NCBI GenBank assembly: GCA_018897105.1
Contig: JAHILF010000075.1
Span: 1-64,000 of the forward strand
Reading direction: 5' to 3'
Source: Pseudomonadota bacterium
Lineage (GTDB): Bacteria; Desulfobacterota; Desulfobulbia; Desulfobulbales; SURF-16
Length of the DNA: 64,000 bases
A program made the position numbers and the translations under genes. The notes beneath the pieces were generated by a model. That model did not search any database. It was not told where the DNA came from and worked only from the letters and a program-made list of their open reading frames with translations. Shown here piece by piece: positions 1-64,000 of this stretch (positions within the stretch are counted from its first letter, which is position 1; each line of letters starts with the position of its first letter).

Positions 1-706
1 AACCCATACGGTCACCTTTGATGAGGCTTACTGCGCCGATCACGCAGGTTTTAAGCCGGGCGATTTTGTCATGCTGGCTGTCAGTGACGACGGCCAGGGG
101 ATTGATAAGGAAACCCTGGATAAGATTTTCGAGCCGTTTTTCACCACCAAGGGGATAGGTCAAGGCACCGGTCTCGGACTGGCCACGGTCTATGGCGTTG
201 TCAAGCAGAACAACGGCTTCATCAACGTTTACAGTGAACCGGGGCAAGGCTCGACATTCAAGATCTACCTGCCCCGGCATGCCTCCAAAAGCGGGCTGAT
301 GCTCAAGGAAAGCCCGGTTGCTCCTGACGCGCAGGGTGACGAAACCATCCTGCTGGTGGAAGACGATGCCTCAATCCTGGGCATTACGCGGCTCATGCTG
401 GAGAAATTGGGATATCGGGTACTGGCCGCCTCGACACCGAACGAGGCCATCCGTCTTGCCAAAGAGCATGCCGGCGAGGTCCACCTGCTCTTAACCGACG
501 TGGTCATGCCCGAGATGAACGGCCGGGACCTGGCGCAAGAGCTTATCTCGCTTTACCCAGGTATCAAGAGCCTGTACATGTCAGGTTATACGGGCAATGT
601 TATCGCTCACCATGGCATACTGGGCGATGGTATCAATTTCATGCAAAAACCGTTTTTAAAGAAGACCTTGGCCGCCAAGGTTCGCGAGGCGCTGGACAGC
701 AAATGA
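1..706 (+). CDS. Hybrid histidine kinase, C-terminal part (5' end outside window)
   Basis: The reading frame is open from base 2 and enters inside the HATPase_c domain of a sensor kinase. The N-box end and G-boxes are visible (DDGQG, then [11 protein letters not shown]). A receiver domain follows, with phospho-acceptor Asp in LLTDVVMPEMNG and the conserved Lys in MQKPF. The sensor part lies upstream and cannot be judged. Bases 1-706 align without any gap to bases 3688-4393 of the next gene and differ at only scattered positions, so this is the tail of a recently duplicated paralogue. A loose hairpin at 732-756 follows the stop. Confidence 0.9.
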   Translation, partial: THTVTFDEAYCADHAGFKPGDFVMLAVSDDGQGIDKETLDKIFEPFFTTKGIGQGTGLGLATVYGVVKQNNGFINVYSEPGQGSTFKIYLPRHASKSGLMLKESPVAPDAQGDETILLVEDDASILGITRLMLEKLGYRVLAASTPNEAIRLAKEHAGEVHLLLTDVVMPEMNGRDLAQELISLYPGIKSLYMSGYTGNVIAHHGILGDGINFMQKPFLKKTLAAKVREALDSK

Positions 707-1042
707 GGGAAACAAAAAAGAGAGGGTGTCAGGCAAGGAGCAGCACCATGCTTGCCCTTTCTTGTTTCCGTTAATCCCTTTCCCGGTCATTGCGGCTCAT
801 TCCGGTGTCCGGATACCGTCACGCAAAAAAAAGCTGCTTTTAAATATCGTTTGGTAATTCCTTTTATTAATGGGATAATTATCGGGAAAGTAAATGATTT
901 CTAATTGCCTAAACCATTAAAAAGACTCGAACAGTCTGTCAAAATTGACTGCAGATTGGGATGTTCACTGTGGTGATCGGTAAACCTTATGAGGTCGGCG
1001 TATTGAACAAACAAATCACAACAGCATTACAGAGAGGTGGCG
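707..1042. other. Intergenic region between two paralogous kinases
   Basis: No gene is supported here. An imperfect hairpin (GGCAAG at 732-737, CTTGCC at 751-756) followed by a pyrimidine-rich stretch may terminate the upstream kinase transcript. The remainder is AT-richer and presumably carries the promoter of the next kinase, but I could not single out a convincing pair of promoter boxes. Confidence 0.4.
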
Positions 1043-4000
1043 ATGAACGATTACCGACTTGCCGATCTGCTTGATTTGGGCATCATCCAGAAGATGGCTG
1101 ATGCGCATTATCGGGCTGCGGGAATGCCCATCGGCATTATTGATGCCATAGACGGTTCGATCCTCGTCGGAGCCGGCTGGCAGGATATATGTGTCAAATT
1201 CCATCGTGCCAATCAGCTTTCGCTGGAACGCTGCCGGGAAAGTGATAACTACATCAAGGACCGCCTTGTCCAGGGAGAGGCCTGTCACTACAAATGCAAA
1301 AACGGGCTCTGCGATATCGGCATACCCATTGTGGTTGCCGGACGTCATCTGGCAACCCTGTTTCTGGGACAATTCTTTTATGAAGGAGATGCTCCGGATC
1401 GAGGGTTTTTTACCCGTCAGGCCCATGAATTTGGTTTCCATGTAAACGACTATCTGGCAGCCCTCGACCGGGTGCCGGTCTTCAACCGGGAAAAGGTCGA
1501 TTACATCCTGGAATATGACAAGGCTCTGGTGGATTTTATCGCTGATCTTGCTGAGCACGCGCTTTTTAAAATCAAAGCGGATGAAAAAATCCGTGAAAAC
1601 GAGCGGAAATTTCATGCCGTTTTTGATCAGGCCAATCAGTTAGTCGGAATTCTATCCGTCGACGGCAGGGTGCTGGAGGCAAATAGAACAGCCTTGCAAT
1701 TTGCCGGAATCGAAGAGGCGGATGTCATTGGCAGGCCCTTTTGGGAAACTCCCTGGTGGGCGCATTCCCCGGAACTGCAGGAAAAAATACGTTTGGCGGT
1801 GCAGGAGGCTGCCAAAGGTGCGCTGGTACAATTTGAAGCCACCCATCGCGCAGCCGACGGCAATCTCCACTATGTAGATTTTTCTCTCAAACCGGCAAAA
1901 GATGAGGCCGGCAGGGTGATTATGCTGATGCCGGAAAGCCGGGACATCAGCGAGCGCAAGCAGTCGGAGGCGGACATCAAGCGGCAGGCCGAATTCCTCC
2001 AGGTCCTCATCGACGCCATGCCATACCCGGTATTCTACAAGGATCGTCAGGGCCGGTATCTCGACTGCAATCGTGCCTTTGAGCGGTTCTACGGGATTTC
2101 GCGAGAACAGATTGCCGGCAAGACGGTTCACGAGATTGCCCCGAAGGACCTTGCTGATGTGTACCACCGAGCCGACGAGGCGCTTTTTGCCCATCCGGGG
2201 ATGCAGACATACGAGGGTGCTATTCAATCTGCCGACGGGATCCAACACGATGTCATCTTCCACAAAGCCACCTTTAGCGGACCGGACGGAGCGCTTGCCG
2301 GACTGGTCGGGGCGATAGTAGACATCACTGAGCGCAAGCGGGCTGAAAAAGATCACCTGGCCAATCTGCGTTTCTTTGCAAGCATGGATCGGGTCAACCG
2401 GGCCATGCAGGGGGCAAATGACCTCGATCAGGTATTGGGCGACGTTCTTGAGGAAATGCTCTCGATCTTTGATTGCGACCGGGCATGGCTGCTCTATCCG
2501 TGCGACCCGGAGGGTGCTTCGTGGAGGGTGCCCATGGAGCGTACCCGGCCGGAATATCCCGGCGCCCTCGAAAAGGGGGTTGAGCTTCCCATGAGTCCCG
2601 ATGTGGTCAATCATATGCAAACAGCATTGGCCGCAAGCGGTCCTGTGACATTTGGTCCGGGAACTGATCAGCCACTGGTGGGCGAGGTGACGGAGCGCTT
2701 CCAGCATAAGTCCCAGATTTTTATGACTGTGTATCCGAAAGTTGATAAACCCTGGCTGCTCGGTATGCACCAGTGCTCCCACCCGCGGGTCTGGACCCAG
2801 AATGAGAAGAGACTTTTTCAGGAGATCGGCAGGCGAATGAGCGATACGCTCAACAGCTTGTTGATGTACCGCGATCTCCGCAGGAGCGAGGCCAAGACGC
2901 GCAGTATCCTGGACAACATCGGCATCGGCGTGGCCCTCATCAGTCCCGAAATGGAGATTCTCGAACTGAACCGGCGGATGCACGAGTGGTTTCCCGGCAT
3001 CGATCCGGGGCAACACCCCATCTGTTACCGGGCCTTCAACGACCCGCCGCGCCAGGAGCCATGCGACTACTGCCCGACCAGCAAGACACTGCAGGATGGC
3101 TTGGTCCACGAAGCCACGACGCAAACGCCCCAGGCAGGAGGCACACGCAATTACCGCGTTGTTTCTTCCCCTGTCCTCAACCCCTCTGGCCAGGTTACGG
3201 CGGCGATCGAGATGGTCGAGGACATCACCGAGAGACTCTCCCTGGAGTCCCAGCTGCACCAGGCCCAGAAAATGGAATCCGTCGGCCGCCTGGCCGGCGG
3301 CGTGGCCCATGACTTCAACAACATGCTGGGAGTGATCATCGGCCATGCGGAACTGGCACTGGACGGGATGGACCCCACCCAACCGCTCTTCACCCGCCTG
3401 CAGGAAATACTGAAGGCTGCCCTTCGCTCCGCTGACCTGACTCGGCAACTGCTGGCCTTTGCCCGCAAGCAAACCGTCGCTCCCAAGGCGCTCGACCTGA
3501 ACGAAGCCGTGGAAGGCATGCTCAAAATGCTGCGGCGTTTGATCGGCGAGGACATCAATCTTGTTTGGCTGCCGGACTCGGACCTGTGGCCGATCAAAAT
3601 AGACCCCTCCCAGATTGATCAGATCCTGGCCAACCTGTGCGTCAATGCCCGCGATGCCATCACCGGCGTGGGCAAGGTCACCATCGGAACCCATACGGTC
3701 ACCTTTGATGAGGCTTACTGCGCCGATCACGCAGGTTTTAAGCCGGGCGATTTTGTCATGCTGGCTGTCAGTGACGACGGCCAGGGTATGGACAAGGAGA
3801 TCCTGGATAAGATTTTCGAGCCGTTTTTCACCACCAAGGGGATAGGTCAAGGCACCGGTCTCGGGCTGGCCACGGTCTATGGCGTTGTCAAGCAGAACAA
3901 TGGCTTCATCAACGTTTACAGTGAACCGGGGCAAGGCTCGACATTCAAGATCTACCTGCCCCGGCATGCCTCCAAAAGCGGGCTGATGCGCAAGGAAAGC

Positions 4001-4393
4001 CCGGTTGCTCCTGACGCGCAGGGTGACGAAACCATCCTGCTGGTTGAAGACGACGCCTCAATCCTGGACATTACGCGGCTCATGCTGGAGAAATTGGGAT
4101 ATCGGGTACTGGCCGCCTCGACACCGAACGAGGCCATCCGTCTTGCCAAAGAGCATGCCGGCGAGATCAACCTGCTCCTGACCGACGTGGTCATGCCCGA
4201 GATGAACGGCCGGGATCTGGCGAAAATGCTCATCTCTCTTTACCCGGGACTCAGGAGCCTGTTCATGTCCGGCTATACGGGCAATGTCATCGCGCAACAA
4301 GGCGTACTGGACGATGGTATCAATTTCATGCAAAAACCATTTTCAATGCAGGCCCTGGCCGTCAAGGTGCGCGAGGCGCTGGAGAACAAATGA
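1043..4393 (+). CDS. PocR-PAS-PAS-GAF-PAS hybrid histidine kinase with receiver
   Basis: About 1116 residues with no obvious membrane segment, so probably a cytosolic sensor. Order seen: PocR-type ligand domain (about 1-180, with a Cys cluster around CHYKCKNGLCD), PAS (about 190-305), PAS (about 312-432), GAF (about 440-615), a Cys-containing PAS (about 625-735), HisKA/HATPase with the phospho-His near 756 in GGVAHDFNN, and a C-terminal receiver with Asp near 1048. An in-frame GTG at 1037 also opens the frame. I prefer ATG 1043 because GAGAGG at 1032-1037 is well spaced from it. PocR domains sense small hydrocarbon-type ligands in known members; the ligand here is unknown. The 3' 1.5 kb is shared with the kinase at 8404. 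Confidence 0.9.
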   Translation: MNDYRLADLLDLGIIQKMADAHYRAAGMPIGIIDAIDGSILVGAGWQDICVKFHRANQLSLERCRESDNYIKDRLVQGEACHYKCKNGLCDIGIPIVVAGRHLATLFLGQFFYEGDAPDRGFFTRQAHEFGFHVNDYLAALDRVPVFNREKVDYILEYDKALVDFIADLAEHALFKIKADEKIRENERKFHAVFDQANQLVGILSVDGRVLEANRTALQFAGIEEADVIGRPFWETPWWAHSPELQEKIRLAVQEAAKGALVQFEATHRAADGNLHYVDFSLKPAKDEAGRVIMLMPESRDISERKQSEADIKRQAEFLQVLIDAMPYPVFYKDRQGRYLDCNRAFERFYGISREQIAGKTVHEIAPKDLADVYHRADEALFAHPGMQTYEGAIQSADGIQHDVIFHKATFSGPDGALAGLVGAIVDITERKRAEKDHLANLRFFASMDRVNRAMQGANDLDQVLGDVLEEMLSIFDCDRAWLLYPCDPEGASWRVPMERTRPEYPGALEKGVELPMSPDVVNHMQTALAASGPVTFGPGTDQPLVGEVTERFQHKSQIFMTVYPKVDKPWLLGMHQCSHPRVWTQNEKRLFQEIGRRMSDTLNSLLMYRDLRRSEAKTRSILDNIGIGVALISPEMEILELNRRMHEWFPGIDPGQHPICYRAFNDPPRQEPCDYCPTSKTLQDGLVHEATTQTPQAGGTRNYRVVSSPVLNPSGQVTAAIEMVEDITERLSLESQLHQAQKMESVGRLAGGVAHDFNNMLGVIIGHAELALDGMDPTQPLFTRLQEILKAALRSADLTRQLLAFARKQTVAPKALDLNEAVEGMLKMLRRLIGEDINLVWLPDSDLWPIKIDPSQIDQILANLCVNARDAITGVGKVTIGTHTVTFDEAYCADHAGFKPGDFVMLAVSDDGQGMDKEILDKIFEPFFTTKGIGQGTGLGLATVYGVVKQNNGFINVYSEPGQGSTFKIYLPRHASKSGLMRKESPVAPDAQGDETILLVEDDASILDITRLMLEKLGYRVLAASTPNEAIRLAKEHAGEINLLLTDVVMPEMNGRDLAKMLISLYPGLRSLFMSGYTGNVIAQQGVLDDGINFMQKPFSMQALAVKVREALENK
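3688..4393 (+). repeat. Long direct repeat, second copy (first copy is 1-706)
   Basis: Base 1 corresponds to 3688 and base 706 to 4393, with identical length and no indels. Long stretches are identical and the differences cluster near the 3' end. The repeat covers the HATPase end and the whole receiver domain. A related, more diverged copy is the end of the gene at 8404-10827, also without indels (2886-4393 against 9320-10827). Confidence 0.85.
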
Positions 4394-4560
4394 GGGAAAC
4401 CAAAAAAAGGACATCTGTTTTGCCAAAAAGCGTGGCCTTGATGAGAGCAATATGTGTTGCAGCGAATATGTATATCATTGTCTTTGAGGTTTAGAGCCAG
4501 CATTAAGGCCGGGATATCCTTGTTAAAACATTTCAGGGGGCCAATACGAGGCACATTCGT

Positions 4561-4758
4561 TCGACTCCTCTATCTCGTCATCAATTGTCGCAGCAAAACA
4601 AGCAACTGTCGGTATTGGGCTGCCAGTGGTTTTCGCGATTGTGACCGATCCGGTGGGAGCCGGAATTTTTGATAACCTGCAGAATCCGGGCAGTAATATC
4701 AGCGGCGTCGCTTTCGGTAGTCAGGAAACGCGGCGTCTTGAGTGGCTGGTAGGGATAG
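4561..4758 (+). pseudogene. Remnant of an ABC transporter substrate-binding protein
   Basis: One frame reads, in pieces, AAKQATVGIGLPVVFAIV, then TDPVGAGIFDNLQNPGSNIS, then GVAFGSQETRRLEWLVG. This is the central motif of the TrpX-like ABC_sub_bind family (typically PVVFAxVTDPVGAGL...NPGxNITGV). There is no start codon, signal peptide or C-terminus, so it is a decayed fragment. It runs directly into a different gene remnant, which suggests a deletion joined the two. Family assignment is from memory of the motif. Confidence 0.65.
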
Positions 4759-4898
4759 CGCCTGCATCGCACTGAAGAATTTGAAGGCACCGGCGTCGGG
4801 CTGGCCAATGTGCATCGCATCATCGCCCGTCACAGCGGCGCGCCTGGGCTGAAGGAAAAGTAGTCCAAGGCGCCACCTTTTATTTTTCATTGCCTTAA
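4759..4898 (+). pseudogene. Remnant of a histidine kinase HATPase C-terminus
   Basis: Translation gives [20 protein letters not shown] then IIARHSG. After a frame change near 4839 it continues [19 protein letters not shown] and a TAA stop. This is the ending typical of bacteriophytochrome-like kinases ([10 protein letters not shown]...HGGRVWAEG...GATFYFTLP). The G2 box and the terminus are recognisable but the frame is broken and the upstream part is missing. It lies just before the intact Cache-type kinase and is probably a relic of an earlier kinase at this locus. Confidence 0.7.
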
Positions 4899-4927
4899 TT
4901 GAATAATCAAATGGAAAGATACAGCCT

Positions 4928-7900
4928 GTGAGACTGTTTAATACCAAAACCATTCAATTGAAAATAGCCTTTTGGGCGAGCGTTTGTCTGATGGTAAACG
5001 GTATAGTTATCGTGGCCTATGCGGTCGTCATCGCCCGGTCGTCATCGATCCAAGCAGCCAATGAACACGCACTCTCCGAAGCACGAACCCAAGCGGGGAT
5101 CGTAAAGGCCGAAATCGAGGTTAGCCTTGATGCTACTCGTACCCTTGCTCAGGCATTAATGGCGGTAAAAGAACCAACGAACCGATTGGTGATCAGTCGT
5201 GAACAGGTCAATGCCATGATGATCCAGGTATTGATCGAGCATCCTCAGTATCTCGGCGTATGGACCCTATGGGAACCCAACGCCTTTGACGGCCAGGACG
5301 CCCGTCATGCCAATACACAGGCGTATGGCGAGAGCGGACGCTTTCAGCCCTATTGGCATCGTGGAGAAGGAAAAATCATGGTGGAAGCGCCTACCACCGA
5401 CACGGGTGACTGGTACCAGGTGCCCAAAAAGACACACCAGGAATACATCTCGGATTTGTACACGTATCCGGTGGCGGGAAAAGATACGCTGATGGTTACC
5501 ATTGTTGTGCCCATTGTCGTCGACGATGTTTTTTACGGAGTGATGGGAGTAGACCTTTCCGTTGGTTTTCTGCAGGGCGTTGCAGATGAAGTGAACGTCT
5601 ATGACAGGACCGGGAAACTGTTTCTGATCGGCAACAACGGGAAAGTCATCGCGACGACCGGTCAACCGCAACTGGGTGAGAAATCGCTCTCGGAATTAAT
5701 GGATCAAGAAACGAACACGGCATTTCAGAATACCGTAAAAACAGGTAAAGAGAACACTCTGTTCACGAAAGACCACCTGACAGCAATTGTTCCAATCCTC
5801 TTTGGGCAGGTCGCCAACCGATGGGCAGCGGTGATTCTCGTGCCAGCCCAGGCGATTGTCGCTCCGGCAAATGCTCTGATGTGGCAACTCATCGGAATAT
5901 CCCTTGCCATGCTCCTTGCAGGTGTTGCTGCGCTATGGCTTGTTGCCAGGCAAATTGCTCGGCCCATTGTACATTTGACCGACATGGCAGGCCACATTGC
6001 AAGGGGTAACCTGGATATCAAAGCAAATGTGAAATCGATGGATGAAATCGGCCAACTGACGACGGCGTTCAATTCCATGACCGAACAGCTACGAATTTCG
6101 ATTGCCAACCTGGAGCAACGCACGTCGCTTTTACAGCAGAGCGAAGAAAAGTACCGGACGCTGGTACAGAAGATACAGGCCGCCGTGGTTGTGCATGGGG
6201 CTGACACGCAAATCCTCATCTCTAATTCCATGGCGCAGGAATTACTTGGGCTGACCGAAGACCAGATGCTGGGCAAAGTGGCCATTGATCCGGCCTGGCA
6301 TTTCTGCCGCGAAGATGGCAGCGCGCTGCCGCTGGACGAATACCCGGTCAACCGGGTGCTGGCCTCGCGCCGCGCACTGAGGAATTTCATCATAGGCGTA
6401 AACCGCCCGCAGCAAGAGGGGGATATATGGGCGCTGGTCAATGCCGAACCGGTGTTCGACAGGGCGGATGTGATAGAGCAGGTCGTCGTGAGCTTTATCG
6501 ACATCACCGAACTCAAGCGGACAGGGGAGGCGCTACGGATTAACGAAGTGCGCTATCGCAACGCCCAAGCTATGGGACATGTCGGTAACTGGGAGTACAA
6601 CCTGGAAACAAACCATTTTTGGGGATCCGATGAAGCCAAACGCCTGTATGGATTTGACCTCGAAGATGATGATTTTTCTACCGAGGAAGTCGAACGCTGC
6701 ATTCCGGAGAGGGAACGGGTGCATCAGGCATTGGTCGATCTGCTTGAAAAAGGCAAGGAATACAACCTGGAATTCGAAATCCACCCCAGGCATACCTCTG
6801 AATCAAGAATCATTGCGTCTGTCGCTGAATTGCAGCGAGATGAACACGGTGATCCGCTGAAGGTTGTTGGGGTTGTTCAAGATATCACCGAACTCAAACG
6901 AGCCGAAGATGAATTGAGGAAACATCACGATCATCTTGAAGAACTGGTCAAGGAACGCACCTCCCAATTGGAGGTTGCCAGGGAACAGGCGGAGAGAGCC
7001 AACCGTGCCAAAAGTATATTTTTGGCCAATATGAGCCATGAACTGCGCACGCCTCTCAATGCGGTGCTGGGATTTTCGCAGGTGATGAAGAATTCTTCGG
7101 ATGTTACTGTGGAGCAGAGAGACAATCTGGACATCATTACCCGCAGCGGCGAACACCTGCTGAACCTGATCAACAACGTGCTGGACATATCCAAGATCGA
7201 GTCGGGCCGGGTGGGGCTGGAAGAGACGCATCTTGATCTGTACCAGCTGTTGCAGGAATTAAAGTCATTGATGTATGTGCAGGCACATAAGAAAGGGCTG
7301 GATTTTACTCTGGAGCAATCCCCGGACCTGCCCCTATATGTTTCCGTTGATGGGGCTAAGCTGCGGCAGGTGTTGATCAATCTGATAGGAAATGCCATCA
7401 AGTACACAGCAAGCGGCGCCGTCATCCTACGGGCCATGGCTGCGGAAAAGGAAGGCGCAGGCCTCATACGGGTGCGATTCGAGGTTGAGGATACCGGTCC
7501 CGGCATCCGGGAGGAAGATAAGGTGCGGATATTTTCGCCCTTTGAACAATTGGAGAATCGAACGCCCACGGACGCCGGGACCGGCCTGGGGCTGGCCATA
7601 TCCAAACAGCATGTAGGGCTGATGGGAGGTACGATCGGTGTCGACGGAGAACCGGGCAAAGGATCGGTCTTTCATTTCGAGATCCCGGTAAGGATGCTCT
7701 CACCCGAGGCGATGGTTGCTGCCCTACAGCCCGGCCGCGTTATCGGGGTGGCTGTTGGGCAGCCGCGCTACCGTCTCCTCATCGCCGAGGATCACCCGGA
7801 GAATCGTCTATTGCTTCGCAATCTGCTGGAACCGCTAGGTTTTGATCTTCGGGAAGCCACCAACGGGCAGGAGGCGGTTGCCCTATTTGCGCAGTGGCGT

Positions 7901-8407
7901 CCCCACCTGATCTGGATGGACATCCGCATGCCGGTCATGGACGGGTTGGAGGCGACCCGGCGGATCAAGGCAACGGAGACCGGCCACGGGGTAAAAATAA
8001 TCGCCGTCACCGCCCATGCCTTGGAAGAGGAGCGGCGCGAAATCCTGGCAGCGGGGTGCGACGATTTTATCCGCAAGCCCTATAAGCATGGCGAGATCCT
8101 TGATGCCTTGACCAAACACCTCGGCGTGCGCTTTATCTACGAGGAAGAGACGGCTCTGGTTGCTGTTGCGGCGGAGCTGGATGCGGCAGCCCTGGCCGAC
8201 CTGCCTGCTGAGTTGCTAGATGAACTGGAACAGGCGCTTGTCTTAATCGACATCAACGCGGTGAACCGTGCGATTGAAGCGATACGGGTCCATCATCCAT
8301 CCCAGGCGGATGCATTGGGGGGCGCGGCCCGGGACCTTCAATTCGGCCGGATGCTGCGGATGATCCGCACCGCATCTTCCGAAACAGGCCCGGAGGACGG
8401 GACATGA
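4928..8407 (+). CDS. Membrane dCache-HAMP-PAS hybrid histidine kinase with receiver
   Basis: 1159 residues. Order: TM1 (about 14-36), a large periplasmic Cache-type sensor (about 40-310), TM2 (about 317-340), HAMP, two PAS domains (about 405-525 and 535-655), a coiled coil, HisKA with the phospho-His near 704 in NMSHELRTPLNAV, HATPase_c (GTGLGLAIS), and a receiver with Asp near 998 in WMDIRMPVMDG. The tail after the receiver is helical but shows no clear HPt histidine motif. The start is GTG 4928, 9 bases after GGAAAG. The stop overlaps the next gene as ATGA, so the two are translationally coupled. It probably senses an extracellular small molecule, as Cache domains do. Confidence 0.9.
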   Translation: MRLFNTKTIQLKIAFWASVCLMVNGIVIVAYAVVIARSSSIQAANEHALSEARTQAGIVKAEIEVSLDATRTLAQALMAVKEPTNRLVISREQVNAMMIQVLIEHPQYLGVWTLWEPNAFDGQDARHANTQAYGESGRFQPYWHRGEGKIMVEAPTTDTGDWYQVPKKTHQEYISDLYTYPVAGKDTLMVTIVVPIVVDDVFYGVMGVDLSVGFLQGVADEVNVYDRTGKLFLIGNNGKVIATTGQPQLGEKSLSELMDQETNTAFQNTVKTGKENTLFTKDHLTAIVPILFGQVANRWAAVILVPAQAIVAPANALMWQLIGISLAMLLAGVAALWLVARQIARPIVHLTDMAGHIARGNLDIKANVKSMDEIGQLTTAFNSMTEQLRISIANLEQRTSLLQQSEEKYRTLVQKIQAAVVVHGADTQILISNSMAQELLGLTEDQMLGKVAIDPAWHFCREDGSALPLDEYPVNRVLASRRALRNFIIGVNRPQQEGDIWALVNAEPVFDRADVIEQVVVSFIDITELKRTGEALRINEVRYRNAQAMGHVGNWEYNLETNHFWGSDEAKRLYGFDLEDDDFSTEEVERCIPERERVHQALVDLLEKGKEYNLEFEIHPRHTSESRIIASVAELQRDEHGDPLKVVGVVQDITELKRAEDELRKHHDHLEELVKERTSQLEVAREQAERANRAKSIFLANMSHELRTPLNAVLGFSQVMKNSSDVTVEQRDNLDIITRSGEHLLNLINNVLDISKIESGRVGLEETHLDLYQLLQELKSLMYVQAHKKGLDFTLEQSPDLPLYVSVDGAKLRQVLINLIGNAIKYTASGAVILRAMAAEKEGAGLIRVRFEVEDTGPGIREEDKVRIFSPFEQLENRTPTDAGTGLGLAISKQHVGLMGGTIGVDGEPGKGSVFHFEIPVRMLSPEAMVAALQPGRVIGVAVGQPRYRLLIAEDHPENRLLLRNLLEPLGFDLREATNGQEAVALFAQWRPHLIWMDIRMPVMDGLEATRRIKATETGHGVKIIAVTAHALEEERREILAAGCDDFIRKPYKHGEILDALTKHLGVRFIYEEETALVAVAAELDAAALADLPAELLDELEQALVLIDINAVNRAIEAIRVHHPSQADALGGAARDLQFGRMLRMIRTASSETGPEDGT

Positions 8408-10827
8408 ATAACGAAATGAACCATGATAGCTGCGGCAGAATCCTGATTGTGGACGATACCACTGCCAATCTAAAGCTGCTGACCAATCTGTTGACGGAGC
8501 AAGGCTATACCGTGCATCCCGCCTCCGACGGCGAACTGGCTTTAGAGTTCGTCCGCATGATCCTCCCCGACCTCATTCTGCTGGACATAAAGATGCCGGG
8601 GATTGACGGTTACGAGGTCTGCCAACGGCTCAAGGGGGATGAGCGGACCCATGGTATCCCGGTCATCTTCATTAGTGCCTTGGAAGACGAACGTGACAAG
8701 GTACAGGGGTTTCTGGCCGGCGGTGTGGACTACATTACCAAGCCGTTCCAGCCGGAAGAAGTTCTGGTCCGGATCAAAACCCATCTGCATCTGCGGGAGT
8801 TGACCGAGCGCCTGGAACAGAAGGTCGACGAGAGGACCGAAGAGCTTACCCTTGCCAATCAACGACTTGAGCGGGAGATCGTCGAACGCAAGCTGGCCGA
8901 GGAAGAACTGCACCAGGCCGTCGGAAAGCTGCGACAACTCGATTTTATTCTCAACCACAGCCCTGCCGTGGCTTTCCTTTGGAAAGCGGCCGAGGGTTGG
9001 CCGGTTAAGTATGTGTCCAGTAATGTTCGGCAATTTGGCTATACACCTGATGACTTCTGCTCCGGGCGTTTGCCTTTTGCTTCAGTCGTGCATTCTGACG
9101 ACCTCCAGCGCATCGGTGACGAAGTTGCATTTTTCAGCAGTGACCCGGGTTGCGATCAGTTCGCGCAGGAATACCGTATTGTGTCCCCGGAAGGTCAGAT
9201 TTTTACTGTCGATGATCGTAGCTGGATCCAGAGAAACAAGCAGGGCGAAATCACCCACTATCAGGGGATTGTCCTCGACATCACCGAGCGCAAGCAGGCG
9301 GAGAGGGCCATGCAGGAGAGCGAGGCCAAGATGCGCAGCATCATGGACAACATCGGCATCGGCGTGGCCATGATCAGTCCCGAGATGAAAATTCTCGAAC
9401 TGAACCGGCGGATGCACGAGTGGTTCCCTGCCGTCGATCCGGGTCAGCACCCCATCTGTTACCAGGCTTTCAACGACCCGCCGCGTGCAGCGATATGCGA
9501 CTACTGCCCCACCTGCAAGACCCTGCAGGACGGCCTGGTCCATGAAGCAACAACGCAAACGCCGCAGCCGGGAGGCACACGCAATTACCGCGTTGTTTCT
9601 TCCCCTGTCCTCAACCCGTCGGGTAAGGTGACGGCGGCAATCGAAATGGTCGAGGACATCACCGAGAAACTCTCCCTGGAGAACCAGTTAAGTCAGGCCC
9701 AGAAAATGGAATCCGTCGGCCGCCTGGCCGGCGGCGTCGCCCATGACTTCAACAACATGCTGGGGGTGATCATCGGTCATACGGAACTGGCTCTGGACCA
9801 GATGGACCCGACCCAACCCCTCTTCACTCCCATGCAGGAAATACTGAAAGCTGCCCTGCGCTCCGCTGCCCTGACTCGGCAACTGCTTGCCTTTGCCCGC
9901 AAGCAGACCGTCGTTCCCAAGGTGCTCGACCTGAACGAAACCGTGGAAGGGATGCTGAAAATGTTGCGGCGTTTGATCGGTGAGGACATCGATCTTGTTT
10001 GGCTACCGGACTCGGACCTGTGGACGGTCAAAATGGACCCCTCCCAGATTGATCAGATACTGGCCAACCTGTGCGTCAATGCCCGCGATGCAATCGCAGG
10101 AGTGGGCAAGATCACCATCGAAACCCACAGTGAGACCTTTGATGAGGCCTACTGCGCCAACCACGCAGGGTTTATTGCGGGCGATTTTGTCATGCTGGCG
10201 GTCAGTGACGACGGGCAGGGCATGGATAAGGAGACCTTGGACAAGATTTTCGAGCCGTTTTTTACCACCAAGGGGGTAGGCCAAGGAACCGGTCTCGGGC
10301 TGGCCACGGTCTATGGCGTTGTCAAGCAGAATAACGGCTTCATCAACGTCTACAGTGAACCGGGGCAAGGCTCTACGTTCAAGATCTACCTGCCCCGGCA
10401 TGCGGCCAAAAACGGGAAGATGCGAAAGGAAAGGCCTGCAGCCCCGAATGCACAGGGTCACGAGACCGTCCTGCTGGTGGAAGACGAGGCCGCGATCCTG
10501 AGGGTAACGAAGCTCATGCTGGAAAATTTGGGGTATCGGGTACTGACCGCCTCGACACCGGGCGAGGCCATCCTTCTTGCCAAAGAACACGACGGCGAGA
10601 TCCACCTTCTTGTAACCGACGTGGTCATGCCCGACATGAACGGCCTGGATCTGGCGAAAAAGCTCATCTCTCTTTACCCTGGCCTCAGGAGTTTGTTCAT
10701 GTCCGGCTATACGGGCAATGTCATCGCGCATCATGGCATATTGGGCGATGGTATCAATTTCCTTCAAAAACCGTTTTCAATACAGGCCCTGGCCGCCAAG
10801 GTTCGCGAGGTGCTGGACAGCAAATGA
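8404..10827 (+). CDS. REC-PAS-PAS-kinase-REC hybrid regulator/kinase
   Basis: 807 residues without membrane segments. An N-terminal receiver (Asp near 61 in [11 protein letters not shown]) is followed by a coiled coil, a PAS domain (about 175-300), a second PAS with a four-Cys pattern (PIC...CDYCPTC), HisKA/HATPase (His near 447 in GGVAHDFNN) and a second receiver (Asp near 739). It overlaps the preceding Cache kinase by four bases, so its N-terminal receiver is the likely phosphorelay target of that membrane kinase. The part from 9320 onward is a diverged duplicate of the end of the gene at 1043-4393. Confidence 0.9.
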
Positions 10828-10838
10828 GGGAAACAAAT

Positions 10839-12065
10839 TTACTTCTTTTTTCGGAAGCCCTCGAAACACCAGCGCACCGCTTCCCGGTCATTGCGGCTTA
10901 CCCCGGCCCGCTTTATTTCCTGTTCCCAACCCTGAACCGCTTCCTCGATCCGTTCGATTATCTCCAGGGCCTGCTCCCTTCGCAGGCTGAACCGCTGGCA
11001 CTGGCTGAGGAGATTGGTCATGTTTGCCAGCGAACCCTGATCGCCCACCTGCAGGGACAGATGAAAGCTGTCCTGTGGTGTCCGGCGGGAGGGCACCGGC
11101 ACGATATCGTAAGCCGGTGACAGCCTCCACGCGCCCTTGAAGACAAAGCCGTGATTTCTCAGATGATCATCCTCGTTTCTGACAAACATGTTAAAGGCCA
11201 TGCGGCGGAAGAGTTCGTGGTGGTCCTCCCTGACCTGGCTGACGAACGTGCGCATCCGGGTGGCGATTTCAGGGTACGAACCCCGTTCAAGTTCATCGAT
11301 ATCGAGGTTGCTCAGGGCAAAGGCGCTCATAAAGGGCAGGCGGCGGCTGCCATCCCGATCAAATCTTTTAATCAGAAAGACAGGGCGGCCGGCCACCGAC
11401 TCAAGGCGGAAAGCCGGCACCCTGATTCCCGCCCTGGCGGCCAGGGTCATGGTGGCGTATTCGATGCCCGGATATTGAACCGCGGTCTTGGAGCTGGTAA
11501 ATTTGGCAATCCACTCTTCGCTATCGATAACTACCGTGCACTTGGGCTGGGCGCCGCCAAGGGAAGTCCCCTGCCGGAGCAGGTGCAGGACCTCCGGGGG
11601 TAGCTCCTGGTCCTCCATGGCCTGGTCGATGACTTTGGCCACCTCTGCCAGCTCAGGCAAGGTGACGGGCTTGTCTCTGCGGGCGGTTGCTTTCTCCGGG
11701 GTCTTGCCAAAGGAGAGCGCCCCCACCGCATTGACGGTAAGCAGGTCGATGAGTTCAAAATCCTTCTGGGTGCCGAAGGGGACGCCCAGCTGTTTGGCCA
11801 GAATGTACCTGCCCCAGCTGTCCGGCAGGACATCCCGCAGGATGCCGAAGATGCCGCCGTTTTTCCGGGTCACGTATTTTTCCCCGGTCAGGGGCAGATT
11901 GACCGGATCGATGGCAATGGCATTGGGGCGCCGGGCGTAGCGTAGCCCGTACTGGAAGGTGCCGACGCCAAGATGCGCATCCAGGGTGAAAAGTCCGGCT
12001 GGCACCGGTTTCTTTTCCCCCGGCAGTTCGATGAACACGAACCTCTCGAATTCCCTAGAAGTCAA
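10839..12065 (-). CDS. hipA: HipA-family serine/threonine kinase toxin
   Basis: 408 residues with the HipA N-terminal and C-terminal folds. The kinase active-site loop is visible as NMFVRNEDDHLRNHGF (NxDDH motif) and the metal-binding AYDIVP follows. GTSLGGAQPK matches the HipA glycine-rich loop. In characterised systems HipA phosphorylates glutamyl-tRNA synthetase and causes growth arrest; the target here is unknown. The start overlaps the end of the antitoxin gene by 11 bases, the usual hipB-hipA order. It converges on the upstream kinase gene with only 11 bases between stops, so both probably share terminator functions or read through. Confidence 0.88.
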   Translation of the reverse strand: MTSREFERFVFIELPGEKKPVPAGLFTLDAHLGVGTFQYGLRYARRPNAIAIDPVNLPLTGEKYVTRKNGGIFGILRDVLPDSWGRYILAKQLGVPFGTQKDFELIDLLTVNAVGALSFGKTPEKATARRDKPVTLPELAEVAKVIDQAMEDQELPPEVLHLLRQGTSLGGAQPKCTVVIDSEEWIAKFTSSKTAVQYPGIEYATMTLAARAGIRVPAFRLESVAGRPVFLIKRFDRDGSRRLPFMSAFALSNLDIDELERGSYPEIATRMRTFVSQVREDHHELFRRMAFNMFVRNEDDHLRNHGFVFKGAWRLSPAYDIVPVPSRRTPQDSFHLSLQVGDQGSLANMTNLLSQCQRFSLRREQALEIIERIEEAVQGWEQEIKRAGVSRNDREAVRWCFEGFRKKK

Positions 12066-12366
12066 GGCGCTTCTCTTTTTTTACGCGGACCCTCTGCGGG
12101 AGTCGCTGTTTTTCCAGGGCCAGGCCGATCAGGTCTTCTTCCGGCTCGGCAAAGCGCAGGGTATCCTCAAGCTGGTAGACCTCGAGAGCGGCAAGATAGG
12201 TCTCGAACCTCACCGCTGGATCACCGTCTTCCATCCTGCGTACCGAGGAGAGCGAAGTTCCCATCATCTCAGCCGCCTGTTTTACCGTCTTTTTCCGCCT
12301 TTTGCGGGCCATCTGCAGGTTTTTGCCGATCCGTTGGATTCTGTTTTGCATTTCAGGAGATAGCAT
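12055..12366 (-). CDS. hipB: HipB-like XRE antitoxin
   Basis: 103 residues. The helix-turn-helix sits at about 25-75 (TVKQAAEMMGTSLSSVRRME) and the C-terminal tail is Lys/Arg-rich. It lies immediately upstream of and overlaps hipA. The expected role is to neutralise HipA and repress the shared promoter. A good promoter and a palindrome lie just upstream (12411-12455), consistent with autoregulation. Confidence 0.85.
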   Translation of the reverse strand: MLSPEMQNRIQRIGKNLQMARKRRKKTVKQAAEMMGTSLSSVRRMEDGDPAVRFETYLAALEVYQLEDTLRFAEPEEDLIGLALEKQRLPQRVRVKKEKRLDF

Positions 12367-12410
12367 TTTGGAATATTTTGCTCACATTTGATAGTTTAAG
12401 TGCATTTAAG

Positions 12411-12455
12411 TGTTCGTATGTGAACATATTAACCTAACGATAAAAGCAATGTAAA
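12411..12455 (-). promoter_or_regulatory. hipBA promoter with operator palindrome
   Basis: On the minus strand, TTTACA (12455-12450), an 18-base spacer and TAATAT (12431-12426) form a sigma-70 type promoter. Abutting the -10 box is the inverted repeat TGTTC-N6-GAACA (12411-12426), suited to a dimeric XRE repressor. Two direct repeats of TTTAAGTG (12395-12402 and 12405-12412) lie further downstream. The operator role is inferred. Confidence 0.6.
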
Positions 12456-12667
12456 TAAATATTTTGAGTAACTGCTCAGGAGTCATGAATTGAGCAGTGC
12501 AGCAGTCAAGAATCCGGCATAGCAGGTGTTTGAACGCACATCACCATGGGTAAAATTTCTTGCTGGGCTACTCGCCTAAGTAATAAACGAAAATCGCATA
12601 TTACTTATTGACAAACAATAATTAGTTAATGTATTTTGGTTACGCAGGTGCGCGGATAGCCATTTTT

Positions 12668-12687
12668 CGTCCGGAGTTTTTCGGACG
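12668..12687 (+). other. Short hairpin before DUF2975 operon
   Basis: CGTCCG (12668-12673) and CGGACG (12682-12687) form a 6-bp stem with a GAGTTTTT loop, about 20 bases before the start codon. It could be a leader structure affecting ribosome access or an incomplete terminator; no firm call is possible. Confidence 0.35.
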
Positions 12688-12708
12688 GTTTGCCTGATGG
12701 GGGTTGGA

Positions 12709-13245
12709 ATGCAGAACAGAGAACGGATTCAGAACGCCAGCAGGAAACTGCGTTTGCTTTTATTGATTATTCTGTGGATGATGCCCGTGATTAATGCCTT
12801 GGTATGGTTGTTCATGAACAGGCTGCCGGAACTCGTGTACCGTAAAATGCTGCCCTATTTTGTTTCCATGCCTTTACCGTTCTCGTCCCGTCTGATGGGG
12901 TTCGTTGTTGTCATGATACCCACAGGCGTTGCCATGTGCGGCGTATACTATTTAATGCGGCTTTTTCAGCTCTATGAGCAGGGGCGGATTTTTAGGCTTG
13001 CCAATGTCCGTTGTTTCAGGAGCTTGTCCCGGGTGCTGCTCTGGTGGTTTGCCGCAGGCATTGTGCACAAATCCCTGTTAAGCGTTGTCCTGACCCTGCA
13101 TAATCCTCCGGGGCAGCGGATGATCACCCTGGAGCTGGGCTCCCCGGATCTCACCGCTTTGCTGTTGGGCGCTGTCCTGGCGGTCATTGCCTGGGTCATG
13201 GAAGAGGGGCGCAGGCTGCAGGAGGATCAAGACTTAACCGTATAA
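12709..13245 (+). CDS. DUF2975-like membrane protein
   Basis: About 178 residues with four hydrophobic segments (roughly 15-40, 60-85, 105-130 and 145-165). The layout and the VYYLMRLFQLYEQGRIF motif match the DUF2975 family. ATG 12709 has a G-rich Shine-Dalgarno at 12699-12703; an in-frame ATG at 12697 has none. The family is typically encoded next to a small Cro/CI-type regulator, as here. The biochemical role is unknown; a link to membrane-tethered regulation is only a guess from context. Confidence 0.75.
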   Translation: MQNRERIQNASRKLRLLLLIILWMMPVINALVWLFMNRLPELVYRKMLPYFVSMPLPFSSRLMGFVVVMIPTGVAMCGVYYLMRLFQLYEQGRIFRLANVRCFRSLSRVLLWWFAAGIVHKSLLSVVLTLHNPPGQRMITLELGSPDLTALLLGAVLAVIAWVMEEGRRLQEDQDLTV

Positions 13246-13253
13246 GGACAGAC

Positions 13254-13484
13254 ATGCCCATTCGCATTAATCTGGACGTCATGCTCGCCCGGCGCAAGTT
13301 AAAATCCAACGACCTGGCGGCCAGAATCGGCATTACGCCGCAGAACTTTTCGATTTTAAAAACCGGTAAAGCCCGCGCCATCCGCCTGGAGACATTGGAC
13401 GCCATCTGTCGGCATCTGCAATGTCAACCGGGCGATATTCTGGAATATGTTGAAGAGCAAGGAGAAAATGATGAAAACAGGTAA
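13254..13484 (+). CDS. Small Cro/CI-type HTH regulator (YozG-like)
   Basis: 76 residues, nearly all helix-turn-helix: IRINLDVMLARRKLKSNDLA, then ITPQNFSILKTGKARAIRL, then CRHLQCQPGDILEY. This is the compact XRE form that accompanies DUF2975 membrane proteins. It starts 8 bases after the membrane-protein gene, and its 3' end overlaps the following lipoprotein gene, so the three genes form one transcription unit. Confidence 0.85.
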   Translation: MPIRINLDVMLARRKLKSNDLAARIGITPQNFSILKTGKARAIRLETLDAICRHLQCQPGDILEYVEEQGENDENR

Positions 13485-14040
13485 ATGGATACACTGTTGC
13501 AGGCGAACCTGGCTGATGCTGTGCCTGGTGATCACCATGACCGGCTGCGCCGGCACCAATGTGCTGACCAAACCGGCTTCCGCTGAAAAATTAATTCATT
13601 ACAGTGAATTACAGAGCTTGGGCGAAAACAGAAATCTTAATGGTTACGTCCTCTACATCGATAAAGGGGAGAGTATTCCGTTGAAAATTTCCATGGAAAC
13701 GGATTTTATGGAATTTAAACAGGATCATATCGATATTGTTGCCAAACAGAAGTTGTATTTCATGATTAAAATGCCGGAAAATCTCTCCGCAGATGAACTG
13801 GCAAAACTCAGCAGGCTCGGTGCCCGAGATTTCTCTGAAATGAGCAATGCGCAGCGGGCAAAGTTTTTGAATGATTACATGCTGTTTGTGAGTAAAGATG
13901 CCGTACACTGGGCTCCTCTTTACGGTAGCAGAGCCTATCGGAAGGTGTTGGGTTTTCGGGGAGGGCTGCTATCCTTTGGGGTAATGGCGAACACTACCGA
14001 TGGTCTTGGGGCGAGCCTGGACATCCAAACCGTCAAATAA
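13468..14040 (+). CDS. Predicted lipoprotein, unknown function
   Basis: About 190 residues. A positively charged start and hydrophobic stretch lead to the lipobox MTGC (about residue 29), predicting an inner- or outer-membrane lipoprotein. The longer frame opens at 13447, but AAGGAG at 13459-13464 supports ATG 13468 or 13471. The mature part has no motif I recognise. It overlaps the end of the HTH gene, indicating coupling with the DUF2975/HTH pair. Confidence 0.7.
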   Translation: MMKTGKWIHCCRRTWLMLCLVITMTGCAGTNVLTKPASAEKLIHYSELQSLGENRNLNGYVLYIDKGESIPLKISMETDFMEFKQDHIDIVAKQKLYFMIKMPENLSADELAKLSRLGARDFSEMSNAQRAKFLNDYMLFVSKDAVHWAPLYGSRAYRKVLGFRGGLLSFGVMANTTDGLGASLDIQTVK

Positions 14041-14065
14041 AGGCTTTTTTTCGCGTCTCAGTTTG

Positions 14066-14117
14066 GTTCTTGCTCTTTTTTTTGCGCAGACTCTGCAAAA
14101 AAAAAAGGAACAAGAAC
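14066..14117. repeat. Long imperfect inverted repeat downstream of lipoprotein gene
   Basis: GTTCTTG at 14066 and CAAGAAC ending at 14117 bound an inverted repeat. Its arms continue through an oligo-T run, GC, a short loop, GC and an oligo-A run. It sits 25 bases after the lipoprotein stop. It may end transcription in both directions, although the oligo-T lies inside the stem. Confidence 0.5.
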
Positions 14118-14766
14118 AGCAAGACAAACGCATTAGAGATAATACGCTTCACCCAGTTGATCAGGGCTCTGGTCCGGGTTCTTGCCGGCCAGCGCCCTGG
14201 GTAACCACAGATTTCAGCCGAAGTCCTGTAAGACATTTCTTCTGCAAATATTTTATTCCCCTGCCTGGCAAAATTCCCCTGTTGTCTTGCCTGTTTCGCA
14301 ATCCCGTTTTCTGGTATGTTTGCTGTCCGCGGTGTCTTGGTGCGAATACTAGGTGCGACAAAATGCCGCAGTGTGTTCTCGGGTCTTTTGTGCAATACTG
14401 CCTGAATAACAGATGTTGTTGCTGCGCCTCTTGCCTCGAGCCTCTTGCATTAAAAATGTCTTTATCCCCCGTGAAGCTTGGAAAAATTTTATCCTGAAGA
14501 TCATCTCTTTGCTATCTGTATGCCCCCCCCCTTGTGCTACCGCATAACTTTCATGAATTTTTGCTTAAATAATAAACCTGCCTAATATACAGATTCGATT
14601 CAAGTTTTATTTTTATAAAAAATAAATAATAATAAATAATTAAAATTAAAAGTATTTTTAATATAAAAATGGAAAATTAGGAATTTAATTAAATCCTAAC
14701 AAAAAAAGAATTGGATATTCTGTTACGAGTAAGTTATGATTATCAACTAGAGCAATTGAAAAATAC
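14118..14766. other. Gene-poor stretch before cytochrome peroxidase
   Basis: Open frames on both strands here (for example 14033-14395 minus) show no recognisable domain, signal or ribosome site, and I leave them uncalled. From about 14560 to 14720 the sequence becomes very AT-rich, as upstream promoter regions often are. A run of C lies at 14522-14531. Confidence 0.4.
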
Positions 14767-14786
14767 TGCGGCAGTTGGGCCGCAGT
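14767..14786 (+). other. Leader hairpin before cytochrome peroxidase
   Basis: CTGCGGC (14767-14773) and GCCGCAG (14780-14786) form a perfect 7-bp stem with a 6-base loop, about 32 bases before the start codon and without a T-run. It is probably an mRNA 5'-leader structure. Confidence 0.45.
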
Positions 14787-14818
14787 AGGAGGATTCATCA
14801 AATTTTAAATGGAGGCAA

Positions 14819-16021
14819 ATGATGAAAAAGAAGTTAATCGGCAGCGCGGTACTGGCAGGTGCACTATTCATGGCGGCAGCATCTTCTGCCACGGCTATGA
14901 CGGCAAAAGAGCGACTGGGGCATATGCTCTATTCCGATAAATATCTGTCCAAGAACCACAACCAATCCTGCATGAGCTGTCATCATCCAGCAGCCGGGTG
15001 GGCCGATCCGGTAGATGCCGCAATGCCGGATTACTATGCAGTTTCCTTTGGCTCTGATCGGAGTCTGAACGGCTGCCGTAATGCCCCGCCCTCAGGCTAT
15101 GCAGCTTTCAGCCCGATTTTCAGCTGGGATGCGGACACCGGCTACTTCGGCGGCCAGTTCTGGGATGGCCGGGAGGATACCGTGGCGGATCAGGCCAAAA
15201 AGCCTTTCACAAATCCAGTGGAAATGGCCAATGAAACCGACGCAGATGTCATCGCAGCTATTGTTGACGGGTCAAATCCGCGCAGCGAAGCTTACCGCAG
15301 TCTGTTCAAGCAGGCGTATGGTGATAATCTGAAAACTTTGAATTATACTGATCCTGCCGTGGTTAGCGATCTTTTCAACAAGGTAGCCGACGCCATCGGC
15401 TCCTTTGAGCAGACCACACGGTTCACCCGGTTTACCTCCAAGTATGATTATTACCTGGCGGGAATGGCCACCCTGAGCGATCAAGAAGTACGTGGGCTTG
15501 AACTTTTTAAGGCCAACTGCAGCGCCTGCCATCCCAGCGATGCTCAGTACAATACTGCTGATGACACCATCACCCCGCCGCTGTTCACGGATTTCACCTA
15601 TGATAACCTGGGTGTGCCGGTAAATCATAACTGGATGCTGGAGAGGGCTGACTGTAATATTAATCCTGATTTAGGTCTGGGGGGCGAGTTGGGATTGCCG
15701 GACGAGGACGGTAAATTCAAGGTGTCCAGCCTGCGTAATATCGCAAAGACCCCGCCATATGCCCATAACGGTTATTTCGCAAGCCTGGAGGAGATTGTCC
15801 ATTTCTACAACACCCGAGATGTTGTAGGCGCAGGTTGGCCTGACCCGGAAGTGTCAGCTAATCTCAATGTGACCGAGCTCGGTAATCTCAGCCTGTCGGT
15901 CACTGATGAGGCGGATCTGGTGGCCTTCCTCCAGACCTTGACCGACGGCTTTGGCGACACAACGCCGGCGAACTTTGTGCTGCCGGCGATTACACCGCTG
16001 CCGCCGCTGCCGCTGCCATAA
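14819..16021 (+). CDS. Di-heme cytochrome c peroxidase family protein
   Basis: 400 residues. A Sec signal peptide (about 1-26, ending SSATA) predicts the periplasm. Two heme c sites are visible, CMSCH (about residue 52) and CSACH (about residue 237), in the arrangement of CcpA/MauG di-heme peroxidases (usual length 320-400). The family reduces H2O2 with electrons from small cytochromes or carries out MauG-type oxidations. The residue run KFKVSSLRNIAKTPPYAHNG is the family's C-terminal signature. GGAGG at 14811-14815 suits ATG 14822 slightly better than 14819. The C-terminus is proline-rich (PLPPLPLP), which is unusual. It is alone in its transcription unit, bounded by a terminator. Confidence 0.88.
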   Translation: MMKKKLIGSAVLAGALFMAAASSATAMTAKERLGHMLYSDKYLSKNHNQSCMSCHHPAAGWADPVDAAMPDYYAVSFGSDRSLNGCRNAPPSGYAAFSPIFSWDADTGYFGGQFWDGREDTVADQAKKPFTNPVEMANETDADVIAAIVDGSNPRSEAYRSLFKQAYGDNLKTLNYTDPAVVSDLFNKVADAIGSFEQTTRFTRFTSKYDYYLAGMATLSDQEVRGLELFKANCSACHPSDAQYNTADDTITPPLFTDFTYDNLGVPVNHNWMLERADCNINPDLGLGGELGLPDEDGKFKVSSLRNIAKTPPYAHNGYFASLEEIVHFYNTRDVVGAGWPDPEVSANLNVTELGNLSLSVTDEADLVAFLQTLTDGFGDTTPANFVLPAITPLPPLPLP

Positions 16022-16084
16022 TCGAACTGAAATCTTCTTTTGCGGGAAGGATTTTTTTGCGGCAGATTGCAGGATTGTTGATAT

Positions 16085-16124
16085 AAAGCCGGACGTCTTT
16101 TCTCAGGGACGCCCGGCTTTTTTG
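16085..16124 (+). terminator. Rho-independent terminator after cytochrome peroxidase
   Basis: AAGCCGG-AC-GTC pairs with GACG-CCCGGCTT across a 10-base loop, with one mismatch, and a T6 tract follows. It sits between the convergent peroxidase and B12 uptake genes and could serve both strands, as A-rich sequence precedes it. Confidence 0.75.
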
Positions 16125-16141
16125 CCTTTATGAGCAGGGGA

Positions 16142-16960
16142 TTATCTGCCTTTATCAACCGTAAACTTGGCCGGCAAAGGCATGACCCGACGGGTGCCGC
16201 TTACCGGATTTTCATCGATGAGCAGGCGGCAGCCGTAGCTTTCCTCCAGCAGTTTTTCCTTCAGCACCTGATCAGGTTTGCCAAAGGCCACCACCCGGCC
16301 GCTTTTCATCAACAGCAGTCGATCGGCATACATAGCGGCCAGATTAATGTCATGGGAGATCATGCAGATGGTGATCTTTCTTTCCCTGCGCAGGTTCTCC
16401 AGCAGATCCATGATGCGGATCTGATGGGCCAGGTCAAGGGACGCGGTGGGTTCGTCCAGAAAGAGGATGCTCGGCTGCTGGCAGATGGCCCGGGCAATGA
16501 TGACCCGCTGCCTCTCGCCGCCGGAGAGCTGATCCAGGGTCCGGTGGGCCAGCTCGGCGGTCTCGGTGGCCTGCATGGCCTGCCTGGCGATCCGGTAATC
16601 CTCCTCCTGTTCCATGCCGAGCAGGCCCAGATGGGGTGAGCGGCCCATGAGCACGGTGTCCGCTACCCGGAAGGGGAAATTCGTGTCCAGGCCCTGGGGC
16701 ACCAGGGCGGCCAACCGGGCAAGCTCCCGCCTGGAGTAGTCGCTCTGCGGCCGGCCGAACAGGCTGATGCTGCCGGAATCGATTTTCTCCGTGGCGGTCA
16801 GGGCCTTGAGTAGGGTGGATTTGCCCGCCCCGTTGGGGCCGATGATAATGAAGAACTCCTCCAGGCTGATTTCAAGGGAAAGATCATGAAGCACCTGTTT
16901 GCCGCCATAGGAGAGGCTGATGTGGTCAGCCGAAACGGCTTTCATTGCCTCGCCCTCCAC
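16142..16960 (-). CDS. btuD: B12/iron-siderophore ABC transporter ATPase
   Basis: 272 residues. Walker A GPNGAGKST (about 38-46), signature LSGGERQRV, Walker B ILFLDEPTASLD and the switch His in MISHDIN are all present. The FecE/BtuD type drives substrate through the paired permease. It is the last gene of the B12-riboswitch operon, and its start overlaps the permease stop. The cobalamin assignment rests on the riboswitch and btuF/btuC neighbours; the ATPase alone cannot be told from a siderophore-transport ATPase. Confidence 0.87.
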   Translation of the reverse strand: MEGEAMKAVSADHISLSYGGKQVLHDLSLEISLEEFFIIIGPNGAGKSTLLKALTATEKIDSGSISLFGRPQSDYSRRELARLAALVPQGLDTNFPFRVADTVLMGRSPHLGLLGMEQEEDYRIARQAMQATETAELAHRTLDQLSGGERQRVIIARAICQQPSILFLDEPTASLDLAHQIRIMDLLENLRRERKITICMISHDINLAAMYADRLLLMKSGRVVAFGKPDQVLKEKLLEESYGCRLLIDENPVSGTRRVMPLPAKFTVDKGR

Positions 16961-17982
16961 AGCAGAAAGATAAAGAGCGGCGCCCCGATCATGGCAGTGA
17001 TGATGCCCACCGGCAGCTCACCGTTGGTGGACAGGGTTCGGGCCAGCAGATCACAGAAAACGAGATAGGAGGCCCCACCGAGCAGGCTGGCCGGCACCAG
17101 CAGCCGATGGTCCGGACCGATGGTCAGCCGCAGGATGTGCGGGATCACCAGGCCGACAAAACCCACCAGGCCGGACAGGCAGACCACCACGCTCACCATC
17201 AGGGTGGCGGTGACGAGGAGAATCAGCGAAATCTTCTGCACGTTGACGCCAAGGGAGGACGCGGCTTCCCGGCCGGTGAGCAGGACATTCATCGGCCGGG
17301 CCAGGACGAAGATGACCAGGTAGCAGGGCAGGATCAGGGCGAAAAGAGGCAGCCTGGACGCATCCGCCATGGAAAGATCACCCATAAGCCAGAAGAGAAT
17401 GTGATGCAGCTGGCTGCTCTGGGACATGGTGATGAGAAACATGATCACTGCCCCCGCAAAGGCGTTCATCATCACCCCGGCCAGCAGCAGGGAATCCTTG
17501 CCCCCGGCCCTGCCCCCTGAGGCCAGCAGCATGACGACGGCCAGGGTGGCCATGCTGCCGGCAAAGGCGCTGGTGGTGACGCCGGGGAAAAAGGGGATGC
17601 CGAGGAGCATAGCGCTGATGGCGCCAACTGCAGCCCCGCCGGAGATGCCGAGGATGTAAGGTTCCGCCAGGGGATTGCGCAGCAGCACCTGAAAGACCAG
17701 ACCGCCCAGGGACAGGGTGGCCCCTGCCATGGCAGCAAGCAGGACCCGGGGCAGGCGGATTTTCCAGAAAATGGTGAACTGGGTGGTGTCCGGTTGCCCC
17801 AGGCTGCGCAGCAGATCGATCACGTCCAGGGGATTTCTGCTGGACGAGCCCATAGCCGTGCCGAGCAGCATGGCCGCAGCCAGCAGCAGGCCGAGGAGCA
17901 AACTGATGGCAGTGAGTCGTTTGCCTATGCGGGTGAAGGGTTGCTCCATAGTAATGCGTATTAACTCCGAATGTTGAATCAC
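16942..17982 (-). CDS. btuC: FecCD-type permease, B12 uptake
   Basis: 346 residues with about ten hydrophobic segments and the FecCD signatures PRVLLAAMAGATLSLGGLVFQ and GLVGFVGLVIPHILRL. It forms the membrane channel for the BtuD ATPase and receives substrate from BtuF. The GTG at 17982 overlaps the btuF stop (GTGA). An internal ATG at 17949 is the alternative start. Confidence 0.88.
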   Translation of the reverse strand: MIQHSELIRITMEQPFTRIGKRLTAISLLLGLLLAAAMLLGTAMGSSSRNPLDVIDLLRSLGQPDTTQFTIFWKIRLPRVLLAAMAGATLSLGGLVFQVLLRNPLAEPYILGISGGAAVGAISAMLLGIPFFPGVTTSAFAGSMATLAVVMLLASGGRAGGKDSLLLAGVMMNAFAGAVIMFLITMSQSSQLHHILFWLMGDLSMADASRLPLFALILPCYLVIFVLARPMNVLLTGREAASSLGVNVQKISLILLVTATLMVSVVVCLSGLVGFVGLVIPHILRLTIGPDHRLLVPASLLGGASYLVFCDLLARTLSTNGELPVGIITAMIGAPLFIFLLWRARQ

Positions 17983-18905
17983 GGATAAAAGATATTGACC
18001 AGTAGCTCAAGTCCGTCGGCCAGCCTGGCCGTGGGGCGGTCAAAGAGATCGGCATTGACCACATACAGGCGGTTGTTCCGCACCGCCGGCACCTCGGGCC
18101 ATTTACGCCACTCCGCCTTTAACTGCTCATCGGTGTAACCGCCGGCCATGGAGGCAATGATGACCACCTCAGGCTGCATGCGCAGGATGTCCTCCCAGGA
18201 GTAACGGGGATAGGGCGTGGGGCCTGCCGCCAGGTTGATGCCGCCGGCCTGGGTGATCAGCCGGTCTATAAAGGTGTTTGACCCGGCCGAGATAATGGGC
18301 GAGGCGTCGATCTGGAAAAAGACCCTGGGCCGGTCAGCGGCATGGGCCACCCGCTCCGCGGCGGCATCGATCTTCATCTGAATCTTGCCGACAATGTCCC
18401 GGGCCTTTTTTTCGGTACCCAGCACCTTGCCCAGCAGCATAACTGATTCCATGATCTCTGCAAGGTTTCTCGGGTCGATGGTGTAGACCGGAATGCCAAG
18501 CTCGGTGATTCTGTCAACGATATGCTTGGGGTTGCCGTCACGCACCGCCAGGCAGAGGTCGGGCCTTAAGCTGATAATCTTTTCCAGATCAGGATGGACG
18601 TAGGAGCCGATCTTGGGCAGTTGTGCAGCAGCCGGCGGCTCATTGCTGTATTGGGTTACCCCCTTGATGCGGCTGCCAGCCCCCAGTGCAAAGACGATTT
18701 CCGTGATGCTGGGCATGAGGGAGACAAGGCGTTGCGGCGGGTCGGGGATTTCCACCCGGCGGCCCACCTGGTCGACAAAGACCTCTGCCGCGGCTGGCGC
18801 GGCAAGAAGTGTCAGCGTCAGCAGGAGGGCGGCCAGGCTGCACAGGCTGGCGCGCAAAATACAGCGCAATGCTGCGGATGGTTGGATGAATAATATCGTT
18901 TTCAT
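17979..18905 (-). CDS. btuF: Periplasmic B12-binding protein
   Basis: 308 residues. A long signal peptide (about 1-40, ending AAPAAA) is followed by a two-lobed class III binding fold: PQRLVSLMPSITEIVFALGA, then the GVTQYSNEPP region and a long helix, then PRYSWEDILRMQPEVVI. It delivers substrate to BtuC. It starts 6 bases after tonB, within one operon. It lacks a lipobox, so it is predicted to be soluble. Confidence 0.85.
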   Translation of the reverse strand: MKTILFIQPSAALRCILRASLCSLAALLLTLTLLAAPAAAEVFVDQVGRRVEIPDPPQRLVSLMPSITEIVFALGAGSRIKGVTQYSNEPPAAAQLPKIGSYVHPDLEKIISLRPDLCLAVRDGNPKHIVDRITELGIPVYTIDPRNLAEIMESVMLLGKVLGTEKKARDIVGKIQMKIDAAAERVAHAADRPRVFFQIDASPIISAGSNTFIDRLITQAGGINLAAGPTPYPRYSWEDILRMQPEVVIIASMAGGYTDEQLKAEWRKWPEVPAVRNNRLYVVNADLFDRPTARLADGLELLVNIFYP

Positions 18906-18911
18906 AGGGGG

Positions 18912-19622
18912 TTAATCATGCAAGGCAAAGCGGATGGGAACGCGCACCCACATGTCAATGCTTTGCTCTCCTCTTTTTCCCGGCTGAAAGAGCCAGGTTT
19001 GCACCGCGGCCATGGCGGCCCGATCCAGCAGGTCATGGCCGCTGGTCCCGGCCAGCCGCACCTCATGGACCCCGCCGCGGCTGTTGACCAGCACATCAAG
19101 TTGTACCGTGCCTTCCAGACCCCGGCGCCGGGCCAGGGGCGGGTAGTCAGGGGGCGGGTTCAGCCGGTAAAGGGGCTTGGCCTCAATGGTTGGCTGTTCT
19201 GGCCCGTTGTCACTCTGCAGGCCTGCCGCGGGCAGAGAAGCCGGCAACAATGCCTCCGGCTGCGGCTCCTCCATGTTCTGCGGCCGGGAGGGCTCAGCAT
19301 CATTCGCCGTAATCTGTTCCTGTTCAGTTGCGACTGTGTCGGTGGCAACGATAGGCTCTTTTTTAGTCTTTTTAGGTGGAATAGGTTTGGGCGGGCTTTT
19401 GGGGTGTGTAACCGGCTTGCCCGCTGGTTTTGTTTCCTTAATTATGGGAGGCACTTTGCTTTCCGTCACCTTGGGCGTCTCCTGCGGCATAGCAGTGAGG
19501 GTCAAGGAAATTCCCTGGGGCAAAGGACGGGGCGGCTGTTGCCAGTGACTGTTGAATTTCATTAGCAGCAAGGCGCCATGCAGCAGCAGCGCAACGGCCC
19601 CGGCCCAGAGAAGCCGTTTCAC
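18912..19622 (-). CDS. tonB: TonB energy-transducing protein
   Basis: 236 residues. One N-terminal membrane helix (about 5-22) is followed by a Pro/Lys-rich spacer (KPIPPKKTKK) and the TonB C-terminal domain (about 155-236). That domain contains YPPLARRRGLEGTVQLDVLV and the AAMAAVQTWLFQPG motif. It couples ExbBD proton-motive force to the outer-membrane receptor upstream. The start overlaps the exbD stop as ATGA. Confidence 0.9.
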   Translation of the reverse strand: MKRLLWAGAVALLLHGALLLMKFNSHWQQPPRPLPQGISLTLTAMPQETPKVTESKVPPIIKETKPAGKPVTHPKSPPKPIPPKKTKKEPIVATDTVATEQEQITANDAEPSRPQNMEEPQPEALLPASLPAAGLQSDNGPEQPTIEAKPLYRLNPPPDYPPLARRRGLEGTVQLDVLVNSRGGVHEVRLAGTSGHDLLDRAAMAAVQTWLFQPGKRGEQSIDMWVRVPIRFALHD

Positions 19623-20056
19623 TGGCTGTTTTCCGTTATGGGCCGTGCCTGGAGAAAAACCCTGTTCAGCCCGGCCCGGTTGATCAGGTCAAGGGCGCTA
19701 TAGATCTCCTGGTAAGGCAGATTCTTTTCCGCATCAAGCTGCACCACCGGTTCCGTGCCCAGCTCCCGATAGATTCTGGCCTGCGTATCCAGGGTAGCGA
19801 ACAGTTCTGAGGCGGAAACCGCCTGGTCATTGACGAAAAACAGGGTGGTGGGGCCATCTTTTTTTAGGGTGACACAGATCGGCGCAGCCGGTGTTCGCTC
19901 GGCCATGGAAGAAGAGGGCAGGTCAACCTGCCTGCCGCGATGCACGGACATGGAGAGCATGGCGTAGATGAAGAAAACCAGCAGCAGAAAGACCATGTCA
20001 ATAAGCGGCAGCATCTCGATTCTGGGAGGTCTGGATGGCTTACGGCTGATTTTCAT
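19619..20056 (-). CDS. exbD: ExbD/TolR family proton-channel subunit
   Basis: 145 residues from ATG 20056. A single membrane helix (about 20-38) carries the essential Asp in LPLIDMVFLLLVFF, followed by a periplasmic domain. The frame is open further upstream to 20134, but GGGGAAG just before 20056 and the homology start (MKISRKPSRPPRIEMLPLID) favour the short form. It overlaps exbB by 17 bases. Confidence 0.88.
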   Translation of the reverse strand: MKISRKPSRPPRIEMLPLIDMVFLLLVFFIYAMLSMSVHRGRQVDLPSSSMAERTPAAPICVTLKKDGPTTLFFVNDQAVSASELFATLDTQARIYRELGTEPVVQLDAEKNLPYQEIYSALDLINRAGLNRVFLQARPITENSQ

Positions 20057-20678
20057 GTCTTCCCCGTGGCCGCAGGTTTTCGTATACCACCTCCAGGCTG
20101 GTGGCGTATTTTTCCATGACATGGATGGCATCATCGATCCTGGAGTTGAAATAGTTGAAAGGAAAGACGGTGGCGATGGAAATGCCCAGTCCTGTTGCCG
20201 TGGTGATCAGGGCCTGGGCGATGCCGCCGGTGACCGCCCTGGGGTCGGCGATCTCCGTGGCGCCGAGCACCTGAAAGGAGCCGATGATGCCGATCACCGT
20301 GCCGAAAATGCCCAGCAGGGGCGCCACGGTGATCATGGTGTCCAGCACCACCATGTACCTGCGCATCTTTTTTACCGTGTCCTCGGCCTCGGCCTCCATG
20401 GCCTTGACCATGGAATACTGCCGGTGGAGAATGCCTACCACCAGCATGCGGATCACATGATCCCGGCATCCCTTGGTTTTGTCACGGATCAGATCCCAAT
20501 CCCCGCTCTGGCTGATGGTCAGTATTTCATCGAGCAGTTTGCGGTGGCGCCGGCGCTCGATCTGCAGCCAGAAAAGGCTGCGCTCGATGATAACGGTAAG
20601 GACAATGATCGAACAGGCCAGCAGGGGATACATCACCGGTCCGCCGCTTTTGAAAATTTCCCAAACACTCATGAGCAT
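20040..20678 (-). CDS. exbB: ExbB/TolQ family proton-channel protein
   Basis: 212 residues with three hydrophobic segments (about 13-33, 110-133 and 150-175). The MotA/TolQ/ExbB signature is visible around TVAPLLGIFGTVIGIIGSFQ and GIAQALITTATGLGISI. It forms the motor with ExbD. It is encoded between the receptor and exbD, which dedicates this TonB system to the B12 receptor. Confidence 0.9.
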   Translation of the reverse strand: MLMSVWEIFKSGGPVMYPLLACSIIVLTVIIERSLFWLQIERRRHRKLLDEILTISQSGDWDLIRDKTKGCRDHVIRMLVVGILHRQYSMVKAMEAEAEDTVKKMRRYMVVLDTMITVAPLLGIFGTVIGIIGSFQVLGATEIADPRAVTGGIAQALITTATGLGISIATVFPFNYFNSRIDDAIHVMEKYATSLEVVYENLRPRGRHENQP

Positions 20679-20773
20679 TTTATCTCCCTGACCGGTTCTG
20701 TTTTCATGCAGCTCTAAAAAAGGATGATTGGGGGCGGGATGCCTGGTAAGGGCAACCCGGCTGTTTTATCGGA

Positions 20774-22768
20774 TTAATATTTATAGGCTAACGAGACAAA
20801 GAGCATCCTGCCGGGCATGGGATAGCCCTTGACATAGGCATAGTCCTTGTCAAACAGGTTGGTGACGTCGCCGCTGAGGGTGAAGGAGCCGTTCTCCTGA
20901 AAATCAAGGATTTTCTTGCTGATCGACAGATCGACCACGGTAAAGCCGCCATAAGATCTGAGCGGGGCCGGGAAGGCGCCCGACTCCCAATCTTCTATGA
21001 TCTGTTCACCGGTATAGGCGAAGTTCAGCCGCGCTGAAAAACCCTGGTAGTCGTTGGCGTAAATACCGTAGGAGGCGCTCCAGTCGCTGATGTACTTCAG
21101 GTCCGCATTATTGTCCAGATCCTCAAGACGGTCAAGATAGGTCAGGTTAGCGTAGGGCCTGAGCTCAAATGACCAGCCGAACCGGGCGCCGAGATCCCAG
21201 GACAGCTCCCCTTCAAAGCCGGAAATTTCCGCCTTGCCGACATTTTCCCAGGTCTGGGTCAGGCCTGCTGCCACGCTTTCTATCTTGTCCTTGTAACGGG
21301 TGTAAAAGTAGGCCAGGCCGGCGGACAGGCCGTTGCTGGCATAATTGATGCCGGCTTCATAGGTTCTGCTCGATTCGGGATCAAGATCCGGATTGCCCAC
21401 ATAATGGAGGCCGAAGTCGGAGTAGAAATCAGCAGCCAGTTCGTCGGCGCCGGGCATGATGAAGGCCTCGCCGTAATGAGCCCGTAGTTTCAGCGCATCG
21501 GTCAGCAGATACACTACGCCTGCGCTGGCAACAACATTGTTGTCGTCTTCACTCCTGCCGGCCGGTTCCACCACCTCCAGATCATAGGCGTCGTAACGCA
21601 GACCGCCGTCCACGATAAGCCGTTCCTGCATGAATTTCATCCTGCCCAGCAGGAAGGCGGCGTAATTTTCGGAATCGGTTTCAGCCGGGTCGGCGCTGCT
21701 GGTTGATTCATAATCCAGCCAGTCGAGTCCTGCGGTCAGTCGCACCGCGCCCAGATCCATGCTGCCCTGTGCCTGGGCGCCGCTGATATCCGTTTTATTG
21801 CTGTACGGGATGCCGTCGTCCCAGCCGCTGGCATTGCTGGCCGTGGGATCAAACCAGGTGTCTTCATCCTTGCCGGTGAAGTAGCGCATCTGCCAGGAAT
21901 AGACCTTGTCAACGCTCTCGCCGTTGTAAATGAGGTCCAGGGAGTGATTGGCCGAGTCCTTGGTGTTGTCCCGGTCGTTGGTGGTCAGATAGCCGGGGCT
22001 GCCGATCTCGTCCCCGTAATAGCGGGTGAAGATGGCGCCGATGCGGTGTCTGCCGAGAAAGCTGTAGCCGGCGTTAATGGAGTAATGATCGATATGGTCA
22101 TAGCCGGTATTGTAAAATCTATCCCCGGAGCCGGTGTCATAATCATCCATGCCGGCGCGGGAGAAGCTGCCGGAAAAATCAAAACCAGACTGCTCTCCCG
22201 TGACAAGTAGGCCGCTTTCGTTGTAGCCGTAGCTGCCGATCTTGCTGAAAACCTTTGCAGACGGGCTGTCTGCGCCCTGGCGGGTGATGACATTGATGAC
22301 ACCGCCCATGGCCGCTGAGCCGTACTGCACTGCGCCGGGGCCGCGGATAACCTCGATACGCTCCACGTTATTGGTCATAATTTTGGCCAGGTTGCCGCTG
22401 CCGGCGCGGCGTCCGTTGATCAGGACCAGCACATGGGCCTTCAGGTCGTTGCCGTAGGGGGCGGTCTTGAAACCGCGGATGTCCAGCGAGGTCAGTTCGC
22501 CGGGGTAACGGGTGACCGCTCCCAGCCCCTTTTCCGTCAACAGTTCCCCCACGTCCCGGGCTGGTGAGGCGGCGATTTCCTCCGCATCGATCACCATGAT
22601 ATTGGCGCTCACCTCCCGGATAGATTCGTTGACCCGGGCGGCAGTGACAACCACCTCATCAAGGGCCGCCGCCGTGGTGGCAGGGCCGTCGTTGTTTTCC
22701 GCGGCCAGGGACAGCCCCGGCATGGCCAGGGTCAATAAGATCAGGGTTGAAATTTTTTCTTTTGCCAT
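20774..22768 (-). CDS. btuB: TonB-dependent outer-membrane receptor, B12 (BtuB-like)
   Basis: About 664 residues. Signal peptide (about 1-22), TonB box DEVVVTA (about 33-39), plug domain (LDIRGF, NGRRAGSG, IEVIRGPGAVQYGSAAMGGV) and a 22-strand-type barrel ending in aromatic-rich VSLAYKY. Specificity for cobalamin is inferred from the riboswitch and the btuFCD genes in the same operon. ATG 22768 shares its A with the stop of the upstream 47-codon gene (TGATG), indicating coupled translation. A GTG at 22771 also opens the frame. Confidence 0.88.
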   Translation of the reverse strand: MAKEKISTLILLTLAMPGLSLAAENNDGPATTAAALDEVVVTAARVNESIREVSANIMVIDAEEIAASPARDVGELLTEKGLGAVTRYPGELTSLDIRGFKTAPYGNDLKAHVLVLINGRRAGSGNLAKIMTNNVERIEVIRGPGAVQYGSAAMGGVINVITRQGADSPSAKVFSKIGSYGYNESGLLVTGEQSGFDFSGSFSRAGMDDYDTGSGDRFYNTGYDHIDHYSINAGYSFLGRHRIGAIFTRYYGDEIGSPGYLTTNDRDNTKDSANHSLDLIYNGESVDKVYSWQMRYFTGKDEDTWFDPTASNASGWDDGIPYSNKTDISGAQAQGSMDLGAVRLTAGLDWLDYESTSSADPAETDSENYAAFLLGRMKFMQERLIVDGGLRYDAYDLEVVEPAGRSEDDNNVVASAGVVYLLTDALKLRAHYGEAFIMPGADELAADFYSDFGLHYVGNPDLDPESSRTYEAGINYASNGLSAGLAYFYTRYKDKIESVAAGLTQTWENVGKAEISGFEGELSWDLGARFGWSFELRPYANLTYLDRLEDLDNNADLKYISDWSASYGIYANDYQGFSARLNFAYTGEQIIEDWESGAFPAPLRSYGGFTVVDLSISKKILDFQENGSFTLSGDVTNLFDKDYAYVKGYPMPGRMLFVSLAYKY

Positions 22769-22911
22769 CACACTTTCCCCTGTCCTGATGTGTTATGGGT
22801 GACGTGCTGGTTGCCGGTATGCAGACAGCCGCGCATGGCGATCTGAAAAGCATCCCAGTCTTTGATGAGAAACAGGGTGATCTTGCAGAAAGATTGCTCT
22901 CTGGTGGCCAT
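22768..22911 (-). CDS. 47-residue leader protein between riboswitch and btuB
   Basis: The ATG at 22911 has a near-perfect Shine-Dalgarno AAGGAGG (22923-22917) with 5-base spacing, and the stop overlaps the btuB start as TGATG. Both argue that it is translated. The protein is soluble-looking with two Cys and several His (GCLHTGNQHVTH), a possible metal-binding tail. I do not recognise a family. It may be a true small protein or a leader peptide whose translation opens the btuB start. Confidence 0.6.
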   Translation of the reverse strand: MATREQSFCKITLFLIKDWDAFQIAMRGCLHTGNQHVTHNTSGQGKV

Positions 22912-22965
22912 TGTATCCTCCTTACCTGTGCAGGTTTTGACAGCCCGGGGGATTTTGCCATTGTG

Positions 22966-23005
22966 ATAAAAAAATCCCCGGACCAATAAAATTGATCCGG
23001 GGATT
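22966..23005 (-). terminator. Riboswitch expression-platform terminator
   Basis: On the minus strand a hairpin of about 15 bp (arms 23005-22991 and 22987-22973, one mismatch, short loop) is followed by T7. It lies between the cobalamin aptamer and the leader gene, the usual position for ligand-controlled transcription termination. Confidence 0.8.
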
Positions 23006-23062
23006 CCCTGTTTTTCCTCAGATATACATCGCTGCTCCTTGTCCTCGGAAGCAGATCAACAT

Positions 23063-23258
23063 TGTTTGCAGGCAGGTTTTCTGACTCCCGGATTGTCCTA
23101 ATGGCCGCGCCTTCCCAGCCCGGTCCCGTAGAGAAAAAATCACTCTCTGCGGATACCTGAAAGCAAGTGGCATGTTGCGGTTTTCGTCCCCGGTTACAGC
23201 GGCGGGCCCGTCCCTGATTCACACAGGGTTCCCTATTAAGCTCGGTTAAGAGCGCCTG
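23063..23258 (-). ncRNA. Cobalamin (B12) riboswitch
   Basis: On the minus strand the conserved aptamer blocks appear in order: AGGGAACCCTGTG, then CGCCGCTGTAACCG, then ATGCCACTTGC, then GGGAAGG, and finally AGTCAGAAAACCTGCC. This is the class-I cobalamin element. Adenosylcobalamin binding represses in known cases. It controls the whole downstream uptake operon, from the leader gene to btuD, through the terminator at 22966-23005. Confidence 0.93.
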
Positions 23259-23270
23259 AAAATTCTACTA

Positions 23271-23299
23271 TAAATAATGGCAAAAAAACAGGAAGTCAA
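23271..23299 (-). promoter_or_regulatory. Promoter of B12 uptake operon
   Basis: TTGACT (23299-23294), a 17-base spacer and TATTTA (23276-23271) lie on the minus strand, about 15 bases before the first conserved aptamer bases. Confidence 0.6.
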
Positions 23300-23310
23300 G
23301 GGAAAGGTGA

Positions 23311-23330
23311 GGGGGCATCTGTCTGCCCCC
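23311..23330. other. GC-rich hairpin
   Basis: GGGGGCA and TGCCCCC form a 7-bp stem with a 6-base loop. It lies between the secreted-protein gene (ending 23421) and the B12 promoter, so it may insulate the two. The minus strand has no T-run directly after it. Confidence 0.4.
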
Positions 23331-23420
23331 CCATGTTACTTTTTTGCATTTGCTTCATGACAAAATGGAGCTGAAACTCCTTAGTTGTTGCAGGGTACTC
23401 AGTTGCTAATCACCCCGATT

Positions 23421-23867
23421 TTAGAGTGCTTCGTCCGCATCATGCAACTCAATATACTCACAGTTCACAATTTCATCACGATCATCTACTTCACAAACTT
23501 CCATGTTGATTGCGACGAGATCCTCACACGGCTGAACCTCAGCTTCTATTGTCACGTAATCGCCCACAACAGGATAATCGACGCCTACCCCGTCATTATA
23601 ATTCGCCCAATAATCAATTGTCCTCAAACCGTAGACAGTCTCTTCCTCTTCACTACATTCAATAAAGATTTTCCCGTTGGCTGTATTCCCTTTGGGCTCT
23701 GCAGTGCAGATTTGTACGACAATGGACGCGCACCCCCCCTGCTCACAAGGAATAATTTCCTGGACAAATCCTTCTACTGCTACTGTTTCAGCCGCAACGA
23801 CGTGGGCAGTAAGAAAGCTCGAAACAACAGCAGCCATCACCATCAATCCTTGCATCGATTTTTTCAT
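23421..23867 (-). CDS. Secreted acidic Cys-containing protein, unknown
   Basis: 148 residues. A signal peptide (about 1-25, ending VVA/AE) is followed by a very acidic mature part with seven Cys (PCEQGGC, QIC, IEC, QPC, EVC, NCE). AAGGAG is well placed before ATG 23867. I do not recognise a family; the VEGFVQEI...GDYVTIEAEV pattern could be an OB-like beta barrel, which is only an impression. The position beside the B12 operon does not imply a shared role, since it has its own ribosome site and lies upstream of the B12 promoter. Confidence 0.65.
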   Translation of the reverse strand: MKKSMQGLMVMAAVVSSFLTAHVVAAETVAVEGFVQEIIPCEQGGCASIVVQICTAEPKGNTANGKIFIECSEEEETVYGLRTIDYWANYNDGVGVDYPVVGDYVTIEAEVQPCEDLVAINMEVCEVDDRDEIVNCEYIELHDADEAL

Positions 23868-24258
23868 GGAAACTCCTTCTAGCGTTAAGGTTTTTTAACC
23901 GGGAGGCAAACGGCTTTTTCCATCCAGGTCTTGGGTTATCGAAGCCGTTCCCTGCTCCCCTGGGAATTTTTTGATATTCTTGAACTCATAGCCACGAACC
24001 CGAAAAGGGAAAAAAATTTCCGTGCTGAAAATGGGGACAGAAAACTGATGAGCTGTGTGCGTGTGCAATATGACAGATGAAATATTACAAGTAGCTTACA
24101 GAAGTAATTTTTTTTAAAAAATTTTGACTGTCTCGCAACAACCCACTCAACAGCCGAGCCGTACAGTGCATGATAACTTCCTGATTTATTGTCATGTGAA
24201 TTCTGCGCTAAGATTTATTACGAGTCCATCAATTTTTGGAGCAACCTCAATAAGAGTC
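23868..24258. other. Intergenic, no gene seen
   Basis: Contains a T-rich/A-rich stretch near 24108-24124 and no supported reading frame. It presumably carries the promoter of the minus-strand secreted protein. Confidence 0.4.
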
Positions 24259-24352
24259 CCTTTGGCATTGCCAAAACTCCGTTATCGCGGGCAAGGGCCG
24301 CTCCTACTGCAGGATGCATTACGCGCTGGGGAAAGGACTTTTATATAAACGT
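24259..24352. repeat. REP-like element, single copy
   Basis: The 23-base unit at 24285-24307 (TCGCGGGCAAG...CGCTCCTAC) matches the arm at 56573-56595 with one difference. Similarity extends on both sides (CTTTGGCATT...CCAAAACTC before it, AAAGGA after it), about 90 bases in total. It is an interspersed repeat of extragenic-palindrome type. Confidence 0.7.
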
Positions 24353-24526
24353 TCAAGGAAACGAAAGGGTTTTTCTGTGGTCATGATAGATACAGAATCA
24401 GGGGAAAGGTAGGGGAGGCATCGCGGCTCCTTCTGCTCTGCCTTGGTGAGTCTTTTGATGAAAAAGTCCCGTGCTCTTTTCCGGAAAACAGGATAAGTTT
24501 GCCTGCCTAAAACAGGGGAGGGGTGA

Positions 24527-25453
24527 ATGGAAATTGCTGTGCTGCATAGCTATGCGCCCATATTGGGCACGATTTTGCTGGGTTTTGTGCTCAGGCGGAT
24601 CGGTTTTCCGGGGGAGCGTTTCTGGCCCGCGGCCGAGCAGATCACCTATTACCTGCTCTTTCCCGCCCTGCTGGTCCTGAAAATCGGCACGACCCGGACA
24701 GGCGGTGTGCAGACGGCATCGCTCATTGCCGCGCTGGTCTTTGCCTTCCTGACGATTGCCATGCTGCTGGTTGCCACCAGAAAGAGGCTTGCCGGCGAGG
24801 GGCCGGTCTTCACCTCCCTTTTCCAGGGAACGGTGCGCTTCAACACCTATATCGGCTTGACCATCATCCTGTTTTCCTTTGGCGAACCGGGGATGCAGAT
24901 TGCCGCGATCATCATGGCGACCCTGATCCCGCTGGTCAATATCTTATGCGTTGTAGTGCTGCTGTGTTACGGCAGCCGGACATCCGGCCGCAAGCGGCTG
25001 GCAATTTTGTTCTCCCTGCTGAAAAATCCCGTGCTGCTGGCCTGTCTTGCCGGCATTTTCATCAATGTCGCGGGGATACATATTGTCACGCCTGTGGCGG
25101 GCGCCATGGCCATTCTCGGCAAGGCCGCCCTGCCCATGGGCCTTCTCACCGCCGGCGCCGGCCTTGATTTCAAGATTTTTCAATCATCAACGCGGACAAT
25201 CGTTGCCGCCTGCCTGGGCAAGCTCATTGTGCTGCCGGCGGTCATGTGGCTTTACTGTCTGTTTTTCCAGGTGGAGCAGACGAGTGCTACAATCGCCATT
25301 CTGTTTGCCGCATTGCCCTGCTCAGCCCTTTCCTTTGTTCTGGCCCGCCAGTTAGGCGGCGATACCAGGCTCATGTCCGGCATTGTCACGGTGCAGACCT
25401 GTCTGGCCCTGGGCACCATGCCGTTCATGCTCTCGCTGTCCTCGTTTTTATAG
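24527..25453 (+). CDS. AEC (auxin efflux carrier) family transporter
   Basis: 308 residues with about ten hydrophobic helices and an internal two-fold layout typical of AEC carriers (usual length about 310). PILGTILLGFVLRRIG at the N-terminus and FAALPCSALSFVLARQLGGD near the C-terminus are family signatures. Bacterial members export or exchange organic acids such as malate; the substrate here is unknown. GGAGGGG lies just before the ATG. No operon partner is evident. Confidence 0.82.
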   Translation: MEIAVLHSYAPILGTILLGFVLRRIGFPGERFWPAAEQITYYLLFPALLVLKIGTTRTGGVQTASLIAALVFAFLTIAMLLVATRKRLAGEGPVFTSLFQGTVRFNTYIGLTIILFSFGEPGMQIAAIIMATLIPLVNILCVVVLLCYGSRTSGRKRLAILFSLLKNPVLLACLAGIFINVAGIHIVTPVAGAMAILGKAALPMGLLTAGAGLDFKIFQSSTRTIVAACLGKLIVLPAVMWLYCLFFQVEQTSATIAILFAALPCSALSFVLARQLGGDTRLMSGIVTVQTCLALGTMPFMLSLSSFL

Positions 25454-25673
25454 AGTGAACGACTGTCAGATCAGGGAGGGTCGATTCACTGCTGCGGTTA
25501 ATTGCCGCGACAGGGGTTTTTTAGTGATTTTCGTTTGACAGGTAATGCTCACTGTGTTGAGATAAAAGGACAAAAACGTCTTGGCGCACAATGCAAAAAC
25601 CGTAAACCGTGGTGAAAAACTAATATCGTCGTCTGATACCAGAGACGGCTCCTAACGTTGACCGGGTATTGAA

Positions 25674-26630
25674 ATGAAAATTATCATAGTCGGAGCAGGT
25701 GCCTTAGGGAGGCTGTTCGGGGCATTACTTGCCCAGGGTGGTGAAGATGTCTGTTTTGTGGATCTGGATCAGGAGGTCGTAGCCGCCATCAACGACAAGG
25801 GTGTCGGGGTCACCAGCCATGATGTGGAACCGGCGGAGATCAATTATTCTCCGGCTCGGGCCACGACGGGCGGCGGTGACATCAAGGGGTGCGATCTGGT
25901 GGTCATGGCCGTCAAATCCTATCATCTTTATGAGGCTGTGCTGGGCGTTTCCCACCTGATCACCGATAACTCGCCGGTGGTCTGTCTGCTCAATGGTCTT
26001 GGTCATATTGAAGTCATGGAAAGGGTGGTGGCGCGGAGCAATATCATCACCGGTTTCACCAATATGGCGGCAACGGCTCTTGGACCCGGGCTGGTGGTGA
26101 ACGACGGCATCGGCAAGACCAAGATAGGCGAACACGACGGCAGCTTGAGCCCGCGTCTGCTGAAAATCAGCGACATGCTGAACAAATGCTCCATCGAAAC
26201 GGAGCCGGTGCACGACATCATGAGCCGGCTGTGGTGCAAGGTGATTGTCCATGCTGCCATTAATTCCGTATCCGCGGTGGTGCGCGAACGCAACGGCCAT
26301 CTCATTGAATGCATGGAGTCTGTTTCCCTGTTGAAACGGCTCATTGACGAGGGTGAGGAAATCGCTGATGCCTGCGGGGTGGTGCTTGGCTCAACCGATC
26401 TCTATGAGAAACTGATGACAACCTGCCGCCGGACCTTCAACCACATTTCCCCCATGCTGCAGGATATCATAAACAGAAGAAAAACCGAGGTTGATGCCTT
26501 GAACGGCATCCTCTATCGCTATGGCAGAAAAAACGGGGTCGATGCGTGTACCCACCTGACCATGTTTGAACTGATAAAAAGTGTGGAAAAGAGCTACAGC
26601 ATGCTTGAAGAGCAGGAAGAGAGATTCTGA
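25674..26630 (+). CDS. 2-dehydropantoate 2-reductase family protein
   Basis: 318 residues. The N-terminal Rossmann motif GAGALGRLFGALLAQGG binds NAD(P)H. The ApbA/PanE pattern continues with DLVVMAVKSYHLYEAV and NGLGHIEVMER, then the catalytic-Lys region RLWCKVIVHAAINSVSAV. True PanE makes pantoate for coenzyme A; several paralogues have other substrates, so I give no symbol. No strong ribosome site precedes the ATG. A stress-protein gene follows 28 bases after the stop. Confidence 0.82.
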   Translation: MKIIIVGAGALGRLFGALLAQGGEDVCFVDLDQEVVAAINDKGVGVTSHDVEPAEINYSPARATTGGGDIKGCDLVVMAVKSYHLYEAVLGVSHLITDNSPVVCLLNGLGHIEVMERVVARSNIITGFTNMAATALGPGLVVNDGIGKTKIGEHDGSLSPRLLKISDMLNKCSIETEPVHDIMSRLWCKVIVHAAINSVSAVVRERNGHLIECMESVSLLKRLIDEGEEIADACGVVLGSTDLYEKLMTTCRRTFNHISPMLQDIINRRKTEVDALNGILYRYGRKNGVDACTHLTMFELIKSVEKSYSMLEEQEERF

Positions 26631-26658
26631 CGGCTTCTCTTTTTTAAAGGGTGAACCA

Positions 26659-27114
26659 ATGGCAGACTGGCATAAGATTCTGGTGGCAGTGGATGACAGC
26701 AGCCTTTCCGAGCAGGTCCTGAACTATGTGGGCGAGGTTGTCGGGGGTATTGACAAGGTGGAGATCTGCCTGCTGCATGTTTACCCCGAACCCCCGCCTT
26801 ATTATTTCACCGAGAAGCATACCCTGCAGGAATACCGGGAGGAAAAAGAGACCGCTTCCCTGAAGATTTTCAGCCGGGCCGGCAAGGTCCTGGAAAGTCA
26901 CGCCATTGTCGGGACAAGAATCACCACTTCCTGTCTGATGGCCACCGGCAAAACCTTCAGCAAAACCATCTTGCAGGTGCAGAAAGACGGAGGATTCGGC
27001 ACGGTGGTGCTGGGTAAACGGGGTATTTCCAAGGCGGAAGAGTTTCTGTTCGGCAGTGTTTCCAATGCTGTGATCAGGGAAAGCCATGAATTTACCGTGT
27101 GGGTTGTCTCTTGA
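26659..27114 (+). CDS. Universal stress protein (UspA family)
   Basis: 151 residues with a Rossmann-like alpha/beta fold: WHKILVAVDDSSLSEQVLNY at the N-terminus and the ATP-binding motif GKRG-x9-GS (VVLGKRGISKAEEFLFGSVS) near the C-terminus. The frame is open from 26581, but ATG 26659 is the family start. It is followed after 23 bases by a kinase-fold gene, a pairing that suggests nucleotide-linked signalling. Confidence 0.88.
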   Translation: MADWHKILVAVDDSSLSEQVLNYVGEVVGGIDKVEICLLHVYPEPPPYYFTEKHTLQEYREEKETASLKIFSRAGKVLESHAIVGTRITTSCLMATGKTFSKTILQVQKDGGFGTVVLGKRGISKAEEFLFGSVSNAVIRESHEFTVWVVS

Positions 27115-27137
27115 CCGCAGCCGTTGCAGGTACGTCA

Positions 27138-28121
27138 ATGCCTAAAACCCTCGAGGATATCCCGCAACATATTGTCTCACTCTACAAGGCCCACCCGGTA
27201 AGCAGCTCCATCCGGCGCAAGCCCAGGGTCTATGAGGATACCTCAAACTTCAGCTCCATTGACTACGGGGATGTCATTGTGGCCGATAACCGCTATTTTC
27301 TGGTAACCGGCTATACGGTTGAGGGACGCTTCGGGGTGGATGACCAGCCCAAGCAGTGGGTGCCGAAGGTTGTTGACCTGGAAAGCGGGGTCTCGCACAT
27401 CCTGAAGCTTGTCTTTCATGAGGTGTTTTCCGTTTCCGTGGGCAGTTTCACCATCCCCTGTTACCGCAGCCCGGAAAAAGAGGCGAGAATCCTGGAATTG
27501 ACCGCGGACCATGCGCGGTTCATGAAGGGAAAGGCAGTGGAGGATGAGGCGGGCAACCTGGTGCGGATCCTTGATATCATCAGCGGCCGCAGGCTTGACA
27601 AGCATATCTATCGCCATGAATGTTCCCACGAGGAGTATTTTGCCTCCTATCTGCCCGGCATCCTCAAGGAATATATCGAGTGCGCCAAGGCCATCAGCTT
27701 TCTGCACCACGCCGGTTTCCGCCACGGGGATATTCGTCGGGATCACATCCTGGTGGAGTATGACACGGGCACCTTCCGCTGGATTGATTTTGACTATGAA
27801 TTCTACCTGCCGGAGCGCCCCTTTGCCCTGGATCTCTTTGAGCTGGGCAATCTGCTGATGTATCTGGTCGTCAGGGGAAATTATCAGCCCCAGGAAATTT
27901 TTGACGACCCCAGGCTCGGCCAGAAGGTGCTGGATACGATTACCCCGGATGATCTATCCCTGCTGTCCCGAAACCGGGTGGTTAATCTCCAGAAGCTTTT
28001 CCCCTATATACCGGACGGCATGAACAATGTTTTCATGCATTTTTCCCAGGGGGCAAGCGTCTGGTATGATACTGTTGATGAACTTGTTGAGGATGTCGAA
28101 CAGGCAGCCGCTTTCCTGTGA
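27138..28121 (+). CDS. Protein-kinase-fold protein
   Basis: About 327 residues. Kinase landmarks in order: a candidate ATP-anchoring Lys in HILKLVFHEVF, a candidate helix-C Glu in SPEKEARIL, the catalytic loop HGDIRRDHIL (Asp near 198), and a metal-binding IDFD (near 217) in place of DFG. The fold is thus likely and probably active, but substrate and family within the kinase-like clan are unclear. The longer frame from 27099 overlaps the stress-protein gene. ATG 27138 gives a sensible start, though its ribosome site is weak. Confidence 0.7.
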   Translation: MPKTLEDIPQHIVSLYKAHPVSSSIRRKPRVYEDTSNFSSIDYGDVIVADNRYFLVTGYTVEGRFGVDDQPKQWVPKVVDLESGVSHILKLVFHEVFSVSVGSFTIPCYRSPEKEARILELTADHARFMKGKAVEDEAGNLVRILDIISGRRLDKHIYRHECSHEEYFASYLPGILKEYIECAKAISFLHHAGFRHGDIRRDHILVEYDTGTFRWIDFDYEFYLPERPFALDLFELGNLLMYLVVRGNYQPQEIFDDPRLGQKVLDTITPDDLSLLSRNRVVNLQKLFPYIPDGMNNVFMHFSQGASVWYDTVDELVEDVEQAAAFL

Positions 28122-28418
28122 AGGCCTTTCTGCAACAACATCCCACCCTTTCCCAGCTGAATCGGCAACGGCAAAGTCAACAACCCCGCAGTTTTTTCCT
28201 CCGGCCCTCACCACTTGCCGGGCAAGCCCCCTTTCTCCCATTATCCCAGGACTTTCCGCGATTTAAATCTTGCGGCAGCATGCTGTTGACGCCATTTAAA
28301 TATTGCCCGATCATGACAGATGGGCTATCAAATATGAAAGGGGAGTGGATTGATCTGACAATTTGTGTAACTGCCTGACATGAAGATAAATTCCATCATT
28401 TTTTCACGCTAGGGTGAG
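28122..28418. other. Intergenic, no gene seen
   Basis: 297 bases between the kinase-fold gene and the large membrane protein gene. Open frames here are short and lack ribosome sites; no clear promoter or terminator hairpin was found. Confidence 0.4.
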
Positions 28419-31400
28419 ATGATTAAAAATAAAAGGTTATCCAGGTTTTTTTTCGACGAGAACGACTATGTCCTGTTGAATATCGTTAATGATGTTCTCA
28501 ATAGGGATGAGGCCCACAAGCACGTCAAAAATCTGCTGATTCCCTATCTCCACCCGCATGGCATCAAGGAAATGACCGCCTCCATGGGCCTGCGCATCGC
28601 CTATGCGGTCATCCATCTGCTCGGTTCGCTGGAGGCGGGCAAGGCCGACGACAGACAGAATGCACTTCGTTGCCTGCGCGATGAGGTGCTCTGCAGCTCC
28701 CAGAGCATGCTGCGCCGCAATACCGCCCGGATTCTGCTGGAGATCATGAAGGAGCTGGTCCGCTCCCAGGGGGATTATCTGCGGCAGCTCAAGCTGGCCA
28801 GGGATTTCCGTACCGCCACCTTCGGCAAGCCTCGTTTTATCCGCAGTCAGCTGAACAAATACCATCTGATCGAGATGCCGGAGGAATGGAATCAGATCGC
28901 CTTCGACGACCATGTGCATGACGCCAACACAAAAGGCCGCAAGTCGCCGACCCACCTGATCATGGACGCCTGGATCAAGGGCATCCGCCGCCTGACGGTG
29001 ATCTACTACAACTTCATCAACGTGGAGGTGGCGGCGGAACTGCTGGAATCGGCCGAGGTCATGGGCATCGCCGTCAGGATCGGCATAGAATTTTCCGCCA
29101 GGTTCCGCGGCCGCTATGTCAAGCTCATCTGGGCGCCCCGCGGCTTTGCTGACAAGAAGGACTTTCTCAAGTTTATCAACGAAGGTCCGGCCAGGGCCTT
29201 GATGGACGAAGGACGCAATGTGTCGGAATACCAGCGGCGATATGTGCTTGATGTGTTCAAGGAGTTCAACAGCAGGCATCGGCCGGTGATCAACGAGGCC
29301 TACGGCATCAACCTCGCCCCCTTCAAGCGGGAGGACTTTTTCGCCTTTGTCGGATCAGGCCAGCCCTCGCTGCTGCATCTTGCCAAGTATATTTTCAATC
29401 ATATGCTGCCTGCCATGCGGGAACAGGTGGCAGGATTCCGGGAAAGCTGGGCCGGAGCGGATTCGGAAGAGCGACTGCGCATCACCCACGCGGTAGAGAT
29501 CATGAACACCCTGGACCCGGATGCCATCATCGAGAGTTTTCTGCAGCCGGGAAAAAATCCCGGCATCCACAATCCCTTCGCCCCCAATGATGATCCCGAT
29601 GTGCCGGGTATGCTCCGGCTCTCCCCTGAGGAGCTTCTCACCCGGCTGGAAAGCCTTCACTCCGGCTCCCGCATCACTCTGAATCTGAGCGGTCTCAGCC
29701 CGGCCGATGTGCTGGAGCTTATTTATGACTGCCGGGGAAAGATCACTCACCTGGAGATTTTCAATCTGAAGGATTATACCACCGGCAAGGCACTCCATTA
29801 CGCCGAGATCAACAGCCTGCAGCTGGCGATCAATCAGGGCAACGTCATTCACCTCAAACGGGTTATCCAGAAGATTCTCCGTGACGTGAGCGAGGCCGCT
29901 CCCCCGGTCAGCGATGCGGAACAGAGAAGAAAAAAACTCACGGCCATATTGCACAACATGCCGACATTGCAGGGGTTTTATAAGAATACCCTGCTTAAAT
30001 CCCGTATCGGCAGCGATTCCACCGGCAGTTCCCGGCACCGCTACGGCATGGGGCTGGTAATGAAGGACACCCTGCCGCGGGCGGCGAGGCGGGACCTGGA
30101 GCGCAAACAGCAGCCCGGCCGCTGGAATATTCCCGTGCGCATTACCGCCCATCTGCAGGTGACTTTCATTCCCAGGAGAAATCACCACAGACTTCTGGAC
30201 CAGAGCGTCCCCTGGGAGCACAAGACCAGCGTTTCAACTCCCTCATGCGCCCTGGGGCCGGTCTTTTCCGGGCTGAATTTCGGCTACGAGCGGCAGAAGG
30301 ACTGGGTGATCCAGGCCTATTCCACCCATATGGAACCGGACGGCAATGTGGCCACTCTGGGGTGGATGCAGACGGGGCAGGATAACGGCCTGTCCCTTGA
30401 GGCCCGGGGCGATGAGGCCAGGCAGCGGAGAATTCCCCTGGGCTATCTGAACAACTACCTGAAAAACGGACTCAAGATCCTCATCGGCTTCATTCCCGCC
30501 TTTGCCACCTTCGCCCTGACCAAAGACTGGTGGTTTCTCGCCTATTTCGGTGCGTTCATCTGGTTCGGCATCACGGGGCTGCGCAATATCATCCAGTCGG
30601 TGCTCGGCGCCGGCGGCATCACCCGCTCGCCCCTGCTGAAATGGAAGGAGTATGTGAGCTGGGACCGATTGTCCTATTCGCTGCTTTTTACCGGTTTCTC
30701 CGTGCCTTTGCTCGATCTGCTGGTCAAGACCCTGATACTCGACCAGATTTTCGGTATCACCGCCGGCAGCAATCCGGTTGCCCTCTATTCGGTCATGGCC
30801 CTGGCCAACGGGGTCTACATCTCAGGCCATAATATTTTCCGGGGGCTGCCCAAGGCGGCGGTGTACGGGAATTTTTTCCGCAGCATCCTCTCCATTCCGC
30901 TGGCCGTCCTGTTCCACGGAGTGATCGGCTGGATGCTCGGCGGCACAGATGTGGCCGTTGTCAACGACATCCTGCAGAAGTGGGCTGCGGTGATTTCCAA
31001 GCTGGCCTCGGACTGCGTGGCCGGCTTCATCGAGGGGCTGGCCGACCGGTTCAACAATATCCGCTTCCGCTCCATGGATTATGCGGCCAAGATCGCCCAG
31101 GTGTTTGAAACCTATGCCGTACTGGAGACCCTGTTCCCGGAGGCCGATGTTCTCGAGATGCTCGAGTCGCCCAAGGAATTCATGGAGGCCGTGGCGGAAA
31201 AGAATCCGGATCTGGGCAAGATCGTCATCATCAACGCCCTGGATCTGCTGTATATCTGGATGTATCAGCCTCGGGCCGCCAGCACACTCTGCTCTATCAT
31301 GAAATCCATGTCTCCGGAAGAGCGGCGGATCATGGTTGCCTCCCAGCTCATTCTTGAGCAGCAGAGGCAGATCAGCCAGCTGTTCGTCGACGGCGTGCTG

Positions 31401-31502
31401 GGCAAAAAATTCTCCCGGGCCCTGTCCTTTTATCTGGATCGCTCGGAGGAGTATCTCAAGTCCCTGCAGGATTTTTCGCTTCGCTGTGCGACCCAGGAGT
31501 GA
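28419..31502 (+). CDS. Large membrane protein with PHP-like segment, unknown function
   Basis: 1027 residues. Residues about 160-235 look like a PHP phosphoesterase start: DDHVHD supplies a DxHxH motif (Asp163, His165, His167), followed by a strand-helix pattern and GIEFSA (Glu224). The usual second motif (TDHD) is replaced by IYYN, so activity is doubtful. A middle region (about 240-665) has no motif I know. Four to five membrane helices lie at about 675-850. The C-terminal 180 residues are helical. It follows the stress protein and kinase genes on the same strand but is separated by 297 bases. No described family comes to mind. Confidence 0.75.
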   Translation: MIKNKRLSRFFFDENDYVLLNIVNDVLNRDEAHKHVKNLLIPYLHPHGIKEMTASMGLRIAYAVIHLLGSLEAGKADDRQNALRCLRDEVLCSSQSMLRRNTARILLEIMKELVRSQGDYLRQLKLARDFRTATFGKPRFIRSQLNKYHLIEMPEEWNQIAFDDHVHDANTKGRKSPTHLIMDAWIKGIRRLTVIYYNFINVEVAAELLESAEVMGIAVRIGIEFSARFRGRYVKLIWAPRGFADKKDFLKFINEGPARALMDEGRNVSEYQRRYVLDVFKEFNSRHRPVINEAYGINLAPFKREDFFAFVGSGQPSLLHLAKYIFNHMLPAMREQVAGFRESWAGADSEERLRITHAVEIMNTLDPDAIIESFLQPGKNPGIHNPFAPNDDPDVPGMLRLSPEELLTRLESLHSGSRITLNLSGLSPADVLELIYDCRGKITHLEIFNLKDYTTGKALHYAEINSLQLAINQGNVIHLKRVIQKILRDVSEAAPPVSDAEQRRKKLTAILHNMPTLQGFYKNTLLKSRIGSDSTGSSRHRYGMGLVMKDTLPRAARRDLERKQQPGRWNIPVRITAHLQVTFIPRRNHHRLLDQSVPWEHKTSVSTPSCALGPVFSGLNFGYERQKDWVIQAYSTHMEPDGNVATLGWMQTGQDNGLSLEARGDEARQRRIPLGYLNNYLKNGLKILIGFIPAFATFALTKDWWFLAYFGAFIWFGITGLRNIIQSVLGAGGITRSPLLKWKEYVSWDRLSYSLLFTGFSVPLLDLLVKTLILDQIFGITAGSNPVALYSVMALANGVYISGHNIFRGLPKAAVYGNFFRSILSIPLAVLFHGVIGWMLGGTDVAVVNDILQKWAAVISKLASDCVAGFIEGLADRFNNIRFRSMDYAAKIAQVFETYAVLETLFPEADVLEMLESPKEFMEAVAEKNPDLGKIVIINALDLLYIWMYQPRAASTLCSIMKSMSPEERRIMVASQLILEQQRQISQLFVDGVLGKKFSRALSFYLDRSEEYLKSLQDFSLRCATQE

Positions 31503-31749
31503 GCGGCGTGCGCCGGGCTTACCCCGAATTTTCCGATAATTTTATTTTCGTCTTTCCCTTCTCAGCCCCTCCTGTGCTATTCTGAATCTGGTAACAATCC
31601 GATTGAGGAGCTAGGATGCGGCGAGCCGCTGAAAAAAAAATAACTACCGAGCCTCTTGCAAAATGGTCAGAGAAGTAATGGTTATTTCGCCCCGGCCCCT
31701 AAATTTCTGAAACACTGGCCCTGATACGTGGTGTCCGGATAAGTCGGTT

Positions 31750-33912
31750 ATGGAACATAAAAAAGACAAGAAAGAAAAGACGGAAATATCCGTTTCACTC
31801 AGGATCACCCTGATCTATGTTTTTTTCGGGGCGCTGTGGATCCTCTTTTCCGATAGAATTCTCTTTGCCTTTGTCTCGAACCACCAACAACTCACTCTTA
31901 TTGCCATCTATAAGGGCTGGACCTTTATCGCCATCACCGGAGTGCTTCTTTACTGGCTCATTAATCGCTCCATGCAGGAGCAGGCGCGCATCGCCGAGAC
32001 GCTGCGCCTGAGTGAAAAAAAATTCCGCACCCTGCTCAACCGGGCCACAGACGCCATATTTGTCAGCGATATGGAAAGTCATCTGATTGATGTTAACAAA
32101 GAGGCCTGCAGGTCCCTGGGCTATTCCCATGAGGAACTGCTGCAGATGAGCATAACGGATGTCGATCCGGAATTCTCCTTGGCAACCGATAGCAAGAACC
32201 TGTGGGGCACGCTGTCATATCAGCACACTATCCTGAGGCAAAGCATGCATCGGCGCAAGGACGGCTCGCTTTTTCCGGTGGAGATTCATATCGGCAAGCT
32301 GATGCTTGACGAACGCCAGGTTATCCTCGGCATCGCCCGCAACATCTCCGAACGTCGGCAGGCTGAACAGGCCATGGAGCAGTCCTCCATGGAGTGGGCG
32401 GCCGCCATGGATGCCTCGGATGACGGCATCTACCTGCTTGACCCCAAACGCCGGCTGTTGCGCGCCAACAAAACCTTTTACAGTTTGACCGGCAGCACGC
32501 CGGAGACAGCCGTGGGCCGGCATATCACCGAAATTGTCCATCCCGCAGGAGAGGATGAGCCCTGCCCGGTCTGCCTTGCCCAGGAGCAGATGTGTGATGC
32601 GATTATCACCATGGAGGCTGACCATCCTGATAATCCTGCCGGCCGGCCCCTTGAGATAACGGTGAAGGTGATCCGTGATAAGGATGGCCGGCCCTTGAGT
32701 ATTCTGATGAGCCTGCATGACCTGGCCAATGCCCGCAAAGATCTGGAGGAGAGGGGCAGGCTTGAAGAGCGGCTCCGGCAGGCCCAGAAGATGGAGGCCA
32801 TCGGTACCCTGGCTGGTGGCATTGCCCATGATTTCAATAATATACTGACAGCAGTCCTTGGCTACGCCGAGCTGGTGCGGGAGGGCATTAAAACGGGCGC
32901 CGCCTCCCTGGCCGATATCGAACAGGTGATTAAGGGAGCGCTGCGGGCAAGGGATCTGGTAAAGCATATTCTCACCTTCAGCCGGAAAGGTGACTATAAA
33001 ATTGTGCCGATGGCGCCGCACCTGATCATCAATGAATCCCTTAAGTTGTTACGGGCTTCCATTCCGACGACAATAGAGATCCGGCAGGATATCGACAAGG
33101 ATTGCGGCGCTATCCTGGCTGATCCTTCCCAGCTGCAGCAGGTGATGATCAATCTGTGCACCAATGCCCTGCAGGGCATGGAAAATGAGCCTGGAATACT
33201 GACGGTAAGCCTGAAGCGAAAAGAGTTGAACGCGGGTGATGTGGAGAGCGAACTCAACGTCTCCCCTGGTCCTTTTATCGAACTCACTGTCAGTGACACC
33301 GGGCAGGGGATGGATAAAACTACCATGCCCAGGATTTTCGAGCCGTATTACACCACCAAGGCGTTCGGCAAGGGAACAGGGCTCGGTCTGGCCGTGGTCC
33401 ATGGGATTGTCCACGACTGCGGCGGCATGATCAAGGTTGAAAGTGAGGTCGGCAGTGGTTCGGTCTTCCGTGTTTACTTTCCTGTTGCCACGGAAGAGGT
33501 GTGCCGGGCAGCATATGAGACACCGAGCGACATTCCCGCAGGCCATGAGAGAATTCTTGCGGTTGATGACGAAGCGCCTATTGTCATATATGAGAAATCA
33601 GTGCTGGAGGCCTTGGGCTATCAGGTGACTGCAATGACCAGCAGCCTGGAGGCCTGGGAGATATTGCGCTCCAGCCCGTACAGTTTTGATCTGCTGTTAA
33701 CCGACCAGGCCATGCCCGCCATGCCGGGTACGGTGCTTGCCGGCAAGATCCTGGCCATCCGGCCGGATATGCCCGTCATTCTCTGCACCGGCTACAGCTC
33801 TGTGGTCAATGCCGAAAAAGTACAGGAGATGGGTATCCGGCTGTTTGCCATGAAACCATTTGAGCAGAACGAACTGGCCCGGCTGGTCAGAAAGGCGCTG
33901 GATGAAAAGTAA
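31750..33912 (+). CDS. Membrane PAS-PAS hybrid histidine kinase with receiver
   Basis: 720 residues. Two N-terminal membrane helices (about 15-36 and 50-72) with a short external loop are followed by PAS (about 90-200), a second PAS containing CPVC (about 205-330), HisKA/HATPase (His near 360 in GGIAHDFNNIL; GTGLGLAVVHG) and a receiver (Asp near 652 in LLLTDQAMPAMPG). It stands alone. Its kinase-receiver arrangement resembles the 1-10.8 kb kinases, but the sequence is clearly more distant. The signal is unknown. Confidence 0.88.
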   Translation: MEHKKDKKEKTEISVSLRITLIYVFFGALWILFSDRILFAFVSNHQQLTLIAIYKGWTFIAITGVLLYWLINRSMQEQARIAETLRLSEKKFRTLLNRATDAIFVSDMESHLIDVNKEACRSLGYSHEELLQMSITDVDPEFSLATDSKNLWGTLSYQHTILRQSMHRRKDGSLFPVEIHIGKLMLDERQVILGIARNISERRQAEQAMEQSSMEWAAAMDASDDGIYLLDPKRRLLRANKTFYSLTGSTPETAVGRHITEIVHPAGEDEPCPVCLAQEQMCDAIITMEADHPDNPAGRPLEITVKVIRDKDGRPLSILMSLHDLANARKDLEERGRLEERLRQAQKMEAIGTLAGGIAHDFNNILTAVLGYAELVREGIKTGAASLADIEQVIKGALRARDLVKHILTFSRKGDYKIVPMAPHLIINESLKLLRASIPTTIEIRQDIDKDCGAILADPSQLQQVMINLCTNALQGMENEPGILTVSLKRKELNAGDVESELNVSPGPFIELTVSDTGQGMDKTTMPRIFEPYYTTKAFGKGTGLGLAVVHGIVHDCGGMIKVESEVGSGSVFRVYFPVATEEVCRAAYETPSDIPAGHERILAVDDEAPIVIYEKSVLEALGYQVTAMTSSLEAWEILRSSPYSFDLLLTDQAMPAMPGTVLAGKILAIRPDMPVILCTGYSSVVNAEKVQEMGIRLFAMKPFEQNELARLVRKALDEK

Positions 33913-33960
33913 GAACTCTTGCGCTCATCCTTTGTAGTTTCCCGGGAAAAGGAGTAAGTC

Positions 33961-34626
33961 ATGCAAACAAATGTGATCATCAGGCAGACAGCCATCGGCC
34001 CCTACAAGGTGAACACCTATCTGCTGGCCTGCGCACAAACCAAAAAAGCGGTGCTGATCGACCCCGGCGGAGAAGCGGAGAGGATCGTCAAGATGGTGCG
34101 GGACGAAGGGGTGGAACCTGTTTATATTCTGAACACCCACGGCCATGCCGACCATGTGCTGGCCAATCAAAAGCTGCAGATGATTTTCTCGGTGCCGGTG
34201 TGCATGCATGAGGCGGATGACATCTTTTTTGCAGCCGCTGATGTCCGGGAAAAATCAGAAAAGGAACTCGGCCTGCCCGCGCCTGCCCCTGCCGATATCA
34301 GACTGCAGGATGGACAGGTGCTTGAGGTGGGCAATCTGCGGATCAAGGTGATTCACACCCCGGGCCATACTCCCGGATCCGTCTGTTTTCTGGTCGAGGG
34401 CAATCTTTTTACCGGCGATACCCTGTTTGTCGGGGATGTGGGCCGTACCGATCTGACCGGCGGCTCCCTTGACACGCTCATCAATTCCTTGAAGGAAAAG
34501 GTGATCGTACTGCCGGCAGAGACCATCATCTGGCCCGGCCATGATTACGGTGAGACACCGACCTCCACGGTGGGCCGGGAGATGCTGGAAAATCTCTATA
34601 TCACGGATTTCATTCTTGCCGAATAA
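33961..34626 (+). CDS. MBL-fold metallohydrolase (glyoxalase II-like)
   Basis: 221 residues. Zinc-binding THGHADH (about 59-65), HTPGHTPGS, GDTLFVGDVGRTD and PGHDYGETPT are the metal-ligand motifs of the YcbL/GloB-like group. This group hydrolyses thioesters such as S-lactoylglutathione or related persulfide substrates; the exact substrate is not determinable. AAAGGAG precedes the ATG. Pyruvate kinase starts 32 bases after the stop, probably in the same transcript. Confidence 0.85.
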   Translation: MQTNVIIRQTAIGPYKVNTYLLACAQTKKAVLIDPGGEAERIVKMVRDEGVEPVYILNTHGHADHVLANQKLQMIFSVPVCMHEADDIFFAAADVREKSEKELGLPAPAPADIRLQDGQVLEVGNLRIKVIHTPGHTPGSVCFLVEGNLFTGDTLFVGDVGRTDLTGGSLDTLINSLKEKVIVLPAETIIWPGHDYGETPTSTVGREMLENLYITDFILAE

Positions 34627-34658
34627 CGGCAATTTTTTTTGCATACAAGGCGTCAGGC

Positions 34659-36059
34659 GTGCGTAAAACAAAAATCATCTGTACCATCGGTCCCACTACG
34701 GCTTCATTTGATAAGCTGAAAAAGCTGGCGGAAAAAGGCATGAACGTAGCGCGCCTCAATATGTCCCACGGATCGCTTGAGTGGCACCAGCATGTCATCC
34801 ACAGCATCAAGCGGCTCAACCGCAAGTTCGGCACCACCATTGCCATTCTGCTGGACACCAAGGGACCCGAGGTGCGGACCGGGGATGTTAAACGGGACCT
34901 GGTGCTCAAGAAGGGAGCTGTTCTGACCCTGACCATCAGGCGTCAGGCGGAGCTTGAGGAAAACTGTGTCGAGGTGAGCTATGATGGCTTTGTCAGCGAG
35001 GTGGAATTCGGCGATACGGTGCTGATTGACGGCGGCATGATCAGCCTGCTGGTCAAGGAGGTCACCGCCAGGGATGTCTGCTGCATCTGTCTTGACAACG
35101 GCGTGCTGACCTCAAGGCGCCATATCAATATCCGCGGCAAGAGCGCCGATCTGCCGTCCATTACCGACAAGGACTGGCAGGATATCAACTTCGGCATTGA
35201 AAACCACGTTGATTTCATTGCTCTTTCCTTTGTGCGCAGTGCTGCGGCCATTGAGGAGCTGCAGCTGTATCTGCAGGAAATGAAAGCGCCCATTGATATT
35301 CTGGCCAAGATTGAAAGTGCGGAGGCCATTCCCCATCTGGATGAGATCATCAATGTGACGGACGGTATCATGATCGCCCGGGGTGATCTGGGAGCCGAGC
35401 TGCCCTATGAAGAGGTGCCGCTGCTGGAGGATGAGATCATCCGCAAGTGCAGGGCGGCCGGCAAACCGGTGGTGGTGGCCACCCATATGCTTGAATCCAT
35501 GATTGTCAATCCCACCCCGACCCGGGCGGAGGTGACGGACATCTACCATGCGGTGCTGCAGGGAACAGACGCCGTCATGCTGTCAGGCGAGACAGCGACC
35601 GGGAAACATCCATGTAAGGCCGTGGAGGTCATGGACGCGGTGGCGCGGCGGATTGAAAAACAGATGGGGCTGGACACCAGGGTGCGGGTGAAGGCCACCA
35701 ATAATCCCAAAGAGGAGATTGCCAGAAGCGCCGCCATCCTGAGCAACAATCTTCAGGCCAAGGGGATTCTGGTCTTTACCCGGCGGGGCCTGATGGCGGT
35801 CCTGTTATCCAAATGCCGGCCGGTGGCCCCGATTCTCGCCTTCACCAATACCACCCATGTGCGGCGCAGGCTGGGGCTGTACTGGGGGATTCACGCCTTC
35901 AGGATCGATTTTTCCAAGGACCCGGAGGTCTCCATCCAGCGCGCCGTTGAACAGCTGCAGGGCAAGGGAATGATCAAGGCCGGCGATCGGGTTATCGTGC
36001 TTTCCGATATCCTGGTGGGCGGCAAATTCATCGAAACCGTACAGGTGCGGACGATTTAA
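34659..36059 (+). CDS. pyk: Pyruvate kinase
   Basis: 466 residues, the normal family length. TKIICTIGPTT and NVARLNMSHGS at the N-terminus, the catalytic region ILAKIESAEA, GIMIARGDLGAEL and VMLSGETATGKHP are pyruvate kinase signatures. It converts phosphoenolpyruvate and ADP to pyruvate and ATP, the last step of glycolysis. It starts with GTG at 34659, with AAGG 8 bases upstream. Confidence 0.95.
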   Translation: MRKTKIICTIGPTTASFDKLKKLAEKGMNVARLNMSHGSLEWHQHVIHSIKRLNRKFGTTIAILLDTKGPEVRTGDVKRDLVLKKGAVLTLTIRRQAELEENCVEVSYDGFVSEVEFGDTVLIDGGMISLLVKEVTARDVCCICLDNGVLTSRRHINIRGKSADLPSITDKDWQDINFGIENHVDFIALSFVRSAAAIEELQLYLQEMKAPIDILAKIESAEAIPHLDEIINVTDGIMIARGDLGAELPYEEVPLLEDEIIRKCRAAGKPVVVATHMLESMIVNPTPTRAEVTDIYHAVLQGTDAVMLSGETATGKHPCKAVEVMDAVARRIEKQMGLDTRVRVKATNNPKEEIARSAAILSNNLQAKGILVFTRRGLMAVLLSKCRPVAPILAFTNTTHVRRRLGLYWGIHAFRIDFSKDPEVSIQRAVEQLQGKGMIKAGDRVIVLSDILVGGKFIETVQVRTI

Positions 36060-36157
36060 GGGCAGCTTGTTGGTCGATTTGAAAAACTGAAATTTACCAC
36101 AGAGAGCACAAAGCCCACAGAGTTAACTGGCTGTAATAAAGATTATTTTGTCTGCCC

Positions 36158-37426
36158 TTAATACAGCAGGGCGAATCGGTCCCAATAATCGGGAAATGAT
36201 TTGGCCACGCACTTTTCATTGGTGATCCTGATCCCCGGCACAACCAGGCCGGCCACCCCGAAACACATGGCGATGCGGTGATCATTGTAGGTCTCGATCT
36301 CGGCGCCCTGCATGGGAACATCGGGATCCAGGCCTTCGATAATGAGCGCATCCTCTTCTTCCACAACCCTGGCCCCGAGTTTACTCAGTTCGGTGGCCAT
36401 GGCATTGATGCGGTCGCACTCCTTGATGCGCAGGTGGGCGATGTTTTTAATCACCGTGCGGCCCCTGGCCCGTGACGCCACCACCGCCAAGGTGGGGGCC
36501 ACATCCGGGCAGTCGCCCATATCCACCTCGATGCCGCGCAGCTTTTTGGGGCCGGTGACCGTGATGCCGTTGCCGTAGATCACCGTACAGCCCATCTTCT
36601 CCAGCATGTTCACCAGCGCCGTGTCGCCCTGTAGGGAAACCTCGGGCACATTGGTGACCGTGACAGTGCCGCCTGTGATCGCCGCGGCGGCGAAAAAATA
36701 GGAGGCGCTGGAGGCATCCCCCTCAACCTGGTAGGTCTGCGGTTGGTAGCTGCCCTGGCTGATTTCAAAGTGGTTCAGGCTGTCGCTGGCCGTCACATGG
36801 ATGCCAAACGAACGCATCACCGCCATCGTCATGGTGACGTAAGGCTTGGAGGGCACATCACCCTCGACCGTGAGGATGGCCTTGTTCCGGGCGTAGGGGG
36901 CGACGAGCAGCAGGGAGGAGAGGTACTGGCTGCTCTTGCCTGCCGGCAGGGTGGTTTTGCCGCCCTGGATGCCGTCCGCGGCAATTCGCAAAGGCGGGCA
37001 GCCTGTGCCCTTGATGCTGACAATGTCGACTCCCCAGCCGCTAAGTGCCTGCATCAGGGGGGCAATGGGCCGTTCCTCCATTCTCTTTTCCCCGGCAATG
37101 GTGAAGATGCCGTGGCCGAGCGCCGCAACCGAGGTGAGAAAACGGGTGGCCGTGCCGTTGTTGCCTAAGAATATCTCCTGGTCCGGGGTATTGATGCGGC
37201 CGCCGGTGCCGTTCACCGTCCACTGGTCGTCCGCTGGGGTGATGGCGATGCCCATGGCCTTCAGGGCGGCGGAAGTATAGGCGGTGTCTTCGCTGGCCAG
37301 CGGGGTCAGCAGGGTGGAGTTGCCGTCGGCCAGGGCCGCGGCGATCAGCGCCCGCTGGGTGATGCTTTTGGAGCCGGGCACCGTGATTATGGCGTCGATA
37401 TGTTGAGCAGGTTTTATTTCTATCAT
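36158..37426 (-). CDS. aroA: 3-phosphoshikimate 1-carboxyvinyltransferase (EPSP synthase)
   Basis: 422 residues. PGSKSITQRALIAAALADG holds the conserved Lys, LGNNGTATRFL matches the family's GNAGTA-type signature (here NNGTA), and RIKECDR with DHRIAMCFGVA mark the C-terminal half. It joins shikimate-3-phosphate and PEP in chorismate synthesis. It is the last gene of aroD-aroE-aroA, 23 bases after aroE. It converges with pyk across about 100 bases. Confidence 0.95.
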   Translation of the reverse strand: MIEIKPAQHIDAIITVPGSKSITQRALIAAALADGNSTLLTPLASEDTAYTSAALKAMGIAITPADDQWTVNGTGGRINTPDQEIFLGNNGTATRFLTSVAALGHGIFTIAGEKRMEERPIAPLMQALSGWGVDIVSIKGTGCPPLRIAADGIQGGKTTLPAGKSSQYLSSLLLVAPYARNKAILTVEGDVPSKPYVTMTMAVMRSFGIHVTASDSLNHFEISQGSYQPQTYQVEGDASSASYFFAAAAITGGTVTVTNVPEVSLQGDTALVNMLEKMGCTVIYGNGITVTGPKKLRGIEVDMGDCPDVAPTLAVVASRARGRTVIKNIAHLRIKECDRINAMATELSKLGARVVEEEDALIIEGLDPDVPMQGAEIETYNDHRIAMCFGVAGLVVPGIRITNEKCVAKSFPDYWDRFALLY

Positions 37427-37449
37427 AGGTAGAGTTGCGTCGTTAAGTT

Positions 37450-38268
37450 TTATTTTGCCGCCAGGGCGGCCAGCAGGCTGTCCCGCATGATATCTATGGG
37501 GGCTTGTCTACCGGTCCACAGCTCAAACTGGGCCACGCCCTGGTAGAGCAGCATGGCCAGGCCGTTTACCACCTGGCAGCCGGCCTCTTTGGCCTCGCTA
37601 AGCAGTTTCGTTTCCTGGGGGGCATAGACGATATCCATCACCACGGTAAAGCGGGGAAGGCATGCTTGCGGCACCAGGCTGGCCTCGGTGTGTGGGGCCA
37701 TGCCCACCGAGGTGGCGTTCACCAGGCAATCCGCGGCGAGATCGGCAATTTCCTCCAAAGCATGCCAGGGGCAGCCCAGGGTCTCGGCCAACTCAATACC
37801 CTTTGCGGCCGTCCGGCTGGCCAGCATGATTTGCGCGCCCGCCTCCAGCAGACCGAAGCCGATGGCCCGGGCCGAGCCCCCCGCCCCCAGTATCAGCACT
37901 TTTTTACCGGGCAGAGCGGTTTTTTCCGCCAGAGCCCGGTTGGCGCCCAACCAATCGGTATTATGACCAATGATCCTGCCATGTTGAATGTCCAGGGTGT
38001 TCACTGCCCCGATTTTTGCCGCCACCGGGTCAATGTTGTCGAGCAGGGCGATCACCGCCTGCTTATGGGGGATGGTGACGCTCACCCCTCTGATGCCCAG
38101 GGCCCTGAAGCCGGCCATGGCCGCAGCCACATCGCTGACCGGAAAGGGCACGTAGGCGGCGTTCAGGTCCAGGGCGGCAAAGGCACTGTTATGCATGGCC
38201 GGGCTGAGGCTGTGGCTCACCGGATTACCCATGATGCCGTGGATGACGGTGCGGCCGTTAATCTGCAT
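37450..38268 (-). CDS. aroE: Shikimate dehydrogenase
   Basis: 272 residues. The substrate site MGNPVSHSLSPAMHNSAF at the N-terminus, the catalytic Lys in VTIPHKQAVI and the NADP loop GAGGSARAIGFGL are visible. It reduces 3-dehydroshikimate to shikimate. It overlaps the end of aroD by 11 bases, so the two are coupled. Confidence 0.94.
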   Translation of the reverse strand: MQINGRTVIHGIMGNPVSHSLSPAMHNSAFAALDLNAAYVPFPVSDVAAAMAGFRALGIRGVSVTIPHKQAVIALLDNIDPVAAKIGAVNTLDIQHGRIIGHNTDWLGANRALAEKTALPGKKVLILGAGGSARAIGFGLLEAGAQIMLASRTAAKGIELAETLGCPWHALEEIADLAADCLVNATSVGMAPHTEASLVPQACLPRFTVVMDIVYAPQETKLLSEAKEAGCQVVNGLAMLLYQGVAQFELWTGRQAPIDIMRDSLLAALAAK

Positions 38269-38974
38269 GGGAGAAGCTCTTCAGGCAATTGAACAGATCG
38301 GCTGCGGCAAGCTGGCCCGGGGCCGTGGCCTCCTCTTCATTGAGGGCGGCATAGGTCATGAATCCTCCCAGCTCCAAGGTAGCGAGCCGGCTGATCATGC
38401 CGGCCCTTCCCATGCAGAAGGCGATAAGCGGGAACCCCTGTAGGTGGGCCTGCTCCTGCAGCTGCAGGACCCGGAGCACATCGCTGAAATCATGGGCCAT
38501 GGTGACGATTTTACCGATATGGGCGCCGGAATCTCGCTGCCGGACAAAAATATCATTGAGCGCGGCGACACCTGGTGTTTCGCTGAAATTGTGCCAGGAG
38601 ATGATCACCCGGGTTTGCATTGTCTTTTTGGCCGCATCACAGAGGAGTTGCACCGCGGCCTGATCGCTGTTGAGTTCGATATCCACATAGGCTGCCCCTC
38701 CTCGCACGGCCTGCAAGAGCAGGCCGTGCCGATTTTCTTCAGGAGCTCTGCACTGTCCGCCTTCCCAAAGGGGCCGGTTGGTGAAGAGCAGGGGGGTGTC
38801 AAGCGCCTGGGTAAAGGGCTCGATGGCTGGCGCAGTCAGGCTGTCCAGCCTGATTTCAATGACATCCGCGTGGGGCTTGGCCTGTAATGCCGCCTGGATG
38901 GCCGTGTCGATATCCGGCCGGGCAATGGCAACACAGACCAGGCCTGCAGCTGAACCTTTTATTTCATGGGGCAT
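38258..38974 (-). CDS. aroD: Type I 3-dehydroquinate dehydratase
   Basis: 238 residues. ADVIEIRLDSL, the Schiff-base Lys in IGKIVTMAHD and a His in ISWHNF fit the type I fold, together with AFCMGRAGMISRLAT near the end. It forms 3-dehydroshikimate in the same pathway as its aroE and aroA neighbours. It is first in the operon; its promoter must lie in the structured region upstream. Confidence 0.93.
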   Translation of the reverse strand: MPHEIKGSAAGLVCVAIARPDIDTAIQAALQAKPHADVIEIRLDSLTAPAIEPFTQALDTPLLFTNRPLWEGGQCRAPEENRHGLLLQAVRGGAAYVDIELNSDQAAVQLLCDAAKKTMQTRVIISWHNFSETPGVAALNDIFVRQRDSGAHIGKIVTMAHDFSDVLRVLQLQEQAHLQGFPLIAFCMGRAGMISRLATLELGGFMTYAALNEEEATAPGQLAAADLFNCLKSFSHAD

Positions 38975-39269
38975 TGTTGTCTCCGACGGAAATAGAAAAA
39001 AGCAATCTCTAAAATTATTCTATCGCCTGACACTTGTCAACCTGCTTGATTCCTGCAAGGCTTTTTTGCCGAAAGTAACAGTGTTTTTTTGGTTTGGGTC
39101 ATTTAACCAAATCCGGAGATTCAATGCGGTGATTTGCCCAATATAAGCCAGTTAATTTCCTACTCGCCTGCCTGGCTCAGGGAGGAATATTGTCTTAAAT
39201 TGTTGTGATTACAATTTGTTATGGAGAAAAAACATTAAGGGGGTACAGTGTGGTATGTGTATTGCTTAA
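38975..39269. other. AT-rich leader/promoter region of aroD
   Basis: Holds a small hairpin (TTTGGTT at 39088-39094, AACCAAA at 39105-39111) and no gene. It should contain the aro operon promoter on the minus strand. Confidence 0.4.
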
Positions 39270-39460
39270 TAAAAAGGACAAAAGCCGCAAGCGGCTTAAC
39301 ACCTTTCTCCTTTGGTGTTTGACTCTCCTCCTAAGAGTCAGTGATTCCTCCAAAGTCCTAGATGCTGGGGTCAACCATCAGGTATCGGCAAATAGGCAAA
39401 GTGTTCTCAACCCTCAGGCCCCGGGAGTTCTCCCTCCCGGGGCCTCCTCCTTTTTTAACC
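39270..39460 (-). ncRNA. Candidate structured small RNA with GGA-loop hairpins
   Basis: Four hairpins in 190 bases and no credible gene. Read on the minus strand, they present GGAGAA (39433-39428), TAGGAGG (39333-39327) and AAAGGAGAAA (39313-39304) in loops closed by stems of 12, 7 and 6 bp. About ten GGA triplets occur in all. The RNA would end at hairpin AAGCCGC-GCGGCTT (39297-39282) followed by a T-rich tail. GGA in loops is the CsrA/RsmA-binding signature of CsrB/RsmZ-type RNAs. The strand is not proven: the plus strand ends in an even better terminator. Confidence 0.45.
39416..39456 (+). terminator. Strong GC-rich hairpin with T-run
   Basis: A 12-bp perfect stem (39416-39427 with 39434-39445) with a 6-base loop is followed by CCTCC and T6. 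On the plus strand it is a standard terminator. On the minus strand the same stem would display GGAGAA in its loop. Confidence 0.6.
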
Positions 39461-39610
39461 CCCTGGTTTTTCACCGCTTCCTTGTCCGTCAGCCCATGAT
39501 ATCATTTGCATTACTCCCCTCTGGTTTGTTAGTATTTCGTTACGTGACCAACCAAATTGTCTGAGTAGTACCTATCCTTAAATAAAGATGAACCAAAGTC
39601 AGGTGAGGGT

Positions 39611-40153
39611 ATGATAAGGCTCTTTGTGGCTGTTGATTTGCCTGAAAATATTAAAGATGAACTCGGCCGCATCTGTTTCGGCCTGCCCGGGGCCAAATGG
39701 GTGCCCCCGGACCAACTGCATCTCACCCTGCGCTTTATCGGCGAGGTGGATGGAGGCCTTTTCCGGGAAATTCGCGAGGATCTGGAAAACGTGGAAGCCA
39801 AAGGGTTCCCCATGCGTTTGCAGGGGCTCGGGTATTTCCCGTCCAGAAAGGAGCCGAGGGTTCTCTGGGTGGGCATGGAAAAATCCGAGCTGCTGCTGCA
39901 GTTGCGAAAAAGGGTAGACCGGCAGCTTACCCAGCTGGGCATCCCGGCGGAAAAGCGAAATTTCTCACCCCATATCACCATCGCCAGGCTCAAGGAAACC
40001 CCACTGGTCAGGCTGACCAATTTTCTCTCCGGCAACGCCCTTTTTTCCCTGCCGGAGTTTCAGGTTGACAGCTTTTATCTCTACTCGAGTGTTCTCACGC
40101 CAAAGGGGGCGATTCACCAGCAGGAAGGTGCCTATTCGCTGGCTGAAACGTAA
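39611..40153 (+). CDS. thpR: RNA 2',3'-cyclic phosphodiesterase (2H family)
   Basis: 180 residues. Two HxTx motifs define the 2H phosphoesterase fold: HLTLRF (about 37) and HITIAR (about 118). RLFVAVDLPE at the N-terminus and SVLTPKGAIHQQEG near the end are typical of ThpR/LigT. It opens 2',3'-cyclic phosphates on RNA. It has its own promoter region downstream of the candidate small RNA. Confidence 0.9.
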   Translation: MIRLFVAVDLPENIKDELGRICFGLPGAKWVPPDQLHLTLRFIGEVDGGLFREIREDLENVEAKGFPMRLQGLGYFPSRKEPRVLWVGMEKSELLLQLRKRVDRQLTQLGIPAEKRNFSPHITIARLKETPLVRLTNFLSGNALFSLPEFQVDSFYLYSSVLTPKGAIHQQEGAYSLAET

Positions 40154-40423
40154 TTTTCTTTTGGCCGTGGAAATTTCATCTGCCTGCCGGACATACGGGT
40201 CCAGCATATGGCAGCAAGTCGATAGTGACTAATCCGCGAACCGCATAGTAGTCGTTTCAGATTATATATTACGTGAATTGCATATTAGTCTTATATTAAA
40301 TGCAGTGATACCTGCATGTTGCGTCAATTTGCTTTTCGAGTTGGCCGGGTAAATAAAACTCTGTTATGATTATCCGTCTAGCTGATAACTGGTTCCAGGC
40401 AAAATATATGATAGGCGCAAAGA

Positions 40424-41044
40424 ATGATCAGCATCGAAAAGTTTGTCGATATACGTGAACGCTTTGGCCATTTTGCGAGCTGGGCAATATGGGCGGACGA
40501 AGTAAAGAATCCAAAGGACAATATCGATAACCTGTCAGTATTGAATCCGGATTTGAATCCGAGCCTTCTCAAAACGTTACATGGTAATTCGATTCTACTT
40601 GGGCTGAATATTTCGCGAAGGATTGAACGCCCCCTTGGCAATTTCCATGATCCTAGGCCGATGGCCACCGACTTCAAGATCCGATACGCTCTCAAGGATA
40701 CGAGCTATTGGGGTTCCTACATGACAGATATCCTCAAGGACTTTGAAGAAAAGGTATCGGGAAGGCTGATGAGTTTTCTGAGAAGCAACAAAGACTTTGA
40801 GCGAGACAATATAAGGAAACTCCGCGAGGAAATTGAGTTTCTCGGGTTTTCCAACCCGGTTCTCGTCACATTCGGAAAAGACGCTGAGAAGATAGCGAAA
40901 AGAAATCTGTGCAAGGAGTTTCAAATTGTTGGTATTCCTCATTACGCCAATTACATCTCAAAGGAAAATTATCGCATGCAAGTCTGCGGTCAGCTTCCCA
41001 AAATACCAATCAACAAGAACGCCGAACCAGTTTTTTCGAGCTGA
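40424..41044 (+). CDS. Unknown protein, possibly uracil-DNA-glycosylase-like fold; cassette-borne
   Basis: 206 residues, soluble, AT-richer than its neighbours. The segments GLNISRRIERPLGNFHD, WGSYMTDILKDF, SGRLMSFLR and PVLVTFGKDA resemble the pattern of the uracil-DNA glycosylase superfamily (GxNP...F...; L...P..V...G). This is a weak resemblance only. Its 3' end runs into an attC-like site (41021-41111), so it looks like an integron cassette gene. Codon use differs from the surrounding housekeeping genes. Confidence 0.55.
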   Translation: MISIEKFVDIRERFGHFASWAIWADEVKNPKDNIDNLSVLNPDLNPSLLKTLHGNSILLGLNISRRIERPLGNFHDPRPMATDFKIRYALKDTSYWGSYMTDILKDFEEKVSGRLMSFLRSNKDFERDNIRKLREEIEFLGFSNPVLVTFGKDAEKIAKRNLCKEFQIVGIPHYANYISKENYRMQVCGQLPKIPINKNAEPVFSS

Positions 41045-41111
41045 CCGGAATATCTGCGGGTGGGTTTCCTGCTAGGTTTAGTGGCCGGCAGCTCAAAAAA
41101 TGACGTTGGGT
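41021..41111 (+). mobile_element. attC-like recombination site 1
   Basis: A 91-base imperfect palindrome begins GCCGAAC and ends GTTGGGT, which fits the GTTRRRY core. The inner arms are GAGCTG-A-CCGG and CCGG-CAGCTC with one extra-helical base, and the outer arms share a T6/A6 run. This architecture (palindrome with unpaired bases and simple core sites) is that of integron attC sites. It overlaps the last 24 bases of the preceding gene. Confidence 0.6.
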
Positions 41112-41130
41112 AGCGCAGAAAACAGCACTG

Positions 41131-42378
41131 ATGACCTCGTCACAACCAAGTAATCCTGAGTCGATAGCTTCCACCAAGGGCTTTTATCGCAGATTGCCGA
41201 GAGGCATTTGGGTGCTTGGATTTGTCTCGATGTTCATGGACATCTCATCCGAGCTTGTTCACAGCCTCTTGCCGATATTCATGACTACGGTGCTCGGTGC
41301 ATCCATGGTCACGATTGGAATTGTCGAAGGCGTGGCTGAAGGAGCCGCTGCGATTACGAAGGTGTTTTCGGGCGCGATCAGCGATTACTTCGGGAAACGC
41401 AAGTTGCTCGCGGTTGTTGGGTACGCACTGGGTGCCATGACCAAGCCTATATTCCCACTTGCGACAACGATTGGGTGGGTGTTCGGCGCACGCTTTGTCG
41501 ATCGCATCGGTAAAGGCATTCGCGGTGCGCCACGTGACGCTTTGGTCGCCGATTTCGCACCACCGCACCTTTGGGGCGCGGCCTACGGTCTGCGCCAGTC
41601 GCTCGATTCGGTTGGAGCCTTTGTTGGGCCGCTCCTCGCGTTCACATTCATGATTTGGCTCGCGAACGACATCAAAGCCGTGTTGTGGGTAGCGGTCGTG
41701 CCGGCGTTTGTCGCAGTGTTTCTGCTGATCGTTGCGGTGCACGAACCAGACTCCTCGGACCATGCCGCCGATCCTAGGAATCACCTGACATTGGCTGATG
41801 CCAAGCGCCTGCCCCTGCGGTATTGGCTAGTCGTCGCGCTCGGAGCAATCTTTACCCTCGCTCGTTTCAGTGAGGCATTTTTGCTTCTCCGTGCCCAGGA
41901 CGTTGGGCTTGCTGTCGGCTACGTGCCCACGATCATGATTGTGATGAATATTGTCTATTCAATATTCGCCTATCCAGCAGGCTCGGCAGCTGACCGGTTT
42001 TCGGCGCGAACGCTTCTACTGTTCGGACTTGGGGTGCTCATCGCCGCTGATGTCATGTTGGCGATAGCTGCGTCGCCTGAGCTCGCATTCCTTGGATCGG
42101 CATTCTGGGGCCTGCACATGGCGTTTACCCAAGGATTGCTCTCGAAACTGGTTGCCGATACTGCACCTGCTGAGCTTCGCGGTACGGCCTTCGGGATTTT
42201 TTATCTAGCAAGTGGTGGGGCGCTATTGCTGGCAAGTGTCATTGCCGGGTCATTATGGAGCGTATTCGGCGCCTCGGCCACGTTTATTGCTGGAGCATCG
42301 TTCGCGGCTCTCGCGGCAATGGGGTTGCTCCTTTACCATCCAAATACGCGAACTACAGGGCACAAGGCAGGCACGTGA
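41131..42378 (+). CDS. MFS transporter; cassette-borne
   Basis: 415 residues with about twelve hydrophobic helices. The loop 2-3 motif is DYFGKRKLL, and RFVDRIGKGIRGAPRDALVAD is the signature of a group of MFS permeases often annotated as drug or sugar efflux. The substrate is unknown. It is flanked by attC-like sites at 41021-41111 and 42387-42442, which makes a typical one-gene cassette of about 1.33 kb. Confidence 0.85.
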   Translation: MTSSQPSNPESIASTKGFYRRLPRGIWVLGFVSMFMDISSELVHSLLPIFMTTVLGASMVTIGIVEGVAEGAAAITKVFSGAISDYFGKRKLLAVVGYALGAMTKPIFPLATTIGWVFGARFVDRIGKGIRGAPRDALVADFAPPHLWGAAYGLRQSLDSVGAFVGPLLAFTFMIWLANDIKAVLWVAVVPAFVAVFLLIVAVHEPDSSDHAADPRNHLTLADAKRLPLRYWLVVALGAIFTLARFSEAFLLLRAQDVGLAVGYVPTIMIVMNIVYSIFAYPAGSAADRFSARTLLLFGLGVLIAADVMLAIAASPELAFLGSAFWGLHMAFTQGLLSKLVADTAPAELRGTAFGIFYLASGGALLLASVIAGSLWSVFGASATFIAGASFAALAAMGLLLYHPNTRTTGHKAGT

Positions 42379-42386
42379 CCAAGGCT

Positions 42387-42442
42387 GATCAACAAGGCGC
42401 TCCAACCGCCGCCATAAAGCGGTGCGGCTGAGCTTGTTCGGT
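42387..42442 (+). mobile_element. attC-like recombination site 2
   Basis: A 56-base imperfect palindrome with arms AACAAG...GCTC-CAACCGC and GCGGTGCGG...GAGCTTGTT around a short loop. Its AACAAGGCGCTCCAACCG start looks like many described attC sites. The terminal core GTTCGGT differs from GTTRRRY at one position. Confidence 0.55.
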
Positions 42443-42461
42443 ATGCCCCTCAAGAGATAAT

Positions 42462-42902
42462 ATGAAGAGCTTACTTCCAATTGTTTTTGCAACCATAGCT
42501 GCTGTTGGAAATGCAATGTTCGCGCTTGGCCAAAAGAGATCAGCTGGTATGGGAAATGGCTTACTGTTCGTCAGTTTGTCTGCTCTCGTAGCAGTTCTCC
42601 TCTCTCTTCTCTTCGCACCACTGGTTGGCGTGTTAGGAATAGGGAACACGGTAAAAGAGAACTGGAAAGCTCTGCTTTTATCAGGGGTTGGGCTTTTCTT
42701 GACCTATCTTGGTTTTAATCTTCTCTATTCGAGGTACGGCGCCTCTCAGTATGCGCTCTATGCCGTGATATCAATCATCACAACAACAATAATTGTTGGC
42801 ATGTTCTGGTTGAAAGAGCCTGTGAATGTTTATCACAAAGTCGCTATTGCAATGGCCATCATAGCGGTTGTGCTCTTCTCAATTGGCCAGTCAAAGGCAT
42901 AA
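42462..42902 (+). CDS. DMT/EamA-type small membrane transporter; cassette-borne
   Basis: 146 residues with four to five membrane helices and the EamA-like C-terminal pattern SQYALYAVISIITTTIIVGM followed by FWLKEPVN. A half-size drug/metabolite transporter that would act as a dimer. It is AT-richer than the flanking genes. No complete attC follows its stop, so the cassette run appears to be truncated here. Confidence 0.8.
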   Translation: MKSLLPIVFATIAAVGNAMFALGQKRSAGMGNGLLFVSLSALVAVLLSLLFAPLVGVLGIGNTVKENWKALLLSGVGLFLTYLGFNLLYSRYGASQYALYAVISIITTTIIVGMFWLKEPVNVYHKVAIAMAIIAVVLFSIGQSKA

Positions 42903-43048
42903 CAGAAACCATCGAATGAACGGCTGATACCGCCAATGATACGTGCTGTCCGGCCTTTCCCGGAAAGGTGGAAATGTAGAAGGAGGATGACGCGGCTGTC
43001 TGATGTGTCATGCGCTGCAGCAGGATGGTTAAGAGGCGGGGAGGGCAG

Positions 43049-44446
43049 CTATTTTTTCTGCAGATATTCGTCGATACTAAAACCGCTTTCCTCATATTTT
43101 TTTAATTTGCGCCACAGTGATACCCTGTCGATGCTCATGATCTTGGCAGCCTGGCTTTTGTTGCCGTCCACGCTCTTCAGAACCGACATGATATAGTCGC
43201 GCTCGTGATTCTCCAGGGTCTGCGCCGGCTTATCCGCCTTGGCTGCCGTGGTGAAATGGAGCTGATGGGTGCCGAATTCCGGCGGCAGGTGATAGGCCTT
43301 GATTTCCGGTTCACCACACAAGGCCAAGGTTCTCTCAATGATGTTTTCCAGTTCACGGACATTGCCGGGGTATTCATAATCCTGCAGCATGTCAAGCGCC
43401 TTTGGCTCAATGGATTTTATCTTCCCCTCGGGCGCAGGATATTTTGCCAGAAAATGGTGGACAATGAGCGGGATGTCATCCTTGCGATCCCGCAGAGGGG
43501 GGATATGGAGCGACACCACGTTGAGCCGGTAATAGAGATCCTGGCGGAACCGGCCCCGCTGCACCTCTTCCTGCAGGTCCCTGTTGGTGGCAGCCAGGAC
43601 GCGGACATCAACCGGTACTTCCTTGGTGCCTCCCACCCTGATGATCTTTTTTTCCTGCAGGACCCTCAGCAGTTTGACCTGCATGTTCAAAGGCATTTCC
43701 CCAATTTCATCGAGCAGCACCACGCCGCCGTCAGCCGATTCGAGAAGGCCTTTGCGCCATTTGGATGCTCCGGTAAAGGCATCCTTTTCATGGCCGAAGA
43801 GTTCGTTCAGCATGAGTTCTTCGGTCAATGCCCCACAGTTGATCGGTAGAAAGCGTTTGTTGGCCCTGGGACTCAGTTCATAAATGGTGCGGGCAACGAG
43901 TTCCTTGCCGGTGCCTGTATCACCGATGATGAGAACATTACAGTCGAGATGGGCAACCTGGGCAATATTATCCTTGAGCTTCAGAACAGCGGGATTTTGC
44001 CCGACAAACTGGGTAACCCCCTTTTTTGACATGATATGCTGCTTGAGACGGGATATTTCATTTCTCAGTAGGGTCTTTTCCAGGGCTTTTTTGACCAGGG
44101 CGCGCAGCTCGTTGAGTTTAATCGGTTTGGCCATGTAGTAAAACGCGCCTTCCGCCATTGCCTCCACCGCAGAATTCACCGTGGCGTAGCCTGTTATGAT
44201 GATCACCTCGGCATCAGGTTGCATTTCCTTGGCAATATTCATTACCTGAACACCATCAATGTCGGGCATTTTCAGATCGGTTATGATCAGGTCAAATTGG
44301 TTGTGGCTAATATTTTCCACCGCCTCATTGCCGCAGGAGGCGGTTTCAACGTGATAACCCTCCTTGGTTAAAACGTGATGGATATTCTGCAGATTGATAA
44401 TCTCATCATCAACTACAAGTATGCGTATTGCTTTGTCTTCTTGCAT
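43049..44446 (-). CDS. NtrC-family sigma-54-dependent response regulator
   Basis: 465 residues. Receiver (Asp57 in LIITDLKMPDIDG; Lys in YYMAKPIKL), AAA+ domain (Walker A GDTGTGKE, sigma-54 contact loop DAFTGA where GAFTGA is usual, Walker B VVLLDEIGEM), and a Fis-type HTH (NKSQAAKIMSIDRVSLWRKL). Phosphorylation would allow enhancer binding and activation of sigma-54 promoters. It starts 14 bases after the kinase gene. A sigma-54 promoter with upstream palindromes at 53.4-53.7 kb is the best nearby target. Confidence 0.93.
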   Translation of the reverse strand: MQEDKAIRILVVDDEIINLQNIHHVLTKEGYHVETASCGNEAVENISHNQFDLIITDLKMPDIDGVQVMNIAKEMQPDAEVIIITGYATVNSAVEAMAEGAFYYMAKPIKLNELRALVKKALEKTLLRNEISRLKQHIMSKKGVTQFVGQNPAVLKLKDNIAQVAHLDCNVLIIGDTGTGKELVARTIYELSPRANKRFLPINCGALTEELMLNELFGHEKDAFTGASKWRKGLLESADGGVVLLDEIGEMPLNMQVKLLRVLQEKKIIRVGGTKEVPVDVRVLAATNRDLQEEVQRGRFRQDLYYRLNVVSLHIPPLRDRKDDIPLIVHHFLAKYPAPEGKIKSIEPKALDMLQDYEYPGNVRELENIIERTLALCGEPEIKAYHLPPEFGTHQLHFTTAAKADKPAQTLENHERDYIMSVLKSVDGNKSQAAKIMSIDRVSLWRKLKKYEESGFSIDEYLQKK

Positions 44447-44460
44447 TTTTTTATGTCGGG

Positions 44461-45906
44461 TTAAGATTCGAGTGATTTGGGTTTTTCAAAGGCAAGGGGC
44501 AATGTGATGATAAATTTTGTACCCTGCCCTAACTTGCTTTCAACCTTGATCGTGCCGCTATGCTTTTTGATGATGCCATAAACGACCGCCAGGCCCAGGC
44601 CTGTTCCTTTGCCAACATTTTTGGTGGTGTAGAACGGATCAAAGATTTTTTGGATACTGTTCTCATCAATGCCTGTTCCCGTATCTTGGACAGTGATAAC
44701 CGCATTTTTGTTATCAGCGTCCGCGGCAGCTGTTATGGAGATGGTGCCGGGAGGTTCAGAGATTGCCTGAAGAGCATTTAACAGCAGATTGAGCAGGGCT
44801 TCCGTCATTTTCTGGATGTCGACTTTGACGGCAAGATCTGCCGGAATCTCTTTTTTGATTGCTATATCCGTCGGAACATCGCTTGAAACGAGACGGACGG
44901 CACGCTCCACGACATCGTCGAGAAATGCGGGCTGGATGGAGAAGGTCTGAGCTCTGGAAAACTCAAGCAATCCCTTGACCGTTTCGCTGGCCCGATGGGT
45001 TTCCTGTTCGATGTTCTTAAGTAACCCCTCGATAAATTGGCAGTCACCTTCTTTGAGTTCGGAAAGTGCTATCTGGCAGGAGGTGGAGATATTATTGAGT
45101 GGATTATTGAGCTGATGGGCGGTGCCGGACGCCAGCGTGCCGATGGAGGACAGTTTTTTTGCCTGGAAAAGCTGTTCCTGCTGTTCCTCAATTTCCTTAA
45201 CCATTTTATTGAAGGCGCGCAGGACACTATGCAGTTCATCTTTTTTGTCCGGAAGAGGCAGCGGTTTAAAACTATTCTTGGCAATGGTATGAGCCGCAAC
45301 CTCGATCATTTTCAGCGGCCTGATCAGGGTCTTGAATATCATAACCGTGGTGAAAATAGTGAAAACACCCAGCAGCAGAAGATAAAAAAAGAGCTGTATC
45401 TGAAAATGCTGAACAAAACTGCTCAGTTTGTTCTGTTCGAAAATAACGAATTCATCACTTAAGGCGATCAGTTCCTTGCCTAATGTCCGCAAGAGCTCAC
45501 GGCCATCGTTTAAGAGTTTTATTTCATGTTCGCTGCATATCTCACAGTTGTCTTTCAATGCCTTGAATGCTGAACGGTACTGCTGGAGTTTCGTCTCGAT
45601 TTTTCCGACAAGTTGAGGTTTCGGCCTGTTGATATCATTCTGTAAAAATGCCAGATATTCAATAGCCTCATTGATATATTTCTGGGCCGTCAGGAAATCT
45701 TCCAGCTCGCTGCGCATGATGTAATTTTTCTCGTAACGCCTGATCTCAAGACTGGTGTTGCTGAGTCTGATGGCCCGAATAAGAATGGTGACATCCTCAT
45801 TGAATTTTCCAAAATCATTATAAAGGAACGCACCTAATGAAATAAAAAATGCAAGATTCGAAACGAAAAAGCCCAGCATTTTTTGTCGTAAAGTAAAGTG
45901 AAACAT
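44461..45906 (-). CDS. Membrane sensor histidine kinase
   Basis: 481 residues. TM1 (about 10-30), an extracytoplasmic helical sensor (about 32-170) with a CEICSEHE motif, TM2 (about 170-192), HAMP, HisKA with SGTAHQLNNPLNNIS, and HATPase_c (GTGLGLAVVYGIIKKHSG). Partner of the NtrC-type regulator encoded immediately downstream. The Cys pair in the sensor may bind metal or sense redox, which is speculation. It has a promoter at 46086-46114 and a leader of about 180 bases. Confidence 0.92.
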   Translation of the reverse strand: MFHFTLRQKMLGFFVSNLAFFISLGAFLYNDFGKFNEDVTILIRAIRLSNTSLEIRRYEKNYIMRSELEDFLTAQKYINEAIEYLAFLQNDINRPKPQLVGKIETKLQQYRSAFKALKDNCEICSEHEIKLLNDGRELLRTLGKELIALSDEFVIFEQNKLSSFVQHFQIQLFFYLLLLGVFTIFTTVMIFKTLIRPLKMIEVAAHTIAKNSFKPLPLPDKKDELHSVLRAFNKMVKEIEEQQEQLFQAKKLSSIGTLASGTAHQLNNPLNNISTSCQIALSELKEGDCQFIEGLLKNIEQETHRASETVKGLLEFSRAQTFSIQPAFLDDVVERAVRLVSSDVPTDIAIKKEIPADLAVKVDIQKMTEALLNLLLNALQAISEPPGTISITAAADADNKNAVITVQDTGTGIDENSIQKIFDPFYTTKNVGKGTGLGLAVVYGIIKKHSGTIKVESKLGQGTKFIITLPLAFEKPKSLES

Positions 45907-46085
45907 CTTTCATTCTCTTTTTAAATTTGTTGCCTTAACTTCAGCTTTGGAGTTAAGTTAGCAAATTCTAGGCCGCAGGCCTGCTTCCATCGGTATTTTC
46001 ACCCATAAAGATTTTCTCCGGGTATAAAGAGGAAAGAGTTTTCTTTGCCGCAAGAAGTCTTTTGCTCTCATAACAAATAATATAT

Positions 46086-46114
46086 ATACTACAGTATCTA
46101 TTCCTGTATTGCAA
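46086..46114 (-). promoter_or_regulatory. Promoter of kinase/regulator operon
   Basis: TTGCAA (46114-46109), a 17-base spacer and TAGTAT (46091-46086) on the minus strand. The 24-bp palindrome lies 15 bases upstream of the -35 box. Confidence 0.55.
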
Positions 46115-46128
46115 ATTGCACTATTGCT

Positions 46129-46152
46129 GCCTTATGCAACGTTGCATAAGGC
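46129..46152. promoter_or_regulatory. Perfect 24-bp palindrome
   Basis: GCCTTATGCAAC followed directly by its reverse complement, in the divergent control region between the kinase operon and the permease genes. Its position beside the kinase promoter suggests a regulator-binding site. The inner TGCAAC/GTTGCA words recur near the sigma-54 promoter at 53.6 kb. Confidence 0.55.
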
Positions 46153-46260
46153 AATGTTGGTATCACGTCCTCCCGAAATTCCAAACACTTGTATCTCAAT
46201 ATCATGAAGGGAGAATTTTTTTAGAAGATAATTACCTTCCAGGAAAAATGCTATTTCAAT

Positions 46261-46269
46261 TTGCAACAA
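46261..46269. promoter_or_regulatory. TTGCAACAA motif
   Basis: The same nonamer occurs at 53595-53603, and CTGCAACAA at 53437-53445. A candidate half-site for the local NtrC-type regulator; the remaining 46153-46630 sequence holds no supported gene. Confidence 0.35.
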
Positions 46270-46630
46270 AACGGTCATGGTAACGGTTTGCTCGGTTGAG
46301 ACATTTTGCGGACCCACTTCATTCAAGATTTTGGCCGGGGACTTGGGGAGACAGAAAACCAACATGGCATAGCGGTTGCACTCGTTAGATGAAACCTGAG
46401 GAACCCGTTGCCAACAAATGATAATTACAGAGGTTTTTTTATGCATAGCATTGGTTTTTCAATTACCGGCAGGGAAATCAGGAAAACAAATGATGAATTC
46501 TGGTTCAGGTCCTATTATCCCAACGCCCCTCCTTACTGTTCTTGATATACGATTATCATTACAAATAAAGTTAAAAAAATCAGCAGAGTGCACGATTATT
46601 TGAGTTGAATATTCTAAAAAGAGGATTAAA

Positions 46631-48433
46631 ATGAGCTTGCCAATAATTTTAGTGATGGCTGTTCTGGTACTGGCAATTTTGCTGTTTATATTTGAATGGG
46701 TACGGGTTGATGTCGTCGGCATCCTTATGATGATTATCCTGCCAATTCTAGGCCTGGTAACGCCGAAAGAGGCGATTAGCGGACTTTCCAGTAACGCGGT
46801 TGTTTCCATCATCGCGGTTATTATCATAGGTGCCGGGCTTGATAAGACCGGTGCCATGAACTCCCTTGCCCGGGTTCTTCTTAAGTTTGCCGGTCGCAGC
46901 GAGAGCCGGATCATGATGCTCATCGCCGGCACCGTTGCCTTTATTTCCAGTTTCATGCAGAATATCGGCGCGGCAGCCCTGTTCATGCCTGCGGCCAAAC
47001 GAATCTGCAAGCAGACAAACATCCCGGTCTCAAGAATTCTGATGCCCATGGGATTCTGTGCCATTATCGGCGGTTGTGTGACCCTCATCGGGTCAAGCCC
47101 GTTGATCCTGCTGAACGATGTGATGAAGATTGCGGACCCGAATGTGAAACCTTTCGGGCTTTTTGACGTCACTCCCATGGGCGTTTTCCTGGTTGTTGCC
47201 GCTATTGCCTACTTTGCCCTGCTGGGCAGATTCATTCTGCCGTCCGGGCAGGGGGAAGAGGCTTCCACCGGCCCTATGTCAAAGAATCTGCAGAGGACTT
47301 ATCAGGATATCGGCCATCTTTATGAACTGCAGGTTCCGGAGGACTTTGGCGGACCCAAGTCCCTAGGGGACCTGGAGATCCGGGCGAATTACTTCACCAC
47401 TGTTGTGGCGATAGCCTCCCAGGGGGTAAAGAATTTTGCACCTGGCACCGATGCCTTGATCCGCGACGGCGACACCATAGCCGTGGAAGGTCCTCCGGAG
47501 CTGGTGCATAAGCTGGCCTCCTCTTTCCGTTGGGAGATCAAAGATGATCTTTCCGTCTTTGCCGAAGATCTTTCCTCTAATAATGCCGGTATTATTGAGG
47601 GTATTATCACTCCCCGTTCCGAGCTTGTCCGTCAAACCCTCGGTTCCTTCGCCTTCCGCAAAAGATTCGGCGTTAACCCCCTGGCCATATTTCGCGGCAA
47701 CAAGACCTTTGTCGGCGGTATTTCAGATATCCGCCTCCAGGCTGGTGATGCCCTTCTTCTCCAAGGCCGCTGGGAGAAGTTTCACTTCATGAAAGAAAGA
47801 CAGGATGTCATCTTCACCGAGGAGGTGCAGGGTGAGATCATAAATACCGCCAAACTCAAGTATGCCGTAGGGTGCCTGATTCTCTCTCTCATCATGATTA
47901 TGGGTTTCAAAGTTCAGCTCTCCATCGCCCTATTGACCGGTGCCATGGGGATGATTCTGAGCAAGGTTATGACCATTGATGAGGCCTATGAATCCGTGGA
48001 CTGGATGACGGTCTTTCTGCTCGGTGGCCTGATTCCCCTGGGTATCGCCTTTGAAAAAACTGGTGCGGCGAAGATGATCGCCGAAACCATCATGGGCAGC
48101 GTGGGCAGTATTGTCCCGGTTGTCCTGTTGGTCATCATCGCCTTGCTCACCTCCTTTTTTACCCTAGTTGTCTCCAATGTCGGCGCCACAGTGCTCATGG
48201 TGCCGCTTGCCATGAATATGGCCAATACCGCCGGAGCTGATCCGCGGCTGGCGGCCCTGGTGGTTGCTGTCGCCTGTTCAAACACCTTCATTTTGCCGAC
48301 ACACCAGGTGAATGCCCTGGTCATGCGGCCAGGCGGCTATAGAACAGTTGATTATTTCAAAGCCGGAAGCGGTATGACTATCTTATACCTGCTGGTCATG
48401 TTCGCTTCTCTTTATTTGTTCTACGGTCTCTAA
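46631..48433 (+). CDS. SLC13/DASS-type permease with two TrkA-C domains
   Basis: 600 residues. Helical permease halves (about 1-200 and 410-600) flank two RCK/TrkA-C regulatory domains (about 215-290 and 315-395; for example DALIRDGDTIAVEGPPELVH and DIRLQAGDALLLQGRW). The repeats SNAVVSIIAV and SNVGATVLMVPLA fit the ion-transporter superfamily. Such proteins carry anions (sulfate, dicarboxylates); the substrate here is unproven. AGAGGA lies before the ATG. It is followed after 35 bases by a second permease, so probably an operon. Confidence 0.85.
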   Translation: MSLPIILVMAVLVLAILLFIFEWVRVDVVGILMMIILPILGLVTPKEAISGLSSNAVVSIIAVIIIGAGLDKTGAMNSLARVLLKFAGRSESRIMMLIAGTVAFISSFMQNIGAAALFMPAAKRICKQTNIPVSRILMPMGFCAIIGGCVTLIGSSPLILLNDVMKIADPNVKPFGLFDVTPMGVFLVVAAIAYFALLGRFILPSGQGEEASTGPMSKNLQRTYQDIGHLYELQVPEDFGGPKSLGDLEIRANYFTTVVAIASQGVKNFAPGTDALIRDGDTIAVEGPPELVHKLASSFRWEIKDDLSVFAEDLSSNNAGIIEGIITPRSELVRQTLGSFAFRKRFGVNPLAIFRGNKTFVGGISDIRLQAGDALLLQGRWEKFHFMKERQDVIFTEEVQGEIINTAKLKYAVGCLILSLIMIMGFKVQLSIALLTGAMGMILSKVMTIDEAYESVDWMTVFLLGGLIPLGIAFEKTGAAKMIAETIMGSVGSIVPVVLLVIIALLTSFFTLVVSNVGATVLMVPLAMNMANTAGADPRLAALVVAVACSNTFILPTHQVNALVMRPGGYRTVDYFKAGSGMTILYLLVMFASLYLFYGL

Positions 48434-48468
48434 AGTGATGAAAATTCTGATGGGATGAGGAGGAGAGA

Positions 48469-50256
48469 ATGAGGCTAGGTAAAATTCCCCGATATGTATC
48501 GGGAATTCTTGTGACGCTTGCGGCTGTTTGTCTGCTGACGGTCCTTGCGGGGGGGATGAGTACGGCTGCATCGGCTGCAGAGCATGCGGTAAGCGAAAAC
48601 GTTGACATTCTGGCTGTCTTCGGCAAGATTGTCAATCCGCACGGCGTCGGAGTCGGCGATGCGGATGTGGAAGTGGAGGTAAACGGCACTCCCCTGGCAA
48701 CGGGTAAGCCGGGTGGCCATGGTGCGGGCGCCGGAGGCCTGAAAACCGAACTGGACGGCACCTTCCAGGCCAACTTTGAAGTTCCCCCTGGCTCCCTGGA
48801 AGGTGCCACAATCAAGATTACGGCTTATAAGCCAAGTTATGCAAAAGACAGTTTAACCATCACCCAGGACAAAATGGCCCGCACCGGCAATGAGTATATG
48901 GTCAGGGCGAACGTCACCATCAAACGCGCCACCGGGCCGGCCTTCTGGATTGCCACTACGGTGTTTGTCCTGGCCTATATCCTGATTTCCTTCGAGCTGC
49001 TGCACAGGACCCTCGCCGCCATGCTGGGGGCGGCCACCATGCTGGTCATCAGCTACACCTTCGGCACCCTCAATCCCGAATACCATATTCTCTCCTATGA
49101 AAGCGCCATCAAGGCCATTGACATGAACGTCATCCTGCTGCTCATGGGCATGATGATCATCATCGGCATCCTCAAGCATACCGGCCTCTTCCAGTGGTGC
49201 GCCTACAAATCGTACCAGCTGGCCCGGGGCAACGTCATTGTGCTGTCCGTTATTCTCATGAGCTTCACCGCGGTGACCTCCGCCTTTCTTGATAACGTCA
49301 CCACCATGCTGCTTTTGACGCCGGTGTCCATCGAGATTGCCCTGTCCCTGGGTATTTCTCCCATAGCACTGCTTATTCCGCTGATTCTAGCGTCCAATAT
49401 CGGCGGCACGGCGACATTGATCGGCGATCCGCCCAATATCATGATCGGCTCCTATGCCGGGCTGACCTTCATGGAGTTTGTCAAGAACCTGACGCCTGTA
49501 TGTATCGTCTCCATGCTGGTTCTGTTTGTCTATTCCAAGATCGCCTACGGTAAGGAGTACGGCAAGGCCAAGGTCGATGACATTCAGGCTTTCATCGCCA
49601 AGTTGCGGGAGGAGTACAAGATCACCGACGGCACCCTGCTCACGGTGGGTGGCATCATCATGGCCATCGTAATCAGCATGTTTCTCACCCACGGTTACTG
49701 GCACATGGAGGTCAGCATCGCCGCCATCTTCGGCGCCTCGCTGCTGTTCACCTATGGTCTGCTGACCAAGAAGATCAAACTGCTTGAGCTGATCGAAAAG
49801 GACATTGAGTGGACGACCCTGCTCTTTTTCATGTTTCTCTTTATGCTGGTGGGCGGCGTGGAAGAGACCGGTCTGCTCGATATTATCGCCGATGGGGTGC
49901 TCAATCTGTCCGGCGGCAATCTGGCCGTGTCGATCTGTCTGATTCTCTGGGTGTCGGCCATCATGAGCGCCTTTGTCGATAATATCCCGTTCACCGCCAC
50001 CATGCTGCCCATTGTCGCCTATCTCACCGGGGTCATTCCCGGGGCGGAATCAGGCGTGCTTTGGTGGGCTCTGGCCTTTGGCGCCTGTTTCGGCGGCAAC
50101 GGCACCATGATCGGCGCAAGCGCCAACGTGGTAACTTTAGGTATCGCCGAATCAGCGGGATATTCGATAAAGTTTGTAGCCTATATGAAGGTGGCATTCC
50201 TCTATATGATGATCAGCGTCGCCATCGCCAACGTCTGGCTTCTGATGTTTTACTAG
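48469..50256 (+). CDS. ArsB/NhaD-type permease with N-terminal extracytoplasmic domain
   Basis: 595 residues. A signal-like segment (about 12-37) precedes a beta-sandwich-like domain (about 45-150: VFGKIVNPHGVGVGDADVEV... LDGTFQANFEVPPG, as in carboxypeptidase regulatory or CNA-B-like folds). A full ArsB/NhaD-type ion permease follows (NVTTMLLLTPVSIEIALSLG, GGTATLIGDPPNIMIGSYAG, AFVDNIPFTATMLPIVAYL). The N-terminal add-on is unusual for this family. Substrate unknown; the family includes Na+/H+ antiporters and arsenite pumps. Confidence 0.85.
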   Translation: MRLGKIPRYVSGILVTLAAVCLLTVLAGGMSTAASAAEHAVSENVDILAVFGKIVNPHGVGVGDADVEVEVNGTPLATGKPGGHGAGAGGLKTELDGTFQANFEVPPGSLEGATIKITAYKPSYAKDSLTITQDKMARTGNEYMVRANVTIKRATGPAFWIATTVFVLAYILISFELLHRTLAAMLGAATMLVISYTFGTLNPEYHILSYESAIKAIDMNVILLLMGMMIIIGILKHTGLFQWCAYKSYQLARGNVIVLSVILMSFTAVTSAFLDNVTTMLLLTPVSIEIALSLGISPIALLIPLILASNIGGTATLIGDPPNIMIGSYAGLTFMEFVKNLTPVCIVSMLVLFVYSKIAYGKEYGKAKVDDIQAFIAKLREEYKITDGTLLTVGGIIMAIVISMFLTHGYWHMEVSIAAIFGASLLFTYGLLTKKIKLLELIEKDIEWTTLLFFMFLFMLVGGVEETGLLDIIADGVLNLSGGNLAVSICLILWVSAIMSAFVDNIPFTATMLPIVAYLTGVIPGAESGVLWWALAFGACFGGNGTMIGASANVVTLGIAESAGYSIKFVAYMKVAFLYMMISVAIANVWLLMFY

Positions 50257-50283
50257 CAGCTATTTGATAAGGAGTTATTATTT

Positions 50284-51234
50284 ATGAATATGAAGAGCAA
50301 AGTGTTATCAAGTTTTTTGCTGCCCATCGATGGCCCCGAAACATTTGAGCGGATAGCCTGGCTGATGGGGATGATTGATGCGGGACTGGGCAGCCGGATT
50401 GAAAAAGTGAGCCTGCTGCATGTGATGGCGGGCTCGTACCTCAGCACTCATATGGCAAATGTGGATGTGCGTACCGAGTTTATCTTGGAGTCCGAGCTTT
50501 TTAAAAGGCTCAAAAGCCAGCATGTCCAGCAACAGATCGAGCCGAAAATGAAGGAGGCTGAACAGTTGCTGCGCAAAGCAGGCGTCAAGGCGCCCATTGA
50601 TATCCGCATTGAGGATGGCGAACCTGTTGGGCGTATCGCTGAGGTTGCCGGCAGCGGCTATTCAACGGTTATCATGGAGAGAAGGGGCTTGTCGGCAATC
50701 AGTGAGGTTCTGGTCGGCAGTGTGACGGCGGGCCTGCTGCATCGGGACATTCACGCCAGTGTTTATCTGGTAGGCAAGATAGAGGGGAGAGTAGAGTGCC
50801 CGGCCGGGCGCTGCCTGATTGCCGTGGACGGATCCTCCCATGCCAAGGCGGCGGTGGCCGAGGCGGCGATGCTGCTGGCCGGCTGTTCCGCGGTGGTCAA
50901 GGAGGTCACCTTGGTGCATGTGCTGGAAGCTGCCCGTTACAGTGAGGAGGTTGACAAGGGCAAGATACCGGCCAAGATGAGTGATATGCTGATCAACGAG
51001 GCACGGCAGCAACTGGTGGACGCCGGGGTGTCGGCAGACATCATCACCGAGGTGGCCCGCTTCGGTGATCCGGCGGAACTGCTGGAAGAGGAGATAAACA
51101 AACGCCCCAACTGCATGGTCTTCATGGGCAGGCGCGGTCGTAATGCCGTCCGTGAGATTTTCATGGGCAGTGTCAGCCGCAAGATTGTTCATCATTTTCC
51201 GGATCATTTTGTTGCCTTGATCACTGCAGATTAG
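50284..51234 (+). CDS. Tandem universal stress protein (two UspA domains)
   Basis: 316 residues. Domain 1 (about 1-155) ends MERRGLSAISEVLVGSVT, lacking the first Gly of the GxxG-x9-GS nucleotide motif. Domain 2 (about 170-316) has it intact (MGRRGRNAVREIFMGSVS). AAGGAG precedes the ATG. It lies 27 bases after the permease, and a strong terminator follows. Stress proteins often regulate adjacent SLC-type permeases by binding ATP, so a role in gating the two permeases is plausible. Confidence 0.87.
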   Translation: MNMKSKVLSSFLLPIDGPETFERIAWLMGMIDAGLGSRIEKVSLLHVMAGSYLSTHMANVDVRTEFILESELFKRLKSQHVQQQIEPKMKEAEQLLRKAGVKAPIDIRIEDGEPVGRIAEVAGSGYSTVIMERRGLSAISEVLVGSVTAGLLHRDIHASVYLVGKIEGRVECPAGRCLIAVDGSSHAKAAVAEAAMLLAGCSAVVKEVTLVHVLEAARYSEEVDKGKIPAKMSDMLINEARQQLVDAGVSADIITEVARFGDPAELLEEEINKRPNCMVFMGRRGRNAVREIFMGSVSRKIVHHFPDHFVALITAD

Positions 51235-51249
51235 TCATTTTTTTCCATA

Positions 51250-51296
51250 ACGCATCTGTGAAGCTGATTTCTGCTTCACAGATGCGTATTTATTTT
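51250..51296 (+). terminator. Rho-independent terminator after permease/stress-protein operon
   Basis: A perfect 15-bp stem (51250-51264 with 51273-51287), an 8-base loop and a T-rich tail. It separates the permease operon from the Lon-like gene. Confidence 0.85.
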
Positions 51297-51373
51297 GTAG
51301 AAAGACTGTCAATGTCGATATCGCTGAGATTCTGATTCTCATAAGGCAGAGACAACAGCCTGACAGGACTTTT

Positions 51374-53395
51374 ATGATTTTCTTCAAAAAAACAGAAGAT
51401 GCCTTATCCTCGGTAAGCTCATCAGCCCAGTCGCAGCAATTATCCGATCTAGCCAAGAAAATTGCCCAAACAGAGTTGTCTGAACATGCCCGCCAGCAGG
51501 CTGTAAATGAACTGGAAAAGTTGGAGAAAACCGATCCGCTTGCTGCCGAATATGCCATCGGCATGCATTATCTCGAAATACTTCTGTCGCTTCCCTGGTG
51601 TTATTCAACCCAGGATAATCTGGATTTCAGCCGTGCCCAGGCAATTCTCAGTAAGCATCATTTCGGCTTGGAGCATGTGAAGGAGCGCGTTCTGGAGTTT
51701 CTGGCGGCAAAAACGCTCAGGAGTCAGCAGAAGGCCAGAATTCTCATTGTGGACGATGAGGAAATCGCCAGAAATAACATGCGGTACTTCTTTGCCAAAG
51801 ACGGTTATACCGTCCAGACGGCAGGCAACGGCAGAGAGGCTTTGGGCCGGTTTGAAAATGGCGGCTGTTTTGATATTGTCATCACCGATCTCAAAATGGA
51901 TGAGATGGACGGCATCAAGCTGCTTGAGCGGGTCACCAAGATTTCTCCTGATACCAATGTTATTCTGGTAACCGGTTATGCCACGGTTTCCACTGCAGTC
52001 GATGCCCTGCGCAAGGGAGCGACCCATTATCTTTCCAAGCCTGTTAAGCTTGAGGAGTTGAAGGGGGTCGTTAAAGAGGTTTTGCAGAAACAGCAGCGGC
52101 TGCACATGGGCAAAGGCCCTGTTCTCTGTTTCACCGGCCCGCCCGGCACAGGGAAGACATCCATCGGTCGGTCAGTGGCAATGGCACTTGGCCGCATATT
52201 TGTCCGGGTATCATTGGCCGGACTGCGCGATGAAGCGGAAATCCGCGGCCATCGGCGCACCTATGTGGGAGCCATGCCGGGCAGGATTATCAGCGAAATA
52301 AACAGGGTGAAGGTCAATAATCCCTGTTTCATGCTCGACGAGATTGACAAGATAGGGCAGGATTTCCGGGGAGATCCGGCCTCTACCCTGCTTGAAGTGC
52401 TTGATCCTGAGCAGAATGCCCATTTCATTGACCATTACCTGGAGATTCCTTTTGATCTCTCCAGTGTGATGTTTATTGCTACCTCCAATGATGTCAGTAA
52501 TTTGCCTGGCCCTCTGCTGGACCGGCTTGAGGTGATCGAGTTTCCCAGCTACTCCGACCAGGAAAAGCTGGTTATCGCCAAACAATATCTTGTTCCCAAG
52601 CAGCTTGCGGAAAACGGCCTGGCTGATTTGAACACTGAGTTCACCGATGTTGCCCTGGAAAAGGTCATTGGAGATTATACCCGGGAGTCAGGGGTCCGGG
52701 GACTGGATAGAGAAATCGGTACTATCTGCCGTAAAATTGCCCGCATCATTCTGGTAAACAAGGATTCGAGCCAGGTCCGTGCAGTAGACGAAAAGATGGT
52801 GACTTCCCTTCTTGGTGCCAGAAAATACAGAAGGGAAGCTGCCGAAGGAAACGATATGGTCGGTGTGGTTACCAGTCTTGTCTGGACACCTTTCGGTGGA
52901 GAGATCATGTTCGTTGAGGCCTTGAAAATGAAAGGCCATAACAAGCTGATATTGACCGGGTCCCTGGGCGATGTTCTTCAGGAATCAGCGCAAACCGCGC
53001 TCAGTCATATCAGGAGCAATGCCGCGTTGTATGGCATTGCTGAAGATTTTTTTGAATATATGGACATCCACATTCATCTTCCGGCTGGCGCCATCGCGAA
53101 AGACGGGCCATCCGCCGGGGCAGCCATCGCTGTAGCAATTATTTCCCTGCTGACCGATCGGCCGGCCCGCAGAGATGTTGCCGTTACCGGGGAAATGACC
53201 CTGACAGGCCAGTTGCTGCCGGTCGGGGGCATCCGGGACAAAGTCATTGCAGCCGCCCGGGGCGGCGTTACCATGGTTCTGCTGCCTGCCCGCAATGATG
53301 AAGAGGTCACCGCCCTGCCGGATGACGTAAAAAACAGCCTTCAGCTGCAACTTGTGGCCTCGCTTCCCGAGATTATAGAAAGTATTCTCCTGTAA
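51374..53395 (+). CDS. Lon-type protease with inserted response-regulator receiver domain
   Basis: 673 residues. Residues about 30-115 match the helical part of Lon before the ATPase (YLEILLSLPW...HHFGLEHVKERVLEFLAAK). A full receiver domain (about 122-235; Asp172 in VITDLKMDEMDG, Lys in LSKPVKL) is then inserted. The Lon AAA+ module resumes at GPVLCFTGPPGTGKTS (Lys261) with EIRGHRRTYVGAMPGRII. The protease domain has Ser580 (KDGPSAG) and Lys623 (GGIRDKV), 43 residues apart as in E. coli Lon. The N-terminal substrate-binding domain of Lon is absent. Phosphorylation is likely to control the protease. No adaptor is evident. Confidence 0.92.
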   Translation: MIFFKKTEDALSSVSSSAQSQQLSDLAKKIAQTELSEHARQQAVNELEKLEKTDPLAAEYAIGMHYLEILLSLPWCYSTQDNLDFSRAQAILSKHHFGLEHVKERVLEFLAAKTLRSQQKARILIVDDEEIARNNMRYFFAKDGYTVQTAGNGREALGRFENGGCFDIVITDLKMDEMDGIKLLERVTKISPDTNVILVTGYATVSTAVDALRKGATHYLSKPVKLEELKGVVKEVLQKQQRLHMGKGPVLCFTGPPGTGKTSIGRSVAMALGRIFVRVSLAGLRDEAEIRGHRRTYVGAMPGRIISEINRVKVNNPCFMLDEIDKIGQDFRGDPASTLLEVLDPEQNAHFIDHYLEIPFDLSSVMFIATSNDVSNLPGPLLDRLEVIEFPSYSDQEKLVIAKQYLVPKQLAENGLADLNTEFTDVALEKVIGDYTRESGVRGLDREIGTICRKIARIILVNKDSSQVRAVDEKMVTSLLGARKYRREAAEGNDMVGVVTSLVWTPFGGEIMFVEALKMKGHNKLILTGSLGDVLQESAQTALSHIRSNAALYGIAEDFFEYMDIHIHLPAGAIAKDGPSAGAAIAVAIISLLTDRPARRDVAVTGEMTLTGQLLPVGGIRDKVIAAARGGVTMVLLPARNDEEVTALPDDVKNSLQLQLVASLPEIIESILL

Positions 53396-53405
53396 AGATC
53401 TGCTG

Positions 53406-53451
53406 CCTTGTTGCGGAATGTCACAACAATTGCATTCTGCAACAAACAAGG
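53406..53451. promoter_or_regulatory. Inverted repeat with TTGTTGC / GCAACAA arms
   Basis: CCTTGTTGCGGAATG pairs with CATTCTGCAACAA-A-CAAGG across a 12-base spacer. It could end the Lon-like transcript or be an enhancer site for the sigma-54 promoter about 250 bases downstream; the motif overlap with 53587-53603 favours the second. Confidence 0.4.
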
Positions 53452-53586
53452 CTGATAAGTGCTTGTCTGAGCTTTTCCACCCCCCCCATTAAGTCTGAAA
53501 TCCTTGCCTCTAGCTGATTTGCCGGCTGTTACCCCGCCAGGCATCCTCTCCTTTCATCCTTTTTTCCCCTGATTTTGTCTTGCTGA

Positions 53587-53603
53587 GTTGCAGCTTGCAA
53601 CAA
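53587..53603. promoter_or_regulatory. Palindrome GTTGCA-N3-TGCAAC, candidate enhancer site
   Basis: A perfect 6-bp inverted repeat with a 3-base spacer (53587-53601), extended to TTGCAACAA. It lies about 100 bases upstream of the sigma-54 promoter, the usual distance for an NtrC-type activator. Confidence 0.5.
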
Positions 53604-53697
53604 TCTCAGTTTCTTCAGACAGCCATATGCCAGGCATGAGTGTGAACTCTATAGCTAATTGTCTGATTTTATGAAGCAAATTTAACAGAAAACGTTC

Positions 53698-53714
53698 TGG
53701 CACGCTTGATGCAA
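53698..53714 (+). promoter_or_regulatory. Sigma-54 promoter
   Basis: CTGGCACGCTTGATGCAAT holds the -24 TGGCAC and -12 TGCA with GG-N10-GC spacing. The next gene starts about 85 bases downstream. The only sigma-54 activator in this window is encoded at 43049-44446. Confidence 0.75.
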
Positions 53715-53798
53715 TCTATAGAAATCAAAGAACAACCGGTACACTAAAATGGTTTAACAAATGAACTTATAATAACAATTTAGATAAGGAGGAAGATC

Positions 53799-54344
53799 AT
53801 GGCATTTCTAGACTGGCTGAGAGCAAAGAAGAACAAAGATCATGATGTAAAGGTTGTCAAGGTAAAGGAAGAGTATATTGGCATGGGCGAAATGGCCGCT
53901 GGACATCAAACCGGTGCTGCCGCTGCCATTAAAAGAATGATGGATCAGAAAAATGGGCCGACCAAGATCCTGGTGGTGGGGGATGGGAGTTTTTCGGAAA
54001 AATTGAGCGATTACAGCTTGAAGATGGCTCAGCGCCTGGATTGTGCGATTGTGGCCCTGAACGTGTCCGACACCCCGTTGCAGTTTACTGGTGACAGAAA
54101 AGAGTCAGAGATCACTCTCTTTTATGAAAAGGCGGAGAAAAACCTCGAAAAATACATTGAGCGGGCAGATGCCATGGCGGTGGATGTGGTGCACATTATG
54201 GAAATTGGTGATCAGGAAAAAGCAATATCCGAATTGAGCGCCAAAGACGCCGGCATCCGGTACGTACTCACCGAGCCTGAAAATCAGGGTGAAGAAGGAC
54301 GAGTGCAGATACCTGTTTTTGATCTGGCTTGTTCACGGTTATAA
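53799..54344 (+). CDS. Universal-stress-protein-like, sigma-54-controlled
   Basis: 181 residues. A charged N-terminal extension (about 1-50) is followed by a UspA-like fold (TKILVVGDGSFSEKLSDYSL, IVALNVSD, HIMEIGDQEKAISELSAKDA). The C-terminal nucleotide motif GxxG-x9-GS is missing, so it probably does not bind ATP in the usual way. AAGGAGG precedes the ATG. It is the first gene after the sigma-54 promoter. It may be an output of the kinase/regulator pair and a possible target or adaptor of the Lon-like protease; both roles are inference. Confidence 0.7.
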   Translation: MAFLDWLRAKKNKDHDVKVVKVKEEYIGMGEMAAGHQTGAAAAIKRMMDQKNGPTKILVVGDGSFSEKLSDYSLKMAQRLDCAIVALNVSDTPLQFTGDRKESEITLFYEKAEKNLEKYIERADAMAVDVVHIMEIGDQEKAISELSAKDAGIRYVLTEPENQGEEGRVQIPVFDLACSRL

Positions 54345-54368
54345 AAAATTTCAAATAAGGAGACTGAC

Positions 54369-54644
54369 ATGGAACCTTTAACATTGTTTACAGGAGCAGT
54401 TGGTTTGATCGGTATTATTCATATTGGTGACAATATTGCCAAGGTGCTTGCAAAAGGAAAAGGAGCAGCAGCAACAAAGACTGTAACGCCCAGCAATTGG
54501 TACTGCTTTTTCAAACTGTCCGATCTGCTTGGTCCGGATTGGAAGCCTGTTGAGCAGAGAGAGCGTGAGAGAAAGAATTTGACTGATACAAAGCGTGACG
54601 AGAAGCGTCGCAACCAGGCCAAACGGCCGAGATTGTATGTCTAA
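54369..54644 (+). CDS. Small membrane-anchored basic protein, unknown
   Basis: 91 residues. One N-terminal hydrophobic segment (LTLFTGAVGLIGIIHIGDNI), a Lys/Ala linker, then an aromatic stretch (NWYCFFKLSDLLGPDW) and a strongly basic tail. AAGGAG precedes the ATG, and it follows the stress-protein-like gene by 24 bases, so it shares the sigma-54 promoter. No family recognised. Confidence 0.65.
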   Translation: MEPLTLFTGAVGLIGIIHIGDNIAKVLAKGKGAAATKTVTPSNWYCFFKLSDLLGPDWKPVEQRERERKNLTDTKRDEKRRNQAKRPRLYV

Positions 54645-54695
54645 TAATCAGCAAACTTTGTGGGGCAGCTTGTCATGAATACTACTAATGGAACT

Positions 54696-54731
54696 CGGAT
54701 AAAATGGAGCTTTACCGCTCCATTTTATCCG
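54696..54731 (+). terminator. Long perfect hairpin after small membrane gene
   Basis: Stem of about 15 bp (54696-54710 with 54717-54731) and a 6-base loop. No T-run follows, but the upper stem is AT-rich. Probably a transcript end or processing structure. Confidence 0.5.
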
Positions 54732-54809
54732 GGGCCGGACCATTACATTCCGCATGATGATGGAAAGTGCTGCCGCTGTGACTGACAGAGGAGTATTGAA
54801 GTAGATCCG

Positions 54810-55163
54810 ATGAAAAAGTTTAGAAACGACGGTGATTTTGATCTGTTCCTGGGGGAAAATCCCAGTCTTGCCGAGTCCAGTGTCGCTCAGCCTGGTGATG
54901 AACTGGTGGAGAAGTTTATCTGTAAAATACAGACATATGAGCTGGAGAAAAGCAGGTGCAAAAACCTACCTGACCCTATCGAGGAAATTAAGCGAGTGAT
55001 GCGCAGAAAAGGTCTGACAAATAATGACCTCAAACCTTGTATCGGCAGCAGTGGCAATGTCTGTGACATTTTAATGCGACGGCGACCCCTCTCTCTGCGT
55101 ATGATCCGTAATCTGCATAATTTTCTAGGTATTCCCGCTGAAATTCTGATCCAACCTTATTAG
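54810..55163 (+). CDS. HigA-like HTH protein (orphan antitoxin type)
   Basis: 117 residues. The C-terminal 65 residues are a HigA-type helix-turn-helix: PDPIEEIKRVMRRKGLTNND, then PCIGSSGNVCDILMRRRPLS, then NLHNFLGIPAEILI. HigA antitoxins normally follow a HigB toxin gene; none is present, so it is either an orphan antitoxin or a regulator. The stretch before the HTH (about 1-45) is unlike short HigA proteins. Confidence 0.75.
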   Translation: MKKFRNDGDFDLFLGENPSLAESSVAQPGDELVEKFICKIQTYELEKSRCKNLPDPIEEIKRVMRRKGLTNNDLKPCIGSSGNVCDILMRRRPLSLRMIRNLHNFLGIPAEILIQPY

Positions 55164-55238
55164 GAATACGCGAGGCGATGAAGCCTTGCCGGCATGTAAA
55201 GTAAAATTGCAATAAACCTGCGTGGTACCGAAAATACC

Positions 55239-56438
55239 TTAGTCCGCTTGCCTCTGCAGCAGGACAACGGCATGGGCGGCGATTCCTTCCTTTCTTCCTG
55301 TAAAACCCATTTTTTCAGTTGTAGTGCCTTTTAAATTGATGGCACTCTGTTCTGTGCGGCAGACTGCGGCAAGCTTTTCCTGCATGGCGGGGAAGTGCGG
55401 GGCAAGTTTTGGCGCCTGGGCAACAACGGTGATGTCGGCATTGGCCAGGGTGTAGCCTTGTTCATATACTGCCGTAATAACCCGGGCCAGCAGTTTCAGG
55501 CTGGAAATATTTTTGTATGATGGGTCCGTGTCAGGGAAATGGATACCAATGTCCCCGGCGCCAAGTGCCCCGAGGATTGCGTCGCAAAAAGCATGGGTGA
55601 GCACATCTGCATCGGAATGGCCTGCAAGGCCTGTAGGGTGGGGGATCTCAATGCCTCCCAGGATCAGCGGGCGGTCCGCAACCAGCCGGTGGGCATCATA
55701 GCCATGGCCGATCCGGAACGGTTGTGCCGGCAAGGGGGCGTTGCGTTGTTCTTTTTTCATGAGAATAGCCTCGGCAATGAGAAGATCATCCGGCCGGGTG
55801 ATCTTGATATTCTGCTCTGATCCTTCCACCACAGACATTCGCACATTGATAAGTTCCAGAAAGGATGCCTCATCCGTACCGATGAAGGATTTTTCCGTTG
55901 CCGCCATAAATGCCTTTTTGAGGGTATCGGTGCGCACCACCTGCGGGGTCTGGGCCTGCCACAGGGTTTTTCTGTCAATGGTCCGGACAATGGTTTGATC
56001 GGCTGCCACTTCCTTGAGGGTGTCTTTTACCGGAATGGCAGCCATGGCGGTCCCGGTCTTTTGCGCTGCCTCAAGGCAGGCACGGATCAGTTCCGGAGAG
56101 ATGAGGGGCCGCGCCCCGTCGTGCACCGCCACAAAATCACATTCCAGGGGGACATGGGCAAGGCCTGCCTGTACCGAGTCCTGGCGCAGTTGTCCCCCGG
56201 CCACGACTTTGACTTTGTGGAGCCCGTACTGTTCAACGAGCTGATCGGTATGCTGCAGATAATCAATTGGTACGGCCACGATGATTGCCGAGATCTCGGC
56301 AACCTGTGCAAAGGCCCTGACGGTATGGATCAGTAGAGGGATTCCGGCCAGGCAGGTGAACTGCTTGGGGGTTCCCGGGCCCATGCGTTTGCCGATGCCT
56401 CCGGCCGGTATGATGGCAGCTGCTTTCATCGAGTCCAA
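55239..56438 (-). CDS. ispDF: Bifunctional MEP cytidylyltransferase / MECDP synthase
   Basis: 399 residues. The IspD half (about 1-230) shows IIPAGGIGKRMGPGTPKQF and VHDGARPLIS. The IspF half (about 240-399) shows the metal-binding IGHGYDAHRL, GHSDADVLTHAFCDAILG and FPDTDPSYK. The two enzymes catalyse steps 3 and 5 of the non-mevalonate isoprenoid pathway and are fused in many proteobacteria. It stands alone on the minus strand. Confidence 0.95.
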   Translation of the reverse strand: MDSMKAAAIIPAGGIGKRMGPGTPKQFTCLAGIPLLIHTVRAFAQVAEISAIIVAVPIDYLQHTDQLVEQYGLHKVKVVAGGQLRQDSVQAGLAHVPLECDFVAVHDGARPLISPELIRACLEAAQKTGTAMAAIPVKDTLKEVAADQTIVRTIDRKTLWQAQTPQVVRTDTLKKAFMAATEKSFIGTDEASFLELINVRMSVVEGSEQNIKITRPDDLLIAEAILMKKEQRNAPLPAQPFRIGHGYDAHRLVADRPLILGGIEIPHPTGLAGHSDADVLTHAFCDAILGALGAGDIGIHFPDTDPSYKNISSLKLLARVITAVYEQGYTLANADITVVAQAPKLAPHFPAMQEKLAAVCRTEQSAINLKGTTTEKMGFTGRKEGIAAHAVVLLQRQAD

Positions 56439-56525
56439 TGTTTCGAGAGCCTGAGGAAGGAGCGTGATCAGGTAATTTAGTCTGTTAGTCTATCGGTGTA
56501 ATTCACGAAGCATGAAAGTTCCGGG

Positions 56526-56595
56526 GTAGGAGCGGGCCTTGCCCGCGACCTTTGGCATTCCAAAACTCGTTATCGCGGGCAAGGCCCGCTCCTAC
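56526..56595. repeat. REP-like inverted pair
   Basis: Two 23-base arms (56526-56548 and 56573-56595) are exact reverse complements (GTAGGAGCGGGCC...GCGA) with 24 bases between them. Each arm is itself partly palindromic (CGGGC..GCCCG). The second arm and its flanks recur at 24259-24352. It is located between ispDF and rnpB, in the extragenic position typical of REP/BIME elements. Confidence 0.8.
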
Positions 56596-56684
56596 AGCAA
56601 GATGGCATGCTTTGCTGCGGAAAGGATTTTCATACAAACAGGCTAAACACCTACAGGCTATTCCCTGAAGTTATATAAAAAAAA

Positions 56685-57038
56685 AGGAGTGGGCTATAAG
56701 CCGAATTCTGTACCCCTGACGGGGCCATGATCATTTATCTGGGATGCCGGTCACCCGGCACCTCTTGCAACCTACCCGAAAGCTTCGGACGGGCAGCCCT
56801 CAAACGCTTTCCTATTTGGTCTTACTCCGGATGGGGTTTGCCGTGCCTTCCATGTCGCCATGAAAGCGGTGAGCTCTTACCTCGCCGTTTCACCCTTACC
56901 CCGGAAAACCGGGGCGGTCTGTTTTCTGTGGCACTTTCCCAGGGTCGCCCCCGGTTCGCGTTACGAACCATCCTGCCCTGCGGAGTCCGGACTTTCCTCA
57001 CCGACGACCTGCGCCGGCGCGATCATGCGCCCACTCCT
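56685..57038 (-). ncRNA. rnpB: RNase P RNA (bacterial class A)
   Basis: On the minus strand the RNA starts AGGAGTGGGC and ends GCCCACTCCT, which form P1. Conserved internal blocks are visible: GAGGAAAGTCCGGAC near the 5' end, CAGGGTGAAACGG-type sequence in the middle, and the 3' CAGAATTCGGCTTATAG. A T-run follows (56684-56677), serving as terminator. RNase P RNA is the catalyst for tRNA 5' maturation. The first 16 bases overlap the 3' end of the RNase HI-like gene. Confidence 0.94.
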
Positions 57039-57640
57039 AAACTGTCATCTATCCCCTGATTGGCCAGTTGGTCGGCCCGTTTATTTTCTTCTCTGGGGAT
57101 ATGTCGTATCTCATAACTGTCAAAGGTTGACAGCAGTCCCTGCACCTTGGCAAAGAGGGGTTGGAGATCGCTGCTTTTCACCTTGTAAAGGCCTTGAATC
57201 TGCCGGACGATGAGCTGGGAGTCAAGGGAAATCTCAATACTCCTGCCGCTCAGTTGCGTCGCCTGGGTGAGTCCTAATATCAGGGCCTGGTATTCGGCGA
57301 CATTGTTGGTGCAGGTGCCGAGATATTTGCCCTGGGCGACTAGTTCCTCGCCCTGTTCGTCAAGAATCACGATTCCCGCCCCGGCATCTCCTGGATTGCC
57401 CCGGGATGCCCCGTCAGTATACAGCAAGAGGCTTCCTTTAAGCTTGGGGGTATTTTGCTCGGGGAAAAGCGATTTTGGTCTGATGGTTTTCCTGGCAGGC
57501 GTGGGGAGAACATTGATCGCGGCATGCAGTGCCTCTCTGATCCGTTCCACGGGAATGGCGGGAAGATACTTCTGTAAAACATCATCCGGCAGCTTGCCGA
57601 GCGCCTGTAAAATTTCAGCCGCCTCTTCCTTCCTGGCCAT
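57023..57640 (-). CDS. RNase HI-like protein with N-terminal helical extension
   Basis: 205 residues. The C-terminal two-thirds is an RNase H fold: LLYTDGASRGNPGDAGAGIV (first Asp), NVAEYQALILGL (Glu), LDSQLIVRQIQG (second Asp) and ENKRADQLANQGID (third Asp). The N-terminal 65 residues are helical and not part of standard RnhA. It would cut RNA in RNA-DNA hybrids. The gene overlaps rnpB by 16 bases and follows the zinc-ribbon gene by 5 bases. Confidence 0.88.
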   Translation of the reverse strand: MARKEEAAEILQALGKLPDDVLQKYLPAIPVERIREALHAAINVLPTPARKTIRPKSLFPEQNTPKLKGSLLLYTDGASRGNPGDAGAGIVILDEQGEELVAQGKYLGTCTNNVAEYQALILGLTQATQLSGRSIEISLDSQLIVRQIQGLYKVKSSDLQPLFAKVQGLLSTFDSYEIRHIPREENKRADQLANQGIDDSLGVGA

Positions 57641-57645
57641 CGGCC

Positions 57646-58365
57646 TTAATCCTCTTTTTCCAGAATCTGATGGAACATCATGCGCTGGCAGGTCGGACAG
57701 CAGAGAAGCTGTTCGCCTTTGAGGACCTCATTGAACTGCTGAGCCGGGATGTTCATGAAACAACCCTGGCAGACCCCGTTGATAACTCCGGTTATTGCCA
57801 GGCCATTGCGTTTGTCAAGCAGTTGATCGTAACGGCGGCGCAGATTATCCGGTATCTTTTTGACCTGTTGCTCCCGGGTTTTTTCAAATTTAGCCTTTTT
57901 CTCCAGGGTTTCCTGGGACAACAGGGTGATATTTTCTTCAATCTCGGTGAGAAGTTTCTCTTCGCTTTTACAGACGTTGCCCTGTTCGGTCACCTTTTTC
58001 TGCAGGGATTCAACCTGTTCCATGAGAAGGACAATTTCTTCTTCGCGGCGCTTGTTGCTCTTTTTTGTTTCCTCGATTTCCTTGAGCAGGGATTGGTACT
58101 CCCGGTTGGTCTGGACATTCATCAATTTGGATTGCCGGTCTTTGATGTGGGCCACTTCGGTTTCAATTTCAGCTTCAAGCTCCTTGCGCCGGGTTTCCGC
58201 GTTTTCGATGGTTGAAGCGTGTTTAATAATTTTGTCTTTTTTCTCGGCAATGGAGGCCTGCCGTTTAAGAATTTCAGCATGGCCGCTTGCCAGTTCATCA
58301 TCCAGTTTTTTGATCTGGAGGTCGATTTGCTGGAGTGCAATGAGTCGTGAGAGGTCTTCTTTCAA
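57646..58365 (-). CDS. Coiled-coil protein with C-terminal C4 zinc ribbon
   Basis: 239 residues. A long charged coiled coil (about 5-175) is followed by a zinc ribbon with CQGC and CCPTC (about 198-228). The family (CT398/FlgZ-like zinc-ribbon proteins) is widespread beside nif3-like genes and rnhA. Its role is unclear; links to flagellar or RNA metabolism have been proposed. Confidence 0.85.
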   Translation of the reverse strand: MKEDLSRLIALQQIDLQIKKLDDELASGHAEILKRQASIAEKKDKIIKHASTIENAETRRKELEAEIETEVAHIKDRQSKLMNVQTNREYQSLLKEIEETKKSNKRREEEIVLLMEQVESLQKKVTEQGNVCKSEEKLLTEIEENITLLSQETLEKKAKFEKTREQQVKKIPDNLRRRYDQLLDKRNGLAITGVINGVCQGCFMNIPAQQFNEVLKGEQLLCCPTCQRMMFHQILEKED

Positions 58366-58383
58366 TGTTCGTTCCTCATGAAG

Positions 58384-59220
58384 TTAGATTATTGTGGGCA
58401 TATTTTCGGCAATATAGAAACGCAGCGGGCTGTTCTGCCTTTGGGAGGCCATAACAGGCGCCGGGTTATTGTTTTCGCTAAAAAAAGCGGTCATGCGTGC
58501 CAGCAAAGAGGGAATGATAATGTTTTCCGTGGCAAAATGGCCGGCGTCGATGACGCACAACCTGTTATCCTCGGCCCAGCGGGCGACCGAGTGTTTGAGT
58601 TCCGCAGTGATGTATACGTCCGCCCCTGCCAGCAACGCCGCCTCGGCAAGATCGGAGCCGCTGCCGCCGCAGACCGCAATGGTGGATACGGTTTCAGGCA
58701 GGGGGCCGGCAATCATCATGGCCTCCAGCTGCAGCCGTTGCACGACGAAATTGATAAAGGCCCCGCCCTGCATGGGTTTCGGCAGATTGCCTAACTTGCC
58801 GAATCCCTGGTCTGGCCGGTTGCCCGTAAGGGTCAGCGGCCGGGTATTATGTAAATACAGTACACGGGCCAGGGCATCGCTTACGCCGTCACTGATAATA
58901 TCGAGATTGGTGTGGCAACTGACAACGGCAATATCATGGGCCAGGGCTTTTTTCAGAAACTGTCCGATTGGTGTTGCTGTGTTGATTGATTTAAGCGGGT
59001 GGAAGATGAGGGGGTGATGGGTAAGGATGATGTTTGCTTTTTTCAGGATCGCTTCTTCTATGACCTGCCGGGTGGGATCCAGGGCTATGAGCACTCCTGT
59101 TGCTTCCTGGTCCGGGTTGCCGATCATGAGTCCCACATTGTCCCATGGTTCGGCCAGTTCCCAAGGAGCAAACTGCCCCACATATGCAAGAATATCTTTA
59201 AGCTTTATTGGTGATACCAT
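58384..59220 (-). CDS. Nif3-like dinuclear metal protein
   Basis: 278 residues. Metal-binding motifs THHPLIFHPLK (about 66-76), SCHTNLD (about 101-107) and the C-terminal VIDAGHFATE match Nif3/YbgI (often called GTP cyclohydrolase I type 2 homologue). The biochemical role in bacteria is unsettled. It lies 18 bases upstream of the zinc-ribbon gene, in one operon running to rnpB. Confidence 0.9.
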   Translation of the reverse strand: MVSPIKLKDILAYVGQFAPWELAEPWDNVGLMIGNPDQEATGVLIALDPTRQVIEEAILKKANIILTHHPLIFHPLKSINTATPIGQFLKKALAHDIAVVSCHTNLDIISDGVSDALARVLYLHNTRPLTLTGNRPDQGFGKLGNLPKPMQGGAFINFVVQRLQLEAMMIAGPLPETVSTIAVCGGSGSDLAEAALLAGADVYITAELKHSVARWAEDNRLCVIDAGHFATENIIIPSLLARMTAFFSENNNPAPVMASQRQNSPLRFYIAENMPTII

Positions 59221-59414
59221 TTGTTACAGATTGTTTTGGTTGCCTTTTTACAGCGACCGCTCCCTCATGAAAAAAGGTGCAACCTGTGTGAGGTTGCACC
59301 TTTTCAGCAAATCCGGCAGGGTATTGACTTGCCTGAATTTTTCCTTAAATAAAAATGTAAAAACAACAGCGCAGTGAAACAATGTGCCTTGTTTTTCCTT
59401 TGTGTCGAGTTAAG

Positions 59415-59491
59415 TGGTGGGCCTACCTGGACTCGAACCAGGGACCGACCGGTTATGAGCCGGTGGCTCTAGCCAACTGAGCTATAGGCCC
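59415..59491 (-). tRNA. tRNA with anticodon CAU, probably tRNA-Ile2
   Basis: Minus strand, 77 bases with encoded CCA. The acceptor stem is GGGCCTA/TAGGCCC, D-arm GCTCAGTTGG, anticodon loop CTCATAA (CAU), and T-loop GGTTCGAGTCC. A CAU anticodon could be Met or lysidine-modified Ile2. The GGGCCTA acceptor is the usual bacterial tRNA-Ile acceptor, which favours Ile2 (requires TilS). Certainty about the type is moderate. Confidence 0.9.
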
Positions 59492-59713
59492 TGAAGCTGA
59501 TCAGAAAAATCTATATATAATAACAGGTCTTAGCCCCTTGTCAATAGCTGTTTGTTCAGTGAATGGTATTTTGGCGGTTCTTTCTATCATAAAAAATGAA
59601 ATAAAAAGACTGAAATCAATAGGCTGACCTCAAAAAAAATCTCTCCAACTGCTGTGCGCGCTGCGTCAAGCGGTCATACAGATTCTTTGCCGCAGATGAT
59701 TCGTGCCATTCAT

Positions 59714-60382
59714 CTATAAAATCTTTTCTTTAAAGGCATCAAAGCCAATGCGGTTGATAAATTTGCCAAGACGCTCGGCTTTTTTCCCTTCCTGTTCATA
59801 AAACTTGATGATTCGGTCGGCAACTTCCAAGGCCTGATCCTGGGTTAATCCGTCAACCAGCTCCTGGGCGAGTTGCGGCCGGGAGGCGGCATTGCCGCCC
59901 ACCATGACTGTCCAGCCTTTTGGCTTGCCGACAAAACCGATATCTTTTACCGGGGTTTCCGCACAGTTGTTGATGCAGCCTGAAACGCCAATTTTGCATT
60001 TGTTCGGCAGTTGATAGCCGTGATAGCGGCTGTCGAGTTCCTTACCCAGGCTGAGGGAATCCTGTTTGCCCAGGCGGCAAAGAGTTGTGCCGGGGCAGGC
60101 CTTGATGCTGCGTACGCAGAGGCCGGCAGCGTGCCCGGGATCGATGCCCAGATCCTGCCATGCCTGGTCAATGTCTTCCGCTTTGAAACCAACCATGGCA
60201 ATACGGGCCGCACCGGTTATTTTCATGGTCGCCACGTTGTATTTATCCGCCACATCGGCAATCTTGCGTAAATCGTTTGCCGTGACCAGACCCACGCTGA
60301 AATGGGGGACTATGGCATAGGTCTCCTTGTCTCTCTGTAAAACCGCTCCTTTTTCACCGTCTTTTAATATTGCTTCTGACAT
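59714..60382 (-). CDS. Small assimilatory-type siroheme/4Fe-4S sulfite reductase
   Basis: 222 residues. The siroheme-4Fe4S cluster ligands appear as CPGTTLC (Cx5C) and CINNC (Cx3C). The N-terminal half contains the NirA/DsrA-type repeat (KITGAARIAMVGFK). The length matches the single-subunit low-spin sulfite reductase of Desulfovibrio (about 218 residues), which reduces sulfite to sulfide. It stands alone. A good marker for a sulfur-metabolising anaerobe. Confidence 0.85.
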   Translation of the reverse strand: MSEAILKDGEKGAVLQRDKETYAIVPHFSVGLVTANDLRKIADVADKYNVATMKITGAARIAMVGFKAEDIDQAWQDLGIDPGHAAGLCVRSIKACPGTTLCRLGKQDSLSLGKELDSRYHGYQLPNKCKIGVSGCINNCAETPVKDIGFVGKPKGWTVMVGGNAASRPQLAQELVDGLTQDQALEVADRIIKFYEQEGKKAERLGKFINRIGFDAFKEKIL

Positions 60383-60567
60383 CGCATCCTCCTGAAAAGT
60401 GTATATATTGAAAGTAAATGAATTGAAAATCGAGTAGTAATGTGAATGGTATTATCTTAGAATGTCTAGTGCCTCTTCTTACGATTCGCATAATTTTTTA
60501 TTTTAGTAATAATTATTAAGAAGTCAAGAACCGATTGTAATTTATATCCTAAATTAATAATATCTTA

Positions 60568-61950
60568 ATGAATTCTTCCTTTGCCCCGTTGGTATATATC
60601 CTGGTGGCGCTCGGCGGCGCCTTTGCCGGAGCGCTGACGGTTTTTCTGCTGGAGCAGCGGGAGGTACGGCGGCTGTCCGGGGAGAAGCAGGGGTTGCTGA
60701 CCGATCATGCAGTATTGCAGGAGCGGTTGGCCAGCCGGCAGGAAAAGGTGGTGGAACTTGAAAAGCTGTTGCAGCAGGCCACGGAGGACAATCACCGCCT
60801 TCTTACCGAAAAGAGCGAACTGAGCTCAGCTAATAAAAATCTTGATGGACAGCTTGCCTTGCTGAAAGAGGCGAGAGAGGAGCTTGCAGCCTCGTTCAAG
60901 TCCCTCTCCTCTGATATTTACCAAAGCAACAGCGAGTCATTTCTGCAGATTGCCAAATCGACCTTGTCCCATTTCCAGGAACGAGCCCAAGATGATCTTA
61001 CCCGGAGAAAAGAGGCCATCAGCGATCTGGTCAAACCGCTGCAGGAGTCATTAGAGAAGGTCGATATTCATGTAAGGCAGCTGGAGATAGAGCGCATCGC
61101 CGCCTATACGTCCCTTGCCGAGCAGGTCAAGTCCATGGCTGCCAGCCAGGTCCGCCTGCAGGGTGAAACGGCCAACCTGGTGCGGGCCCTGCGCACGCCA
61201 ATGGCCCGGGGCAGATGGGGCGAGATGCAGCTGCGCCGGGTGGTTGAAATGGCCGGTATGGTGCAGTACTGTGACTTTGTCGAGCAGCATACGGTGAACG
61301 GCCCGGAAGGGCAACTGCGTCCCGACATGGTTATCAGACTGCCTAACGGACAGAATATTGTGGTCGATTCCAAGGCCTCACTGCAGGCGTATCTTGAGGC
61401 CCATGAAATGGTGGATGACGATCTGCGCCTGGCAAAACTGCAGAGTCATGCCCGGCAGATGCGCAATCATCTTGTCCAGTTGAGCAGTAAGGCCTACTGG
61501 CAGCAGTTTGACCGTTCTCCCGAATTTGTGGTGATGTTTGTGCCCGGGGAAAATTTTTTCAGCGCAGCCCTGGCCCAGGATCCGGAGTTGATCGAATTCG
61601 GGGTGGCGCAGCGGGTGATTCTGGCCACCCCCACCACCCTTATTGCCCTGCTCCGAGCGGTCAGCTATGGCTGGCGGCAGGAGCAGATTGCCGAACATGC
61701 AGAAAAGATCGGGGAGTTGGGCCGGACCCTTTTCCGGCGTTTGTGGGTTCTTTCCGCCCATTTTGAAGAATTGCGCAAGAATATTGACCGTACCGTGCAA
61801 TCATACAATAAAGTTGCAGGCTCTTTTGAAAACAGGGTGCTGGTGAGTGCCCGGAAGTTTCAGGAAATTGATACGTCTCTTGACAAGCCATTACCGGAAC
61901 TGAAAATCATTGACAAGACAACAAGGGGGATGGTGCATGAAAATTTATAA
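60568..61950 (+). CDS. rmuC: DNA recombination protein RmuC
   Basis: 460 residues. An N-terminal membrane anchor (about 8-28) and coiled coil (about 30-190) are followed by the RmuC nuclease-like core: [40 protein letters not shown], then [15 protein letters not shown]. It is thought to limit inversions at short repeats. It has no clear Shine-Dalgarno. The last 14 bases overlap the following cysteine synthase gene. Confidence 0.93.
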
Positions 61951-62848
61951 TGACATCACCGAGACGGTGGGCGGCACCCCGTTGGTTGTTCTGAAACGCC
62001 TTGCCGGAGACTGCCGGGCCAGGATCGTGCTCAAACTGGAATCGTTTAATCCCTGCGGCAGCGTCAAGGACCGCATCAGCGTCAACATGATCCGCCGGGC
62101 TGAAGAACAGGGGCTGATCGGGCCAAATGCCACCCTGGTCGAGCCCACCTCCGGTAATACGGGCATTGGGCTTGCCATGACTGCGGCAGCAAAAGGTTAT
62201 CGTCTCATTCTGACCATGCCCGAGACCATGAGTGTGGAAAGGCGAAAACTGCTGGCCCTGCTGGGGGCGGAAATTGTCCTGACCCCGGGTACGGAAGGCA
62301 TGAAAGGCGCAATCGCCAAGGCAGCGGAAATTGCAGCGGAGATGCCTGGTTCATTCATGCCCCAGCAGTTTGAGAATCCGGCCAATCCCGAGGTGCACCG
62401 CATGACAACAGCGGAAGAAATATGGTGTGATACGGATGGCCGGATAGATATTCTCGTGGCCGGAGTGGGCACCGGCGGAACCCTTACCGGCGTGAGCGAG
62501 ATCATCCGCCAGAGAAAGCCTGCCTTGCAGGTTGTGGCTGTGGAGCCGGACGAATCGCCGGTGCTGTCGGAAGGAAAGGCCGGTCCCCATAAGATCCAGG
62601 GGATCGGGGCGGGTTTTGTGCCCAAGGTCCTCAAGCGGGAACTGATCGATGAGGTGATCCGGGTGAAGTCGGAGGAGGCGCTGAAGGTAACCAGGGAGCT
62701 TGCACGCCAGGAGGGTATTCTGGCAGGTATCTCGTCCGGGGCCGCAGTGTCGGCGGCCTTGATCGTCGCCTGCCGCCCTGAAAACGAGGGCAAACTTGTG
62801 GTGGTCATTCTGCCGGATACCGGCGAACGTTATTTGTCGGTCTTATAA
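61937..62848 (+). CDS. Cysteine synthase (O-acetylserine sulfhydrylase)
   Basis: 303 residues from ATG 61937 (AAGGGGG upstream). The PLP Lys lies in [15 protein letters not shown], the phosphate loop is [11 protein letters not shown], and [11 protein letters not shown] and [10 protein letters not shown] complete the CysK/CysM pattern. It makes cysteine from O-acetylserine and sulfide. The two paralogous types cannot be separated with confidence. A longer frame from 61910 exists but lacks a ribosome site. It overlaps rmuC and is likely cotranscribed. Confidence 0.92.
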
Positions 62849-63180
62849 AAAGGCCACAAATCAGGCCGCGGATATTTTTGGCAAGCTTGCTCCCGCCGTT
62901 TTTGCGTACCCTTGCCGGCATTACTCGACTGTAGGTATTGTGTCACGTATTGCACAAGGGGTTGATGTTTTGTTAGGTTATTGTTATTTTATGGCCAGTG
63001 ATAAAGTTTTGCTTGCGCACTGCAGCTCCCTTTGTTTTATTTGGTAATTGTCCCTTTTGCTGTTAGGGATAATTACCCATCACTCGGTTCATGCTGCAAA
63101 AAAATTCTGTTCTGTTTCTGTTGCCCCGAAACAGACCGATGCTTGCATCTTAATAAATCCATGAAGGAGAACAAAACAAA
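62849..63180. other. Intergenic region before gap
   Basis: Contains an imperfect hairpin (GGTAATTGTCCC at 63043-63054 with GGGATAATTACC at 63066-63077, one mismatch). This may be a terminator-like or leader element for the dehydrogenase gene. No gene is supported. Confidence 0.45.
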
Positions 63181-64000
63181 ATGAAGTTAGGGATCAACGC
63201 TCTCGGCCGAATCGGTAAGCTGACGTTATGGCATCATGTCGGCAGGAAATATTTTTCAGAAATCGTAGTCAATACCGGACGCGAGATAGGCCGGGGATTA
63301 GCGGATCTTGCCGCCTCAATAGAACGGGACAGCACCTATGGCCGTTTGGGTAACTATCTGTATGGTTTCAAAGGCGGCCGGATGATCGAAAATTTAAATG
63401 AAATCGAAGGCACCATGACCATTAACGGGGTGCCGGTGAGAATTCTGCGGGAATCGAGAAATCCGAAGGATATTAAGTGGAAGGAGAATGGGGTCCGGGT
63501 GGTTGTCGATACCACCGGCGTCTTTAGCGACCCCACCGCCGACTCTGATACCCGCTCTGGAGCCCTGCGCGGACACCTGGCTGCAGGGGCGGAAAAGGCC
63601 ATTCTCTCCGCGCCCTTCAAGATCAAGCAGCAGGGTTTGAACATGCCGGCGGATGCCGTGACCACGGTAATGGGCATCAATGCGGAAGACTATATCCCTT
63701 CCAAGCATAATCTCATCTCCGCGGCATCCTGCACCACCACCTGTCTTTCCTATATGATGAAACCGCTGCTGGATCAGATCGGTGCGGAAAATTTTCTCAG
63801 CGCCTCCATGGTTACGGTGCATGCTGCCACCGGCAGCCAGAAGGTGCTGGATAGTCTGCCGAAAAGCGGTGCCTCGGATCTGCGCAAAAACCGCAGTATC
63901 TTAAACAATATCATTCTGACCACCACCGGGGCGGCCAAGGCGCTGCGCCTGGTGATTCCGGAGATGAAGGAGATCGGTTTCATTGCGGAATCCGTCCGAA
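63181..64000 (+). CDS. gap: Glyceraldehyde-3-phosphate dehydrogenase (3' end outside window)
   Basis: Open to the window end, 273 residues visible. The NAD-binding start is MKLGINALGRIGKLTLW, and the catalytic Cys is in SAASCTTTCLSYM (canonical SCTTNC; here the Asn is Thr). VTVHAATGSQKVLDSLP and TTTGAAKALRLVIPEM complete the pattern. It carries out the oxidative phosphorylation step of glycolysis. TGAAGGAGAAC precedes the ATG. The residues after base 64000 are not visible. Confidence 0.92.
   Translation, partial: MKLGINALGRIGKLTLWHHVGRKYFSEIVVNTGREIGRGLADLAASIERDSTYGRLGNYLYGFKGGRMIENLNEIEGTMTINGVPVRILRESRNPKDIKWKENGVRVVVDTTGVFSDPTADSDTRSGALRGHLAAGAEKAILSAPFKIKQQGLNMPADAVTTVMGINAEDYIPSKHNLISAASCTTTCLSYMMKPLLDQIGAENFLSASMVTVHAATGSQKVLDSLPKSGASDLRKNRSILNNIILTTTGAAKALRLVIPEMKEIGFIAESVR

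Follow-up and report, generated by a model that had tools for sequence, protein, structure and literature searches.

A conserved intergenic RNA element with exposed CUCC words and a sigma-54-type promoter, probably an anti-Shine-Dalgarno small RNA of Desulfurivibrio-like bacteria

In an uncultured Desulfurivibrio-like bacterium, the intergenic region between two ordinary genes, aroD and thpR, was found to harbor a conserved, structured element which, as judged from its sequence, probably represents an independent gene of about 180 nt for a trans-acting, sigma-54-controlled anti-Shine-Dalgarno (anti-SD) small RNA that would block the translation of many mRNAs without Hfq. The element is part of a 64-kb stretch of DNA, the whole of which is referred to here as the window. 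An earlier, sequence-only reading had placed four hairpins into a gene-free stretch at this location and had offered two interpretations, whereby a CsrA-titrating RNA on the minus strand was named before an anti-SD RNA on the plus strand. The gene-free stretch and its hairpins were borne out, while their number was not, as the fold gives five stem-loops instead of four. Of the two interpretations, the one relating to the plus strand is supported by the conservation of sequence and stems, the promoter, the terminator, the asymmetry of G-U pairs and the independence from thpR, each of which is described below. The coordinates of all features are given in Table 1.

Table 1. Features of the aroD-thpR region, given in positions of the window
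Feature	Position	Strand	Remarks
aroD (type I dehydroquinase)	38258-38974	-	flanks the RNA element
Candidate activator operator, imperfect dyad ATTACA-N3-TGTTAT	39208-39222		weak; ~60 bp upstream of the start
Sigma-54-type promoter TGGTATGTGTATTGCT, -24 GG, -12 GC, 10-nt spacing	39251-39266	+	10/12 consensus positions
Small RNA gene (predicted)	39277-39456	+	start inferred from promoter, end from terminator; ~180 nt
Hairpin 1, AAGCCGC/GCGGCTT	39282-39297	+	in genera g1 and g7, absent from g6; 68.8% of cells paired
Hairpin 2, loop UUUCUCCUUU, anti-SD motif 1	39299-39318	+	CTCC of the loop with unpaired probability 0.97
Hairpin 3, GACUCU-CCUCCUA-AGAGUC, loop CCUCCUA, anti-SD motif 2	39321-39339	+	near-invariant
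Single-stranded linker AGUGAUUCCUCCAAAGU, anti-SD motif 3	39340-39356	+	unpaired probability 0.64
Hairpin 4, bipartite stem topped by a small hairpin	39357-39396	+	holds most of the covariation
Intrinsic terminator, 12-bp stem (39416-39445) and CCUCCUUUUUU tail	39416-39457	+	anti-SD motif 4 overlaps the U tract
thpR (2'-5' RNA ligase/LigT phosphoesterase)	39611-40153	+	other flank, downstream of the RNA

The plus strand of positions 39270-39460 folds with -70.4 kcal/mol as compared to -49.2 +/- 3.9 kcal/mol for shuffled sequences (z -5.4; 0 of 200 shuffles), and the strong terminator which had been claimed for this strand was found as a stem of 12 pairs followed by a U-rich tail. CUCC or CCUCC words locate to the loops of hairpins 2 and 3, to the linker, to the terminator loop and to the tail, with four CUCC words showing an unpaired probability of at least 0.9. 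For the CTCC of the hairpin 2 loop this value amounts to 0.97 and for the CTCC at 39328, residing in the hairpin 3 loop, to 1.0, in agreement with the earlier claim that the plus-strand loops expose such words. The anti-SD motifs are not identical to each other, as they read CUCUCC, CCUCCUA (or CUCCUCCUA), UUCCUCC and GCCUCC. Over the 180 nt, a total of 8 CTCC words was counted, as compared to a shuffle mean of 2.7 and with 8 being reached in 1 of 2000 shuffles, and the element is the densest CTCC stretch of the 64-kb window when both strands are counted.

A DNA search covering 58 relatives identified the element in eight genomes including the source, all belonging to one family; it thus occurs in 8 of the 22 family genomes, in a single copy each, and these eight represent three genera. 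The covariance search for homologues that the sequence-only reading had proposed was carried out with a model built from these eight sequences, which, when searched back, recovered all eight and in addition a degenerate syntenic copy in the genus member G003 (35.7 bits). Searches of 194 genomes of the order, 258 genomes of the class and 395 genomes sampled from the phylum revealed no further full-length relative. Weak matches of the model in G017, G009, G104, G114, G358 and G423 (23-26 bits) were rejected; those inspected reflect the terminator hairpin or chance pairing, and the two at phylum level cover the terminator part only. Across 84,980 species genomes the exact hairpin 3 pattern matched only in six MAGs, labelled Desulfurivibrio sp. 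SURF_16, Desulfobulbaceae, Deltaproteobacteria or Proteobacteria. In the degenerate copy of G003 (L017, 1501-1674) the terminator is retained and the CCUCC loops are gone, and hence G003 appears to have lost the functional RNA, which would be dispensable there.

Within the eight homologues, mean pairwise identity was 0.93 for hairpin 3, 0.88 for the linker (39340-39357) and 0.81 for the terminator, as compared to 0.40 for the upstream DNA, and 94.5% of the cells are paired across the alignment. The sequence-only reading had made its case depend on stems being preserved by compensatory changes, and such changes were identified: seven pairs have changed on both sides as compared to a shuffle mean of 2.8 (0 of 500 shuffles), whereby shifting the pairing partners abolishes the signal; as the alignment comprises only eight sequences, which are related, the control gives an indication and no formal probability. 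Covariation resides mostly in hairpin 4, where the pair types AU/GC/UA/GU and UA/UG/CG were found, and to some extent in hairpin 1 and in the terminator, the stem of which is 100% paired in 8 of 8 sequences and includes one double change from C-G to U-A; the U tract is poor in G018 (L008). Hairpin 3 on its own is uninformative on pairing because it is nearly invariant, and the loop of hairpin 2 reads CUCUCC or CCUCCUCC in the relatives. It is the single strands bearing CUCC that have been retained as a set. A coding function of the 119-aa open reading frame at 39205-39564 was rejected, since the homologues differ by indels of 1, 2 and 4 nt, which are not multiples of three, and the element is hence considered non-coding.

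A start of transcription near 39277, just 5' of hairpin 1, is suggested by the position of the sigma-54-type promoter. Seven of the eight homologues possess a 9-10/12 match to the sigma-54 consensus, located at -68 to -71 relative to hairpin 3, with chance expectations in 250 nt of this window of about 0.02 for a 10/12 match and about 0.16 for a 9/12 match. In L006 the -12 element reads GT instead of GC, and in G010 (L007) a recognizable sigma-54 promoter is missing, which, like the poor U tract of G018 and the degenerate copy of G003, counts against the proposed reading. RpoN is encoded in all 22 family genomes, and a scan for sigma-70 promoters identified none. The dyad upstream of the promoter, roughly retained by eye in five genus members and not seen in g6 and g7, is only a suggestion for the operator of an activator. 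About 4 kb from the RNA, the window encodes on its minus strand (43049-45906) an NtrC-type response regulator with a sigma-54 interaction domain and an adjoining HAMP histidine kinase, and in G003 an NtrC-type regulator immediately follows thpR. A role of this neighboring pair as the regulator of the RNA is not supported by co-occurrence: G005 and G011 possess the RNA and kinases of only 36-37% identity, and G003 possesses the close kinase and only a degenerate RNA.

While the gene, its strand-specific signals, its structure and the exposed motifs were shown by the analysis, transcription, activator, targets and effect of the RNA are inferred from sequence and can be arranged into the following course of events. 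Sigma-54 RNA polymerase, together with an enhancer-binding protein, would start the RNA at about 39277, and transcription would end at the conserved terminator. As shown by folding and conservation, CUCC and CCUCC words are held unpaired in the 3' tail, the linker and two hairpin loops. With their likeness to CACCUCCUUUCU, the 3' tail of 16S rRNA, these words are complementary to GGAG or GGAGG ribosome-binding sites and would be expected to pair with them. Such pairing may block loading of the 30S subunit and hence turn down many genes simultaneously at the level of translation, with no need for Hfq, and the several motifs may be redundant, a property known from NfeR1 (alpha-r14 family). A search for Hfq in the 22 family genomes identified none, with which an Hfq-independent mechanism fits, and the RNA is probably independent of Hfq. 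A target search in six genomes with ACTTTGGAGGAATCA, allowing two mismatches, yielded no conserved target. Sites at which pairing with a ribosome-binding site is extended were confined to single genomes, i.e., to genes which by eye, from their translations, encode a ferritin-like protein and a VapB-like antitoxin (both G001) and a lipoprotein (G005).

These single-genome sites, together with the near-invariance of the whole of hairpin 3 and the linker, raise the question of whether the plus-strand sigma-54 RNA serves a few dedicated mRNAs or a protein ligand, with CCUCC being the seed of a small regulon. Conservation past CCUCC exceeds the demands of generic Shine-Dalgarno pairing, which is a hint in this direction; however, none of the extended-pairing sites recurs in another genome and generic pairing is favored by the redundancy of the several CUCC motifs, so that this alternative is considered rather unlikely, if worth keeping in mind. 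The idea of a 5' leader or attenuator of thpR takes up the location of the RNA upstream of this gene, both being encoded on one strand and separated by a terminator, but is contradicted by those genomes in which thpR has gone and the element persists. In G005, thpR resides on a different contig and the RNA still adjoins aroD, while in G001 thpR is found about 11.5 kb from the RNA, with the aroD side being cut by the contig end, and in both genomes no plus-strand gene of at least 90-100 aa was found close downstream of the RNA. Conversely, other genera possess thpR without the RNA, several of them with thpR still beside aroD. As the RNA is retained where thpR has moved and thpR occurs elsewhere without it, the RNA was considered a free-standing gene and the leader reading highly improbable. 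Directly upstream of the relocated thpR, short tandem repeats of the AGAAGCC and GACCAATAA types were observed (G001, L026). A functionless, C/T-rich intergenic stretch that is structured by chance is hardly credible given the conservation across three genera, the compensatory changes and the promoter at a fixed distance.

The choice of strand decides upon the CsrA-titrating RNA, which would sequester the protein by about ten GGA in its loops, comparable to CsrB or RsmZ. The count of ten GGA on the minus strand was reproduced, each homologue holds 7-10 GGA and 5-8 AGGA there, the minus strand folds well too (z -4.9 as compared to shuffles), and CsrA is encoded in 19 of the 22 family genomes including the source. 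However, conserved UCC automatically entails conserved GGA on the opposite strand, and ANGGA occurs only 1-4 times per homologue. The thpR-side flank, where a minus-strand transcript would start, is unconserved and quite different, having been replaced, in G001 and G005, and a conserved minus-strand promoter was not found. The terminator hairpin proposed for this strand (39297-39282) exists here, but relatives lose either the hairpin or the T run. Moreover, the plus-strand structure involves 10 G-U pairs as compared to 4 A-C pairs, which correspond to G-U pairs on the other strand, and hence favors the plus strand. The likeness to CsrB, CsrC, RsmY and RsmZ, i.e., GGA-rich loops, therefore holds only if what appears to be the wrong strand is read. 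As the genome encodes CsrA, this reading is disfavored rather than impossible, and we regard it as very unlikely. Based on the sigma-54-type promoter, the terminator, the G-U asymmetry and the lack of conserved minus-strand signals, the plus strand is taken as the transcribed one with high, though not complete, confidence.

Among known RNAs, the closest likeness in design to the proposed plus-strand anti-SD RNA was found for alpha-r14/NfeR1 and the cuckoo RNAs, including CcsR1-4 of Rhodobacter, which likewise possess several hairpins exposing anti-SD motifs in unpaired regions, pair at translation starts (PMC10746234; CcsR PMC10253847) and retain their loops while the stems diverge. NfeR1 of Sinorhizobium meliloti acts independently of Hfq and holds three redundant anti-SD motifs unpaired, with which it represses mRNAs at translation start (PMC10746234). 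Whereas alpha-r14 is an alphaproteobacterial RNA of 123 nt with three identical CCUCCUCCC motifs and a sigma-70 promoter, the RNA described here possesses non-identical motifs, about 180 nt, a sigma-54-type promoter and Desulfurivibrio-like hosts. At gathering score, an Rfam search of the whole window gave no match at the element, and a relaxed search revealed only sub-threshold matches to tfoR and ar14. Membership in alpha-r14/cuckoo (RF02344) was rejected because the match of 22.2 bits (E 0.057 when 671 bases were searched) stays below the gathering score, 58.8, and because a repeated identical motif is lacking, and tfoR (RF02100) was rejected likewise, as its match (24.1 bits versus 70) covers mostly the terminator hairpin.

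Two further RNAs were compared by description. Pxr of Myxococcus xanthus is an intergenic small RNA with multiple stem-loops, the transcription of which apparently starts at a sigma-54 promoter (PMC5568312); it differs in being a 108-nt gene by nla19 for which CCUCC anti-SD loops were not reported. Dv_sRNA2 of Desulfovibrio vulgaris, a target of the response regulator DVU0679 (PMC3333781), is comparable as a small RNA that a sulfate reducer controls through a response regulator, but is located downstream of its own regulator gene. The literature searched did not yield a description of an anti-SD RNA that is controlled by sigma-54 or that occurs in this lineage. The proposal that the RNA founds an undescribed family of sigma-54-switched, Hfq-free anti-SD RNAs, which evolved independently of the alphaproteobacterial cuckoo RNAs and with which Desulfurivibrio-like bacteria globally slow down translation, is judged to be evenly balanced. 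To our knowledge, multi-motif anti-SD RNAs are mainly described from Alphaproteobacteria. If the proposal is true, the turning down of translation by anti-SD pairing would have arisen more than once, here under another class of promoter and in a lineage in which Hfq was not found, and sigma-54 signaling in sulfur-metabolizing bacteria would gain a post-transcriptional arm. The RNA element is of small size, is well delimited and lends itself to direct testing.

Elsewhere in the window, a cobalamin riboswitch (23054-23274, minus strand; Rfam RF00174, 103 bits), a class A RNase P RNA (56681-57038, minus strand; 325 bits) and a tRNA-Met (59415-59491) were identified.
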